DNA of 64,000 bases. It comes from Pseudomonas monteilii. Its GTDB lineage: Bacteria; Pseudomonadota; Gammaproteobacteria; Pseudomonadales; Pseudomonadaceae. Each line of letters opens with the position of its first letter. Position 1 is the stretch's first letter. Below are positions 1 to 64,000 of the stretch, piece after piece. The notes below the pieces were generated by a model. That model was given only the letters and a program-made list of their open reading frames with translations, did no database searches and was not told where the DNA came from. The stretch spans positions 4,154,001 through 4,218,000 of the forward strand of contig CP013997.1 in the NCBI GenBank assembly GCA_001534745.1, given 5' to 3'. Both the position numbers and the translations under genes were made by a program.

Positions 1-53
1 CAGTATCCACACACTGGATCCGCCCCGAAAGGACGGCCAACGCTCTCGCCCGC

Positions 54-1988
54 TCACGCCTTGAACTGCCCCAGACTCGCCCGCAGCTGCCCTGCCAGGT
101 TGTCCAGTACCTTGCTGCTGGCCGTGGTCTGCATGACCACCGCAGCGGAGCGCTCGGCCTGGGCATGGATGGTCTCCACCCGCCCACGCACGGCCTGGGC
201 GCCGCTGGCCTGTTGCTCGGCGGCGCGGGTAGCCAGGCCGATGGCGGCGTGGACCTGCTCCACGGCCAGTTGCACCGACTGCTGGCGCCGTTCGTTGTCG
301 CGCAGCACCAACAAGCCTTCACTGGCCTTGAGGCCGGCCTGACCGATGCTGGCCACTGCTTCCTTGGCGCCTTTCTGCAACGCGGCGATGTGCGCCTGGA
401 TGTCCCCCGTGGAACGCTGCGTCTTGCTGGCCAGTGCACGCACTTCGTCGGCCACCACGGCGAAACCGCGTCCGGTCTCCCCTGCGCGGGCCGCTTCGAT
501 GGCGGCATTCAGGGCCAGCAGGTTGGTCTGCTCGGCGATGCCGTGGATGACTGTCAGCACCACTTCGATCTGCTGGCTCTGTTGGGCCAGCCGTTCGATC
601 ACCTGGGCGCCGGTATCCACCTGGCCGGCCAGGTTCTCGATCAGCCCGGCCAGGTGCGTGGAGCTGCGACTGTTCTCGTCGGTGGCCTGACGGATGTCCA
701 CCACCTGCTGCAAGGCCGCCTGCATGGCATGGCTTTCGGCCTGGGCTTCGTCGGCCATGCTCGACAGGTCGCGCAGGCTGGCGGCCACCTCGTCGCGCTG
801 CAGGGCAGCCGCGGTGTCGGCACCGGCATTGCGCTGGGCCATGGCGTCGATCTCGACCCCGGTGCGCTGCGCCACGGCGCCGGCTTCGCGCACGATCGGT
901 TGCAGCTTGTCGATGAAGCGATTGACCGCCGAGGCCATGTCGCCGAGTTCGTCGCGGCTGTCGAGGGGCACCCGCCGGGTCAGGTCACCTTCGCCGGCGG
1001 CCAGGTCATCGAGCGCCCTGATCAGCAAACGCACCTTGCTCAATACCCGACGGCCCAGCACCACCGCCACCAGCAACAAGACGGCCAAGCCGATCACCGC
1101 CAGCATCAGGCCGATGCGCCAGCGCAGTTCGCTGGCTGCCTCGCGCACGGCCTGCGCGGTATTGGCCTGCATGGCCGCAGCGCTGGCCTGGGCCTTTTCC
1201 AGACGTTGGCGCAGCACGTTGCCGCTGTCGGCAGCGGCCCCCACCAGGCTGTCCTGGACCAACTGCCCCGCACTGCCGATCAGCGCGGTGAACCGCTGGT
1301 CGAGGGCCTTGAGCTGCTGGTCGATGTCAGCGGTGGATACCCCCATCAGCACCTTGCCGATCTCGGCGCCATTCGGGCTGATCGAGGCCTCGACGACGTA
1401 CACGGCCGGGTCGCGGCGGGCGGCATCGATCACCTTGTCCAGCGCCCGCTCGCCCTGGCCCTTGGCCAACAAGGCCTGATTGATCGGGTTCTGGCGATTG
1501 AGGTAACGGGTCAGGTGCTGGCCCTGGGCGTCATCGTAGATCACGAACAGCACGTTGGGATTGCGCTGGGCGCGCCGGGCGAAATCCGACAGCACGGGTA
1601 CATCGTTGTCCCAGATGGCGCGTGGCGCCACGGAGGCCAGCAACTGCGCCATGTCGTTGGCCGAGTCCTTGAGGTTGTTCTCCAAGGTGGTGCGCAGTTG
1701 CTGCTGCTCGCCCTGCAAACGGGCAGACAGGCCTGCACTCAAGCGCTGCCGGGTGCTGTCGGACAGGCTGTCCAGACCCGAGCGCACTTCCTGACCCGCC
1801 TGTTGCAGTTCATGGCTCAGCTCACGGCTGTCGTCACCGAAGCGCTGCTCCAGATCAGACTGCAACTGGGTGACGGTGCCACGGGTCAGCAGGACCGCGA
1901 CCAGCACCTGAATCAGCAAAGCGATACCCAAGGCCACGAACACCGGCCGCAGGAGTCGGCTTCGTAACAATGAAAGGATGGCAGACAC
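54..1988 (-). CDS. Methyl-accepting chemotaxis protein
   Basis: This is a membrane chemoreceptor of 644 residues that would pass ligand signals to CheA/CheW. A transmembrane helix at about residues 17-36 and a second at about 292-312 enclose a periplasmic region of roughly 255 residues. A HAMP domain follows (about 313-366), then a cytoplasmic signalling coiled coil with the family hinge [12 protein letters not shown] near 507-518. There is no C-terminal CheR/CheB-docking pentapeptide; the protein ends SLGQFKA. The sensor region is not a family I can tie to a ligand. Start is the ATG at 1988. It is separated from purA by a purA terminator and appears monocistronic. Function class is secure; the ligand is unknown. 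Confidence 0.93.
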
Positions 1989-2145
1989 GGCGTAACCCTC
2001 GTGTTTCTGGAGCCACTATTTTGATGGCACTGACAGAAACGCCTTGCAGCAAGGGTTATGCCGATAACGGCTGCGTGACACGACGGCCTTGAGCTTGTCT
2101 GAAAAGCCCTCGGCTCTTACCCCTGGGCAACAGCCCCCGGATACG

Positions 2146-2176
2146 AAAACGCCGCGCCCCTTTCGGAAGCGCGGCG
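2146..2176 (-). terminator. Rho-independent terminator of purA
   Basis: On the minus strand, 23 bases after the purA stop, an 8-bp perfect GC stem (2169-2176 with 2150-2157) is followed directly by TTTT (2146-2149). This is the canonical intrinsic terminator layout and closes the hisZ-purA unit. The rest of 1989-2199 shows no gene or convincing promoter. Confidence 0.8.
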
Positions 2177-2199
2177 CTTGATCGATCAGCCGAAGCGGA

Positions 2200-3504
<1,305 letters not shown>

Positions 3505-3548
3505 TCATTCGCGCAACTTGGTTGCCGGCCGGCGGCCGGCGAAGAAAT

Positions 3549-4736
3549 TCAGCGGGTCAGCGGCAGAACCTGCCAGCGCCCATCCTGCAGGATCAACTGG
3601 CGGTCGCAGTCCGCCTCAAACGCCGCGCTCAGCGGCTGCCCTGGCAGGGCCTGGACCACGCGCTGGCCGTCCTGGCGCAGCTGGCAGACCGTCTGCCACA
3701 GTGCGGAGTCGCCATGGTCGGGCGTCCAGATGCCACCGCTGGGCAGCACCACCTCGGCACGGCCCAGGGTGACCAGGGTCTTCAGATCGGTGGAAAAGCC
3801 CGTGGCCGGACGCGCACGGCCGAAGTCGGCGCCGATGTCGTCGTAACGACCGCCCTGGGCGATGGACTGCCCCACGCCAGGGACGAAGACCGCGAAGACC
3901 ACGCCGGTGTGGTAGTGGTAGCCGCGCAACTCGCCCAGGTCGAAGTACAGTGGCAGGTCGGGGAACCGGGCCGCCAGGCGATCGGCGATCGACAGCAGAT
4001 CGTCCAGGGCCGCCAGGACGGTAGCGGGCGCACGGCCCAGGCGGCTGCGCGCCTCGGTCAGCACTTCACGGCCTCCGCACAGCTCGGTCAGGGCGCGCAG
4101 CATGTTCGCCAGGTCCTGGGGCAGGTCGGCGGTCAGTGCATGCACCTCGTCGCTAGCCTTGCGCTGCAGGGCATCGAACAACTGCTGTTCGGCCGCGCCC
4201 GACAGACCGGCGGCGCGCGCCAGGCCCCGGTAGATCCCGACATGGCCCAGGTCCATGTGCACGTCCGGCACATCGGCCAGCTGCAACATGGCCAGCATCA
4301 GGCTGATGACTTCGACGTCACTGGTCGGGCTGGCGTCGCCGTACAGTTCGGCGCCCAGTTGAATCGGGCTGCGCGAGTTGGACAGCGCACGCGGCTGAGC
4401 ATGCAGGACACTGCCGGCGTAGCACAGGCGGCTCGGGCCTTCACGACGCAGGGTATGGGCATCGATGCGCGCGACCTGCGGCGTGAAGTCGGCCCGGAAG
4501 CCCATCAGGCGGCCGGACTGCGGATCGACGACCTTGAAGGTACGCAGGTCCAGGTCCTGGCCCGCGCCGGTCAGCAGCGACTCGAGGTACTCGATGTGCG
4601 GCGTGACGACCAGCTCGTAGCCCCAACTCTGGAACAGGTCCAACACCTGCCGACGCGCGATCTCGATACGCGCGGCCTCAGGCGGCAGTACTTCCTCGAT
4701 GCCATCTGGCAGCAGCCAGCGGTCTACCGTTGCCAT
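3549..4736 (-). CDS. hisZ: ATP phosphoribosyltransferase regulatory subunit
   Basis: HisZ is a HisRS-like paralogue that lacks tRNA charging. It forms a hetero-octamer with short-form HisG and makes it active and histidine-sensitive in the first step of histidine synthesis. The 395-residue protein starting [16 protein letters not shown] has the class II synthetase-like core: [12 protein letters not shown] (motif 2-like) and a C-terminal [12 protein letters not shown] segment. The ATG at 4736 is chosen over upstream in-frame codons because the family starts MATVDRW and the upstream bases fall in the hflC terminator region. hisG itself is not in the window. Confidence 0.96.
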
Positions 4737-4905
4737 TACGCCATTTCCCCTTTGGTTCGGGCGGCCTGCCTGCCGGCGAGCCATGAGTGAAACGAAGGTC
4801 CGCGCCCAACGGCGGGCAGCACTGATCCCAGCGCAACCGCCGTGCGGACATCCTTGAATACGTTGCATCCGGGTCGATCCTCAGACCAACGAACCTTGCA
4901 GACGC

Positions 4906-4929
4906 AAAAAAGCCGGGAATTTCCCGGCT
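4906..4929 (-). terminator. Rho-independent terminator after hflC
   Basis: Minus-strand stem AGCCGGG/CCCGGCT (4923-4929 with 4911-4917), extendable by two A-T pairs, followed by a run of six T (4906-4911, sharing one base with the stem). It sits about 85 bases after the hflC stop and upstream of hisZ, so hisZ-purA probably has its own promoter here. Confidence 0.75.
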
Positions 4930-4963
4930 GACTGATCATACACCCGTTTTCCGTCGGTATGCA

Positions 4964-4994
4964 CCCCGCCTGGCATTTTAGCTGCCAGGCGGGG
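4964..4994 (-). other. Perfect 12-bp hairpin downstream of hflC
   Basis: Arms 4964-4975 and 4983-4994 are perfectly complementary (CCCCGCCTGGCA type) with a 7-base loop. It begins 20 bases after the hflC stop and has no T-run, so it is more likely a 3'-end mRNA protector or processing hairpin than a terminator. The 277-bp hflC-hisZ gap holds this hairpin and the terminator and no credible gene. Confidence 0.6.
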
Positions 4995-5013
4995 CACATC
5001 GCCCGCCCCAGTG

Positions 5014-5883
5014 TCAGGGTTTGCTTTTTTCCAGGAAGCGGAAGAACTCGTTCTTCGGATCCAGGACCAGCACATCGCTCTTGCTGGAGAAGCTTTCGCG
5101 GTACGCCTGCAGGCTCCGGTAGAACGCGTAGAAATCGGCGTCCTGGTTGAAGGCACCGGCGTAGATCGACGCCGCCTGCGCATCGCCGTCACCGCGGGTT
5201 TCCTCGGCTTCGCGATAGGCTTCGGCCAGTAGGACGCGGCGTTGACGATCGGCGTCGGCACGGATGCCTTCGGCCAGCTCGTTACCCTTGGCACGGTGTT
5301 CGCGCGCCTCGCGCTCACGCTCGGTGCTCATGCGGTCGAACACGCTGCGGTTGACTTCCTTCGGCAGGTCGATGGCCTTGACCCGCACGTCGATCACCTC
5401 GATGCCCAGCTCCTTGCTGGCCATGCGGTTGAGCGACGCGGTGATGTCCGCCATCAGCGCATCACGCTCACCGGAAACCACCTCGTGCAAGGTACGCTTG
5501 CCGAACTGGTCACGCAGGCCGCTCTCCAGACGACGCGACAGACGTTCGTCGGCGATCTGCTTGAGACCGGACGTGGCGGTGTAGAAACGCTCGGCGTCCT
5601 TGACCTTCCACTTGGCGTAGGCATCGACCATCACGGCCTTCTTCTCCAGCGTCAGGAAACGCTGGGTCGGGGCGTCGAGGGTCATCAGCCGCGCATCGAA
5701 CTTGCGCACCTGGTTCACGTACGGCACCTTCACGTGCAGACCCGGCTGCACGTCAGGTTGCACCACGCGACCGAACTGCAGCAGGACCGCGCGTTCGGTC
5801 TGCGCCACGATGTAGAAACTGTTCCACGCCACGATGGCCAGCACCACGGCGGCAATCAGGGCGATCAGCGATTTATTGCTCAT
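5014..5883 (-). CDS. hflC: Modulator of FtsH protease HflC
   Basis: HflC is a 289-residue SPFH/prohibitin-domain protein with one N-terminal membrane anchor (about residues 6-26). The bulk is periplasmic in E. coli, where it builds the large HflKC cage around FtsH and restrains its proteolysis of membrane proteins. The sequence shows the anchor, the Band-7 core (residues 20-180) and an Ala/Glu/Arg-rich coiled-coil tail (RKRREREARE-like segments near 190-240). Its ATG shares its A with the TGA of hflK, implying translational coupling and equal subunit synthesis. Confidence 0.97.
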   Translation of the reverse strand: MSNKSLIALIAAVVLAIVAWNSFYIVAQTERAVLLQFGRVVQPDVQPGLHVKVPYVNQVRKFDARLMTLDAPTQRFLTLEKKAVMVDAYAKWKVKDAERFYTATSGLKQIADERLSRRLESGLRDQFGKRTLHEVVSGERDALMADITASLNRMASKELGIEVIDVRVKAIDLPKEVNRSVFDRMSTEREREAREHRAKGNELAEGIRADADRQRRVLLAEAYREAEETRGDGDAQAASIYAGAFNQDADFYAFYRSLQAYRESFSSKSDVLVLDPKNEFFRFLEKSKP

Positions 5884-7061
5884 CAGCGACTCTCCCTGGT
5901 ACGGACCGACTGCTGTTGCTGCTGCTGGGCGTCGGTGTTCGCCCGGTTGGCCGCCTCACTGTTCGACAGCGAAGTCGAGGCGCTCTGCGCAGGCGCGTTG
6001 CGGCTCCCTTCGACCATCTTGTCCAGCGGCAGGTAGAGGAGGTTGTTCTGCCCTTCCTTGGTGGTGACCAGGACCTTGCTCGAGTTGCTGTACACCTCTT
6101 GCATGGTTTCCAGGTACAGACGCTGACGGGTCACGTCGGGCGCCTTGCGGTACTCGGTGACCAGCTTGGTGAAGCGGTCGGCCTCACCCTTGGCACGTGC
6201 GATCACCTCGTCACGGTAACCATTGGCGTCTTCGAGAATCCGCTGCGCCTGACCGCGCGCTTCGGGGATCACGCCGTTGGCATAGGATTCGGCCTGGTTG
6301 CGTGCGCGTTGCTCGTCTTCGCGGGCACGGATCACGTCGTCGAAGGCTTCCTGCACTTCACGCGGGGCTGCCGCGCTCTGCACGTTCACCTGGGTGACGG
6401 TGATACCGGTCCGGTAGGTGTCGAGGAAGCGCTGCAGACGCTCGCGGATGTCCACGGCCATCTGCTCACGGCCTTCGGTCAGCACCTGGTCCATCGAGGT
6501 GGAGCCCACCACGTGGCGCAGAGCGCTGTCGGTCGCATGCTGGAGGCTGATCTCCGGTTGGTCGACGTTGAGCACGAAGTCCTTGAGGCTGCTGATCTTG
6601 TACTGCACGGTCAGCGGCACCTCGACGATGTTCTCGTCTTCGGTGAGCATCTGCCCCTGCTTGGTGTAGGCCCGTTCGCGCGTCACGTTTTCCATGTACT
6701 TGCGATCGATCGGCGGGAAGTAGATGTTCAGGCCTGGGCCGACGGTTTCATGGTACTTGCCCAGGCGCAGCACGACGGCCTGCTCCTGTTCGTCCACGAC
6801 GTACACGGCACTGTACAGCCAGATGGCCGCCAGCACCGCCAGGCCGATGCCCAGCAGGCCGAAGCCGCCGCCCTTGCCGACACGCCGGTCTCCACCACCG
6901 CGTTTCTTGTTACCGCCGAACATGCCGTTCAGGCTGTCCTGCAGCTTGCGGAAGGCCTCGTCGAGATCCGGTGGCCCCTTCTTGTCGCCACCGCCGCCGC
7001 CACGGCGACCGCCCCAGGGATCCTGATTGTTCGAGTTGCCACCCGGCTCGTTCCAAGCCAT
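5883..7061 (-). CDS. hflK: Modulator of FtsH protease HflK
   Basis: HflK partners HflC in the FtsH-regulating membrane cage. From the ATG at 7061 (MAWNEPGGNS) the protein has 392 residues: a Gly/Arg-rich cytosolic tail (1-65) that is disordered, one transmembrane helix (about 67-88), a Band-7 domain and a coiled coil. The C-terminus is rich in Gln and Ser (QQQQQ run). An in-frame ATG 36 bases upstream is rejected because a GGAG ribosome site precedes 7061 at good spacing and the MAWNEPGG start matches the family. The stop overlaps the hflC start by one base. Confidence 0.97.
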   Translation of the reverse strand: MAWNEPGGNSNNQDPWGGRRGGGGGDKKGPPDLDEAFRKLQDSLNGMFGGNKKRGGGDRRVGKGGGFGLLGIGLAVLAAIWLYSAVYVVDEQEQAVVLRLGKYHETVGPGLNIYFPPIDRKYMENVTRERAYTKQGQMLTEDENIVEVPLTVQYKISSLKDFVLNVDQPEISLQHATDSALRHVVGSTSMDQVLTEGREQMAVDIRERLQRFLDTYRTGITVTQVNVQSAAAPREVQEAFDDVIRAREDEQRARNQAESYANGVIPEARGQAQRILEDANGYRDEVIARAKGEADRFTKLVTEYRKAPDVTRQRLYLETMQEVYSNSSKVLVTTKEGQNNLLYLPLDKMVEGSRNAPAQSASTSLSNSEAANRANTDAQQQQQQSVRTRESR

Positions 7062-7157
7062 AGCGCTCTCCATCTGATAAAGCAAAGACGCGCCCACGGC
7101 GCGCCGTCCAATGCTACAGAATGCCTGTCACGGCTGCCCGGCGACGTGGTCGGGCAT

Positions 7158-8459
7158 TTATTGCAAAGTGTGTTGCTCGAGAAACGCTTCCGGCTCCAAG
7201 CCGGCACGGCTGACCAGACGGTTGAGCTCGACCCGCGGCAAACGCACCGCCAACAGGCTGCTGCCTTCTTCATCATGCTCTTCGCTCTGCACGGCGCCCA
7301 GTTCGAAGAACTGCGCACGCAGGCGCGACAACTGCTGCTCCAGACGCAGGGTGCCGACGAACAGATCGTCCCCCAGCAACTCCGCGATCGCCTGGCCCAC
7401 CAGCTCCAGGCCACGACCATCGCGTGCCGAGACCCACACCCGCTCCGGCTTGCCATCCGGGTCGCGCTGGATCTGCGGCTCGACGTCTTCGAGCAGGTCG
7501 AGTTTGTTATACACCTCGAGGATCGGCAAGCCTTCGGCGCCAATCTCGCCCAGCACCGCGAGCACCTGTTCGATCTGCTCCATGCGCTCGGGCTCATGGG
7601 CATCGATCACGTGCAGCAGCAGGTCGGAGTTGCTCGACTCTTCGAGCGTAGCCCGAAACGCCTCGACCAGCTTGTGCGGCAGGTGGCGAATGAAGCCCAC
7701 GGTGTCGGCGAGCACGATCGGACCCAGGTCGTCCAGCTGCAGACGGCGCAGGGTCGGGTCGAGCGTGGCGAACAGCTGGTCGGCGGCGTAGACCTCGGAC
7801 TGGGTCAGGGCATTGAACAGGGTCGACTTGCCGGCGTTGGTGTAGCCGACCAGCGACACCGAAGGGATGTCGGCACGGCGACGCCCGCGGCGAGCCTGCT
7901 CGCGCTGGCTGCGGACCTTTTCCAGACGCGCCTTGATCTGCCTCAGGCGAACCCGCAGCAGGCGACGGTCGGTTTCCAGCTGGGTCTCGCCCGGACCGCG
8001 CAGGCCGATACCGCCCTTTTGCCGCTCCAGGTGGGTCCAGCCGCGCACCAGACGCGTGCTCATGTGCTCGAGCTGGGCCAGTTCGACCTGCAGCTTGCCT
8101 TCATGGGTACGCGCCCGCTGGGCGAAGATATCGAGAATCAGGCCCGTACGGTCGAGTACGCGGCACTCGAACACACGTTCGAGGTTGCGTTCCTGACTGG
8201 GCGTGAGGGTGTGATTGAAGATGACCAGGTCGGCTTCCTGGGTCTTGACCAGGTCGCGCAGTTCCTCGACCTTGCCGCTGCCGATCAGGTACTTGGCCGT
8301 GGGCTGATGGCGCGCCACGTTGGCGAGCGCGACGATGTCGGCGCCTGCCGACAGCGCCAGCTCCTGGAACTCCTGCGGGTCTTCGCGCGCCTCAGGGTTC
8401 TGACCTTCCAAGTGAACGAGCAGCGCCCGTTCACCACCACCGTGGCGCTCAAAGAACAA
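7158..8459 (-). CDS. hflX: Ribosome-associated GTPase HflX
   Basis: HflX is a translational GTPase-family protein that splits stalled 70S ribosomes during stress. The 433-residue protein has the N-terminal HflX domain, a basic coiled-coil linker (residues 160-195) with the conserved GPGETQLE, then the G domain: G1 GYTNAGKS (205-212), G3 DTVGF, G4 NKLD. Translation appears to start at TTG (8459); GGAG lies six bases upstream and no ATG fits. Only 12 bases separate it from hfq, so the pair is probably cotranscribed. Confidence 0.96.
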   Translation of the reverse strand: MFFERHGGGERALLVHLEGQNPEAREDPQEFQELALSAGADIVALANVARHQPTAKYLIGSGKVEELRDLVKTQEADLVIFNHTLTPSQERNLERVFECRVLDRTGLILDIFAQRARTHEGKLQVELAQLEHMSTRLVRGWTHLERQKGGIGLRGPGETQLETDRRLLRVRLRQIKARLEKVRSQREQARRGRRRADIPSVSLVGYTNAGKSTLFNALTQSEVYAADQLFATLDPTLRRLQLDDLGPIVLADTVGFIRHLPHKLVEAFRATLEESSNSDLLLHVIDAHEPERMEQIEQVLAVLGEIGAEGLPILEVYNKLDLLEDVEPQIQRDPDGKPERVWVSARDGRGLELVGQAIAELLGDDLFVGTLRLEQQLSRLRAQFFELGAVQSEEHDEEGSSLLAVRLPRVELNRLVSRAGLEPEAFLEQHTLQ

Positions 8460-8471
8460 GGGAGACTCCTA

Positions 8472-8732
8472 TCAAACGTTACCTGGCTCGGCGTCGCCGC
8501 CCTCGGAATCGGTAGGGCTAGGCAGGCGGACAGGGCGGGCGGGCACGACCGTGGAGATGGCGTGCTTGTAGACCATCTGGCTGACGGTGTTCTTCAGCAG
8601 AACGACGAACTGGTCGAACGACTCGATCGAGCCTTGCAGCTTGATGCCGTTGACCAGGTAGATCGAGACCGGGACTTTTTCTTTTCTCAAGGTGTTCAAG
8701 TAAGGGTCTTGTAGCGAATGCCCTTTTGACAT
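8472..8732 (-). CDS. hfq: RNA chaperone Hfq
   Basis: Hfq is the hexameric Sm-like chaperone that pairs small RNAs with mRNAs and, in Pseudomonas, works with Crc in catabolite repression. The 86-residue product starts [16 protein letters not shown], with Sm1 ([15 protein letters not shown]) and Sm2 ([10 protein letters not shown]) intact. The C-terminal tail is short, as in other pseudomonads. ATG at 8732 has an AGGAG site 7 bases upstream; an upstream in-frame start would add eight residues without support. The 93-bp gap to miaA leaves room for an hfq-specific promoter. Confidence 0.98.
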
Positions 8733-8825
8733 ATGCCGCACTCCTGTAAGGATCAATAGTGAAAAACGGTGAAAAACAATGGATTCATGCCGGTCACCGT
8801 AAGGATAGCCGGTATGTGCAAGGAC

Positions 8826-9788
8826 TCAGCCCAATATGGAGATGGTCCTGAGGTATTTCAAGGTGCGCGACAGGTTGTCATCGGCCAGGCTGTCCAGCCA
8901 ATGCAGGTCAGGCCAGCTCCGCAGCCAGGTGAATTGCCGCTTGGCCAGCTGCCGGGTCGCGATCACGCCACGCTCCTGCATCTGCGCCGCGGTCAGCGCG
9001 CCATCGAGATGGTCCCAGACCTGCCGATAGCCCACTGCTCGTATAGACGGCAATCCGGCGTGCAAGTCACGTCTGTTTCGAAGTGCTTGCACTTCCTCGA
9101 CGAAGCCCTGCTCCAGCATTTGGGCAAATCGTAACGCAATTCGTTCATGCAGGACGTGACGATTCGCCGGCGCGATCGCCAGACTGGCGACGGTGTAGGG
9201 CAACGCCGCGTCATCGCCGGCCTGCGCCGCCTGCTGCTGACGGGTCCGGTGGACGGTCATGCTCTGCCCGCTGACGCGGTAGACCTCCAGGGCACGCACC
9301 AGTCGCTGCGGGTCGTTGGGGTGGATGCGCGCGGCCGACTCAGGGTCGACCTCGGCCAGTTGCCGGTGCAGCTCGGCCAGGCCGAGGGCAGCCATTTCGG
9401 CCTCGAGGTCGGCGCGGACCTGGGCGTCGGCCGGCGGCATGTCCGCCAGGCCTTCGACCAGGGCCTTGTAATAGAGCATGGTGCCGCCCACCAGCAGCGG
9501 GATGCGCCCACGGGCGCTGATCTCGGCCATCGCCGCCAGGGCGTCGTGGCGGAATTCGGCAGCCGAATAGCTTTGCGCCGGGTCGCGGATGTCGATCAGG
9601 CGGTGCGGATGGGCCGCGAGCACGTCCTTGGACGGCTTGGCGGTACCGATGTCCATGTCACGGTAGATCAGCGCCGAGTCGACGCTGATCAGCTCGCAGG
9701 GCAGGACCTGGGTCAGCGCGATGGCAAGGTCGGTCTTGCCGGCCGCCGTCGGGCCCATGAGAAAGATTGCAGGGGGCTTGCCGCTCAT
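8826..9788 (-). CDS. miaA: tRNA dimethylallyltransferase
   Basis: MiaA transfers a dimethylallyl group to N6 of A37 in tRNAs reading UNN codons, the first step towards ms2i6A. The 320-residue protein begins [28 protein letters not shown] (residues 12-19) is the P-loop, and the [16 protein letters not shown] segment binds the substrate. ATG at 9788 is only one base past the mutL stop, so translation is probably coupled. The upstream in-frame extension overlaps mutL and is rejected. Confidence 0.97.
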
Positions 9789-9789
9789 G

Positions 9790-11703
9790 TCACCGACCGC
9801 GCAGGAAAAGTTTGTCGAGATCGTCCAGACCCATCTGGGTCCAGGTCGGGCGGCCATGGTTGCACTGGCCGCTGCGTTCGGTGGTTTCCATGTCCCGCAG
9901 CAGGGCGTTCATTTCCGGAATCGCCAGCCGACGGTTGGCCCGCACCGCGCCATGGCAGGCCATGGTGCCGAGCAGTTCGTTGAGGTGCGCCTGGATCCGG
10001 TCGCTGGTGCCGTACTCCATGAGATCGGCCAGCACGTCCTGCACCAGGCGGTTGGCCTCGGCCTGCTTGAGCAGTGCCGGGATCTGCCGGATCGCCAGGC
10101 TTTCCGGGCCGAGCCGCTGCAGCTCGAAGCCCAGGCGGCGGAACCAGTCGGCGTGCTCCTCAGCGCAGTCGGCCTCGCGCTGGCTCAGCGCCAGGGACTC
10201 GGGCACCAGCAGGGGCTGGCCACTCAGGCCTTCGCTGGCCATGGCGACCTTCAGCCGTTCGTACATGATGCGCTCGTGGGCCGCGTGCATGTCCACCAGC
10301 ACCAGGCCGGTGGCATTCTCGGCCAGGATGTAGATGCCCTTGAGCTGGGCCAGGGCATACCCCAGAGGCGGAATGTCCCCCTGCGCTTCGGGCAGGGCGG
10401 CCGGTGCCGCACCGGGCAGTGGCGAGAAGAACTCGCGGTAGACGGCCTGAGCTTCGGCCGCTGGCACCGGGGGCGCCGGACGCGGTGTGTAGGCATAGCC
10501 TTGGCCGGCGCCGCCTCCACCGCTGTAGCTGCTGCCGGTCGATGCCGGCAGGGTCGACGTTGCACCCGCCGGTTCCAGGGTCGAGGCGGCCAGGCGCATT
10601 TCGCCTTGCGGGCCGAATACCCCCGCCTGCAATCCCATGGGCTGCGCGGTCTCTTCGACCGGTGCGACGGCGGGCGCGTGGTCCTGCGGACGCACATCGG
10701 CCAGGGCACGGTGCAACGTGCCGTACAGGAAATCGTGGACCGTGCGCCCCTCGCGGAAACGCACCTCGTGCTTGGTCGGGTGCACGTTGACGTCGACCCC
10801 GGTCGGATCGAGTTCCAGGAACAGCACGAAGGTCGGATGCCGCCCATTGAACAGCACGTCGCGATAGGCCTGGCGCACGGCGTGGGCGACCAGCTTGTCG
10901 CGCACCGCGCGGCCATTGACGAAGAAATACTGCAGATCGGCCTGGCTACGCGAGAACGTCGGCAGCCCGACCCAGCCCCACAGGCGCAGGCCGTTGCGCT
11001 CGATCTCGATCGGCAGGGCCTGCTCGAGGAAGCCCGGGCCACAGATGGCCCCGACTCGCCGGGCGCGCGCGACCTCGTCAGGGGCTTCGTGCAGGCCGAG
11101 TACCACCTTGCCGTTGTGACGCAGGTGGAAGCCCACGTCGAAGCGCGCCAGCGCCAGGCGCCGGATGACCTCCTGAAGGTGGTCGAACTCGGTCTTCTCG
11201 CTCTTGAGGAACTTGCGCCGCGCCGGTGTATTGAAGAACAGGTCGCGCACCTCGACCGAGGTGCCGACGGGGTGGGCGGCCGGCTGGACGCGAGGCGTCA
11301 TGTCACGGCCTTCGGTCTCCACCTGCCAGGCTTCGCCGGCATCGGCGGTGCGCGAGGTGAGGGTCAGGCGCGCCACCGAACTGATCGAAGCCAGCGCCTC
11401 ACCGCGAAAGCCCAGGCTCAACACGCCTTCGAGGTCTTCCAGTTCACGGATCTTGCTGGTGGCATGGCGCGCCAGGGCCATGGGCAGGTCTTCTGCCGCG
11501 ATACCTTGGCCATCGTCGTGCACGCGCAACAGCTTGACCCCGCCCTGCTCCACCTCGACGTCGATACGCCGGGCGCCGGAGTCCAGGCTGTTCTCCAGCA
11601 ATTCCTTGATCACCGAGGCGGGCCGTTCCACCACCTCGCCGGCCGCGATCTGGTTCGCCAGTCGCGGGCTCAGCAACTGGATGCGTGCATCACCCGTCAT
11701 CAT
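9790..11703 (-). CDS. mutL: DNA mismatch repair protein MutL
   Basis: MutL couples MutS mismatch recognition to downstream repair. The 637-residue protein has the N-terminal GHKL ATPase ([12 protein letters not shown] about 18-29, ENSLDSG, DDGQGI), a Pro/Ala-rich linker (about 340-430) and a C-terminal dimerisation domain. [12 protein letters not shown] from residue 471 fits the metal-dependent endonuclease motif D-x-H-A-x2-E-x4-E, so this is a nicking MutL, as expected in a species without MutH. The start overlaps the amiB stop as ATGA; a second ATG follows immediately. Confidence 0.97.
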
Positions 11704-13151
11704 TGCGACGCCAGCGTGGTGTTGGGGATGTTCAGTTGTTGGCCGACCTTGAGCGCGTCGGTCTTCAGGCCATTGGCGCTGCGCAGCCCGGCCTCGCTGA
11801 CCTGGTAGCGCACGGCGAGCATCGCCAGCGTCTCGCCAGGTCGCACGGTGTGCTCGCGCGGCCCTTGGGCGATCTTGCCGCTGTCACGCAGCCAGGCGAT
11901 GTAGGTGCCCGGTGGCGGGTTCTGCTGGAAGAACTGCTTCACGCCACTGGTGATCGAGCGCGCCAGGGCCTGCTGATGGCTCTGAGTGGCCAGCTTGGCG
12001 GCTTCGTTGGCATTGGAGATGAACCCGGTTTCGACCAGGATCGACGGGATGTCCGGCGACTTGAGCACCATGAACCCGGCCTGCTCGACACGGCGCTTGT
12101 GCAGCGACGTGATGCGGCCCATGTTGCCGAGCACCTTCTGCCCCACGTTCAGGCTGGAGCTGAGGGTAGCGGTCATCGACAGGTCGAGCAGCACCCCGGC
12201 GAGCATGCGGTCCTTGTCGTCGAGGCTGACGTTGCCGGCACCGCCGATCAGGTCGGAACGGTTTTCGCTGTCGGCCAGCCAGCGCGCCGTCTCGGACGTG
12301 GCGCCGCGGTCGGACAGGGCGAACACCGAAGCCCCGAAGGCCGCCGTGGACGGCGCCGCGTCGGCGTGGATGGAGATGAACAGGTCGGCGCCTTTCTTGC
12401 GTGCGATCTCGGTGCGCTTGCGCAGCGGGATGAAGTAGTCGCCGGTCCGGGTCAGCTCGGCCCGGTAGCCTTTTTCGGCACCGATCTGGCGCTGCAGCTC
12501 CTTGGCGATCTGCAGCACGATGTCTTTCTCATGCTGGCCGCGCGAGCCGGAAGCCCCCGGGTCTTCGCCGCCGTGACCGGCGTCGATGGCGACCACGATG
12601 TCGCGCTTGCCGCTCGGCGCGGGCGGCAACTTGAGCGTGGACTGCGTCGGCGCGGACGGCACGGGCACCGGTGCACGGGTGACAGTCGGCACCGGCACCG
12701 TGGCTGGGGCGATGGCAGGCGCGGGCGCAGGCGTACTGGCCGCGATCGCGTCGGCTTCGCTGTCGTACAGATCGACCACCAGGCGGTTGCCGTACTGGGC
12801 GTTCGGCGCCAGGGTGAAGCTCTTGGGCGTCACGGCCTGCTTGAGGTCGATCACCACGCGCAGGTCGGTGGGCGTGCGCTGGGCCGAACGCAGGCTGGTG
12901 ATCGGCGTATTGGATGTCGCGACGTTGAGCGGCCCGCCCAGGGTCGCGCCGTTGATGTCGATGACCAGACGGTTCGGTGCGCTCAAGGTGAAGACGTTGT
13001 GCTGTACCGGGCCGGTCAGGTCGAACACCAGGCGTGTGTTGTCCGGCGCGCGCCACAGGCGCACGCTCTTGACCTGTGTAGCGGCCAGCGCATCGATGGT
13101 CACTGCCGTCAACAGCAGCCCAACCAGAGTGACCAGTGCGCGTAGGCGCAT
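11700..13151 (-). CDS. amiB: N-acetylmuramoyl-L-alanine amidase AmiB
   Basis: AmiB cleaves the amide between MurNAc and the stem peptide to separate daughter cells. The protein has a signal peptide ([20 protein letters not shown], cleavage about residue 24), an AMIN septum-targeting domain, a Pro/Ala/Val-rich linker, an Amidase_3 zinc domain ([14 protein letters not shown] with the zinc histidine and glutamate) and a C-terminal LysM peptidoglycan-binding repeat ([13 protein letters not shown]). I chose ATG 13151 over 13163 because GGGGAAAGG stands before it and it begins directly at the basic signal-peptide end. It lies directly downstream of tsaE. Confidence 0.95.
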
Positions 13152-13163
13152 ACCTTTCCCCAT

Positions 13164-13637
13164 TTACTGTGTGAATTCGGCCGCCAGCGCCGTGCACCAG
13201 CCATCGGCGCGTGCGCTGTGTGGCGTCAGGTGCAGCGATCGGCCGCTGTCTTGCGGGCGTATGGTAATGGTCAGGTCAGGCTTTGGCAAAATGCCCTCAC
13301 CCTTGCCCGGCCACTCGAACAGGCACAGCGGGTCACCCTCGAAATAGTCGCGAATGCCCATGAATTCCAGCTCCTCCGGATCGGCCAGCCGATACAGATC
13401 GAAATGATAAGCACGGACCTCACCGATCTCATAAGGTTCGACCACGGTGAAGGTCGGGCTCTTGACCGCACCTGCGTGACCCAGGCCACGGATCAGGCCG
13501 CGGGAGAGCGTGGTCTTGCCCGCACCGAGGTCGCCCTCGAGAAACAGGATGCCATGCCCGGCGGTCAACCCGGCCAGGCGCGCGCCGAAGGCGACGGTTG
13601 CCGCTTCATCGGCCAGATACACGGTTATGCCAGACAC
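13164..13637 (-). CDS. tsaE: tRNA threonylcarbamoyladenosine ATPase TsaE
   Basis: TsaE is the ATPase that resets the TsaB-TsaD complex during t6A37 synthesis in ANN-decoding tRNAs. The 157-residue product contains Walker A GDLGAGKTT (residues 35-43), the FTVVEPYE strand, HFDLYRL and LFEWP. The start is GTG at 13637 (reads VSGITVYLADE); longer in-frame extensions run antisense-like through nnrD and are rejected. The first 13 bases overlap the end of nnrD and the stop is followed at once by the amiB leader, giving a tightly coupled nnrD-tsaE-amiB run. Confidence 0.93.
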   Translation of the reverse strand: MSGITVYLADEAATVAFGARLAGLTAGHGILFLEGDLGAGKTTLSRGLIRGLGHAGAVKSPTFTVVEPYEIGEVRAYHFDLYRLADPEELEFMGIRDYFEGDPLCLFEWPGKGEGILPKPDLTITIRPQDSGRSLHLTPHSARADGWCTALAAEFTQ

Positions 13638-14485
13638 GCTGAATGCTCCTCCAACAAAGTTCTGATGACCGGAATCAGGTCGCTGGCCGCCAGCCCGCGC
13701 CCCTGTTGACCCAGTCGTTCGCCGGCGCGGGCGTGCAGCCAGACGCCGAGACACGCTGCCGCCCAGGCCTCCAGCCCCTGCGCCATCAAGGCCGCAAGCA
13801 CGCCGGTCAGCACATCGCCGAGCCCGGCACCGGCCATGGCCGGATGCCCATGATCGCAGCGCGCCAGCCGTCCGGCCGGATCGGCCACCAGTGTCCCGGC
13901 GCCCTTGAGCACGCAGACCACCCCGTACCGCTGTGCCAGAGCACGCGCCGCACCCGGTCGATCGGCCTGCACGTCCTGGATGGACAGGCCCAGCAGACGC
14001 GCGGCTTCGCCGGGATGGGGCGTGATCAGGCTGCCGTCGGGCAAGGTCATGGGGGTGCTGGCCAGCAGGTTGAGCGCATCGGCGTCCCAGACCTGCGGGA
14101 CACGTGCGGTGACCACCGCCGACAGCAGGCCGCGCCCCCAGGCCGCCTGCCCGAGCCCCGGGCCGACCACCACCACCGAGGCGCGCTCGAGCACCGGCAT
14201 GAGCTGGTTGGCCGAGGCGACGCCCAGGCACATGGTTTCGGGCAGCCGGGTCAGGCCGGCACCGACGTGCTCGGGCCGCGTGGCGACGCTGACCAGGCCG
14301 GCGCCGCAGCGCAGCGCCGCTTCGCCACTGAGCAGGACCGAACCGCCGGTGCCCAGGTCGCCACCGACGATCAGGACATGCCCGAAGTCGCCCTTGTGTG
14401 CGTCGGGCGAGCGAGGCGCCAGGCCCGCGAGGTCCTCGCCGTGGATCGGTCGAGGTGTGCTTTGGCTGTGTTTGGTCTGAGGCAT
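13625..14485 (-). CDS. nnrD: ADP-dependent NAD(P)H-hydrate dehydratase
   Basis: NnrD removes water from (S)-NAD(P)HX, repairing damaged reduced cofactors. The 286-residue protein has only the ribokinase-like YjeF C-terminal domain: KGDFGHVLIVGG at the N-terminus, GPGLGQ in the middle, GAGLGDVLTGVLAA near the C-terminus. The YjeF N-terminal epimerase domain found fused in E. coli is absent here, so the epimerase must be encoded elsewhere. ATG 14485 (MPQTKHSQ) is preferred; an upstream start would overlap queG. It heads the long minus-strand series and diverges from queG. Confidence 0.93.
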   Translation of the reverse strand: MPQTKHSQSTPRPIHGEDLAGLAPRSPDAHKGDFGHVLIVGGDLGTGGSVLLSGEAALRCGAGLVSVATRPEHVGAGLTRLPETMCLGVASANQLMPVLERASVVVVGPGLGQAAWGRGLLSAVVTARVPQVWDADALNLLASTPMTLPDGSLITPHPGEAARLLGLSIQDVQADRPGAARALAQRYGVVCVLKGAGTLVADPAGRLARCDHGHPAMAGAGLGDVLTGVLAALMAQGLEAWAAACLGVWLHARAGERLGQQGRGLAASDLIPVIRTLLEEHSACLA

Positions 14486-14513
14486 AAGGTCAACGGCTCC
14501 GATGTCTGGCAGA

Positions 14514-14519
14514 ATTATA
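14514..14519 (-). promoter_or_regulatory. Possible -10 element for the nnrD series
   Basis: A perfect TATAAT on the minus strand lies 28 bases upstream of the nnrD ATG, in the nnrD/queG divergent gap. I see no good -35 hexamer at 16-18 bp, so the assignment rests on the -10 match and position only. Confidence 0.4.
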
Positions 14520-14550
14520 CGCACCTGAGCCTGTAATGCCTTGCCCATCC

Positions 14551-15612
14551 ATGTCTGTCCACTCTCTCGATCTTGCCGCGCTGGCCCTGTCCGTCAAGGA
14601 TTGGGGGCAGGCGCTAGGCTTTTCTCACGTTGGCATCGCCGGTATCGACCTGGGCGAGCATGAACATCACTTGCGTCGCTGGCTGGACGCCGGCCACCAC
14701 GGCGACATGGAGTACATGGGTGCGCATGGCAACAAGCGGTCGTACCCGGCCGAGCTGGTGCCCGGCACGGTGCGGGTGATTTCCCTGCGCATGGACTATT
14801 TGCCCGGCGATACCGCCATGGCCCAGCGCCTGGCGCAGCCCGAGAAAGCCTACATCTCACGTTATGCCCTGGGGCGCGACTACCACAAGCTGGTGCGCAA
14901 GCGCGTGCAGCACCTGGCCGAGCGCATCCAGGCCGAGATCGGCCCCTTCGGCTTTCGTGCCTTCGTCGACAGTGCACCGGTGCTGGAAAAAGCCCTGGCC
15001 CAGCAGGCCGGCCTGGGCTGGATCGGCAAGAACACCCTGCTGCTCAACCGCAAGGCCGGCAGCTACTTCTTCCTCGCCGAGCTGTTCGTCGACCTGCCCC
15101 TGCCGGTAGACGAGGCCCAGGCCACCGAGCACTGCGGCCGCTGCCAGGCCTGCCTGGACATCTGCCCGACCCAGGCCTTCGTCGGCCCTTACCAGCTCGA
15201 CGCACGGCGCTGCATTTCCTACCTGACCATCGAATTGAAGACCGCCATTCCGGTCGAGCTGCGCCCGCTCATCGGCAACCGCGTCTTCGGCTGCGACGAC
15301 TGCCAGATCACCTGCCCGTGGAACCGCTTCGCCCGACCGACCGCCGAAAGCGACTTCATGCCCCGTCATGGCCTGGAGAATGCCGACCTGGCGGCGCTGT
15401 TCCTGTGGGACGAAGCGACCTTCCTGAGCAGGACCGAAGGCTCGCCCCTGCGCCGCGCCGGGTATGAGCGCTGGCTGCGCAACCTGGCGGTGGGCCTGGG
15501 CAACGCGCCGTCCACGATCCCGGTGCTGGAGGCCCTGCAGGCGCGACGCGATCACCCGTCCGAGCTGGTGCGCGAGCATGTCGCCTGGGCCCTCGAACGG
15601 CATGGGGTGTAG
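14551..15612 (+). CDS. queG: Epoxyqueuosine reductase
   Basis: QueG reduces epoxyqueuosine to queuosine in the wobble position of tRNAs, using cobalamin and two [4Fe-4S] clusters. The sequence shows the ferredoxin-like cysteine sets CGRCQACLDICP, CISYLTIELK and CDDCQITCPWN, and the cobalamin-dependent N-terminal domain. The chosen start ATG 14551 (MSVHSLDLAALA, 353 residues) matches family N-termini; ATG 14536 would add five residues. Neither has a strong ribosome site. Its neighbours tsaE and miaA also modify tRNA, so this section gathers three tRNA-modification genes. Confidence 0.96.
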   Translation: MSVHSLDLAALALSVKDWGQALGFSHVGIAGIDLGEHEHHLRRWLDAGHHGDMEYMGAHGNKRSYPAELVPGTVRVISLRMDYLPGDTAMAQRLAQPEKAYISRYALGRDYHKLVRKRVQHLAERIQAEIGPFGFRAFVDSAPVLEKALAQQAGLGWIGKNTLLLNRKAGSYFFLAELFVDLPLPVDEAQATEHCGRCQACLDICPTQAFVGPYQLDARRCISYLTIELKTAIPVELRPLIGNRVFGCDDCQITCPWNRFARPTAESDFMPRHGLENADLAALFLWDEATFLSRTEGSPLRRAGYERWLRNLAVGLGNAPSTIPVLEALQARRDHPSELVREHVAWALERHGV

Positions 15613-15648
15613 CCGCACAGGGCAAGCGACGAACGTCCAGCGCCTCGC

Positions 15649-16260
15649 TCAGGGCTGATCGTTGTAATGGAACTTGGGCATTTCCCAATGAAAGCGGATG
15701 GCCAGCAGACGGATCAGCAGCCCGCCGAACAACGTCAACAGCATGGACTGCTCCGGTGACACCTCGAAATGCACACAGCCCAGGTAGAACCAGGCCGCCG
15801 CGAAGGACACGCTGGCGTACAGCTCGCGGCGGAACACCAGGGGAATATCGTTGCAGAAGATGTCGCGCAGAATGCCACCGAACACCCCGGTGATGACGCC
15901 GCTGATCGAGGCGACCAGCAGGCCCTGCCCCATTTCCAGGGCGGTCATGCAGCCGATCAGGGTGAAGGCCACCAGGCCCAGGGCGTCGAGCACCAGGAAC
16001 AGCGAGCGCAAGTGGCGCATCAGCGGCGCGATGAAGACGGTCAGCAGCGCCGCGAAACTGGTCAGCACCAGGTACTCGGGGTGTTTCACCCAGGTCAGGG
16101 GATAATGCCCGAGCAGCACATCGCGCACCGAGCCACCGCCTAGCGCGGTGATGCAGGCGATCAGCACCACCCCGAACCAATCCATGCCCCGTCGTCCTGC
16201 GGACAGTGCGCCGGTCATGGCCTCGGCGGTGATCGCGATCAGGTACAGCATCAGCAACAT
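15649..16260 (-). CDS. TRIC-like cation channel family protein (UPF0126/YicG)
   Basis: A 203-residue inner-membrane protein with two tandem UPF0126 repeats of three helices each plus a seventh helix, related to trimeric intracellular cation channels. Signature glycines and charged residues are visible: GGGSVRDVLLG in repeat 1 and the matching GGILRDIFCNDIP in repeat 2. ATG 16260 (MLLMLYLIAITAEAM) begins at the first membrane helix; the upstream extension is not hydrophobic and is rejected. It is convergent with queG and its physiological ion is not known from sequence. Confidence 0.88.
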   Translation of the reverse strand: MLLMLYLIAITAEAMTGALSAGRRGMDWFGVVLIACITALGGGSVRDVLLGHYPLTWVKHPEYLVLTSFAALLTVFIAPLMRHLRSLFLVLDALGLVAFTLIGCMTALEMGQGLLVASISGVITGVFGGILRDIFCNDIPLVFRRELYASVSFAAAWFYLGCVHFEVSPEQSMLLTLFGGLLIRLLAIRFHWEMPKFHYNDQP

Positions 16261-16392
16261 GGCAGGCCTCCGACAAAAAGGCGCGCAGTCTACCTGATGG
16301 GCAGCGACAAGCGGCACAGCATTACCTGCACGCCGCGTGCACTCGGGGGCAGGCGCCTCCGTGCCAACGTGGTTTGACGTCTGCGGGCGGCG

Positions 16393-16935
16393 TCAGACCT
16401 TGATGAAGTGCTCACGGTAGTGACGTAATTCGGCGATCGATTCGCGGATGTCGTCCAGGGCCAGGTGGGTATTGCCCTTGCGGAAACCATCACGCACCGT
16501 CGGCGCCCAGCGCGCGGCCAGCTCCTTGAGGGTGGAGACGTCCAGGTTGCGGTAATGGAAGTAGTTTTCCAGCCCGCGCATGTGCCGGTACAGGAAGCGG
16601 CGGTCCTGGCAGATGCTGTTGCCGCAGATCGGCGATTTGCCCTTGGGCACCCATTGCTCCAGGAAGGCCAGGGTCTGCGCTTCGGCCTCGGCCATGTCGA
16701 TGCGGCTGTCGCGCACCCGCTGGGTCAGGCCCGAGGCGCCGTGGGTCCGGGTGTTCCACTCGTCCATCCGTGCCAGCACGTCGTCGCTGTGGTGGATGGC
16801 GATCACCGGGCCTTCGGCCAGGGTGTTGAGGTCGCTGTCGGTGACGATGGTGGCCATCTCGATGATGACGTCGCTGTCCGGGTCCAGCCCGGTCATCTCC
16901 AGGTCGATCCAGATCAGGTTCTGTGGGTTCTGCAT
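16393..16935 (-). CDS. orn: Oligoribonuclease
   Basis: Orn degrades 2-5 nt RNAs and, in pseudomonads, the linear diguanylate pGpG, and so closes c-di-GMP turnover. The 180-residue protein has the DEDDh exonuclease motifs: [11 protein letters not shown] at the N-terminus, a central D-containing segment ([24 protein letters not shown]) and the C-terminal [11 protein letters not shown]. It is divergent from rsgA, the order conserved in Pseudomonas. Confidence 0.97.
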
Positions 16936-17070
16936 GCTTGAGGCTCCTCGACTAGGTCGTCATGGTAGCCCAGTTGCGTGGTGCATGCGCCGCCGACGCG
17001 TGCGCAATCGCAGGGGGTGGGCATGCTAGACTGCCAGCCGTTCATTTCTGCTCGCCAACACGGAACATTC

Positions 17071-18102
17071 ATGGCCAAACGCCAGCTCAACCGCCGCCAG
17101 AATTGGCGCATCGAAAAAATCCAGGGCGAGCGCGCTGCACGTGCCGCCAAACGCGAACAGCAGGTGCTGCAAGAACTCGAAGGCGGCGACCTGGGCCCGG
17201 AGCGACTGGGGCTGGTGATCGCGCATTTCGGCGTGCAAGTCGATGTCGAAGCCCAGGACGGCGAAGCGGTCGGCGAGATCTTCCGGTGCCACCTGCGTGC
17301 CAATCTGCCTGCCCTGGTAACGGGCGATCGGGTGGTCTGGCGTGCCGGCAACCAGGGGATCGGCGTGATCGTCGCGCAGATGCCGCGCAGCACCGAGCTG
17401 TGCCGCCCCAACAACCATGGCCAGCTCAAGCCGGTGGCGGCGAACGTCGACCGGATCGTCATCGTCTTCGCCCCGGCGCCCGAGCCCCAGGCCAACCTGA
17501 TCGACCGCTACCTGGTGGCGGCCGAGCATGCGGGGATCCAACCGTTGCTGCTGCTCAACAAGGCCGATCTGATCGACGATCACAACCGGGCGTCGCTGGA
17601 AGCCCTGCTGGCCGTGTATCGCAGCCTGGACTACCCGCTGCTGGAAGTCTCCGCGCACGGCGGCGATGGCATGCAACGCCTGCAAGAAGCGCTGGACGGT
17701 TTCACCAGTGTGTTCGTCGGGCAGTCCGGCGTCGGCAAGTCCTCGCTGGTCAACAGCCTGCTGCCGGCGGCGCGTACCCGAGTGGGCGACTTGTCCGACT
17801 GGTCCGGGCAAGGGACGCATACCACGACCACGGCACGGCTTTACCACTTCCCCAATGGCGGCGACCTGATCGACTCGCCCGGCATCCGTGAATTCGGCCT
17901 GATGCACGTGAGCCGCGACGATGTCGAGGCGGGCTTCATCGAATTCCGCGATTTGCTGGGGCGGTGCCGCTTCCGCGATTGCAAGCATGACCGTGAGCCG
18001 GGGTGCGCGTTGCTGGGCGCCTTGGAAGAAGGGCGGATCCAGCCGCAGCGGATGCACAGCTACCGGTCGATCATTGCCAGTTTGCCGGAAGATGAGTACT
18101 GA
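17071..18102 (+). CDS. rsgA: Small ribosomal subunit biogenesis GTPase RsgA
   Basis: RsgA checks late 30S maturation and releases RbfA on GTP hydrolysis. The 343-residue protein shows the circularly permuted G domain: G4 (NKADLID) comes before G1 GQSGVGKSS (near residues 217-225) and G3 DSPGIREFG. It has an N-terminal OB-fold, and a C-terminal zinc knuckle with Cys-x5-Cys-x-His-x5-Cys (about 299-313). ATG 17071 ([12 protein letters not shown]) matches the family; the in-frame upstream codon lies in the divergent promoter gap. Confidence 0.97.
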
Positions 18103-18187
18103 AGGTTGAAGATGCTTTGGAAAGCGCCAGAAGGCGGATGTGGGCGATTCTAGGGTTTCTGCCAAGCGCTGATGTGGGCCAATCGCT

Positions 18188-18348
18188 GCCGCGCTGTCGC
18201 GCAAAGAACATGACGGTAGCCGACAGGATCCGAAGCTTCATTGCTAATCGATTTTAGGGCCGCTTTGCGGCCCATCGCGGCACAGGGGCCGCTCCCACAC
18301 CCGTAGTCCCACCGCGGGGTTGCAGGCTATCGCGGTCACCTGTGGGAG
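18188..18348 (+). repeat. REP-containing dispersed repeat, copy A, left part
   Basis: This is the left 161 bp of a repeat of about 206 bp whose right 45 bp lie beyond the IS (19524-19568). A leader (GCCGCGCTGTCGCGC onward) is followed by a REP palindrome (GGCCGCTTTGCGGCC) and a GGGGCCGCTCCCACACCCGTAG segment. The segment 18222-18280 is identical over 59 bp to the reverse complement of 28223-28281. No gene is present between rsgA and the IS. Confidence 0.88.
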
Positions 18349-18371
18349 ATTCTATGGTAATTGCCAAGCGC

Positions 18372-19319
18372 TTAAGCGGCTTTGGGACGATATTCCTCTC
18401 CGCTTCTGATCAGGGCAAAGACCACTCGAGCCAGCTTGCGGGCCAGCATGACCAGGACTTGAGTCTTTTTAAAACCGCGGCTCTGCTTGTCTTCGTAAAA
18501 CGTTTTCCAAGCAGCTGTCCTACCTGCTGACATCGCCGCGTTGTGCAGCAAACGACGGACCTCTGGATCGCCTCGTTTGGTCAACGTCGAGCGTTCTTTT
18601 TTCTTGCCCGACTGAGCCACTCGCAGGTCCATTCCTAGAAAGGCGATAAAGGCATCGGCACTCTTGAACTCGCCTCGCTGGTAGGTGGCGACCAAACGCG
18701 CAGCGGTAAGAAAACCAATACCTTCAACTTTCATACACTGCTTTACTAACGGCATCAGTCCTGCCTGGTCGAGCAGCTTCTTGATCATGTTTTCAATGAG
18801 GTCTTCAAGGCGCTTCATCGAGGTGAGCTGGGACTTCAAAAGGTTCTTGAGCAGCGGCTCACCCTCCCAGCTCAGTCTCAGCGCTGTACGCGTCTGGACG
18901 AGCATCGCGCGCCTGCGAAACAGGCTGACAAGGTCGCGATAGAGTGTCGAAGGGGGGACCCAGGGGGTAAGATTAGCGCCTTCGTTCTTGAGGTACCGGG
19001 CCAGTACCCTTGCATCGATCGGGTCAGTCTTGGCGCGTGAACCAATACCTTTTCGGTAGTGACTCAGGGCATAACCATCCATCAAGTAAAGGGTATGTCC
19101 TGCTTCATGGACCATATCGGTAAACAGCAGGTGATAGACATTGGTGGCCTCGATTGCAATCGAGACCTTGCCGTGCAATGCCTTGATCCATTGCTTGATG
19201 GCCGTCTTGTTGTTGGCAATAGTGCTCAACTGTCCGGAGCTGTCTTCGTAAATGACGAGCTCAGCCTTAGCAACGTCGACGCCTATGATCGTGCTGTGTT
19301 CGGATGATGGCATTGCCAT
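18372..19319 (-). CDS. IS110-family transposase (DEDD recombinase)
   Basis: The 315-residue recombinase would excise and insert the element through a circular intermediate guided by a bridge RNA. The RuvC-like domain has the DEDD set at D15 (GVDVAKAE), E57 (AIEATNVYH), D99 and D102 (KTDPIDARVLA). The C-terminal Transposase_20 domain has the helix-hairpin-helix VEGIGFLTAARLVA, and QSGKKK with S236 as candidate catalytic serine. The frame is open and undamaged from ATG 19319 (a second ATG at 19313), so the element may be active. Base composition is lower in GC than the flanking genes, consistent with recent acquisition. Confidence 0.95.
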   Translation of the reverse strand: MAMPSSEHSTIIGVDVAKAELVIYEDSSGQLSTIANNKTAIKQWIKALHGKVSIAIEATNVYHLLFTDMVHEAGHTLYLMDGYALSHYRKGIGSRAKTDPIDARVLARYLKNEGANLTPWVPPSTLYRDLVSLFRRRAMLVQTRTALRLSWEGEPLLKNLLKSQLTSMKRLEDLIENMIKKLLDQAGLMPLVKQCMKVEGIGFLTAARLVATYQRGEFKSADAFIAFLGMDLRVAQSGKKKERSTLTKRGDPEVRRLLHNAAMSAGRTAAWKTFYEDKQSRGFKKTQVLVMLARKLARVVFALIRSGEEYRPKAA

Positions 19320-19359
19320 GAGCGCGTCTCCGCAGGTAAGGTCTAAGGGCTTGAAGGGC

Positions 19360-19515
19360 CACCCAGAGGCGCAGGCTTGTACTTTCGTCGGTCAAAACCG
19401 GAAGCATTCCTTATCGGCGCTTAGGTGAAGGGAGGAGGGGCGAAATCTCCCACGGTCTGTACTGCGCGAACAGTCAGAAGCGGATCTAGTCCCTCCTCCT
19501 CCCTTCAAGTCCTAC
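19360..19515 (-). ncRNA. Candidate bridge RNA of the IS110 element
   Basis: The upstream noncoding end of the IS, on the transposase strand, folds into a loop closed by a perfect 13-bp stem (19495-19507 with 19426-19438) holding 56 bases. Inside it, CCGCT (19479-19483) matches the left target GGCCGCT, and GTGGGAG (19447-19453) is complementary to the right target CTCCCAC. This is the expected target-binding loop. Closer to the transposase, TACAAG (19376-19381) is complementary to the left IS end CTTGTA, and GGAATGCT (19403-19410) resembles the right end GAATCT, as expected for a donor-binding loop. The ends of the RNA are estimates. Confidence 0.7.
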
Positions 19516-19523
19516 CATACAAG

Positions 19524-19652
19524 CGGCCCCTGTGCCGCGATTGGGCCCGCAGGGCCCACAAAGTCCTTCAAGTATTTGCTTTAAGATCAAAAAGATATTT
19601 GTGTTCTATGAGAGCGGCCCCTGCCGGGGCGCCGGACCGGCCGCGATCACGG
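19524..19652 (+). repeat. Copy A right part and a second inverted REP
   Basis: 19524-19568 continues the interrupted repeat (CGGCCCCTGTGCCGCG then GGGCCCGCAGGGCCCAC). An AT-rich spacer (19565-19610) separates it from a further REP, GCGGCCCCTGCCGGGGCGCC type, at 19611-19652, which abuts the 3' end of motB. No gene is present between the IS transposase and motB. Confidence 0.8.
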
Positions 19653-19656
19653 CTTT

Positions 19657-20724
19657 TCACCCTTCCCTGGCTTCGTCCAGCTTCAACGTGCCGTTGTCGA
19701 AGATGTTCAACTTCTGCCGCAGCTCGCGCGGCTGCATCGGCGCCACGCTGCTCTGGTCTGGCGCGGCGGCGCCAGGGGCCGCCGGTGCAGGGGCGGCGGC
19801 CGGGGCAGGCGTCGATGCATTCGGCGCGGGTGAAGGCGCCGGGCTCGGTGCGGCTTCGGGTGCGGCCGGCGTGCCCTGCTCGCCCTCGATGTCGCGCTGG
19901 GCCTTCTTGGTCAGGACGATGATGTCGATGCGTCGGTTGACCGGGTTGTACGGATCCTGGCGATCGAACAGCGACGAGGAGGCATAGCCCACCACCCGCG
20001 CCACCTGATCGTCCGGGTAGCCGCCCACCACCAGCGCGCGGCGCGCGGCATTGGCACGGTTGGCCGACAGCTCCCAGTTGCCGAACTCACCATTGCCGGC
20101 ATAGGCCTTGGCGTCGGTGTGGCCGCTGACGCTGATCTTGTTCGGCACGGCCTTGATGGTGTCGGCCATGGCCAGCAGGATGTCTTCGAAATACGGCTGC
20201 AAGCGTGCGCTGCCCAGCGCGAACATGGGCCGGTTCTCGGCGTCCATGATCTGGATGCGCAAGCCGTCCTGGGTGATCTCGAACAGGATCTGGTCCTTGA
20301 ACTTCTGCAGTTCGGGATTCTGGTCGACCTTGTTCTGCAACTCCTGCAGCAGCAACTCCAAGCGCTGGTGCTCGAGCTGCTCGGCCATGGTCTGCACCTG
20401 GTCCTGGTCCATGTCGAGGTTGTCGCGCTTGAGCGGCTCGGTCTGCTGCTCGGGGTTGATGGTCTTGTCCGGCGCCAGCTCCGGCGAGCCGCCCAGGTCG
20501 ATGACGTAGGGCGTGCCGCTTTCGGTGAACCCGATCGGGTCCTTGAAGTAGCCGGCGATGGACAGTTTCTGTTCGGGCGTGGCGGTCGACAGCAGCCACA
20601 GCACCAGGAAGAACGCCATCATCGCCGTGGCGAAGTCGGCGAAGGCGATCTTCCAGGCGCCGCCATGGTGCCCGCCGCCGAAGCGCTTGACGCGCTTGAT
20701 GATGATCGGCTGATTGTTCTCCAT
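19657..20724 (-). CDS. motB: Flagellar stator protein MotB
   Basis: MotB anchors the proton-driven stator to peptidoglycan. The 355-residue protein has a basic cytosolic start, one membrane helix containing the proton-relay aspartate D30 (FADFATAMMAFF), a plug region and an OmpA-like peptidoglycan-binding domain (about 150-265, SGHTDAKAY, LSANRANAARRALV). A Pro/Ala-rich tail of roughly 60 residues (about 280-335) follows. It lies 3 bases after motA. Pseudomonads also carry a second stator, MotCD; the neighbourhood of orn/rsgA identifies this pair as MotAB. Confidence 0.96.
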   Translation of the reverse strand: MENNQPIIIKRVKRFGGGHHGGAWKIAFADFATAMMAFFLVLWLLSTATPEQKLSIAGYFKDPIGFTESGTPYVIDLGGSPELAPDKTINPEQQTEPLKRDNLDMDQDQVQTMAEQLEHQRLELLLQELQNKVDQNPELQKFKDQILFEITQDGLRIQIMDAENRPMFALGSARLQPYFEDILLAMADTIKAVPNKISVSGHTDAKAYAGNGEFGNWELSANRANAARRALVVGGYPDDQVARVVGYASSSLFDRQDPYNPVNRRIDIIVLTKKAQRDIEGEQGTPAAPEAAPSPAPSPAPNASTPAPAAAPAPAAPGAAAPDQSSVAPMQPRELRQKLNIFDNGTLKLDEAREG

Positions 20725-20727
20725 GAC

Positions 20728-21579
20728 TCAGCGACCGCGAACGGCTTGTTCCAGCTCGGCGAAGCTCGGGCGGTGCTTGGGGTACAGCACCTTGCGCCCG
20801 AACTCGACGGCCAGCGACGGCGGCATGCCGGAGGCGGAGGCCACCAGTGACGCCTTGATCGCTTCGTACAGGTTCACTTCTTCCTTGGCATCATGGGCCA
20901 GGCAGGTGGCCAGCGGGCCGAAGAAGCCATACGCCGCCAGAATACCGAAGAAGGTCCCCACCAGCGCCGCACCCACGTGCATGCCGATGGCCGCCTGGTC
21001 GCCATCGCCCAGCGAGGCCATGGTCACCACGATGCCCAGCACCGCCGCGACGATGCCGAAGCCTGGCATGCCGTCAGCGACCCCGGTCACCGCATGGGAG
21101 GGGTGCTCGAGTTCTTCCTTGAGGCTCAGCAGCTCCATGTCGAACAGGCCTTCGAGCTCATGGGGCGCCATGTTGCCGGTCGACATGATGCGCAGGTAGT
21201 CGCAGATGTAGGCCGTCATGCGCTCATCGGCCAGCACCCCGGGGTACTTGGCGAAGATTGGGCTGGCGGCCGGGTCTTCGATATCGGCCTCGACCGCCAT
21301 CATGCCTTCGCGACGGCTCTTGTTGAGGATCTCGTAGACCAGCCCGAGCACGTCGAGGTAGAACGCATGCGTGAAGCGCGAACCGAACATCTTCAGCGAC
21401 TTCTTGATCACGTGCATGGTCATGTAGCCAGGGTTGGCCTGGAGGAACGCGCCGAAGGCGGCCCCGCCGATGATCATCACCTCGAAAGGCTGGATCAATG
21501 CCGCGATCTTGCCGTGGGAAAGCACGTATCCGCCGAGCACACTCGCGAATACGACGATGATGCCGATAATTTTAGCCAT
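20728..21579 (-). CDS. motA: Flagellar motor stator protein MotA
   Basis: MotA forms the pentameric ring around the MotB dimer and pushes on FliG as protons pass. The 283-residue protein starts MAKIIGIIVVFASVLGGYVL and has four membrane helices, with a long cytoplasmic loop between helices 2 and 3 holding the conserved charged residues. The PGFGIVAAVLGIVVTM segment is the third helix with its conserved prolines. A FliA-type promoter lies about 64 bases upstream, tying motAB to the late flagellar class. Confidence 0.96.
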   Translation of the reverse strand: MAKIIGIIVVFASVLGGYVLSHGKIAALIQPFEVMIIGGAAFGAFLQANPGYMTMHVIKKSLKMFGSRFTHAFYLDVLGLVYEILNKSRREGMMAVEADIEDPAASPIFAKYPGVLADERMTAYICDYLRIMSTGNMAPHELEGLFDMELLSLKEELEHPSHAVTGVADGMPGFGIVAAVLGIVVTMASLGDGDQAAIGMHVGAALVGTFFGILAAYGFFGPLATCLAHDAKEEVNLYEAIKASLVASASGMPPSLAVEFGRKVLYPKHRPSFAELEQAVRGR

Positions 21580-21642
21580 GGTTCAAAGCACTTGCTGTCG
21601 TGGTCAGGGGGTGGGGCGGGCGCTTGAAAACGCTTCTTCTCT

Positions 21643-21669
21643 TTATCGGCAGAACTGCGCCAGACTATA
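21643..21669 (-). promoter_or_regulatory. FliA (sigma-28) promoter of motAB
   Basis: On the minus strand TATAGTCT (21662-21669), 11 bases, GCCGATAA (21643-21650). The -10 half is a perfect match to the sigma-28 consensus TAAAGTTT-N11-GCCGATAA and the -35 half matches at six of eight positions with exact spacing. Confidence 0.8.
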
Positions 21670-21709
21670 GTCAGTCCAATCGAAAAGCCAGTTGAAGGCC
21701 GATGTCAGA

Positions 21710-23248
21710 ATGCCAGATGACGCCAAGGTGACCGCCCCCAAGCCCCCCGCCACGCTCGATGCCTGGGTCAAGCTGCTGGACGGCGTGCGCCTGCCGGTCC
21801 CCAAGGCCAGCCATGACCGCGTGCTGTCGGCCATCAACGACAGTCGGCGCTCGCTGCGTGACATCGCCGACCTGATGCAGGGCAGCCCGGCGCTGGTCTT
21901 GAGCGTGATGCGCGAGGCCAACCACTCGGCCAATGCCAGCCAGGCCGAGCCTGCGGAAAGCCTGGAGATCGCGCTCAACCGGCTGGGCCTGGAGCGTACG
22001 GCGCGCCTGCTGGCACGCCTGCCGGCGATGGATGGCGAAACCATCCCGCCGGTGCTGCGTCAGTTCCAGATGATCAGCCAGCACGCCAGCCAGCAGGCCA
22101 GCGGCCTGTTCGCCAGTCGCCTGGCCCGGCTGTGGCAGGAAATCCACTGGGGCAGCCTGCTGTTCCTGTCGCCCTTGTGGCCCCTGGCCGCGACCTATCC
22201 GGCACTGCTCGATGCCTGGGAGCTGCGGGTGATCCACAAGGGGGAAGAGGCCACGGCGGTCGAGCACGAGCTGTTCGGCGTGCGCATCATGGAACTGTGC
22301 CAGGCCGTGGCCACCCACTGGCGCCTGCCGGAGTGGGTGACCCAGGGCTATCGCCTGCTGCTCGAAGAGCGCGAACAACTGGTGCAGGTCCTGAACATCG
22401 CTCGCGAGCCCGAACCGCTGGTGCAGCAACAGCGGCTGGACGAAGAACCCGGCCTGCGCCGCTGGTTCAACCAGCCGGCCAATACCGTGTTGCTGGCCAA
22501 CGGCCTGGCGCTGGCAGCCCAGGTCGGCTGGGACAACCCGCACCTGCTGCGCTGGCAGTTGCTGACCGGCCTGTACTTGCAGACCTCGCTGGACGACGTG
22601 CAGCAGCAGGTCCACCAACAGGCCGCCGCCAGTGCCCGCCGCCATGCGCGCAAGGCCTTGTTCCACCCGGCCGAGGCCCTGATCTGGCCCTGGGACCAGC
22701 GCCGCCCCCATCCAGACATGCTGACACCCCCGCCGCCCAGCGCCCAGGACATGCAGCAGTGGCGTCGGCTGTGCGGCGAGCTGCTGGCCCAGCCCAGCCC
22801 TTTCACCAACCTCGTGCACCTGGCCACCCAGGCGCGTGAAGCCCTGCTGGTCAGCGGCATGCAACGGGTGCTGCTGCTGGCACTGGACCGGGTCAACCAG
22901 CGGCTGCGCGTGGTGCAGAACGTCGGCCTGCCCGCTGAAGCCACACGCCTGGAACTGGCCCTCGACCAGAGTGCCGTCCTGCAGAAGCTCGCCAGCCAAC
23001 CCGGTCAGCTGCGCCTCACGCCCGACAACCGCACGCGCCTGTCGAGTCTGTTGCCGCCGCCCCTGTGGGCCCTGTGGCGCAGTGAACACCTGCTGATGCG
23101 CTCGCTGGCCGTCAATGGCCAGGTGGCGATGCTGATGATCGTCGACCAGCACGGCCGTCCGCTGAGCGACGTCAGCGTGCAGGCCTTCGGCAAGACCGCC
23201 CAGTGCATCGAGCGTGCGCTGGCCACCTTCGGTAGCCGCAACGCCTGA
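21710..23248 (+). CDS. HDOD domain-containing protein
   Basis: A 512-residue cytosolic protein with an N-terminal HDOD domain, a degenerate HD phosphohydrolase fold often used for signalling scaffolds and frequently linked to motility or c-di-GMP. DSRRSLRDIADLMQGSPALVLSVMREANHS is the characteristic first helix set (about 35-65); the metal-binding HD residues are not conserved. The C-terminal half (from about 330) may be GAF-like. ATG 21710 is chosen; a TTG six codons upstream is possible. It diverges from motAB across the FliA promoter, so a motility role is plausible but inferred. Confidence 0.8.
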   Translation: MPDDAKVTAPKPPATLDAWVKLLDGVRLPVPKASHDRVLSAINDSRRSLRDIADLMQGSPALVLSVMREANHSANASQAEPAESLEIALNRLGLERTARLLARLPAMDGETIPPVLRQFQMISQHASQQASGLFASRLARLWQEIHWGSLLFLSPLWPLAATYPALLDAWELRVIHKGEEATAVEHELFGVRIMELCQAVATHWRLPEWVTQGYRLLLEEREQLVQVLNIAREPEPLVQQQRLDEEPGLRRWFNQPANTVLLANGLALAAQVGWDNPHLLRWQLLTGLYLQTSLDDVQQQVHQQAAASARRHARKALFHPAEALIWPWDQRRPHPDMLTPPPPSAQDMQQWRRLCGELLAQPSPFTNLVHLATQAREALLVSGMQRVLLLALDRVNQRLRVVQNVGLPAEATRLELALDQSAVLQKLASQPGQLRLTPDNRTRLSSLLPPPLWALWRSEHLLMRSLAVNGQVAMLMIVDQHGRPLSDVSVQAFGKTAQCIERALATFGSRNA

Positions 23249-23294
23249 GCCTTGCGCTACAATCGCCCCTTCAACTTCCCCGTGGAGACTGCGG

Positions 23295-24104
23295 ATGACC
23301 GACTTTTCCGGCCTGCCCCTGGTAATCGAACCGGCCGATCTGCTACCTCGGCTCGACAGCCCCGCGCTGATCCTGGTGGACCTGACCAGCGCGGCCCGGT
23401 ACGCCAGCGGTCATATCCCCGGCGCACGTTTCGTCGACCCCAAGCGCACCCAGTTGGGTCAGTTGCCGGCCCCTGGCCTGCTGCCCACCCAGGCCGAGCT
23501 GGAAAAGCTGTTCGGTGAACTGGGGCACCGCGCGGATGCCGTCTACGTGGTGTACGACGACGAGGGCGGCGGCTGGGCCGGGCGCTTCATCTGGCTGCTG
23601 GACGTCATCGGTCATACGCAGTACCACTACCTCAACGGCGGCGTGCTCGCCTGGCCGAGCGACCGGCTCAGCACCGAGGTTCCGGCACCGGCGACCGCCC
23701 CCGTGCACCTGCACTTGGACCCGGCCCCGACCGCCACGCGCGAGTACTTGCAAAGCCGGCTGGGGCAGCCGGACCTGGCGGTCTGGGATGCACGCGCCCC
23801 GGCCGAGTACCGGGGCGAAAAAGTGCTCGCGGCCAAGGGCGGGCATGTCCCCGGTGCGATCAATTTTGAATGGACCGCCGGCATGCAGCACGATGACCAC
23901 CTGCGCATCCGTACCGACCTGGCGTCGGTACTCGCCGGACTGGGCATCACGCCGGACAAGGAAATCATCACCCACTGCCAGTCTCACCATCGTTCGGGCT
24001 TCACCTACCTGGTGGCCAAGCACCTGGGTTACCCACGGGTCAAGGCCTATGCCGGCTCCTGGGGCGAATGGGGCAACCACCCGGACACGCCTGTCGACGT
24101 TTAA
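23295..24104 (+). CDS. Thiosulfate sulfurtransferase (rhodanese)
   Basis: A two-domain rhodanese of 269 residues that moves sulfane sulfur from thiosulfate to cyanide or other thiophilic acceptors. The active loop CQSHHRSG holds catalytic C228 in the C-terminal domain. In the N-terminal domain the equivalent loop reads DDEGGGWAGR with Asp in place of Cys, which is typical of the inactive half. ATG 23295 follows a GGAG site. The stop is 9 bases before psd, so the two genes are probably cotranscribed. Equivalent to P. aeruginosa/Azotobacter RhdA type proteins; the symbol is left open. Confidence 0.92.
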   Translation: MTDFSGLPLVIEPADLLPRLDSPALILVDLTSAARYASGHIPGARFVDPKRTQLGQLPAPGLLPTQAELEKLFGELGHRADAVYVVYDDEGGGWAGRFIWLLDVIGHTQYHYLNGGVLAWPSDRLSTEVPAPATAPVHLHLDPAPTATREYLQSRLGQPDLAVWDARAPAEYRGEKVLAAKGGHVPGAINFEWTAGMQHDDHLRIRTDLASVLAGLGITPDKEIITHCQSHHRSGFTYLVAKHLGYPRVKAYAGSWGEWGNHPDTPVDV

Positions 24105-24113
24105 AGGAAACCT

Positions 24114-24977
24114 ATGAAATCCCGATTGTTCATCCTCAGTCAGTACCTGCTCCCGCACCACCTGCTGTCGCGCCTGGCCGGCTGCGTCGCCGAATGCCGC
24201 GTGCGCTGGTTCAAGAATGCCTTCACCGCCTGGTTCGCCAAGCGCTACCAGGTGGACATGTCCCAGGCGCTGGTCGAAGACCTGACCGCCTACGAGCACT
24301 TCAACGCCTTCTTCACCCGTGCGCTGAAAGCCGATGCGCGCCCGCTGGACCCGACGCCCGGCGGCATCCTGTGCCCGGCCGATGGCGCGGTCAGCCAGTT
24401 GGGCCCCATCGAACACGGGCGCATCTTCCAGGCCAAGGGCCATAGCTACAGTGCCCAGGAGCTGCTGGGCGGCGACCCGGCGATGGCAGCACCGTTCATG
24501 GGCGGGGAATTCGCCACCATCTACTTGTCGCCGAAGGACTACCACCGCGTGCACATGCCGTTGGCCGGTACGCTGCGCGAGATGGTCTACGTGCCCGGTC
24601 GCCTGTTCTCGGTCAACCAGACCACGGCGGAGAACGTGCCCGAGCTGTTCGCCCGCAACGAGCGGGTGGTGTGCCTGTTCGACACCGAGCGCGGCCCCAT
24701 GGCCGTGGTGCTGGTGGGCGCGATGATCGTCGCCTCGGTCGAGACGGTCTGGGCCGGGCTGGTAACGCCGCCCAAGCGTGAGCTGAAGACCTTCCGCTAC
24801 GACGAGGCCAGCCGCACGCCGATTCACCTGGAGAAAGGTGCGGAGCTGGGTCGCTTCAAGCTCGGCTCGACCGCCATCGTGCTGTTCGGTCCGCAGCAGG
24901 TGAAGTGGCAGGACCTGCTGGGCGCCGGCTCGGTGGTGAACATGGGCCAGTTGCTGGCCGTGCCTGCCCAGGCCTGA
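24114..24977 (+). CDS. psd: Phosphatidylserine decarboxylase proenzyme
   Basis: Psd makes phosphatidylethanolamine, the main Pseudomonas membrane lipid. The 287-residue proenzyme self-cleaves at LGST: S252 becomes the pyruvoyl group of the alpha chain. The catalytic D90 (CPADGAV) and H144/H147 (DYHRVHMP) are present. AAAGGAAA gives a strong ribosome site before ATG 24114. It follows the rhodanese gene at 9 bases; a hairpin lies just downstream. Confidence 0.97.
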
Positions 24978-24992
24978 GGCCTGATCGAACGC

Positions 24993-25072
24993 GTGGCCTG
25001 ATACCTTCAGGCCACCTGCCCTCTCGAGGCCGGATCCACCGGCCGCGATGGCCGCGAAGCGGCCCTGAAAGC
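24993..25072. terminator. Hairpin and REP remnant between psd and serB
   Basis: A 9-bp perfect stem GTGGCCTGA/TCAGGCCAC (24993-25001 with 25007-25015) with a 5-base loop follows psd; it lacks a clear T-run on either strand. A degenerate REP (GGCCGCGATGGCCGCGAAGCGGCC) covers about 25039-25062. The convergent psd/serB position suggests transcription termination, but this is inference. Confidence 0.45.
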
Positions 25073-25109
25073 CGATCAGCAGCCAAGCCTCGGTCCTGCC
25101 AGCCGACGT

Positions 25110-26333
25110 TTACCGCGCCTTGCCGCCCGCCTCGCGATCACGCAACCCCAGCAGGTACAGCACCCCGTCCAGCCCCAAGGTCGAGATGGCCTGGCGTGCC
25201 GACTGTCGCACCAGGGGCTTGGCGCGGAAGGCCACGCCCAGACCGGCCAACGCCAGCATCGGCAGATCGTTGGCGCCGTCGCCGACCGCGATGGTCTGCT
25301 CCAGGCTGAGCCCTTCTTTGTGCGCCAGCTCGGTCAGCAGGTCAGCCTTGCGTTGTGCGTCGACGATAGGCTCCACGGCCACGCCGGTCACTTTGCCGTC
25401 CACCACTTCCAGTTCGTTGGCGAACACGTAGTCGATGCCCAGGCGCGCCTGGACCTGCCTGGCGAAGTACGAGAACCCGCCCGAGAGGATGGCGGTCTTG
25501 TAGCCCAGGCGCTTGAGTTCGGCGAACAACGTCTCGGCCCCTTCGGTCAGGCGCAGCGACGCCCCGATCTCATCGAGCACGCCCACGTCCAGCCCCTTGA
25601 GCAACGCCATGCGCTCCTTGAAGCTGGCGCGAAAATCCAGCTCACCGCGCATGGCCCGCTCGGTGATGGCCGCGACCTGCTCGCCCACGCCGGCCGCCTT
25701 GGCCAGTTCGTCGATCACTTCGGCCTCGATCAGCGTCGAGTCCATGTCGAAGACTGCCAGCCGACGGTGGCGCCGAAACAGGTCGTCGTTCTGGAACGCC
25801 AGGTCGATGTCCAACGCATCGGACAAGCCCAGGAAGTCCGCACGCAGCGCCTGTGCATCGGCCGGCGTACCGCGCACGGTGATCTCGAGACAGGCCTTGC
25901 CCGTGTCCACCGGGGCGTCCAGCGCCACACGCGACGACAGCCGCTCGATGCGCTCGATGGTCAGGCCATGTCGGGAGATTGCCGCGCTCACCTGCTGCAA
26001 CTGCTCGGGGCTGACCTTGCGGCTGAGCAGGGTCACGACATGGCGCGCCTCGCGCTGCCCTTCCACCCAACGCTGGTAGTCCGTCTCGGACACGGGGGTG
26101 TAGCGCGCCTGCAGGTCCAGCTCGTGCGTCTTGGACTGCACGGCCTGCAACAGCGCCGAGGCCGCCTCGTTGTCGGGAATGGTCACCAGGATGCCGAACG
26201 ACAAGGTGCCGTGCATCACCGCCAGACCGATGTCGAGGATGCTCACGCCGCCCTGGAGCAGGACGCCGGTGATGGCCGCGGTAAGACCGGGACGGTCCTC
26301 ACCGGTGATGTTGATCAGGACGATTTCGCGCAA
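25110..26333 (-). CDS. serB: Phosphoserine phosphatase
   Basis: SerB dephosphorylates L-phosphoserine, the last step of serine synthesis. The 407-residue protein has a tandem ACT-like region (residues 1-180), with RPGLTAAITGVL in the first, then the HAD phosphatase: nucleophile D196 and acid D198 (VFDMDSTLIEAEVIDE), motif II (AILSGGFS) and GDGANDLPML. The start is TTG 26333, with GGAG 7 bases upstream; no ATG fits. The N-terminal regulatory ACT extension is characteristic of pseudomonads and absent in E. coli SerB. It is divergent from the YtjB-like gene, as in enterobacteria. Confidence 0.95.
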   Translation of the reverse strand: MREIVLINITGEDRPGLTAAITGVLLQGGVSILDIGLAVMHGTLSFGILVTIPDNEAASALLQAVQSKTHELDLQARYTPVSETDYQRWVEGQREARHVVTLLSRKVSPEQLQQVSAAISRHGLTIERIERLSSRVALDAPVDTGKACLEITVRGTPADAQALRADFLGLSDALDIDLAFQNDDLFRRHRRLAVFDMDSTLIEAEVIDELAKAAGVGEQVAAITERAMRGELDFRASFKERMALLKGLDVGVLDEIGASLRLTEGAETLFAELKRLGYKTAILSGGFSYFARQVQARLGIDYVFANELEVVDGKVTGVAVEPIVDAQRKADLLTELAHKEGLSLEQTIAVGDGANDLPMLALAGLGVAFRAKPLVRQSARQAISTLGLDGVLYLLGLRDREAGGKAR

Positions 26334-26404
26334 GACCGGGCTCCAAAATGATGAAAAAGGCGCATTCTACCGATTTTCCGTGACAATCGGGCATGGTGGA
26401 CGCT

Positions 26405-26432
26405 TTGCCGACAAAACTCCGCTCGCTATACT
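26405..26432 (+). promoter_or_regulatory. Sigma-70-type promoter for the ytjB-like gene
   Basis: TTGCCG (26405-26410), 16 bases, TATACT (26427-26432). Transcription from about 26439 would exclude any start upstream and supports GTG 26468. Confidence 0.55.
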
Positions 26433-26467
26433 GCGCACCACTTTTCCGCCATAAAGAGCCGAGCTCT

Positions 26468-27973
26468 GTGAACCGGCCCACGCCCGTCAAGCCAGACAAC
26501 TTCTTCGTGATGCTCTTCCGTGCCCTGCGCCAGCGTCGTCTCCCGCTGGTGCTGCGGATAGCCTTCAACAACCTTTTCCTGGTGGCCTTGGCCCTGGTGA
26601 TCTACGCCTGCGTCATGGGGCTGCAGTTCAAGCAGGCCATGCACGAGCAGGCGGACGCGCTCGGACAGAGCCTCATCACCCAGACCGCCACGTCGGCCAC
26701 CGAGCTGCTGGTGGCCAACGACATCCTCAGCCTCAACGTACTGCTCGGCAATCTGGCGAAGAACCCGCTGGTGGCCCACGCCGCCATCTACAGCGTGGAC
26801 AACCGGATCCTCGCCGAAGCCGGGCAACGCCCTCGCAACGGTCTGCTTGGTGAGGCCAAGGGCGTGTACCAGACGCGTATCACCTTCCAGGACGTGACGG
26901 CCGGGCAACTGCGCATCAGCCTGGACATGGAGCGCTTCCATCAGCCGATGCTGATCAGCCTGCAAAGCATGGGTGTGCTCGCGGCCATCCTGGCCGTGTT
27001 GTGCCTGGTGCTCAGCCTGCGCACGGGGCGCTCGATCACTACGCCGCTGCTGCAGTTGCGGGTCTGGTTGCGCGAGCCGCACCCCTACACGCCGGCCACC
27101 GACCGCCAGGACGAGATCGGCGATATTGCGCGTCAGCTGCATGCGCGCCTGGCCCCTCCACCACCGCCCGAGCCGGACGTCGACGAACACGACGAGGTGT
27201 ACGACGAAGCGCATGACGATGAGGCATTCGTCGAAACACCACCGGCGACCAGCCCGGCAGCACGGGCTGCGCGTCCGGCGATCGCCCCGCTGACCGCCAG
27301 CGATGACGAGCATGACGATGAAGCCTTCGCCGACCTGGTGGTCGACCAGCCTGCTCCGGCCAGCGCGCCGCAGCCTGCCGCGGTCGTCAAGGCCGAACCG
27401 CAGACCAGCGCGGTGCTCGCCGTGCAGCTGGGTTCCCAGGATCAGCTGCGACGCTTGCCACGCACCCGCCTGAACGAGCTTCAGGAACGTTATCGCGATT
27501 GCCTGGAGCAGGCGGCCTCGCTGTACGAAGGCACCATGTACACCTTGAACGATGGCAGCACCTTGCTGCTGTTCAACAGTGGCGACAGCGGCGAAGACTA
27601 CCTGACCAACGCCATCTGCTGTGGCGAGCTGTTGCGCGCCTTGGGCCATGCCTTGCAGATCGAAGTCGCGGACAGCGGCATCACCCTGCAGATGCAGTTG
27701 GGCCTGATGCTGGGCCAGGACCTGCACGGCCTGAGCCAGGTCGACCTGTTGCTGACCGAAAAGGCTCAGGGTGCCCTGGCGCTGTCGCAGCACAGCCGCA
27801 ACCTGCTGCTGGTCGAACGTAGCGTGGGTGAAGATGCCCTGGTCCGCCAGCGCGCACGCATCCGCCCGATCGCCAGCCCGGAAGGCGCCAGCTGCGTCGA
27901 GCGCCTGATGGAGCCCTACCCCTCCATGCTCGAGCGCCAACTGGCGCGGATGCACGAGCGACGCGGGCAGTGA
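26468..27973 (+). CDS. AhpA/YtjB (Smp) family membrane protein
   Basis: A 501-residue inner-membrane protein related to E. coli YtjB/Smp, also encoded divergently from serB. Two membrane helices (about residues 32-55 and 165-185) bracket a periplasmic region, with a HAMP-like segment after the second. The middle contains an acidic, His-rich linker with a repeated HDDEAF motif (nucleotides 27217-27234 and 27313-27330). The C-terminal 170 residues look like a compact cytosolic domain of unknown role. GTG 26468 is preferred from the promoter; ATG 26510 is an alternative. Its function is not established in the family. Confidence 0.75.
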   Translation: MNRPTPVKPDNFFVMLFRALRQRRLPLVLRIAFNNLFLVALALVIYACVMGLQFKQAMHEQADALGQSLITQTATSATELLVANDILSLNVLLGNLAKNPLVAHAAIYSVDNRILAEAGQRPRNGLLGEAKGVYQTRITFQDVTAGQLRISLDMERFHQPMLISLQSMGVLAAILAVLCLVLSLRTGRSITTPLLQLRVWLREPHPYTPATDRQDEIGDIARQLHARLAPPPPPEPDVDEHDEVYDEAHDDEAFVETPPATSPAARAARPAIAPLTASDDEHDDEAFADLVVDQPAPASAPQPAAVVKAEPQTSAVLAVQLGSQDQLRRLPRTRLNELQERYRDCLEQAASLYEGTMYTLNDGSTLLLFNSGDSGEDYLTNAICCGELLRALGHALQIEVADSGITLQMQLGLMLGQDLHGLSQVDLLLTEKAQGALALSQHSRNLLLVERSVGEDALVRQRARIRPIASPEGASCVERLMEPYPSMLERQLARMHERRGQ

Positions 27974-27978
27974 AAGCA

Positions 27979-28004
27979 AAGGTGGTCGAATGACCACCTT
28001 TTTT
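27979..28004 (+). terminator. Rho-independent terminator of the ytjB-like gene
   Basis: Nine-bp perfect stem AAGGTGGTC/GACCACCTT with a 4-base loop and six consecutive T at 27999-28004, starting 6 bases past the stop codon. Confidence 0.9.
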
Positions 28005-28099
28005 CGTTGAGCGCCGAGCCTCGACGGCCCTATCGCTGGCAAGCCAGCTTCTATATAACAAAAAATAGGTTGTTGATTTCAAAGGAAATAACTTCAGAG

Positions 28100-28315
28100 C
28101 TTTGTGGGCCCTGCGGGCCCAATCGCGGCACAGGGGCCGCTCCCACAGGAGGCAGTGATGGTCTGCAACGCCGCGGTGGGGCTACGGGTGTAGGAGCGGC
28201 CCCTGCCGGGGCGCCGGACCGACCGCGATGGGCCGCAAAGCGGCCCTAAAATCGATTAGCAATGAAGCTTCGGATCCTGTCAGCTATCCCCATGTTCTCT
28301 GCGCGACAGCGCGGC
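28100..28315 (-). repeat. REP-containing dispersed repeat, copy B (intact)
   Basis: Inverted, uninterrupted relative of the repeat at 18188-19568. Read on the minus strand it gives the same leader, REP, CACCCGTAG spacer, and second REP ending in GGGCCCACAAAG. It keeps the sequence CCTGTGGGAGCGGCCCC intact where copy A has the IS. The 59-bp block 28223-28281 is identical to 18222-18280. AT-rich DNA (28050-28090) and a partial CTGGCAAGCCAG REP (about 28028-28043) lie before it. Confidence 0.88.
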
Positions 28316-28341
28316 GAGGCGGCGGACGGACTCTCACAAAT

Positions 28342-29167
28342 ACTCACTTCAGGCAGGCATTAGCACGATAGCGACGCTGCCTATGGGAGCGGGCTTGCCC
28401 GCGATAGCGGTGGTAGATTCGGCACATGACCAACAGGATCAATGCTGGCCTGCCAGCCTTGAGGTGAATGAACTGGCCTTATCGCTGGCAAGCCAGCTCC
28501 CACAGATACTCACTTCAGGCAGGCATAAGCACGATAGCGACGCTGCCTATGGGAGCGGGCTTGCCCGCGATAGCGGTGGTAGATTCAGCACATGGCCAAC
28601 AGGATCAATGCTGGCCTGTCAGTCTTGAGGTGAATGAACTGGCCCTATCGCTGGCAAGCCAGCTCCCACAGGTACTCACTTCAAGCAAGCATCCGCACGA
28701 TGGCGATGCTGCCTGTAGGAGCGGGCTTGCCCGCGATAGCGGTGGTAGATTCGGCACATGGCCAACAGGATCAATGCTGGCCTGCCAGCCTTGAGGTGAA
28801 TGAACTGGCCTTATCGCTGGCAAGCCAGCTCCCACAGGTACTCACTTCAAGCAAGCATCAGCACGATAGCGACGCTGCCTGTGGGAGCGGGCTTGCCCGC
28901 GATAGCGGTGGTAGATTCGGCACATGGCCAACAGAATCAATGCTGGCCTGTCAGTCTTGAGGTGAATGAACTGGCCTTATCGCTGGAAAGCCAGCTCCCA
29001 CAGGTACTCACTTCAAGCAAGCATCAGCACGATAGCGACGCTGCCTGTGGGAGCGGGCTTGCCCGCGATAGCGTTGGTAGATTCGACACATGGCCAACAG
29101 GATCAATGCTGGCCTGCCAGTCTTGAGGTGAATGAACTGGCCCTATCGCTGGCAAGCCAGCTCCCGC
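28342..29167 (+). repeat. Tandem array of five 166-bp REP-pair units
   Basis: Units begin at 28342, 28508, 28674, 28840 and 29006, always at ACTCACTTCA; the last loses only its final few bases. Each unit contains a REP (GGGAGCGGGCTTGCCCGCGA type), a spacer of about 70 bp containing GGATCAATGCTGGCCTG, and an inverted REP of a second kind (CGCTGGCAAGCCAGCTCCCA). Because 166 is not a multiple of three the reading frames shift from unit to unit and nothing here is coding. The gene-free stretch 28005-29239 consists of this array, copy B and short flanks. Confidence 0.97.
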
Positions 29168-29239
29168 AAAGGGCCAGGCCTGACTTGAAGAGGTGGCGAG
29201 GCGGCTGGCCTCCCACCCTGGTGCTGGCAACCTGGGTTC

Positions 29240-29950
29240 TCAGAACCGATAGACTTCCAGATCAGTACGGATCGGCGTGGCCATCGGGATCTTCGGCTTC
29301 TGTGCATCCTTGCGCACCTGGGTGGGTGCGGCAGGTTTCTTCGTCGACTCTTCGGCGATCGCGGGCTGATTGGCCAGCGGCTTGACCGCCGTGCTCAACT
29401 GTTCGGCCAGTTTCTGCAACAGCTGCCCCTGCGCCTGCACCTGAGACGCTTCGCTGCCTTCATGGGGCTGCTCAAGGTGGACGATGCGGTTGTCACGCAC
29501 CTTGCCCCGACGATCGAGCAGGCGCCACTGGGCGTCCAGAATCGCGGGCTGATCGACGCCCGAATCGAGTCGGGTGATCGAGAGCAGTACCTGCACGTCC
29601 GGGCTGAACCCGGCGGTGGCCGGCGCCAGCACCACGCGCTGGCTGTCCAGGCGCCAGGCCAGCTGGCGTACCAGCAACTGATCGATGTCCGACGACAGGC
29701 TACCTGCCCAGCGCCCGGCGGTCGCGCCGGTCAGGCTGCCGTCGGCCTGGCGTTGCAGCAGGGTTTCACGTTGCAGGTAGTCAGCGACCGACACGGGGCC
29801 GAGCACGACGGCCAGACCCGCATGCTGTGACGGCTGACCCGGGTTTCCGCTGTCGAGCTGATAGAGAGCCGTGGGCTGGTGGACGCTGCATCCGGCCAGG
29901 CCCAATACGCCAGTCATCAACCACACAAATGGAAGGCGCAGAACGTTCAT
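29240..29950 (-). CDS. PqiC/YmbA-like transport auxiliary lipoprotein
   Basis: A 236-residue outer-membrane lipoprotein: signal peptide with lipobox LAGC and acylated C21, followed by the DUF330/PqiC fold (YQLDSG, VVLGPVSVADYL..R, WA.SL..DI..LL..QLA). PqiC proteins complete MCE-type lipid bridges between inner and outer membrane. No pqiA/pqiB or MCE partner is nearby, so its system is not identified here. The C-terminal 50 residues are a Lys/Pro/Ala-rich tail beyond the usual domain. It lies 174 bp downstream of parC on the same strand. Confidence 0.82.
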   Translation of the reverse strand: MNVLRLPFVWLMTGVLGLAGCSVHQPTALYQLDSGNPGQPSQHAGLAVVLGPVSVADYLQRETLLQRQADGSLTGATAGRWAGSLSSDIDQLLVRQLAWRLDSQRVVLAPATAGFSPDVQVLLSITRLDSGVDQPAILDAQWRLLDRRGKVRDNRIVHLEQPHEGSEASQVQAQGQLLQKLAEQLSTAVKPLANQPAIAEESTKKPAAPTQVRKDAQKPKIPMATPIRTDLEVYRF

Positions 29951-30084
29951 TCATCCCATCCAGGCGGCCGCCATGGTCGGCGGACCGCAGTGATACGTGT
30001 CAAGTTCGGTAGGGGCACACAGCGACGCTGGCGCCAAGAGGCGCCTATCATCCGCGAAATGCCCGGGCAACTCCAGCCTTTCCG

Positions 30085-30112
30085 CCGGGACGCCCCTCGA
30101 ACGAACGTCCCG
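30085..30112 (-). other. Hairpin downstream of parC
   Basis: Inverted repeat CCGGGACG (30085-30092) / CGTCCCGG (30105-30112) with a 12-base loop, 12 bases past the parC stop; no T-run. It may be a 3'-end hairpin or weak terminator between parC and the lipoprotein gene. Confidence 0.4.
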
Positions 30113-30124
30113 GCCGGCCTGGGT

Positions 30125-32899
<2,775 letters not shown>

Positions 32900-32903
<4 letters not shown>

Positions 32904-33891
32904 GGCGCGACGCTCCAGCCGCCCTTGGGCGCGGCAAAGCGCCAGACGATGGGCCGGGTTTCCCCGTCGGCACGCTGGGCATTGTTGTTGTCCAGGCCGA
33001 TCCAGGCCCCCTGGCGGTCGATCACCAGCGCCTCGGCCAGCCCGTAGGGTTCGTCGTAGCGTCGGCCCTCGGCCAGCCCTCCGTCGGCGAACGACCAGCA
33101 GCGCTCCACATCGCCGCTGTCGGGTGCGCGGCGGCAGATCTGGTAGGCATTGCGCTCGAGGGTGAACAGCTTGCCCTCGAACCAGGCCAGGTCGGAGAAA
33201 TCCCGTGGGATGGGACGGGTCCGGCCGGTCTGGGCCGGCGGCGGCGCCTTGCCCGCTTCGCTGAACAGCACGCAGCCTTCCACGCAGGTCCACACCGCCT
33301 GCTGTCGCTGCAAGGCCACCAGTCCACGCCGCTCGCGCTCGGCGGCCAGCCACAGGCGGTCGCCCGCCGGGTTCACTGCCAGCCCCTCGAACAAGGCATT
33401 GAAGTGCAGCAGCATCCCGCTGGCCCGCGCCTGACGTACCATGGCCGGATCGATCCGGAGCCATTCGACGTCACCGCTGGGCGGCACCCGCAGCACGCCG
33501 GCCTGGGCTTCGCTGACCACGTAGGCGGTGCCTTGCTGGTCGCAGCTGATGCCTTCGAAGTCCAGGGCCCCGCCGCGCAGGTAGGCGGCCGCCCAGGTGC
33601 TCGAGCGCATCCCCCAGGGCAAGCCGCTGTCCGGCGCGGGCGGCGCCTGGAACGTCCGGGCCTCGGCCTGCCAAGTGCTCGCCCGTGAGTCGAGCCGGTA
33701 GATCTGGTCGTCGTCACGGTCCGACACGGCCCACAGGTGGCCCTGGCACAGCGCCAGTCCGGACAGGTTGCCGCCGCGCATGCCCTCGACGGGATGTTCG
33801 GCGACGAATTCCAGCTCGGGCCACGACGTCGCGTGCGCGGGCATCACGACCGATGCCAGACACGCCAGGCCCAGGCTCAGGACCGTCCGGA

Positions 33892-33895
<4 letters not shown>
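32900..33895 (-). CDS. Secreted phytase-like/esterase-like beta-propeller protein
   Basis: A 331-residue exported protein with a signal peptide ([20 protein letters not shown], cleavage after AHA) and the 'esterase-like activity of phytase' domain, a predicted beta-propeller with repeated [18 protein letters not shown] strands. The start is GTG 33895, overlapping the parE stop as GTGA, and its own stop overlaps the next start as TTGA. The enzymatic activity has not been established for the family. Its location between parE and parC is conserved context rather than evidence of topoisomerase function. Confidence 0.82.
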
Positions 33896-35796
<1,901 letters not shown>

Positions 35797-35830
35797 GGAT
35801 TCTCGTCGTCAGTCTGGTGAATGCAAAAAA

Positions 35831-36439
35831 TCAGGAACTCGAAACATCGAGCGCCGCGTCGCGCTCCGGCGCGATGCCCGCGAAGGCCAGGACCTGGTCC
35901 AGACGCTGGGCGAAGCCTTGGAAACCGTGGTCGCCGCCGACTTCGATGCGCAGGTCGCAGGCCTGGTAGTAGCGTTGCGCATGGCGGTAGTCGAGGGTTT
36001 CGTCGCCGGTCTGCAGCCAGACCTGGATGCGCTCGCCGGCAGACGGCGCGGGCACTTCCAGGTCGGCCAGGGCCTGCACATGGTCCAGGGTCAGCTCCCA
36101 GGCCTCGTCGGTATAGAGGTTGCGCTGGGTGCCGAGGTAGCCGTCGAACAGCCGATGCGGCGCGACTGCCGGGTTGATCAGCAGGGCCTTGAGGCCATGG
36201 CGCTCGGCCAGATGGGTGGCATAGTAGCCGCCCAGCGAACTGCCCACCAGCAGTGGCTGACCGAGGGCGACGATGGCCGCCTCGAGCTGGGCGACGGCCT
36301 GGCGCGGATGGTGATGCAAGGCCGGAATGCGCAACTGTTCGGCCAGGCCGCGCTGGCGCATCGCCGTTTCGAGCTGGTGCGCCTTGCGCGACAGCGGCGA
36401 GCTGTTGAAACCATGGATGTAGAGGATCGAAGCCGACAT
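35831..36439 (-). CDS. yqiA: YqiA-type alpha/beta-hydrolase esterase
   Basis: A 202-residue cytosolic serine esterase. The nucleophile elbow is GSSLGGYYA, the oxyanion strand LYIHGFNSSP is at the N-terminus, and the terminal GGDHGFQGF carries the catalytic histidine. E. coli YqiA hydrolyses short-chain acyl esters; its natural substrate is not known. ATG 36439 (MSASILYIHGF) is preferred; the in-frame upstream extension is not conserved in character. The cpdA-yqiA-parE order matches enterobacteria. Confidence 0.92.
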   Translation of the reverse strand: MSASILYIHGFNSSPLSRKAHQLETAMRQRGLAEQLRIPALHHHPRQAVAQLEAAIVALGQPLLVGSSLGGYYATHLAERHGLKALLINPAVAPHRLFDGYLGTQRNLYTDEAWELTLDHVQALADLEVPAPSAGERIQVWLQTGDETLDYRHAQRYYQACDLRIEVGGDHGFQGFAQRLDQVLAFAGIAPERDAALDVSSS

Positions 36440-36547
36440 GCTGCTCCTGGGGTCTGCGGCGACAGGCCCATCGAGAGACGGGCGCGGGGACGCGCAGTGT
36501 AGCCTGTTCACCCCAGGTTGGCGTAGCGCGAGGGTGTTACAGCATGC

Positions 36548-37363
36548 TCAATAGCCGGGGCCTTCGAGGTCCAGCGTCACCTGGAAGTCCCGCGCGCGCT
36601 CGACCCCGGTGTCCAACCGACCGTCCGGGTGCAAGTGCAACCAGCGGTAACCGGGGTGCTCCTCGCTCACCACGAAGTCCTCGCTGGCCGGCGCGAACTG
36701 GATGCAGGTGGACGGCGAGGCCAGCAGCCGCAGGCCGTTCACTGTCTGGTCACAGGCTTGATGCACGTGCCCCCAGAGCAGCGCCTTCACCTGGGCCCGT
36801 CCCTGCAGACAGGCGAACAGCGCTTCGGCATTGCGCAGGCCGATGGGGGCCATCCAGGCACAACCGATGTCCACCGGCTGGTGGTGCAGGCAGACCAGGC
36901 AATGCCGCTCTCCTGCACCCTCCAGGGCCTGCTCCAGCACCGCCAGCTGCGTGTCGTCGAGCCAGCCATGGGTCGCGCCCGGTACCGTGGACACCAGGGT
37001 GACGATGCGCCAGCTGCCCACATCCGTCACCGCCTGCAGGCGGTCGCTGCCCTCGGTCACGGCGGCCATGGTCTCGAGGCGATCGTGGTTGCCAGGCAGC
37101 CAGCGCGTCCGGGCCGCCAAGGTGGCGGTGGCGTCCTCGAAGGCCTGGTAGGACGCCACGCTGCCATCCTGGGACAGGTCCCCGGTGCACAGCAGCACGT
37201 CGAGCGCGGGGTGTTCGCGCCGCACCTGCTCGGCCACATGGCGCAGGCTGTCCCGGGTATTGACCCCCAGCAAGGTCTTGTCCGGACTGGCGAACAGGTG
37301 CGGGTCGGTCAGCTGCACCACGCGCACGGGTGCACTGTTTTGCGAAGCATCGGATGGCGACAC
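36548..37363 (-). CDS. cpdA: 3',5'-cyclic-AMP phosphodiesterase
   Basis: CpdA hydrolyses cAMP and so sets CRP/Vfr activity. The 271-residue class III phosphodiesterase has the metallophosphoesterase motifs LTDPHL, CTGDLSQDG, WLPGNHD, CLHHQPV and WGHVHQ, which supply the di-metal ligands. The start is GTG 37363, with GAGGAG 8 bases upstream. It is followed 108 bases later by yqiA. Confidence 0.95.
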   Translation of the reverse strand: MSPSDASQNSAPVRVVQLTDPHLFASPDKTLLGVNTRDSLRHVAEQVRREHPALDVLLCTGDLSQDGSVASYQAFEDATATLAARTRWLPGNHDRLETMAAVTEGSDRLQAVTDVGSWRIVTLVSTVPGATHGWLDDTQLAVLEQALEGAGERHCLVCLHHQPVDIGCAWMAPIGLRNAEALFACLQGRAQVKALLWGHVHQACDQTVNGLRLLASPSTCIQFAPASEDFVVSEEHPGYRWLHLHPDGRLDTGVERARDFQVTLDLEGPGY

Positions 37364-37435
37364 GGAACCGTCTCCTCACGGCGGGCAGCGAACGAATGAT
37401 GACAGGTGGCGGGCGCAGGATGCGGCCGGGCAGGC

Positions 37436-37882
37436 TCAGCGCACCGCTTCGAGCTCGTGGCCGCAGGCCAGGCAGTGGCTCAGCCATTCACCCAGGAACA
37501 GGTTGAGCTGGGCCTTTTCATCGGGCTGATGCATGGCATCGTTGGGGTAAGGGTAGATGCTGCGCAGGCGTCGTGCATGCTCGGCGCTGATGACTTCGGC
37601 CATCTGCGCGTCGTGGTAGACCTGCACCTCGAGCTGCGGCACCGGCAGCCAGGGCAGGCTGTGCTCCTGGCGCACCCGCAGCGTGGTGGTGTAGGGGCAG
37701 GCGAGCACCACGTCGAGCACCAGCACGCCGAGCATCTGGTCGCCCTGGGTCATGCCGATGCGCCGCGAGCCCATGCCCTCGCGCATGGTCGGCAGCAGTT
37801 GCATCAGCCGCGCGTAGTTGGCCTCGCACGCCGCCTGCAGGCCGACCAGATCGACGCGGTAGCGTTCGCGCAGCGGGCTCAC
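37436..37882 (-). CDS. DUF1249 (YqiB) family protein
   Basis: A 148-residue cytosolic protein of the DUF1249 family, conserved between nudF and cpdA in gammaproteobacteria (E. coli YqiB). Recognisable family segments are YRVDLVGLQAACEANYARL and RSIYPYPNDAMHQPDEK; the C-terminus holds a Cys-x-x-x-Cys-like WLSHCLACGHELE. The function is unknown. GTG 37882 overlaps the nudF stop as GTGA; GTG 37888 is also possible. Confidence 0.88.
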   Translation of the reverse strand: MSPLRERYRVDLVGLQAACEANYARLMQLLPTMREGMGSRRIGMTQGDQMLGVLVLDVVLACPYTTTLRVRQEHSLPWLPVPQLEVQVYHDAQMAEVISAEHARRLRSIYPYPNDAMHQPDEKAQLNLFLGEWLSHCLACGHELEAVR

Positions 37883-38496
37883 GACCACATGCCCCTGACT
37901 TCGTCACGGTTGAGCGCCAGCCATTGGATCGCGATGATGCTGGCGGCGTTGCCAATGCGCCCGTCACGCACGGCCTGCAGGGCGTCCTCGAACGACCAGA
38001 CCTTGACACGGATGTCCTCGCCCTCTGTTTCCAGCCCATGCAGGCCGCCGGCGCCTTCGCTGTGGCAGCGCCCCAGGAACAGGTGCACGAACTCGTCGCT
38101 ACCGCCCGGAGACGGGAAATAGCGCGTCATCGGCCACAGCGCGGAGAACGTCAGGCCGGCTTCTTCCTCGGCTTCCCGATGGGCAACCTCCTCGGGTTGC
38201 TCGTCCTTGTCGATCAGGCCGGCCACCAGCTCGATCAGCCAGGGGTTCTGCGCCTTGTCCAGGGCGCCGACGCGGAACTGCTCGATCAGCACCACTTCGT
38301 CGCGCTGAGGATCGTAAGGCAGCACGCACACGGCGTCATGGCGCACGAACAGCTCGCGGCTGATTTCGCGACCCAGGCCGCCGGCGAACAGCTCGTGGCG
38401 CAGGTGCACCTTGTCCAGCCGATAGAAGCCCTTGTAGCACGTGTCCCGCTTGACGATCTCGACCGCCCGGGGCACCGAATTCAACGATTCTGACAT
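37879..38496 (-). CDS. nudF: ADP-ribose pyrophosphatase
   Basis: NudF splits ADP-ribose into AMP and ribose-5-phosphate, limiting non-enzymatic ADP-ribosylation. The 205-residue protein has a complete Nudix box spanning GLIDKDEQPEE and VAHREAEEEAGL (matching GX5EX7REUXEEXGU) and the family N-terminal dimer domain. ATG 38496 (MSESLNSVPRAVEIV). It heads the nudF-DUF1249-cpdA-yqiA-parE series. The 184 bp upstream (38497-38680) contain no gene I can support. Confidence 0.95.
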   Translation of the reverse strand: MSESLNSVPRAVEIVKRDTCYKGFYRLDKVHLRHELFAGGLGREISRELFVRHDAVCVLPYDPQRDEVVLIEQFRVGALDKAQNPWLIELVAGLIDKDEQPEEVAHREAEEEAGLTFSALWPMTRYFPSPGGSDEFVHLFLGRCHSEGAGGLHGLETEGEDIRVKVWSFEDALQAVRDGRIGNAASIIAIQWLALNRDEVRGMWS

Positions 38497-38680
38497 GTAT
38501 GACCTCGTTTACCTCAGTTACTGCATCGCGCCATCCTACTCTGCGCCTCGACGGGTTTCACCCCCTTCCGCCAATCGCGCCGGCGCACGACAGCCCGCTG
38601 CCGCTCTGTTAGCTTAGTGCCGAACCGAAGGCCGTGCAGACGGTCGAAGGCCGATCTACCTTTGTCTTGCAAGGATCAAC

Positions 38681-39427
38681 ATGACGCTGGTCAAACTGAC
38701 TTCCGTAGCCGTGCTGGCCCTGGCGCTGGGCGCTTGCCAGAGCCTGTTCGAGCCCAACTACCGGGCACCGCTGGAGACCAAGCGCGAGGCGTGGGAGCAC
38801 GTCAAGCCGGGGTGCAACGAGCGTGACTGCCCGCTGGTGAACATCGACGTGGTGCATTTCCCGACACTGCCCAAGCTCGATGCCATCGTCGAGCGTCGCC
38901 TGCTGCAACTGACCGAAGACAACCAGAACGGCACCGCGCCGACCTCCCTCAAGGCCTACGAGGCGGCCTACCTGGCCAGCGCCGAGAAGCGCAACAGCAG
39001 CTACCTGCAGGCCAAGGTACGCGAGCAGCATGACGGGCTGGTGATCATCGAGCTGTCCAGCTACCTGGACAGCGGCGGCGCCCACGGCATGCCGGGGCGT
39101 GGGTTCATCAACTACTCGCGCAAGCTGGACAAGGTCCTGACCCTGCAGGACATGCTGGTACCGGGCCAGGAAGCGACCTTCTGGAAGACCGCCGAGGAAT
39201 CCCACCGCGCCTGGCTGATCAGCACCGGCATGGACAAGGACCCCGAGTTCGTCAAGACCTGGCCCTTCCGCCAGACCCCGCACATCGCCCTGACCTACGG
39301 CGCGGTGATCCTCAAGTACGAAGTCTATGCCATCGCGCCCTACGCCATGGGCCACATCGAACTGAAACTGCCCTACCCGCGCCTGAACGGCGTGCTCAAG
39401 CCGGAGCTGTTCCCCGGCCGCGGCTAA
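38681..39427 (+). CDS. RsiV/DUF3298-type lipoprotein
   Basis: A 248-residue lipoprotein: short signal peptide with lipobox LGAC and acylated C19, then a periplasmic DUF4163/DUF3298-like domain (YLDSGGAHGMPGRGFINYSRKLDKVLTL spans its core, with HGM and the D-x-L-T-L motif). The same fold occurs in the anti-sigma factor RsiV, but there is no anti-sigma helix or membrane helix here, so an enzyme-binding or envelope role is more likely. AAGGA precedes ATG 38681. Its last 32 bases overlap the convergent cytX gene. Confidence 0.82.
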   Translation: MTLVKLTSVAVLALALGACQSLFEPNYRAPLETKREAWEHVKPGCNERDCPLVNIDVVHFPTLPKLDAIVERRLLQLTEDNQNGTAPTSLKAYEAAYLASAEKRNSSYLQAKVREQHDGLVIIELSSYLDSGGAHGMPGRGFINYSRKLDKVLTLQDMLVPGQEATFWKTAEESHRAWLISTGMDKDPEFVKTWPFRQTPHIALTYGAVILKYEVYAIAPYAMGHIELKLPYPRLNGVLKPELFPGRG

Positions 39428-40679
39428 GACTCGCCAGCCCATGCAGCGCCCCTGCCACCAGCACGGCTGGCAGGGTGGCGCCCACGTCCGGCGCCAGCTG
39501 GGCAAGCAGGTGATAGACCACCACGCCCACCCCCCAGGCCACCAGCGCCTGACCGTGCAGCGCACCGACCGCTGCCGGCAGCCGCCTGCGCCGCACCAGG
39601 AAGTGATCGGTCAGCACCACGCCGAACAACGGTGCGAAGACCGAGCCGATCAACAACAGGAAGTGCTCGTACTGCGCCAAGGGCGCCAGGCAGGCGATCA
39701 GGGTGCACAGTGCACCGATGGCCAGCGCCAGGTGCTCGACCTTCAAGCCCAGCAGCAGGCCGCTGGATACTGCCGCCGAATGGATGTCGGCAAAGGCGTT
39801 TTCCGACTCGTCGAGCAGGATCAGCAGCAGCGGGATGCCCAGACCGGCACCGGCCAGCGCCAGCAGCAGCGCATTGGCCTCGCCCGAGGTGGCGAATGCC
39901 AAGGTGTACGCCACGCCCAGGCTCATCAGCCAGCCATTGCCGAGCAGGTAGCCCAGCGCCGTCCCGGCGAAGACCCGGCCGGCCCGCTGGCCGAAGCGTG
40001 AGTAGTCGGCGATCAGCGGCAACCAGGACAGTGGCATGGCGATGGCGATGTCGATGCCCACGGCCAGGGGCATCGAGCCATCGCCGGCGCGTGCCCAGAT
40101 CGCGGCCAGGTCGGCGCGGGCGAACAGGTTCCAGGTCAGCCACAGACAGGCGCCCAGCAGCAGCCAGATGCCCCAGGTGCGCAGGATCTTGCGCACGAAG
40201 GCCAGCGGGCCGCAGACGGCCAGCAGCGTGGCCAGCGCGCCGAAGCACACCGTCCAGAGCACGGGGCTGCTCCAGAGGCTGGCCTCGCCAAAGGCGCGCG
40301 TGCCCAGCAGGCTTGCCGCATCGCGCATGACGATGAGTTCGAACGCGCCCCAGCCGATGAGCTGCAACAGGTTCAACAGCGCGGGCAGCCTGACGCCCTG
40401 GCGGCCCAGGCTCAGGCGCAGCGAGGCCATCGCCGACAGGCCGGTGTCGGTACCGACCACACCCGCGGCGGCCAGCAACAGCACACCGATGGCCGTGCCG
40501 ACAACGATGGCCAGCAAGGCGCCGGCCAAGCCCAGGCCCGGCGCCAGCAGCGCGCCGGCCTGCAACACCATCAGGCCGGTGCCGAGGGAAAACCACAGGG
40601 CGAACAGGTCGCGGGCACCGAAGGGACGGCGGTCCGACGGAACGGGATGATCAGGGGAAAACGGGCTGGGCGTGGTCAC
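39396..40679 (-). CDS. cytX: Hydroxymethylpyrimidine (HMP) permease
   Basis: An NCS1-family transporter of 427 residues with about 12 membrane helices. Its position right after thiC under the TPP riboswitch identifies it as the CytX-type HMP importer for thiamine salvage. DLFALWFSLGTGLMVLQAG and PLIADYSRFGQRAGRVF are the family's substrate-cavity and loop motifs. The start is GTG 40679. The 101-bp thiC-cytX gap contains a strong hairpin but thiC and cytX are likely one unit. Confidence 0.9.
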   Translation of the reverse strand: MTTPSPFSPDHPVPSDRRPFGARDLFALWFSLGTGLMVLQAGALLAPGLGLAGALLAIVVGTAIGVLLLAAAGVVGTDTGLSAMASLRLSLGRQGVRLPALLNLLQLIGWGAFELIVMRDAASLLGTRAFGEASLWSSPVLWTVCFGALATLLAVCGPLAFVRKILRTWGIWLLLGACLWLTWNLFARADLAAIWARAGDGSMPLAVGIDIAIAMPLSWLPLIADYSRFGQRAGRVFAGTALGYLLGNGWLMSLGVAYTLAFATSGEANALLLALAGAGLGIPLLLILLDESENAFADIHSAAVSSGLLLGLKVEHLALAIGALCTLIACLAPLAQYEHFLLLIGSVFAPLFGVVLTDHFLVRRRRLPAAVGALHGQALVAWGVGVVVYHLLAQLAPDVGATLPAVLVAGALHGLASLSRGRGTAPA

Positions 40680-40704
40680 GGTGCAGGCTCGCTTGGAGAG
40701 ATGA

Positions 40705-40726
40705 GCGGGGCCCTTCGAGGCCCCGC
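40705..40726 (-). other. Strong hairpin in the thiC-cytX gap
   Basis: Perfect 8-bp stem GCGGGGCC/GGCCCCGC (40705-40712 with 40719-40726) with a 6-base loop and no T-run. It may lower or set cytX expression relative to thiC. Confidence 0.5.
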
Positions 40727-40780
40727 GATAAAGGGTGACGCGCCCGCTCCATAAAGCGCGACGGGCGCGGGCGACGGCGA

Positions 40781-42927
<2,147 letters not shown>

Positions 42928-43005
42928 ACACGCGCAGTCTAGACTGCACAGGCCGACAACGCCAGGCGCATGCCGTGGGGAATGATCGGCGGCGCGCATG
43001 GTCGA

Positions 43006-43034
43006 TTGTTGCCGGGTGCGCGCCCCACTACACT
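43006..43034 (+). promoter_or_regulatory. Sigma-70 promoter of tolC
   Basis: TTGTTG (43006-43011), 17 bases, TACACT (43029-43034). Predicted transcription starts near 43041, 50 bases before the tolC ATG, which rules out the longer in-frame start at 42998. Confidence 0.6.
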
Positions 43035-43090
43035 GGCGCTCACGCCCGGATCGCCCACCCCAGAAACCGTCACCGTTCAAGGACTGCCCT

Positions 43091-44527
43091 ATGCTGCGCA
43101 AACTTTCACTGGCCATTGCCGTGTCCTGTGCATCCCCTGCAATGGCCTGGGCAGCACCGGCGTCCATGACGGTGAAGACCGACCTGGTCAGCGTGTACCA
43201 GGAGGCCGTGCTCAACAACGCCGACCTGGCCGCTGCCCGGGCCGACTATGGCGCGCGGCGCGAGGTGGTGCCCCAGGCCCGTGCCGGACTGCTGCCGAAC
43301 CTGTCCGGTGGCGCCGAGGTGCTGAACACCCGGACCAAGGTGGACCAGCCGGCCTACATCGCCAACCGCAGCGGCAACACCTGGAGCGCGACCCTCTCGC
43401 AGCCGATCTTCCGCGCCGACCGCTGGTTCCAGCTGCAGGCCGCCGAAGCGGTCAACGAGCAGGCGGCGCTGGAGCTGTCGGCCACCGAACAGAACCTGAT
43501 CCTGCAAACCGCCGAGCGCTACTTCGCGGTGCTGCGTGCCCAGGACAACCTGGCCTCGACCAAGGCCGAGGAAGCGGCCTTCAAGCGCCAGCTGGACCAG
43601 TCCAACGGCCGCTTCGACGTGGGCCTGACGGACAAGACCGACGTGCTGCAGGCCCAGGCCAGCTACGACACGGCGCGCGCCAACCGGATCCTGGCCGAGC
43701 GCCAGGTGCAGGACGCCTTCCAGGCCCTGGTGACCCTGACCAACCGGGACTACCTGGCGTTGCAGGGGGTGGTGCACAGCCTGCCGGTGAGCGTGCCGAC
43801 CCCCAACGATGCGCAGGCCTGGGTCGACACCGCCGCCCGCCAGAACCTGACCCTGCTGGCCACCAACCACGCCGTGGACGCCGCCGAAGAGACCGTGCGC
43901 CAGCGCAAGGCCGGGCATGCCCCGACCGTGGACGCCGTGGCGCGCTACCAGAAGGGCGACAACGACAACCTGGGCTTCAGCAACCCCTCGCCCCTGCCTG
44001 GCGTGACCTACGGCGGTGATGTGGAACAGACCAGCATCGGGCTGCAAGTGAACATCCCGATCTACAGCGGCGGCCTGACCAGCTCCCAGGTGCGCGAGGC
44101 CTACCAGCGCCTGGTACAGGCCGAGCAGCAGCGCGAAGGCCAGCGCCGCCAGGTGGTGGAGAACACCCGTAACCTGCACCGGGCGGTCAACACCGACGTC
44201 GAACAGGTCAAGGCCCGCAAGCAGTCGATCATCTCCAACCAGAGCGCCGTGGAAGCGACCGAAATCGGCTATCAGGTCGGCACCCGCAACATCGTCGACG
44301 TGCTCGACGCCCAGCGCCAGCTCTACGCCTCGGTACGCGACTACAACAACAGCCGCTACGACTACATCCTCGACAACCTGCGCCTGAAGCAGGCGGCGGG
44401 CACCTTGAGCCCACGGGACCTGCAAGAGCTGAGCGGATTCCTCAAGCCCGACTACAACCCCGACCGCGACTTCCTGCCTCCGGACCTGGCCGCTGCGGCG
44501 GCCGAGAACTTCAAGCGCAAGCCGTGA
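43091..44527 (+). CDS. tolC: TolC family outer membrane efflux channel
   Basis: A 478-residue outer-membrane channel for type I secretion and tripartite efflux. A signal peptide (MLRKLSLAIAVSCASPAMA) is followed by two structurally repeated OEP domains: the ALELSATEQNLILQTAERYFAVLRAQDNL helix-hairpin repeat in each half, and GLQVNIPIYSGGLTSSQVREA marking the second. TolC-type adjacency to thiC is conserved in P. putida. No adaptor or pump gene lies next to it, so it probably serves several transporters. Confidence 0.95.
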   Translation: MLRKLSLAIAVSCASPAMAWAAPASMTVKTDLVSVYQEAVLNNADLAAARADYGARREVVPQARAGLLPNLSGGAEVLNTRTKVDQPAYIANRSGNTWSATLSQPIFRADRWFQLQAAEAVNEQAALELSATEQNLILQTAERYFAVLRAQDNLASTKAEEAAFKRQLDQSNGRFDVGLTDKTDVLQAQASYDTARANRILAERQVQDAFQALVTLTNRDYLALQGVVHSLPVSVPTPNDAQAWVDTAARQNLTLLATNHAVDAAEETVRQRKAGHAPTVDAVARYQKGDNDNLGFSNPSPLPGVTYGGDVEQTSIGLQVNIPIYSGGLTSSQVREAYQRLVQAEQQREGQRRQVVENTRNLHRAVNTDVEQVKARKQSIISNQSAVEATEIGYQVGTRNIVDVLDAQRQLYASVRDYNNSRYDYILDNLRLKQAAGTLSPRDLQELSGFLKPDYNPDRDFLPPDLAAAAAENFKRKP

Positions 44528-44705
44528 GGGGTTGCGACAGCGTTCGCGCGGGCGGGGCGTGGGGTTTTGTCGAGGTCTGAGGCTTGCCCCAGGGCGGGTA
44601 CGCCAGCGTTCCGCCAAGAGGCGTATGGCGTGGGGGCGGAATGTCGTGGTTTCCTGTGCAGGCGCCTGCTTTCTACTCAATTTACCTACTGCATTGGCTG
44701 ATTTT

Positions 44706-44847
44706 GTGGGCCTTTCAGGCCCAATCGCGGCACAGGGGCCGCTCCTACACCCGTAGCCCCACCGCCAGCGTTGCAGGTCATCGCGGTTCCTGTGGCGGCC
44801 CCTGCCGGGGCGCCGGACCGGCCGCGATTGGGCCCGCAGAGCCCACC
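44706..44847. repeat. REP doublet (GGGCCC/GGGGCCGC class)
   Basis: Two REP palindromes in opposite orientation flank a spacer that begins CACCCGTAGCCCCACCGC and contains GTTGCAG. The arrangement equals part of the 18188/28100 repeats. A partial second-class REP (ACTGGCTTGCCAGCGATG) lies at about 44922-44939. The 447-bp tolC-lysE interval otherwise shows no gene. Confidence 0.82.
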
Positions 44848-44974
44848 TTTCACTCGACAAAACCACAGCCCCTAAGAAGCTGCGACAACCTGCTCCCTCA
44901 CGGGGTGCCTATAGGTGGAAACTGGCTTGCCAGCGATGCAGGCGCCTAGGTCACCCACCCCACCGCTACCCACC

Positions 44975-45601
44975 TCACGGCTTGCGCAGCATGTCCACGG
45001 CAAACCCACCCAGCACCCCACCACTGACCCAACGCTGGGCCCGCAAGGCACGGGGCCGACCGCGCAGGAACCGGCTGACGCGAGCCGCCGCCAGCACAAT
45101 CAGGCCATTGACCGTCACCGCGATAGCGATCTGCACCAGCCCCAACTGCAGGAACTGTTGCAAGGTAGCGCCCGCCGCAGGGTCGATGAACTGCGGGATC
45201 AACGCCGAGTACATGAGCGCGATCTTTGGGTTGAGCAGGTTGGTCAGCAACCCCATGGAGAACAACCGGCGTGGCGAATGCGGCGGCAGATCACGGGTCT
45301 CGAACGGCGACACGCCACCGGGCTTGAGCAGGTTCCAGGCCAGGTAGCCCAGGTAGAGCGCACCCGCGATCCGGACTATGTCATAGGCCATTGGCACGGC
45401 CTTGAACAAGGCGGCCAGGCCCAGGGCCGAGGCCAGCAGGTAGACGACGAAGCCCAGGGCGACACCGGCCAGGGAGATCATTCCGGCGATACGGCCTTGG
45501 GACAGGGTGCGTGAAACAAGATAGGCCATGTTCGGGCCGGGGGTGAGGACCATGCCCAGGGCGATGAGGGTTAGGCCTACGAGCGCCTCGATACTGATCA
45601 T
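44975..45601 (-). CDS. LysE/RhtB family amino-acid exporter
   Basis: A 208-residue inner-membrane exporter of the RhtB type with six predicted helices. The N-terminal LTPGPNMAYLVSRTLSQGR motif (family GPN signature), LYLGYLAWNLL and LLNPKIALMYSALIPQF are characteristic. The substrate (threonine, homoserine or similar amino acids) cannot be read from sequence. ATG 45601; no operon partner and flanked by REP sequence downstream. Confidence 0.9.
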   Translation of the reverse strand: MISIEALVGLTLIALGMVLTPGPNMAYLVSRTLSQGRIAGMISLAGVALGFVVYLLASALGLAALFKAVPMAYDIVRIAGALYLGYLAWNLLKPGGVSPFETRDLPPHSPRRLFSMGLLTNLLNPKIALMYSALIPQFIDPAAGATLQQFLQLGLVQIAIAVTVNGLIVLAAARVSRFLRGRPRALRAQRWVSGGVLGGFAVDMLRKP

Positions 45602-45756
45602 GCAATCTCCTCTAAAAGGGTTGCCGCTACATTTGCGCTCACTATCTTCCGACGTGGGTAAACGCGCCGTGGTGTCTGGACTGTCGGTTGCATGGCTATC
45701 GTCAGTACGACTACGAGCGTAGTGCGTTTTTGCAGATGTCGTGGCAAGGCTACCCG

Positions 45757-47031
45757 TTATCGTTCAATCAACGTGCCAACCCCCTCCAGCAACCGCCCCA
45801 ACGCCCCCTGATTCGCCCGCATCACCGCCCTGCCCGCCTCGCCACTACGACGTGCCTCCTGCGGCAGCTCGATCAGTTGCCGCACCGCCTCGCCCAATCC
45901 TTGGGCATCGTCCACTTGGCGCAGGGCACCGGCATCGCGCAGCAGGGCGCTGATGTCGAGGAAGTTGAACACGTGCGGCCCCATGATCACCGGCAGCGAC
46001 AGCGCCGCCGGCTCCAGAGGGTTGTGTCCGCCGGTGGCGACCAGGCTGCCGCCGACGAAGGCGATGTCGGCCAGGGCGTAGAGGAACAGCAGTTCGCCCA
46101 TGGTATCGCCGAGCATCACCTGGGTCTGTGCCTGCACGGCTTCACCGGACGCGCGACGCACGGTGGTGAAGCGCTCGGCGCACAGCGCGTGCACCGCCGC
46201 GAACCGTTCGGGGTGGCGTGGCACCAGGATCAGCAGCGCGTCGCGGTGCAGCGCCAGCACCTGGCGATGGGCCTCGAGGATCAGTGCGTCTTCGCCTTCA
46301 TGGGTGCTGGCGGCGATCCACACGGGGCGTGCGGTGGCGCCCCACTGTGCGCGCAGCGCCTGGGCGCGGGGGACGAGCTGGGGGTCGACGCTGAGGTCGA
46401 ACTTGATCGAACCGGTGACCTGGACGCAGTCCGGGCGAGCGCCCAGCTGACGAAAGCGCTCGGCTTCGGTCTCGGTCTGCACCGCGATCAGGCTAATCTG
46501 CGCGAGCATGGGCCGGGTCAGGCGGGCGAAGCGCCCGTAACCACGGGCGGAGCGCTCGGACAGGCGGGCGTTGGCCAGGGCCACGGGGATCCCGCGCCGG
46601 TGGCACTGGTCGATCAGGTTGGGCCACAGCTCGGTTTCCATGACGATGCCCAAGCGCGGCTTGAGGTGGTCGAGAAAGCGACCCATGGCCCAGGGCAGGT
46701 CGTAGGGCAGGTAGCAGTGCTGCACCCGGGGTTCGTCGGCGAACAGGGCGCGGATGCGCTCCGAGCCGGTCGGGGTCATGCAGGTCACGGTCACCGGCAG
46801 TTCCGGGTAGGCCTTGAGCAAGGCACGGACCATGGGCGCGGCGGCGATGCTCTCGCCGACCGACACGGCATGCACCCACAGGCCACCCTGACGCAGCGGC
46901 GGCAGGCCGCAGGCGAAGCGCTCGCCCAGGCGCTGGCGGTAGGCCGGCGCCTTGCGCCCGCGCAGGAACAGGCGCAGCGCGATCAGCGGCAAGCCCAGGT
47001 GGAAGAGCACGGTGTAGAGGGTTCTGTTCAT
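45757..47031 (-). CDS. waaA: 3-deoxy-D-manno-octulosonic acid (Kdo) transferase
   Basis: WaaA adds Kdo residues to the lipid A precursor and so starts LPS core assembly. The 424-residue protein has an N-terminal membrane anchor (MNRTLYTVLFHLGLPLIALR), the family N-domain (WVHAVSVGESIAAAPM) and a GT-B C-domain (GSIKFDLSVD, VPRHPERF, GGHNPLEPAALSLPVI). ATG 47031 is chosen because the family begins exactly there; the in-frame upstream sequence is high-GC read-through. The remaining LPS-core genes lie from 52 kb onward. Confidence 0.96.
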   Translation of the reverse strand: MNRTLYTVLFHLGLPLIALRLFLRGRKAPAYRQRLGERFACGLPPLRQGGLWVHAVSVGESIAAAPMVRALLKAYPELPVTVTCMTPTGSERIRALFADEPRVQHCYLPYDLPWAMGRFLDHLKPRLGIVMETELWPNLIDQCHRRGIPVALANARLSERSARGYGRFARLTRPMLAQISLIAVQTETEAERFRQLGARPDCVQVTGSIKFDLSVDPQLVPRAQALRAQWGATARPVWIAASTHEGEDALILEAHRQVLALHRDALLILVPRHPERFAAVHALCAERFTTVRRASGEAVQAQTQVMLGDTMGELLFLYALADIAFVGGSLVATGGHNPLEPAALSLPVIMGPHVFNFLDISALLRDAGALRQVDDAQGLGEAVRQLIELPQEARRSGEAGRAVMRANQGALGRLLEGVGTLIER

Positions 47032-47129
47032 GGCGCGAGAGTGTACTAGGCTCTTCTGCCCTCGCCCATAGGGGCCAAGACGGGTGCAAGGCACGCTCAT
47101 GCCGTGTCTGGTCGTCGCGCAGTCCAGAC

Positions 47130-48020
47130 CTAGCCGATGGCGCGCAGGTGTACGGCAAAGCGTTCGGCCAGCCAGTGCGCCGCCGGGCCCAGGGGTTCGT
47201 CGCGGCGCCAGGCCAGCTCGACCACCAGGGCCGGCGGGCGCCAGTCGCTGGCCAGTTCGACCATGTGCGCCTGGTAGGTCGGGTACTGCACCACGTGCCG
47301 TGGCAGCCAGGCCCAGCCCAGGCCGCGCATCAGCAGTTCGGCCAGGGCGTAGAAGCTGTCGGCGCGCCAGATGTGCGGGCTGATCGCCTCGCCACCGGGA
47401 ATGTCGCTTTGCTGGGCCGTGATCAGCAGTTGTCGGTGACGGGCGAGCGACTGCCGGGTGACGCGCGACTCGCTGGCCAAGGGATGGCCGGCTGCGCACA
47501 CGGTGACCATGTCCACGCTGCCCAGCGAGCGCCGCTCCAGCGCCTCGGGGATGCGCGCGTGCTGGAAGAACAGCCCCAGGTCGGCGCGCCGCTCCAGCAG
47601 CTTGCCGGCGACGTCGCCGTGGGCGCCACTGGCCAGTTGCACCTCGAGAAACGGGTAGCGGCTGGCCAGCTCGTCGAGGCTGTCGATGACCGGCTGGTAA
47701 GGCATTGCCTCGTCGTGCGCCACGCGCAGCAAGGCTTCCTGACCGCGCATCAGGGCCCGGGCGCGACCGTCGAGGCGTTCCCCCTGGCGCAGCAGTTCAC
47801 GGGCGTCGTTCAGCAGCGCTGCGCCCGCCTCGGTCAGGTGTGGCTGGCGCCCGCTGCTGCGCTCGAACAGAGTCACGCCCAGGTCGGTCTCCAGCGCGGC
47901 GATGGCCGTGCTGACCGCCGACTGGGCCTTGCGCAGCTCACGGGCCACGGCAGAAAACGAGCGTGCATCGGCCACGTGGACGAACAGGCGCAGGTGATCG
48001 AGGTTCCAGCGTAGGGTCAT
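47130..48020 (-). CDS. LysR-type transcriptional regulator
   Basis: A 296-residue LTTR: winged helix-turn-helix (LRLFVHVADARSFSAVARELRKAQSAVSTAI, residues 8-38) with an effector-binding domain. It is divergently transcribed from the SMR transporter across 82 bp, the classical arrangement for an LTTR controlling the neighbouring gene. ATG 48020 (MTLRWNLDHLRLF). The inducer is unknown. Confidence 0.92.
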   Translation of the reverse strand: MTLRWNLDHLRLFVHVADARSFSAVARELRKAQSAVSTAIAALETDLGVTLFERSSGRQPHLTEAGAALLNDARELLRQGERLDGRARALMRGQEALLRVAHDEAMPYQPVIDSLDELASRYPFLEVQLASGAHGDVAGKLLERRADLGLFFQHARIPEALERRSLGSVDMVTVCAAGHPLASESRVTRQSLARHRQLLITAQQSDIPGGEAISPHIWRADSFYALAELLMRGLGWAWLPRHVVQYPTYQAHMVELASDWRPPALVVELAWRRDEPLGPAAHWLAERFAVHLRAIG

Positions 48021-48102
48021 CGACCTATCTCGTTTATAGATGGGCAATGACTTTATCCCATCTGGGCAGGCCGTAGAATGCCGCCATCCGAGGAGAACCG
48101 TC

Positions 48103-48435
48103 ATGAATGCCTATATCTGCCTGGCCATTGCCATCTGCGCCGAAGTCGTCGCCACCGCGTCCATGAAAGCCGTCAAGGGGCTGAGCACCCCGCTGCCCCT
48201 GGCGTTGATGATCGGCGGCTATGCCATCGCCTTCTGGATGCTGACCCTGGTGGTGCGCAGCATCCCGGTGGGCATCGCCTATGCCCTCTGGTCCGGGCTG
48301 GGCATCGTGCTGATCAGCGTGGCCGCCTGGCTGATCTATGGGCAAAAGCTCGACCTGCCGGCGATGCTCGGCATGGCCATGATCGTCGGCGGCGTAGTGG
48401 TGATCCAGGTGTTCTCGCACAGCAGCGGCCACTGA
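48103..48435 (+). CDS. Small multidrug resistance (EmrE-type) transporter
   Basis: A 110-residue, four-helix proton antiporter working as an antiparallel dimer to export quaternary cations. The essential membrane glutamate E14 (AICAEVVATASMK) and the AYALWSGLGIVLIS motif of the EmrE/QacC branch are present. ATG 48103 has AGGAG seven bases upstream. Likely regulated by the divergent LysR gene. Confidence 0.9.
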   Translation: MNAYICLAIAICAEVVATASMKAVKGLSTPLPLALMIGGYAIAFWMLTLVVRSIPVGIAYALWSGLGIVLISVAAWLIYGQKLDLPAMLGMAMIVGGVVVIQVFSHSSGH

Positions 48436-48512
48436 CCGGCCGCCAACCCGGCAGGCCGCACGACGGCACAGCCTGTATACTGCGGGCCTGTCCCAGTTCT
48501 CGAGGTACCCGC

Positions 48513-49688
48513 ATGCCATCTGCCATGTCCACTGACGTCCTGATCGTCGGTGCCGGAGTCGCCGGGCTCTGGCTCACTGCGCGCCTGCGCCAGCAGGGCT
48601 ATTCGACGGTGCTGGTGGAGCGGGCCAGCCTGGGCGGCGGGCAGACCCTGAAGTCCCAGGGGATCATCCACGGCGGGGCCAAGTACGCCCTGCATGGCGC
48701 GCTGACCGGCGCGTCCGAGGCGATCGCCGACATGCCGCGGCGCTGGCGCGAGGCCCTGGCCGGCGAGGGCGAGCTGGACCTGCGCGACACGCGCCTGCTG
48801 TCCGAGGCGCACTACCTGTGGTCGCCCGGCACCCTGGCCGGCAACCTGACCAGTTTCTTCGCCAGCAAGGCGGTGCGCGGCCGGGTCGATCAGGTCAAGG
48901 GCGAGCAACTGCCCCCGGCGTTGCAGGACCCCCGGTTCAAGGGCAAGGTCTATCGCCTCGCCGAGCTGGTGGTCGATGTGCCCAGCCTGCTGGCGAACCT
49001 GATGCGCCTGGCCGGTGACAGCCTGCTGGCAGGCGAGCGGATCACGCCGCTGCACGAGGACGGCCAGCTGGTCGGGCTGAATGTCGATGACCGCCAGATC
49101 CGTGCGCAGCGCATCATCCTCAGCGCCGGCGCGGGCACCGAGCAATTGCTGCGCGACCTGGGCATCGAGCAGCCGGCCATGCAGCGGCGTCCGCTGCACA
49201 TGGTGCTGGTCAAGGGGCCGACGCTGAAGCCGCTGTACGCCCACTGCCTGGGCGGCGGGCCCAAGCCACGGGTCACGGTCACCAGCCACCCGGCCGCCGA
49301 TGGCCAGTGGGTCTGGTACCTGGGCGGCGACCTGGCCGAGGCCGACGGGGTCGCACGCGACCCTGCCGCGCAGATCGCCGCCGCGCAAAAGGAGCTGGGC
49401 CAGTTGCTGCCGTGGATCGACCAGACGCCCTTGCAGTGGGCAACGCTGCGGGTCGACCGCGCCGAGCCTGCGCAGTCCGGGCTGGTGCGTCCGGACAACG
49501 CGTTTCTCGCCGAACAGCAGCGTCTGCTGGTGGGCTGGCCGACCAAGCTGGCCCTGGCGCCCGACTTCGCCGACCGCGTCCTGGCGGCGCTCGCCCGCGA
49601 CGGCATCCGCCCCCAGGCCACGCCGGACCTGCATGACCTGCCACGTCCGACGCTGGGCGTACCGGTCTGGGAGCAACTGCTGCCATGA
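48513..49688 (+). CDS. FAD-dependent oxidoreductase (DAO family)
   Basis: A 391-residue flavoprotein of the D-amino-acid-oxidase/GlpD fold: the dinucleotide-binding motif IVGAGVAGLWLTARL (residues 10-24) near the N-terminus, LVERASLGGGQT following, and a C-terminal GWPTKLALAPDFADRV segment. Neither substrate nor electron acceptor can be assigned. GAGGT precedes ATG 48513; ATG 48525 is also possible. Its stop overlaps the aldo/keto reductase start as ATGA. P. aeruginosa PA4991-PA4993 has the same three-gene order, from memory of that genome. Confidence 0.85.
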   Translation: MPSAMSTDVLIVGAGVAGLWLTARLRQQGYSTVLVERASLGGGQTLKSQGIIHGGAKYALHGALTGASEAIADMPRRWREALAGEGELDLRDTRLLSEAHYLWSPGTLAGNLTSFFASKAVRGRVDQVKGEQLPPALQDPRFKGKVYRLAELVVDVPSLLANLMRLAGDSLLAGERITPLHEDGQLVGLNVDDRQIRAQRIILSAGAGTEQLLRDLGIEQPAMQRRPLHMVLVKGPTLKPLYAHCLGGGPKPRVTVTSHPAADGQWVWYLGGDLAEADGVARDPAAQIAAAQKELGQLLPWIDQTPLQWATLRVDRAEPAQSGLVRPDNAFLAEQQRLLVGWPTKLALAPDFADRVLAALARDGIRPQATPDLHDLPRPTLGVPVWEQLLP

Positions 49689-50497
49689 GCCTGCCGACGC
49701 TGCACGCCCACCACCGCCCCTTGGGCAGCACCGGCCTGACGGTCTCGCCCTTGGGGCTGGGCACGGTCAAGCTGGGCCGTGACCAGGGCGTCAAATACCC
49801 GTCCGGCTTCACCATCCCGGACGATGACGCTGCCCGCCTGCTGCTCGGCCAGGCACGCGACCTGGGGCTGAACCTGCTCGACACGGCGCCGGCCTACGGC
49901 GTCAGCGAAACGCGCCTGGGGCCCCTGTTGCGGGGCCAGCGTGATCACTGGGTCATCGTCAGCAAGGTCGGCGAAGAGTTCGAGCAGGGCCAGTCACGCT
50001 TCGACTTCAGCGCCGCACACACCCGTCGCTCGGTCGAGCGCAGCCTGCAGCGCCTGGAGACCGATCGCCTCGAACTGGTGCTGGTGCATTCCGACGGCAA
50101 CGACCTGGACATCCTGGCCCACGAAGAGGTGTACGCCACCCTGGCCGCGCTCAAGCGCGAGGGCAAGATCCTGGGTTACGGGTTCTCCGGCAAGACCGTC
50201 GAGGGCGGGCTCAAGGCGCTCGAAACGGGCGACTGCGCCATGGTCACCTTCAACCTCAACGAGCAAGCGGAGCGTCCGGTGCTGGACTACGCTGCCGAAC
50301 ATGGCAAGGCGATCCTGGTGAAGAAGGCGCTGGCCAGCGGTCACGTCTGCCTGGCGCCCGGCGTCGACCCGGTGCGTGCCAGTTTCGAGCTGTTGTTCGC
50401 CCATCCCGGCGTGAGCAGTGCTATCGTCGGCACCATCAACCCGGTGCACCTGGCCCACAACGTGGCCACCGTGGCCCGCCTGCTGGACCAGCCCTAA
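49685..50497 (+). CDS. Aldo/keto reductase
   Basis: A 270-residue TIM-barrel oxidoreductase. The catalytic tetrad is visible: D and Y in NLLDTAPAYGVSE, K in VIVSKVG, H in LVLVHSDG. A C-terminal NADPH-binding tail (SAIVGTINPVHLAHNV) is present. Coupled by ATGA to the flavoprotein, so the two probably act on related compounds, but the substrate is unknown. Confidence 0.9.
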   Translation: MSLPTLHAHHRPLGSTGLTVSPLGLGTVKLGRDQGVKYPSGFTIPDDDAARLLLGQARDLGLNLLDTAPAYGVSETRLGPLLRGQRDHWVIVSKVGEEFEQGQSRFDFSAAHTRRSVERSLQRLETDRLELVLVHSDGNDLDILAHEEVYATLAALKREGKILGYGFSGKTVEGGLKALETGDCAMVTFNLNEQAERPVLDYAAEHGKAILVKKALASGHVCLAPGVDPVRASFELLFAHPGVSSAIVGTINPVHLAHNVATVARLLDQP

Positions 50498-50533
50498 GCC
50501 GCCTGCGCGGCCGTCGATACGAGGAGCCGCCCT

Positions 50534-51496
50534 GTGGCACGCACGCTGATCCGCAGCAACCCGCACACCTTCAAGACCCTGCCGGTGCAGGTCGAGGCCA
50601 CGGCCCAGGGGCTGACCTACCAGGCCGTCGGCCGGCCGCAGAACTTCGCGCAGATGCAGCAGCGACGCAAGCCTGTCCAGCTGCCCGACACGGAACGCTT
50701 CGCGGTGGAGCTGGCGAACCTGGGGGTGTCGGTGCGCCTCACCCTCAACTGGCAGCACCAGGACTACTGGGTGCTGGTGCGCCAGCGCCGCCAGGACCGC
50801 GGCGACGTGGTGCTCAAGCTGATCTCCGGCTACGTGCCCGCCCACGAGTTGAGCCTGCCCTTGCATACCGCCGTGCAGGAGGTTGCCGAAGAATGCCTGT
50901 TCGAGACACCGGAAGGTTGGTTGAGCGGTCGCTTTAACGAGACCTGGCTGCCCGCGCCCTATGCCGCCGCCCTGCACTACCGCGAATCTCCCACGTTCCT
51001 GCTGACCCCGGCCTCGGGCGCGGCGCGTCCCGTGCACTGTGCCAGCCAGGTCCTTCAGGAGCGCCCGAGGGCCTACGTGCACCTGCCGACCGCCTCGCTG
51101 CAACTGGTGTACGACATGCGCCTGGAAGTGCCGCGTGAAGCCAAGTCGCTCAGCCTGTTCCACGTCGACGAGCGCTTGGAAGACGGGCACCTGGTCACCC
51201 GGCTCAATCGCAAGCGTCCGGATTTCTACCTCATGCCCCTGGAGGACGGTCGTCCGCGCCCGGAGCTGTACACGTTGCGCAAGGACCAACTGGTGCGCAC
51301 CAGCACCCGACGGGTCTACCTGGCCGAAAGCTTCGCGCCGCAAGACGGCTGGGTGGTGCGTGACGAGCGGATTCGCTGGAAGGACTGGCTGCGCCAGCAA
51401 GGCCTGGAGCCGTCCCGTGACACGGGCGGCCTGGGCACGCTCACGCGCAAGGCCCGCGGGCTGGTGAGCCGGGTCCGCAGCGCTTTGCGGCCCTGA
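50534..51496 (+). CDS. Nudix-like protein of unknown function
   Basis: A 320-residue protein of a Pseudomonas family often called 'metal ABC transporter ATPase' without any ATPase motif. I read a divergent Nudix fold: the strand VLVRQRR, then G99-x5-E105, then QEVAEECLF (115-123) in place of REUXEEXGU, with two extra residues and loss of Arg and Gly. GAGGAG precedes GTG 50534. It completes the flavoprotein-AKR-Nudix-like module and is 36 bp from its neighbour. The C-terminus is basic. The Nudix reading is inference from motif shape only. Confidence 0.6.
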   Translation: MARTLIRSNPHTFKTLPVQVEATAQGLTYQAVGRPQNFAQMQQRRKPVQLPDTERFAVELANLGVSVRLTLNWQHQDYWVLVRQRRQDRGDVVLKLISGYVPAHELSLPLHTAVQEVAEECLFETPEGWLSGRFNETWLPAPYAAALHYRESPTFLLTPASGAARPVHCASQVLQERPRAYVHLPTASLQLVYDMRLEVPREAKSLSLFHVDERLEDGHLVTRLNRKRPDFYLMPLEDGRPRPELYTLRKDQLVRTSTRRVYLAESFAPQDGWVVRDERIRWKDWLRQQGLEPSRDTGGLGTLTRKARGLVSRVRSALRP

Positions 51497-51576
51497 GGGC
51501 AGCGATTTTCAGCGTTTTTGTAAACCCGCTCCACGCCTATAGTCACACCGCTGTGGTACAGGCGATCGCAGTACCG

Positions 51577-51841
51577 TAGGAGCGGGCTTGCCCGCGATAG
51601 CGTCCGGTCCATCACCGCCTGCATCGCGGGCAAGCCCGCTCCCACAAGGTCCTGCGATAATGTGCAACGCCGCGGTACGGCTACGGGTGTGAGAGCGGCC
51701 CCTGTGCCGCGATTGGGCCCGCCAGGGCCCACATTAGCACTTGGCAAAACCATAAAATCTCCCACAAGCTGCTTGCGCAACCATGACTACAGTGATGGCT
51801 GCAGAGGTCTGGGGGGGAGCTGGCTTGCCAGCGATAGGGCC
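51577..51841. repeat. REP cluster: REPIN, GGGCCC-class REP and CTGGCTTGCCAG REP
   Basis: 51577-51602 and 51622-51646 are an inverted REP pair (GGAGCGGGCTTGCCCGCGA and its complement) separated by 19 bases, the form of a REPIN. 51662-51733 is a half copy of the repeat seen at 18188/28100 (CTACGGGTG, GCGGCCCCTGTGCCGCG, GGGCCCGCCAGGGCCCAC). 51815-51841 is a GGGAGCTGGCTTGCCAGCGA REP. These make up most of the 486-bp gap; no gene is seen in it. Confidence 0.85.
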
Positions 51842-51982
51842 CTGCCAGGCGCCGCACGCGGTCAGGCATGTACCGAGTAGAAAAGACCGTTGCACCCACA
51901 GGGCCCGTGACGGTCGGTCAGGTCAGCGATGCAGTCCACATCGTGTTGGATAACGATGTTGAAAGGCATTGACCCTGAAGGC

Positions 51983-52786
51983 CTAGCGCTGGCGCTTGTC
52001 CCACCAGGTGCGCATGCGCGCGAACAGGTGAAAGTAGCGGTTCTCGCGCTTGCCCATGCCGCGCTTGGGCGAGAAGGACTCGTCGACGAACTCGCCATGG
52101 ATCCGGACCCGAGAAGCCGTGGTGGGCAGCGTGCAGACCCGCGCACCGGCCTCCAGCAGCGCGAACTTCAGCAGCCGCTCCGAGTGCAGCTTGCGCCCGG
52201 TCGCTTCGCAGAAGCGGAAGATCGCCTCGACCCGGTTGCCATACGCCGTGTAGATGTCCCGCCCGCAGACCGCGAAGCGATCGTTGAGACCGCCCCACCA
52301 CTGCCAGTCCGGAACGTAGGCGTTCAGCCGCCTCGCCTCGGGGTGGGCGAAGAGGTAGCTGGGCAAGGGCGAGTGGTAGAAGTTGTCCGGGCGCACGAAC
52401 ACCACGAAGTCCGGCGCGAACTCCGCCATCATCTGCGTCACGCAGCGCAGCGAATGCAGCTGGAACACCAGGTTGCGCAGCGAGGCATGGTTGTCGCCCC
52501 AGGTGTCGCCCTGGGCCTTGATGCGCTCGAAGTCCCATTGCTCCAGCACGCCCTCGGTCGAGTCCAGCCGGCCGGTCATGGTCGCGAAGGGGGCATAGTT
52601 GTCCTGCAGCAGCGCACCGCTTTCGCCGGAGCGGGCGTTGTGCACCGCATCGAGCTGGTACAGGTGGTAGAACGTCCTGACGGTGCAGCCCGCCGGGATC
52701 TGCGCCAGGACGTTCTGCTCGATGGACGGGAAGCAGATGGCCGAGTTGCGAGGGATGCCAAAGAAGGCGACGGCGACTTTCAACAC
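51983..52786 (-). CDS. Putative glycosyltransferase, LPS locus
   Basis: A 267-residue soluble protein that I do not recognise as a named family. The N-terminal strand VAVAFFGIPRNSAICFPSIEQNVL and the central FVVFVRPDNFYHSP suggest a sugar-nucleotide fold with an Asp-Asn pair; further segments are YVPDWQWWGG and RVRIHGEFVDE. GTG 52786 is preceded by GAGGT. It lies downstream of two other putative transferases in the same orientation, so an outer-core sugar transfer role is inferred from context and fold, not from a family match. Confidence 0.55.
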   Translation of the reverse strand: MLKVAVAFFGIPRNSAICFPSIEQNVLAQIPAGCTVRTFYHLYQLDAVHNARSGESGALLQDNYAPFATMTGRLDSTEGVLEQWDFERIKAQGDTWGDNHASLRNLVFQLHSLRCVTQMMAEFAPDFVVFVRPDNFYHSPLPSYLFAHPEARRLNAYVPDWQWWGGLNDRFAVCGRDIYTAYGNRVEAIFRFCEATGRKLHSERLLKFALLEAGARVCTLPTTASRVRIHGEFVDESFSPKRGMGKRENRYFHLFARMRTWWDKRQR

Positions 52787-52841
52787 GCGGATACCTCTGT
52801 GACAGGTGAAGGAGGAAGGTGACGCCGGCAGCAGACAGGGG

Positions 52842-53534
52842 TCAACGACGACGCCACAGCTGCCACCACTTGCGCCGCGCCTTCAGCTCCACCACGGTGA
52901 TGTCGGCCTGCAGCAGCCAGGCACGCTCGTAGGCCCAGGCGTGCCCGCTCCACAGCTTGCCGGCCTCGTTGGAGAACCCGAGCGTGAGCATCGCGTAGTC
53001 GAACCCCGGCTGATGGCGCAGCGTGTCGAGCACGACCAGCGCATTGAAGCCCGTGGACGGCCCGACGAAGCGTTTGCCGTCGGGTCGCGTCGTCGGGTAG
53101 TTCCACAGCGGCGGCAAGGGGATGCGCTCGTAGAACAGGCTGACGCCGGGCAAGGGGCACAGCGGCGTGGTACAGCCGACCAGCACGGTGAAGTGACGTG
53201 CGCGGTCGTCACGCAGCCAGTTCGGCAGGTCGGCGCGCATCGGCAGGCCGAAGAAATAGTGATCCGGCGCGTTGTAGCCGTGCACCAGCACCTGGTGGGT
53301 ACGCGCATCCAGCAGCGTGCCCTTCAGGCAGGTGTTGAAGCTGACCACCACGTCGCGCTCACCCAACTGCAGCGCCTGCAGGTCGGCGGCGGTGATGGCG
53401 GGATTGTTGGCCAGCAGCAGCACCCGCTCGGCCTGGCGCAGACACGCCTTGAGTTCATCGGACAGGCACCCGAACACATCCTGATCGCCGCCAGGTCGTG
53501 CATCCAGCTGCATGTCCGTCTGCTCGAGCGTCAT
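52842..53534 (-). CDS. Sialyltransferase-like (GT29-type) glycosyltransferase candidate
   Basis: A 230-residue protein with no signal peptide or membrane helix. It reads as a GT29-like fold: motif L-like LLANNPAITAADL...VVVSFN (39-67), motif S-like GPSTGFNALVVLD...LTLGFS (158-188) and a motif VS-like H198-x4-E203. The C-terminus is basic/aromatic (KARRKWWQLWRRR), which may bind the membrane. Donor and acceptor are unknown. Start ATG 53534; an ATG six codons upstream (53552) would overlap the neighbouring gene by 14 bases. It belongs to the LPS-core cluster by position. Confidence 0.55.
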   Translation of the reverse strand: MTLEQTDMQLDARPGGDQDVFGCLSDELKACLRQAERVLLLANNPAITAADLQALQLGERDVVVSFNTCLKGTLLDARTHQVLVHGYNAPDHYFFGLPMRADLPNWLRDDRARHFTVLVGCTTPLCPLPGVSLFYERIPLPPLWNYPTTRPDGKRFVGPSTGFNALVVLDTLRHQPGFDYAMLTLGFSNEAGKLWSGHAWAYERAWLLQADITVVELKARRKWWQLWRRR

Positions 53535-53538
53535 CCGT

Positions 53539-54513
53539 TCATTCCGCCACATCCATGCCGAAGCGCCATTTCACCCAGGTCCGGACCCACACCGAAGGCC
53601 GCGACCAGGGGCGCATGGGTTTTTCGATCTGTTCGGCCAGGTCTTGCCCGACGCGGCTGAAGCCGTAGTACTGACGCACGAACGCCTGCCCGTTGGCGGC
53701 GATGCGGGCCGCCTGCGCCGGATGCTGCTGGAGCCACGCCAGCTTCTCGATCGCCTCGTCCAGCGAGCGGTAGAACACCACGTTGTGACCATCCTCGAAG
53801 CCCAGCAACTGGTCTTCCTCGCCCTGGCTCCAGGCCAGCAGCACGCAGCCACAGGCCATGGCCTCGAAGTTCTTGATCATGAACTCGCCCATGCCGATGT
53901 CGGCGCTGACGAAGACCTGGATGCGGTTGAGCATCTGCAGGTACTCCTCGCCCGACCCGGTGCGCGTCACCAGCAGGCCGGTGCGCTCGGCCAGGGTCTC
54001 GAGCATGGCCTTGCGCTGGCCGTATTCGCGGCTTTTCAGACTCCCCAGAAAGCCCGCCGGAATGTCGCGCGTCAGGCCCAGGTTGTCGAGCATCTGGTCG
54101 TCGTACCCTTTGGAGACGAACACGGCGTCCAGGCCCTCGGCCTGCATGCGCCGGGCGACCACCGCACCCGAGACCAGCGCGCGCGACCAGGGCAGGCGCT
54201 TGTACAGCCGCGAGTAGACGTGCCGGTACTTACTGGAGGGCATGTAGTTCTGGTAGGCGTCATGTTCCAGGAACACCAGCCCCGGAATGCAGCGCAGCAC
54301 CGCCCACTGGGGCGCCAGGCGCTTGACCCGGGAGAAGATCACGATGCGGTCGAAGCGCTGGTAGTCCACCGACGCGAGGAACGGGCCGAGGTTCATCTGC
54401 TGCTGCTTGCTCAGCCGATGAATGACGCAGTCCTGACAGGCCTGCTGGACGATCTCGTAGAGGCGGTCGAGGATGACACGCTGCTCATCCATGACCAGTA
54501 ACATGACTTTCAT
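53539..54513 (-). CDS. Glycosyltransferase, CgeB-like C-domain
   Basis: A 324-residue GT-B-type transferase. The C-terminal Glyco_trans_1_2 domain contains EFMIKNFEAMACGCVLLAW and FEDGHNVVFYRSLDEAIEKL, typical of CgeB/GT4-like enzymes. The N-domain has RFDRIVIFSRVKRLAPQW. ATG 54513 (MKVMLLVMDEQR) is chosen; the 13-residue extension upstream is unsupported. Placed immediately upstream of hldE in the LPS core cluster, so it is likely a core-sugar transferase; the sugar is not known. Confidence 0.75.
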   Translation of the reverse strand: MKVMLLVMDEQRVILDRLYEIVQQACQDCVIHRLSKQQQMNLGPFLASVDYQRFDRIVIFSRVKRLAPQWAVLRCIPGLVFLEHDAYQNYMPSSKYRHVYSRLYKRLPWSRALVSGAVVARRMQAEGLDAVFVSKGYDDQMLDNLGLTRDIPAGFLGSLKSREYGQRKAMLETLAERTGLLVTRTGSGEEYLQMLNRIQVFVSADIGMGEFMIKNFEAMACGCVLLAWSQGEEDQLLGFEDGHNVVFYRSLDEAIEKLAWLQQHPAQAARIAANGQAFVRQYYGFSRVGQDLAEQIEKPMRPWSRPSVWVRTWVKWRFGMDVAE

Positions 54514-54565
54514 ACGTTCTTCTATCGCTGTTCGTGAAGCGCCCGTGAGCACCCGGTGCGTGCAA

Positions 54566-55987
54566 TCACCGGCTGCGGATCTTTTCCACGATGGAGGTGG
54601 TCGAGCTGTTCTCCACCAGGCCCAGCACCTTCACCGTACCGCCGTAGGCGCGCACGATATCGGCACCGACCACTTGCTCGACGCCGTAGTCGCCGCCCTT
54701 GACCAGCACGTCCGGGCGCACCTCGGTCAGCAGGCTTTCAGGGGTCGATTCGGAGAAGCTGATCACCCAGTCGACCGCGCCCAGCCCGGCCAGCACCGCC
54801 ATGCGTCGGTCGACGCTGTTGATCGGCCGGCCAGGGCCCTTGAGACGGCTGACCGAGGCGTCGTCGTTGACCGCCACGATCAGACGATCGCCCAGGGCGC
54901 GTGCCTGCTCGAGGTAGGTCACATGCCCGGCGTGCAGGATGTCGAAGCAACCATTGGTGAAGACGATGCGCTCGTTGTGGGCCCGCGCGTCGTCGATGGC
55001 CAGCAGCAACTGCTCCAGGCTCAGCACGCCACGCTCCGAGCCTTCCTCGCGCTGGATGGCGCGGCGCAGTTCCGGGGCGCTGATGGCGGCGGTACCGAGC
55101 TTGCCGACCACGATGCCGGCCGCCAGGTTGGCCAGGCCGACGGCGCAGGGCAGGTCTTCCTCGGCGGCGATGGCGGCGGCCAGGGTGGAGATCACGGTGT
55201 CGCCTGCGCCGGTCACGTCGAAGACCTCGCGTGCGCGGGCCGGCAGGTGCAGGGCCGCATGGTCGGGGCGCAGCAGGGTCATGCCGTGCTCGCCACGGGT
55301 GACCAGCAGCGCGCCCAGCTCAAGCTCGCTCATCAGCGCGGCGCCCTTGGCCACCAGGTCGGCCTCGTCCACGCAATGGCCGACGATGGCCTCGAACTCG
55401 GCCAGGTTGGGGGTGATCAGGCTGGCGCCCCGGTAGATCGAGAAGTCCTTGCCCTTGGGGTCGGCCAGCACCGGAATGCCGCGCGCCACCGCCGCCTGGA
55501 TCAGCGCCTGGTGGTTCTTCAGGGCGCCTTTGCCGTAGTCGGAGATCACCAGCACCTTGACCTGGTCGAGCAGTGCTTCGACGCTCTGCTGCAGGGCCTG
55601 GGTGTCAGTGTCGAAGGCTTCTTCGAAGTCGATGCGCAGCAGTTGCTGGTGACGGCTCATGACCCGCAGCTTGACGATGGTCGGCTGGTGCTCGATGCGC
55701 TGCAGCGCGGCCTGCACGCCTGCGGCTTCCAGGCTGTTGGCCAGGCTCTCGGCGGCCTCGTCCTCGCCGGTGACGCCGACCAGCAGGGCCGGTGCACCGA
55801 GCGCCGCGATGTTCAGGGCGACGTTGGCCGCACCGCCCGGGCGGTCCTCGATCTGGTCGACCTTGACCACGGGTACCGGGGCTTCTGGAGAAATGCGTGA
55901 AGTACCGCCATGCCAGTAACGGTCGAGCATCACATCGCCGACCACGAGTACGGGAGCCGATTCGAAACGCGGCATGGTTAACTTCAT
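54566..55987 (-). CDS. hldE: Bifunctional heptose kinase/adenylyltransferase HldE
   Basis: HldE phosphorylates D-beta-D-heptose-7-phosphate at C1 and adenylates the product, giving ADP-heptose for the LPS inner core. The 473-residue fusion has a ribokinase-like N-domain (VVGDVMLDRYWHG and DVTGAGDTVISTLA) and a nucleotidyltransferase C-domain with FTNGCFDILHAGHVTYL near 341-357 and KGGDYGVEQVVG. ATG 55987. Spaced 124 bp from the dnpA gene upstream. Confidence 0.98.
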   Translation of the reverse strand: MKLTMPRFESAPVLVVGDVMLDRYWHGGTSRISPEAPVPVVKVDQIEDRPGGAANVALNIAALGAPALLVGVTGEDEAAESLANSLEAAGVQAALQRIEHQPTIVKLRVMSRHQQLLRIDFEEAFDTDTQALQQSVEALLDQVKVLVISDYGKGALKNHQALIQAAVARGIPVLADPKGKDFSIYRGASLITPNLAEFEAIVGHCVDEADLVAKGAALMSELELGALLVTRGEHGMTLLRPDHAALHLPARAREVFDVTGAGDTVISTLAAAIAAEEDLPCAVGLANLAAGIVVGKLGTAAISAPELRRAIQREEGSERGVLSLEQLLLAIDDARAHNERIVFTNGCFDILHAGHVTYLEQARALGDRLIVAVNDDASVSRLKGPGRPINSVDRRMAVLAGLGAVDWVISFSESTPESLLTEVRPDVLVKGGDYGVEQVVGADIVRAYGGTVKVLGLVENSSTTSIVEKIRSR

Positions 55988-56111
55988 GGAGAACCCACAG
56001 ACAGAAAGGAACAGGGCGGCGATAGTAGCACAGGCTGGCTTTACGGCCTCAATGCCCCACCGACGAAGGCACTGCCAGGCGGCCGGACGGATGGCCTGGC
56101 AGGCCGCCCGC

Positions 56112-57512
56112 TCACTTGTCCAGGCGACGCACCCAGAGCAGTTCGTGACGGCGCACCGCCTTGCGGAAGAACTCGTCCTCGCCGGTCACCGGCCAGCGGC
56201 GACCGGCCAGCAGCCACTGGATCGCACGGCGCAGGCGCTTCTTCAGCGGTGGGCGCCCTTGCAGGTCGTGCTGCATGCGCAGGGCCATGGCCTTGTCGAG
56301 CTGGGTCTGGGCATCCAGCACCGGGCTCCAGGGCGCATCGCTCACCGGCGTCTCGATCACCGGTGGCAGCGCCACCCCGGTACCGGCCTCGCCCATGGGC
56401 CAGCGGTCGTTGTCGTGCAGGTGATTGGCGTAGAGCAAGGCGACGTCAGGGGCCCAGTCGCCTTCGTCGATCGCCTGCTGGAGCGCACGGGTGGTGGCCT
56501 GGTGGTCGGCGTGCGGATCGAGCTCGGGGTGCGGCATCACCACCACCTCGGGCTGGAAGTGCTGCAGCAGGGCTTTCAGGTCGGCGACCAGGTTGTCCCA
56601 GGTGGGCAGGCCGTCGGCGTCGCCTGGCAGCGCCAGGGCGTTGGCCTGGCGTGCCGAGCGGATGTCGGACTCGCCGGACTCGAGCGAACCGAACGGGCTG
56701 CCCGGCGCCTCGGCCATGGCCGACAGGCGCAGGCAGTAATAGCCCAGCTGGACGCAGCGCTCGACCGGCACCCCGCCCCAGAGCGGGATCGCCAGGCTGT
56801 CCCAGGTGCGCAGGCGGCCCTTGAGCCGCGCGGCGCCTGCCGCGTCCAGGCCCAGCGCACGGTACGCGTCGGCCTCGATTTCCCCTTGCGTGAGGGTCAC
56901 GATGCAGGCGTCGCGCGCTCGGCTGTACAGCCCGAAGGCAGCCAGTTCGGCATCGTCGGCATGGGGCGCGAGCACCATCACCCGGCGCTGCGCGTAGTCG
57001 GGGTTGCGCTGCACGTGCAGCACGCCCTCGGCCGAGACGCGGCAGAAGCGCGGGCGCACGGTGAGCGTTCCGGCTTCGAGCGCCGCGCGCTGACCGGACA
57101 GGTTCAGGTAGCGTCGGCCCGCCACGCCGCGTTCGAAGGTCTGGCGGTCATCGCCGACCCGCACGCTGGGATCGATCAGGCGGCCCAGCCAACCGGCCTT
57201 GAGCGTGACTTCCAGCACCAGCGTCTCGCCCTCGGCCAAGGGCTGTTCGAGCCTCACCTGGGGCGTCGTGCGCACCGGCTGACGCGCGCTGCCCGGCGCG
57301 TCCAGGGCATAGTGGTAGTCATCGCTCGGCCGATAGAACAAGTGGTCGGCGAACCAGGCTTCGTGGGCGATCCACACCAGCACCGCGAGCACGGGGACCG
57401 TCCACAGACCCAGCACGGCGCCGGCCACGACCAGCAGCACGGCGACAACCAGCAGCGTCAGTCGCTTGGCCCGGCGGTGCGCCTTGAGCAAGGCCTGCTT
57501 TCGGTTACTCAC
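56112..57512 (-). CDS. dnpA: PIG-L family de-N-acetylase DnpA
   Basis: A 466-residue inner-membrane protein with a membrane helix pair at about 17-52 and a PIG-L deacetylase domain: zinc motif HADDAELAAFGL near residue 183 and HPELDPHADH near 325. It corresponds to P. aeruginosa PA5002 (dnpA), a gene of the LPS core cluster linked to fluoroquinolone tolerance; that link is literature knowledge, not visible here. The deacetylated substrate is not established. The start is GTG 57512, 3 bases past the Mig-14-like gene's stop. Confidence 0.85.
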   Translation of the reverse strand: MSNRKQALLKAHRRAKRLTLLVVAVLLVVAGAVLGLWTVPVLAVLVWIAHEAWFADHLFYRPSDDYHYALDAPGSARQPVRTTPQVRLEQPLAEGETLVLEVTLKAGWLGRLIDPSVRVGDDRQTFERGVAGRRYLNLSGQRAALEAGTLTVRPRFCRVSAEGVLHVQRNPDYAQRRVMVLAPHADDAELAAFGLYSRARDACIVTLTQGEIEADAYRALGLDAAGAARLKGRLRTWDSLAIPLWGGVPVERCVQLGYYCLRLSAMAEAPGSPFGSLESGESDIRSARQANALALPGDADGLPTWDNLVADLKALLQHFQPEVVVMPHPELDPHADHQATTRALQQAIDEGDWAPDVALLYANHLHDNDRWPMGEAGTGVALPPVIETPVSDAPWSPVLDAQTQLDKAMALRMQHDLQGRPPLKKRLRRAIQWLLAGRRWPVTGEDEFFRKAVRRHELLWVRRLDK

Positions 57513-57515
57513 CCG

Positions 57516-58415
57516 TCACGTCCTCTGGTAGACCTGAGCGGTATGGCACCACCGCTCCTTGTATTCGCGATCGGCGCGGCCGAACGAGTAGCGCAGCGAC
57601 TTGCCCAGCGCACGGGCGGCATCCCACTCGGCCTGGGTGTTCACGTAGCTGAGCACGCTGCCCGGGCTGAAGTCCCGGCTCTGCGGATCGACGCCGCCGT
57701 TGACGTACTCCACCGACACCCATGCCGGCGCCTGCACCTTGTAGAGCACCTGGATGGCCACCGGGGCGCCCTCGAGCTCCACCACCGAGCCGGTCATGAA
57801 CTCGCGCAGGCGCGTGAACACCTCTTCCAGGTGCGCCAGGCCCGGTGCCGGGAAGTTCCAGCGACGCTGGAACAGGTCGGCGTAGTGGCCCGCCAGCTCG
57901 GCAGGCGAGAACGCCTGGACCGGTTTCAGCGTGCCGCCGGCCTCCTCCAGCAGGCGCTGTTCGCGGCGCTGGTTGTAGCGAAACTTCTTGGAGTAGTCCT
58001 CGGGCGCGCGGGCCAGCGCCAGGGCTTCGCGTTGCAGCGTGAGCGTCGGGAAGCTGGCCTGGTTGAGCGCCGACACGTAGCGCGCCTGCTGGCGCAACGG
58101 TACCTTCACCTCAGGGCTGGCGGGCAGGATGATCTCGGCATTGCCGAGGTCGAACAGCCCCTTCAGGCCACGGCGCTTGAGCACGTCCTTGGACAGCGCC
58201 AGGTGGCGCCCCCAACAGGGCACGGCGGCAACGATCTCGCCCCCGATGTCCCACCCCAGGTAGCGCACCGGGATACCGGCCAGGTCGGCCAGCCGTTCCA
58301 CCACTTGGGGATGGGTCGCTACGCTGCCGCCCCAGCGGTCCCAGGCCTGTGCATAAGTGTCGGCATCGATGCTCGACCAGCCGCGTTCACGCCAGGCGCG
58401 TACCCGACTCAGCAC
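57516..58415 (-). CDS. Mig-14 family (GNAT-like) protein
   Basis: A 299-residue protein of the Mig-14 family with a GNAT-type acyltransferase fold in the C-terminal half (SVVELEGAPVAIQVLYKV, FSPGSVLSYVNTQAEWDAARALGKSLRYSFGRADREYKERW). Mig-14 proteins promote resistance to cationic antimicrobial peptides in Salmonella and P. aeruginosa. GTG 58415 overlaps the end of msbA by seven bases. It sits with dnpA between msbA and hldE, so a role in modifying or tailoring LPS is likely but the chemistry is unknown. Confidence 0.85.
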   Translation of the reverse strand: MLSRVRAWRERGWSSIDADTYAQAWDRWGGSVATHPQVVERLADLAGIPVRYLGWDIGGEIVAAVPCWGRHLALSKDVLKRRGLKGLFDLGNAEIILPASPEVKVPLRQQARYVSALNQASFPTLTLQREALALARAPEDYSKKFRYNQRREQRLLEEAGGTLKPVQAFSPAELAGHYADLFQRRWNFPAPGLAHLEEVFTRLREFMTGSVVELEGAPVAIQVLYKVQAPAWVSVEYVNGGVDPQSRDFSPGSVLSYVNTQAEWDAARALGKSLRYSFGRADREYKERWCHTAQVYQRT

Positions 58416-60229
58416 GGCTCGACGCTCGGCGTCGGCGCAGCGTCCGGACCGTCCTCGAACTGCTTGGCGTGCAGGCGGGCATAGTGACCATTGCGCGCCA
58501 GCAGTTCGGCGTGGCTGCCGCGCTCGACGATACGGCCTTCGTCCATCACCAGGATCAGGTCGGCCTTCTCGATGGTGCTCAGGCGGTGGGCGATCACCAG
58601 GGTGGTGCGGTTCTTCATGACCTCGTCCAGCGCGCTCTGGATATGACGCTCCGACTCGGTGTCCAGGGCCGAGGTGGCCTCGTCCAGGATCAACAGCGGC
58701 GCATCCTTGAGCAACGCCCGCGCGATCGCCAGGCGCTGGCGCTGGCCACCGGAAAGCAGCACGCCGTTTTCGCCCACCAGGGTCTGGTAGCCCTCGGGCA
58801 TGCGCTCGATGAACTCGTCGGCGTAGGCGGCGGCGGCCGCGCGCTTGACCTGCTCGAGCGGCGCACCGGCCAGGGCACCATAGGCGATGTTGTTGGCCAC
58901 CGTGTCGTTGAACAGCGTCACCGCCTGGGTCACCAGGGCCGTGTGCCGGCGCAGGTTGTGCAGCCGGTAGTGCTGGATCTCTTCGCCATCGAGCAGGATC
59001 TGCCCCTGGCTGTGCTGGTAGAAGCGTGGCACCAGGTTGGCCAGGGTGGACTTGCCGCTGCCCGACCGGCCGACCAGGGCGACCATCTGCCCGGCCTCGG
59101 CGACGAAGCTGATGTCGTCGAGCACCTGCTTTTCGGTGCCAGGGTAGGTGAAGCTCAGGCCGCGCACTTCCAGCCGGCCGCTCACGCGCTCGGGGGCCAG
59201 TTGGCCTTCGTCGCGCTCAGCCGGTTCGTCGACCTGCTCGAAGATGCTTTCCGCGCCGGCCACGCCCTTCTGGATCGTCGAGCTGACTTCCGACAGCTGA
59301 CGGATCGGCTTGGGCAGCAGGCCGGCCATGGTGATATAGGCGACCAGGTCGCCCGGCGAGGAATCGCCACGCAGGTACAGCACCAGGAACATGACCACGG
59401 CCATGGCCGAGTAGGTGACCAGCTGCAGGGTCGGCGTGTAGACCGCGCCGGTCTTGGTCATCTTCAACTGCTTGTCGGTGTTGTTCTGGCTGGCCTTGGC
59501 GAAGCGCTGCTCCTCGTACTGTTCGCCACCGAAGCTGCGCACCACACGGAACCCGTGGATAGTCTCGGACGCCACATGGGTCACGTCGCCCATGGCCACC
59601 TGGATCTTCTTGCTCTGCTTGCGGAACTTGCGGCTGGTGCTGTTCACCATCAGGCCGATCAGCGGCAGGATGGCCAGCATCACCAGGGTCAGCTTCCAGT
59701 TCATCCACAGCAGCGAGACGAACAGGAAGATGACCGTCATGCCTTCGCGGATCACCACCTTGATGGCGTCGGTCGCCGCGCCCGTCACCATGGTGACGTT
59801 GAAGGTGATGCGCGAGATCAGGTGACCGGAGTTGTGGTTGTCCAGGTACGACGTGGGCAGCTTCAGCAGCTTGTTGAACAGCAGCACGCGCAGGTCATGG
59901 ATCAGCCCGAGCGACACGCGGGCCAGGAAGAAATTGCCCAGGTAGGAGCCGATGCCCTGCAACAGGGCGATCAACACGATCATCAGCGGCACGGCCTGCA
60001 GCAGCTGCAGCTCGGGCAGCCAGGCATGACCGGCGAACAGCCGGGCCTCGGGGTTGCCCAGGCCATCGACGAAGTACTTGAGAATGTAGGCCAGCATCGG
60101 CTGCGTCGAGGCGAAGATCAGGAAGCCGAAGATGCTCAACAGGAACAGCCCGATATAGGGCCGGACATAGCTCAGAAGGCGCAGGTAGATCGTGAGCGTC
60201 GATTGCGCGTGAGGGTCGGGTCGACTCAT
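58409..60229 (-). CDS. msbA: Lipid A export ATP-binding/permease protein MsbA
   Basis: MsbA flips core-lipid A across the inner membrane. The 606-residue half-ABC transporter has six N-terminal membrane helices and an NBD with Walker A GRSGSGKST (about 383-391), ABC signature LSGGQRQRLAIA and Walker B LLILDEATSALD. ATG 60229 (MSRPDPHAQS) is chosen; ATGs 60244 and 60277 are alternatives. Its 3' end overlaps the Mig-14-like gene. Confidence 0.97.
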   Translation of the reverse strand: MSRPDPHAQSTLTIYLRLLSYVRPYIGLFLLSIFGFLIFASTQPMLAYILKYFVDGLGNPEARLFAGHAWLPELQLLQAVPLMIVLIALLQGIGSYLGNFFLARVSLGLIHDLRVLLFNKLLKLPTSYLDNHNSGHLISRITFNVTMVTGAATDAIKVVIREGMTVIFLFVSLLWMNWKLTLVMLAILPLIGLMVNSTSRKFRKQSKKIQVAMGDVTHVASETIHGFRVVRSFGGEQYEEQRFAKASQNNTDKQLKMTKTGAVYTPTLQLVTYSAMAVVMFLVLYLRGDSSPGDLVAYITMAGLLPKPIRQLSEVSSTIQKGVAGAESIFEQVDEPAERDEGQLAPERVSGRLEVRGLSFTYPGTEKQVLDDISFVAEAGQMVALVGRSGSGKSTLANLVPRFYQHSQGQILLDGEEIQHYRLHNLRRHTALVTQAVTLFNDTVANNIAYGALAGAPLEQVKRAAAAAYADEFIERMPEGYQTLVGENGVLLSGGQRQRLAIARALLKDAPLLILDEATSALDTESERHIQSALDEVMKNRTTLVIAHRLSTIEKADLILVMDEGRIVERGSHAELLARNGHYARLHAKQFEDGPDAAPTPSVEPC

Positions 60230-60360
60230 GGGTTTCCAGTACATGACGGCGTGAAACGGCAATGGTAACACAGCCAAAACGGGGCCCGAATGAAGGTCAT
60301 CGGCCTCCCCTGCCCCGGCAACTGCGGTACCATGGCGGGCTCATTTGCCGAGGAAACGCC

Positions 60361-61035
60361 ATGCAGCCACTGGACCACACCGCCTACCTGACCCTGCGTG
60401 AAGGCGCGCGCGTGATCGAGGCCGATGGCTCGGGCGACAAGGTGCTGCAGATGCCGGACGGACGCTTTCTCAAGCTGTTCCGGCGCAAGCGCTGGCTGAC
60501 CTCGGCAGCCCTGTTCCCCTATGCCCAGCGCTTTGCCGACAACGCACGGCGGCTGCGTGCGCTAGGTATCGAGACGCCCGAAGTGCTGGCGGTGTACCGG
60601 ATCAAGAGCATCGAGCGCGATGGCGTCTACTACGCGCCGCTGGCAGGCTCGACCCTGCGCCAGCTGATCCAGCAGGGCACGGCCACCGACACGCTGCGCG
60701 AGCGCTATGGCGCGTTCGTCGCCCGGCTGCATGACCAAGGCGTGTACTTTCGCTCGCTGCACCTGGGCAATGTGGTGCTGACCCCGGCCCAGGTCCTGGG
60801 CCTGATCGACATCGCCGACCTCAGTCAGCGGGGTCGGGCGCTCGGTCCGAACAAGCGGCTGCGCAACTTCCAGCACATGCTGCGCTACCGCGAAGACCGT
60901 GCCTGGCTGCGCGGCGACGATGCGGGGCAGGCCTTCCTGCGCGGCTACGCGGCGTCCTTGCCGCACAAGCCTGGCTACGAGCGTCTGGTGGCGCAGGTGT
61001 CGACGCTGCTCGCCGACGCTCCGCCCAACCCCTAG
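60361..61035 (+). CDS. Kdo/LPS kinase-like 'toluene tolerance' protein
   Basis: A 224-residue protein with the aminoglycoside-phosphotransferase/Kdo-kinase fold: a DGRFLKLFRRKRWL N-lobe lysine strand and the catalytic HLGNVVLTP loop with LIDIADLS carrying the metal ligand. P. putida homologues are named toluene tolerance proteins. The location next to msbA suggests it phosphorylates a core sugar, as P. aeruginosa PA4998-type kinases do; the substrate is not shown here. ATG 60361 with GAGGAAAC upstream. It is the only plus-strand gene in this part of the locus. Confidence 0.75.
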   Translation: MQPLDHTAYLTLREGARVIEADGSGDKVLQMPDGRFLKLFRRKRWLTSAALFPYAQRFADNARRLRALGIETPEVLAVYRIKSIERDGVYYAPLAGSTLRQLIQQGTATDTLRERYGAFVARLHDQGVYFRSLHLGNVVLTPAQVLGLIDIADLSQRGRALGPNKRLRNFQHMLRYREDRAWLRGDDAGQAFLRGYAASLPHKPGYERLVAQVSTLLADAPPNP

Positions 61036-61045
61036 GCACCACCCC

Positions 61046-62527
61046 CTAAGGGCCGACCACCAGCACGGTGTCACCCTTGCGATTGGCGAAGCTGGCCAGC
61101 ACGCGCAGCGGATGCTGCTTCAGCCAGTCCTGGAGCCAGGGCTCGTCGGGCTCGGCCTCGATGACGAAATAGCGATAGCTGTCCGCCAGTTCCGGCCCCA
61201 TGGCGGCCTCACGGGTCAGGTCGCTGAGTTCATAGCCGCGCCCGGCGTAATAGCCGATGCGGCCGTCTTCGTAGAAGATCGAAGCCTGCGCCGGGGTATG
61301 GGCCGCGACCCAATGGCCCGCCTCGACGTAATGCGTCTTGCGGGCACCCAGGGAGATCACGTTCGCCAGCATCACCAGCAGGCCGACCAGCGCCAGGGCC
61401 TTGCCCAGACGTGGATGCGCCTGATGGAACAGGTGCAGCCCCATCGCCAGCAACGGCACCAGCAGCAGCACCAGCAGGCTCAGGTAGCGACTGTTCATGA
61501 ACTGCGCGCGGATGAAGAACAGCATCAGCACGACCAGGTAGACCAGCGCCGTGAGCGCCAGGACCCGGTACTCGCGCCAGTAGCGTGCCCAGGCCGCCCA
61601 GGCGCGCCGATCGAGAAAGGCCAGGGCGCCCGGCCCCATGAGGCTGACGCACTTGATCAGCAGCGCGCCGCTCAGGCCGATGAAGATGATCCGCCCGGCT
61701 TCGTTGGCCGAGTACTTGTTGACCAGCGAATCGGCGAATTGATGGCTCAGTTGATTGAAGGCGCCGAACAGGCCGGCAGGCCGGATCAGCTCCAGGTAGT
61801 AGTCGAGCCGACGCGCATCCAGTACGCCCCACCCCGTCAGCGCCAGCACACCCGCAATGCCCACCAAGACCGGCAGCCAGGCGACCTGTACGAATCGCTG
61901 CCGCTGCCCGGCCGTCCACAGCGCAGCCACCTGCCAGAGCAGCACGCAGCCGCCGACCAGAACGGCCTCCAGACGGAACAGGCTGCCCAGGCCGACCGCC
62001 AGGGAAATGGCCGCCGCCAGCCCCCAGCCGCCTCGCGCCTGCCAACGCATCGCCAGCCAGAGCGCCAGGGTGCAGAAGAACCAGAAGCCGGACTCGCGAA
62101 TGATGTCGCCGCGGAACTGGTTCACCGCCGGCATCGCCAGCACGATCCAGCAGGCCCAATAGGCGGCCTGGGGCGCACGCTGCCGGACCAGGTCGACCAT
62201 CAAGGCGCAGGTGCCGGCCGCGAACAGCACCGACCACAAGTAGGCGCAATACTCCAGCGGCAGCCGCAACACGGCATGGGTGCCAGCCAGCAGTAGCGGA
62301 TACCAGGGCCAGTCGAAACGTGCCTGCACCCCAGCCAGGTCGTGCTCGCCGGCCTGGCGCGCCAGGTCCAGGTAGAACGCGCCATCGCGCCCGACCGTCA
62401 CGACCCCCGCGATGGCGATGATCGACAGCACCAGGCTGCCGAAGAAGGCCAGCCAGGCAGGGTCGAAACGCTCGAGCGCACGCGACGTGGCAGGACTCGG
62501 ACGGACAGAAGAGCGTTCGGAGCGCAT
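61046..62527 (-). CDS. GT-C type membrane glycosyltransferase (GT39-like)
   Basis: A 493-residue polytopic protein with about 11 hydrophobic segments. The first periplasmic loop VGRDGAFYLDLARQA contains the acidic pair expected of GT39/ArnT-like transferases that use polyprenyl-phosphate sugars; a long soluble C-terminal part (YYAGRGYELSDLTREA) follows the helices. Position in the cluster suggests addition of a core or O-polysaccharide sugar. It is convergent with the kinase gene, 10 bases apart. Confidence 0.72.
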   Translation of the reverse strand: MRSERSSVRPSPATSRALERFDPAWLAFFGSLVLSIIAIAGVVTVGRDGAFYLDLARQAGEHDLAGVQARFDWPWYPLLLAGTHAVLRLPLEYCAYLWSVLFAAGTCALMVDLVRQRAPQAAYWACWIVLAMPAVNQFRGDIIRESGFWFFCTLALWLAMRWQARGGWGLAAAISLAVGLGSLFRLEAVLVGGCVLLWQVAALWTAGQRQRFVQVAWLPVLVGIAGVLALTGWGVLDARRLDYYLELIRPAGLFGAFNQLSHQFADSLVNKYSANEAGRIIFIGLSGALLIKCVSLMGPGALAFLDRRAWAAWARYWREYRVLALTALVYLVVLMLFFIRAQFMNSRYLSLLVLLLVPLLAMGLHLFHQAHPRLGKALALVGLLVMLANVISLGARKTHYVEAGHWVAAHTPAQASIFYEDGRIGYYAGRGYELSDLTREAAMGPELADSYRYFVIEAEPDEPWLQDWLKQHPLRVLASFANRKGDTVLVVGP

Positions 62528-62634
62528 GGATCAGACCTTGGGAAATGAATGCCGCGGGGTGGGGCACTGCGGTCGACGGTAAGTGCCGCACGACGATGAA
62601 AACGCCTGCACGCTCGTTCCTTGAGCGCAGACCG

Positions 62635-63543
62635 TCACTTGAACAGGCACCGCAGGGCTTTGCGCGTGTAGGACCAGCGCCTGACCGAGCAGGGGTCGTA
62701 GCGCAGGGCCTGCAGGTAGAGCCGCTTGGCCCGCGCATAGTCACCGGCGCCATAGCAGTCGCGAAACAGCGAGAGGCAGCGCTGGGTCAGGAAGGCCTGG
62801 CGCAGGCCATGCAACGCGGCAGGCAGACGAGCGGGCGAAAAGACCTCGTCGACCATTTCGATGCCGGCCGCCAGGCTTTGCTTGAGATCGTGTCGCATGC
62901 TGTCGTGGTGCTTGTAGATCACGGCCAGGGGGCGATCGATGATGGTGCACTCGAAGCGCGCCAGCACCTGGGCGAAGACCGGGATGTCCTCGACGTTGCG
63001 CAGGTGTTCCGGGTAGGTGCCCGGCCCGAACACGTCCCGGTGCATGGCGCAGGCGCCGTTGGACAGCGAAACGCTCTTGTCTATCAGGTAGCCGCGGACG
63101 CGGGCATAAGGCGAGGCTGGCAAGGGTCGGGCCGTGTGCAGCGCACGCGCGCCATTCTCGAAGACCGACCAGTGCCCGCCGATGACCATGCGCGTGGTCG
63201 GGTGGGCCTCGATGTGCAGGCGCAGCGCGTCCAGCGCACCAGGCGCCATCTCGTCGTCGGCATCGAGAAAGATCAGGTACTGCCCACGTGACTCGGCGAT
63301 GCCCAGGTTACGCACCGAGGACAAGCCGCCATTGGCCTTGCGCACGGCGCGAAAGCGCCCGGGATGCTGCTGCGACAGCTGGTGCAGCACCTCGGGCGTA
63401 TCGTCCGTGGAGCCGTCGTCGATGACCATCAGGTCACAGTCGACGTCCAGTTGCGCCAGGACGGAGGTGACCGCCCTGGGCAAGACCTTGGCGTAGTTGT
63501 ACGCAGGAATAACGACGCTGATCAGCACGTCAGTCGTCTGCAT
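62635..63543 (-). CDS. GT2 family glycosyltransferase
   Basis: A 302-residue GT-A transferase: SVVIPAYNYAKVLPRAVTSVL with VIDDGSTD at the N-terminus, NLGIAESRGQYLIFLDADDEM with the D-x-D metal site at mid-protein. The C-terminus is a helical extension of about 80 residues (MVDEVFSPARLPAALHGLRQAF). Its start overlaps the carbamoyltransferase stop by 14 bases. Candidate outer-core transferase; the sugar is unknown. Confidence 0.88.
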   Translation of the reverse strand: MQTTDVLISVVIPAYNYAKVLPRAVTSVLAQLDVDCDLMVIDDGSTDDTPEVLHQLSQQHPGRFRAVRKANGGLSSVRNLGIAESRGQYLIFLDADDEMAPGALDALRLHIEAHPTTRMVIGGHWSVFENGARALHTARPLPASPYARVRGYLIDKSVSLSNGACAMHRDVFGPGTYPEHLRNVEDIPVFAQVLARFECTIIDRPLAVIYKHHDSMRHDLKQSLAAGIEMVDEVFSPARLPAALHGLRQAFLTQRCLSLFRDCYGAGDYARAKRLYLQALRYDPCSVRRWSYTRKALRCLFK

Positions 63544-64000
63544 ATCCGTTCGCGCCCTCTTTGACCACCAGGATGTCTTCCATGATCAAGTATTGCAGGT
63601 CCGAACCGAAGAACATGTTCAAGGCATCGGTCGGCGAGCAGATCATCGGCTCGCCACGCCGGTTGAGCGAGGTGTTCAGCGAGACGCCGTTGCCGGTCAG
63701 CGCTTCCAGGGCCTTCATCATGTCGTAGTAGCGCGGGTTGTACTCGCGCTTGAGCACCTGCGCCCGCGACGTGCCGTCCTCGTGGACGACTTCCGGCACG
63801 CGGGTCTTCCACTCTTCGGCGACTTCGAAGGTGAAGGTCATGAACGGTGCCGGGTGATCGATCTTGATCATCTGCGGCGCCACGGTGTCGAGCATCGACG
63901 GGCAGAACGGTCTCCAGCGCTCGCGGAACTTGATCTGCTCGTTGATCCGGTCGGCCACGCCGGTGGCGCTCGGGCAGCCGATGATCGAACGGCCACCGAG
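63530..64000 (-). CDS. Carbamoyltransferase (WapO-type), C-terminal part
   Basis: Only the C-terminal 156 codons are inside the window; the gene continues beyond position 64000. It shows the NodU/CmcH family YrdC-like C-domain: GGRSIIGCPSATG, INEQIKFRERWRPFCPSML and NTSLNRRGEPMICSPTDAL. In P. aeruginosa the LPS core is carbamoylated on heptose II by a protein of this family (WapO) encoded beside the same cluster; that identification is by context and family. It overlaps the GT2 gene by 14 bases, indicating coupled expression. Confidence 0.85.
   Translation of the reverse strand, partial: LGGRSIIGCPSATGVADRINEQIKFRERWRPFCPSMLDTVAPQMIKIDHPAPFMTFTFEVAEEWKTRVPEVVHEDGTSRAQVLKREYNPRYYDMMKALEALTGNGVSLNTSLNRRGEPMICSPTDALNMFFGSDLQYLIMEDILVVKEGANGYADD

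Follow-up and report, generated by a model that had tools for sequence, protein, structure and literature searches.

Bridge RNAs of IS110 elements, target covariation and longer right guides have already been published (PMC11208160). In IS621 of Escherichia coli, all four pairings include the core and a promoter is rebuilt at the circle junction (PMC11208160), and it can be deduced from the published pairings that the right donor guide is interrupted, with AU, two flipped bases, G and CAAG (PMC11208158). The bridge RNAs of the family differ in structure and length, and a predicted bridge RNA is displayed for ISPpu10 and five others (Extended Data Fig. 10c in PMC11208160). Targeting of REP sequences has been reported for IS621, ISPpu9 and ISPpu10 (PMC1525189). 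By its published description, ISPpu10 of P. putida KT2440 is an IS110 element with a REP target, a 2-bp direct repeat and 7/7 copies in REP; ISPpu9 of the same strain, likewise an IS110 element, also has 7/7 copies in REP (PMC1525189) and a structured tnp leader together with small RNAs, described as antisense upstream of tnp and sense downstream (PMC8450116). The seekRNAs of ISEc21 and ISPa11 come from a non-coding region and guide target choice; ISEc21 is an IS110 element with an upstream RNA, and ISPa11 targets Pseudomonas REP as does the element described here but belongs to the IS1111 group and has a downstream RNA (PMC11187229). In the literature found on IS110, bridge RNA and Pseudomonas, no paper treats the present element, as far as the accessible parts of these texts extend. 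Since IS110 bridge RNAs and a predicted bridge RNA of ISPpu10 have been published, the element is a further example of the known kind and not a new kind of system.

The window analyzed here is a stretch of 64,000 nucleotides from the 4.71 Mb chromosome of Pseudomonas monteilii. Its sequence very strongly suggests an IS110-group, REP-targeting insertion sequence that encodes a predicted bridge RNA in its upstream end (Table 1). The recombinase matches PF01548 (E 8.4e-22) and PF02371 (E 5.7e-20), and the best-scoring solved structure by sequence is the ISCro4 transposase (9t56, E 6.1e-22), with IS621 at E 1.6e-21. It combines a DEDD RuvC-like domain with a C-terminal domain holding a conserved serine; all five residues (D15, E57, D99, D102 and S237) are invariant in 12/12 aligned recombinase proteins, and S237 is aligned to the ISCro4 serine. 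The left non-coding end comprises 204 nt and the right one 23 nt, the RNA region lies upstream of the gene, and insertion is site-specific at a short CT core. The flanking genes, named from their translations, are presumably rsgA-like and motB-like. A distant-mode search of the plasmid collection returned no similar DNA.

Table 1. Features of the element and its target, in window coordinates.
Feature	Position	Strand	Remarks
IS110-group insertion sequence	18349..19523	-	1,175 bp with one CT core; nine near-identical copies share ends
IS110 recombinase gene	18372..19319	-	315 aa; PF01548, PF02371; DEDD = D15, E57, D99, D102; Ser237
REP target, left half GGGGCCG then core CT	19522..19530	-	flank comparison
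REP target, right half CTCCCACAG	18340..18348	-	flank comparison
-10 hexamer TATGGT	19514..19519	-	circle-junction promoter, by sequence
-35 hexamer TTGGCA, in right end	18362..18367	-	circle-junction promoter, by sequence
Predicted bridge RNA	19350..19507	-	ends predicted from the -10 hexamer (5') and the closing stem (3'); fold of 19320-19512
Target-loop stem, 5' arm TGAAGGGAGGAGG	19495..19507	-	perfect 13 bp with CCTCCTCCCTTCA
Target-binding loop, 56 nt	19439-19494	-	closed by the 13-bp stem
Left target guide AGATCCGCT	19479..19487	-	7 nt plus core CT; aligned across relatives; covaries with left target
Apical hairpin of target loop (TCTGACTG ... CAGTACAGA)	19456..19478	-	seven pairs in alignment of 36
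Right target guide CCGTGGGAG	19447..19455	-	complementary to CTCCCAC; 7 contiguous matches; eighth base mismatched
Target-loop stem, 3' arm CCTCCTCCCTTCA	19426..19438	-	perfect 13 bp; both arms differ between two clades
Donor-binding loop	19365..19422	-	limits approximate; outer GCGC/GCGC pairs in 36/36 sequences, invariant
Left donor guide AAGGAAT	19406..19412	-	versus IS right end ATAGAAT; 5/7 exact plus one wobble
Right donor guide GTACAAG	19376..19382	-	versus IS left end CTTGTAT; contiguous; last pair G-T wobble

A search of the whole genome with the element recovered nine copies that are 99-100% identical, from which their spread is probably recent. All nine occupy the same point of a REP sequence, (GG or CC)CCG/CT/CCCACAG, and share the left end CTTGTATGG (core CT = 19523-19522) and the right end ACCATAGAAT; the limits of the element, with one CT core, were drawn from these common ends and the flanking CT. 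In the window copy, the right end reads ATAGAAT/CT (18349-18355, core 18348-18347), the flanks are CCG/CT on the left and CT/CCCACAG on the right, and 2-bp CT cores at 18347-18348 and 19522-19523 enclose the element. The left flank is GGGGCCG in 7/9 copies and AAGCCCG in 2/9. The chromosome holds 179 intact CCGCTCCCACAG sites and two of the reversed pattern. When the flanks were joined through one CT, at least 31 stretches of the same genome crossed the junction with 82-93% identity (for example 3811269-3811524, 91%), a lower bound from 33 scored candidates out of 250, and these are unoccupied equivalents of the target. An empty site at the same locus was found in no relative among the 19 genomes searched. 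A dispersed unit of ~255 bp with REP sequences was also observed (window ~18188-18348 plus 19524-19617, and for instance G000:C1:3811269-3811524); judged by their flanks, seven of the nine copies appear to lie inside it.

The predicted RNA folds with a minimum free energy of -74.9 kcal/mol compared to a shuffle mean of -64.2 (z -2.24; equalled by 4/200 shuffles). A 56-nt loop on a perfect 13-bp stem, claimed earlier from the letters of the window, is present exactly where it had been placed. Because an RNAalifold consensus from a MAFFT alignment appeared to misplace this stem between two clades of relatives, the arms were compared directly: the first clade has a stem of the GAAGGGAGGAGG type and the second one of the GAAGGGGTGG type, each with a facing arm that has changed to match, and mean predicted pairing amounts to -26.9 kcal/mol within clades versus -20.1 with arms exchanged between them. 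In the 36 left ends that remained after G091, sequences with N and duplicates were dropped, each of the seven pairs of the apical hairpin is unchanged in 34-36 sequences; a double change keeps one pair in two sequences, and another pair is broken in one. A long-range stem, CTTGAAGGG/CCCTTCAAG (19501-19509/19350-19358), closes both loops in the predicted fold. In the minimum free energy structure, part of the 5' arm of the target stem pairs with the downstream CCCTTCAAG, and the long-range stem competes with the lower target-loop stem. Its seven pairs are kept in 35-36/36 sequences, and covariation gives these pairs no support because compensatory changes are absent.

Four guide words had been proposed in the earlier note, and each of them occurs once in the left end: CCGCT (19479-19483) and GTGGGAG (19447-19453) in the target loop, TACAAG (19376-19381) and GGAATGCT (19403-19410) in the donor loop. 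The place of CCGCT as left target guide was right but its extent was not, as the guide across relatives is the 9-nt AGATCCGCT (19479-19487), that is, the nine bases that precede the conserved TCTGACT hairpin. Among 20,000 mononucleotide-shuffled versions of the left end, with neither orientation nor order required, GTGGGAG occurred in 1.5%, TACAAG in 3%, CCGCT in 26% and all three in 0.02%. Taken alone the words are thus weak, and the case beyond chance is made by the relatives.

Among 298 genomes of the genus, relatives of the element are present in 57, the host's own included. Copies were read in 35 of these, again with the own genome, which gave 98 copies, 95 of them (from 34 genomes) with both ends; three copies of G080, whose right end lies more than 200 bases away, were dropped, and the same element was later tested as L162. 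The left guide matches its own target at 282/336 non-core positions over 48 distinct combinations of genome, guide and target from the 34 genomes, a count that retains the misfitting guides of G186, G128 and G091. When guides were shuffled among genomes, one guide per genome, the mean was 235.7, the maximum 263, and none of 20,000 shuffles reached 282. Exact pairs of guide and target are AGGCTCG in G062, G010, G111 and G124, AAGCCGG in G070, AAGCCAG in G296 (L076) and ATGCCCG in G217 (L079). All four copies read in G094 change on both sides of the core, with the left guide TAGTTCG for the target AAGTTCG and the right guide GTAGGAG for CTCCTAC. The same right guide with the same target is found in P. 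dryadis and H. urmiana, and elements with the CTCCTAC right target mostly carry the matching guide; in Halomonas LBP4 and one G254 copy this target stands with GTGGGAG (G-T wobble), and KNUC1026 is devoid of a GTRGGAG word. The eighth base of the right guide is mismatched in nearly all rows of the comparison, and the core of the left guide is CT in two of the 32 genomes by which the 38 distinct left ends are labelled and AT or CA in the other 30. In-frame stop codons were seen in the copies of G125, which are apparently decaying.

Common descent of elements and of REPs can make such a comparison look stronger than it is, and six distant elements were therefore examined (KNUC1026, Halomonas LBP4, P. 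dryadis, a Natronospira MAG, H. urmiana and S. stutzeri). They were picked, after reading, from twelve listed elements so that each had a target outside the common Pseudomonas set and no element was represented twice; of 80 loci, 14 were read. The guides match at 40/42 left-guide positions, and of 720 permutations only one, the true pairing, reaches this number. The Natronospira element has a left guide that fits its target at 9/9 non-core bases and at the core, and a right guide that matches 9 bases. Four other listed elements (the second S. stutzeri copy, P. gingeri A8002, P. putida 17522 and P. syringae GR12-2) match at 6/7 positions each, and the remaining two at 4/7 and 2/7, the latter in P. 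entomophila. Relatives that carry unchanged guides at other targets had been named beforehand as the finding that would speak against guide function; instead, guides change with targets. As in IS621-type elements, a target loop holds split guides that match both target strands and covary with them. Left-guide misfits are L015 of G186 (2/7), G128 (2/7, register shifted), G091 (3/7) and P. entomophila L101 (2/7). L015 has the left flank TTGGTAG and CTCCCACATTTGGTAG on both sides, as if moved or duplicated locally, and L101 of P. entomophila 6C6 has a near-identical left end beside AGACTACGA, not the usual REP, on a contig that ends within the element. In L162-L164 of Pseudomonas sp. KNUC1026, more than 200 bases, including a REP-like stretch, separate the gene from the right end.

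The left target pairing had been called weak from the start, and so it proved in the host genome. The left guide AGATCCG matches 4/7 non-core bases of either local REP type; when wobble is counted, it fits AAGCCCG at 6/7 and GGGGCCG at 4/7 positions. Intact sites number 115 for AAGCCCG and 60 for GGGGCCG, yet seven of the nine insertions are in GGGGCCG (binomial P 0.014) and do not favour the better-matching REP. The fully matched site AGATCCGCTCCCAC is absent from the host genome, and 25 of the 298 genomes of the genus have it, with at most two sites in any of them, which leaves a recent arrival from a host with a matching REP unsupported. Many GGGGCCG sites may fall within the ~255-bp units, and these units may provide a better insertion context; alternatively, the outer four positions of the left guide may matter little in this genome. 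The preference for the worse-fitting REP type and the missing full site could also mean that the bridge RNA is encoded but unfaithful, the element spreading by a preference of the protein or for a REP context while its left guide has drifted. This reading, which overlaps the one preferred here, is unlikely, as CCGCT and CTCCCAC make up 10 contiguous target bases, CCGCTCCCAC, that are matched at all nine copies, and the identity of these copies points to a spread that is probably recent.

A further reading would assign the structured upstream end solely to translational control of the transposase mRNA, as a 5' leader and possibly an antisense RNA, with incidental guide words. In ISPpu9, the tnp mRNA begins with a structured 5' leader of 244 nt, and two small RNAs are produced (PMC8450116); the left end here would likewise be the tnp leader, and its fold is more stable than the shuffles. 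A leader, in contrast, would have no need of words that vary with the genomic target to the left and right of the core, and as the sole role of this region it seems very improbable; leader and bridge-RNA roles may coexist. That the complementarity is due to chance or to a functionless REP fragment captured by the left end is hardly credible despite the short words, the frequency of CCGCT in shuffles and the poor fit of the left guide to host REPs, because the guides have opposite senses, occupy fixed places around a conserved hairpin, are divided by the CT core and change with the target both across the 34 genomes and in the six distant elements, whereas a captured fragment would be continuous and of a single sense. 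Given the distant set, common descent of element and REP is unlikely to account for all of the covariation.

Under the preferred reading, a bridge RNA with two guide loops, the second loop reads the ends of the element itself. The left donor pairing had likewise been named as weak. The site proposed for GGAATGCT held, but its pairing with GAATCT gave way to the better one of AAGGAAT with ATAGAAT, and the core of this guide is without a match. In the 95 copies, CATAGAAT forms the right end and CTTGTATG the left one, the latter replaced by CTTGGATG in L067; this constancy is partly by construction, as the search patterns required near-CTTGTATG and CATAGAATCT, and CATAGAATCT was also read by eye in three KNUC1026 copies. 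The donor guide matches are present and conserved, and the nearly constant ends leave nothing for these guides to covary with. The right donor guide has the interrupted form AT-N4-R-CAAG in 34/38 distinct left ends, which resembles the interrupted guide deduced for IS621 from the pairings given in PMC11208158. Exceptions are the two sequences of the window genome, G254, which has AC for AT, and G091, which lacks the loop. The AT has been lost in the window lineage and in P. entomophila 6C6, where TACAAG pairs uninterrupted with CTTGTA. These natural donor-guide variants are directly testable.

A promoter of the predicted RNA would be found on the excised circle. Joined ends would create TTGGCA-17-TATGGT, so that a predicted promoter is rebuilt at the circle junction as in IS621-type elements, and the chromosomal insertion has AATCGC in place of the -35 hexamer. 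Scanning the element in its inserted form returned no promoter, which is what a promoter confined to the circle would predict. With spacings of 16-18, the best -35 of the relatives matches the consensus at 3-5/6 positions in the circle, just 3/6 in many, and at 1-2/6 in the chromosome (3 in L067), where the control is GC-rich REP sequence, which is partly why it scores low. Together these features suggest a mechanism in which the right and left ends, joined in the circle, would form a promoter of the sigma-70 type, from which the left end would be transcribed into a bridge RNA of ~155 nt. The first loop would read the REP target around the CT core, with the left guide against the bottom strand and the right guide against the top strand, and the second loop would read the joined ends of the element likewise. 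The recombinase, presumably bound to this RNA and still active, would exchange strands at CT, and each copy would land at the same REP point. For the host, this would explain why the elements sit at one point of the REP.

The likeness to IS621 extends to a homologous recombinase with conserved DEDD and serine residues, the REP target, the CT core, the target loop preceding the donor loop, the covarying guides and the junction promoter, and the two-loop, IS621-type reading made from the sequence at the outset is supported. The right-donor word CTTGTAT is common to both elements, as deduced from the pairings in PMC11208158. Differences concern the 5' region, where 16 nt of the left end precede the target-loop stem and the RNA, predicted to start at the stem, leaves no room for a 5' stem-loop; the right target guide, with 7 nt here and 4 in IS621; the right donor guide, contiguous here, with a 4-nt interruption in most relatives and a 2-nt one in IS621; and the left-guide core, which is CT in the window element and non-CT in most relatives. 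As the bridge RNAs of the family vary by the published account (PMC11208160), a 5' stem-loop does not define the wider kind. The missing room for it, the non-CT guide core of the relatives and the contiguous right donor guide are features observed at the level of sequence. They might be parts of one variant layout that lacks a 5' stem-loop and encloses both loops in a long-range stem, in which the left target guide leaves the core unread, the right donor guide of the window lineage has lost its flipped-out interruption and become contiguous, and the guides follow the drift of host REPs, a combination put forward tentatively and with some doubt. With nine copies in one genome and dozens of relatives in which RNA guide and genomic target change together, the elements provide a natural test set. 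No bridge RNA was matched when the window was searched against Rfam at gathering thresholds, and the sole match was an ordinary TPP riboswitch at 42825-42931 on the minus strand (83.8 bits versus a gathering score of 54.3).
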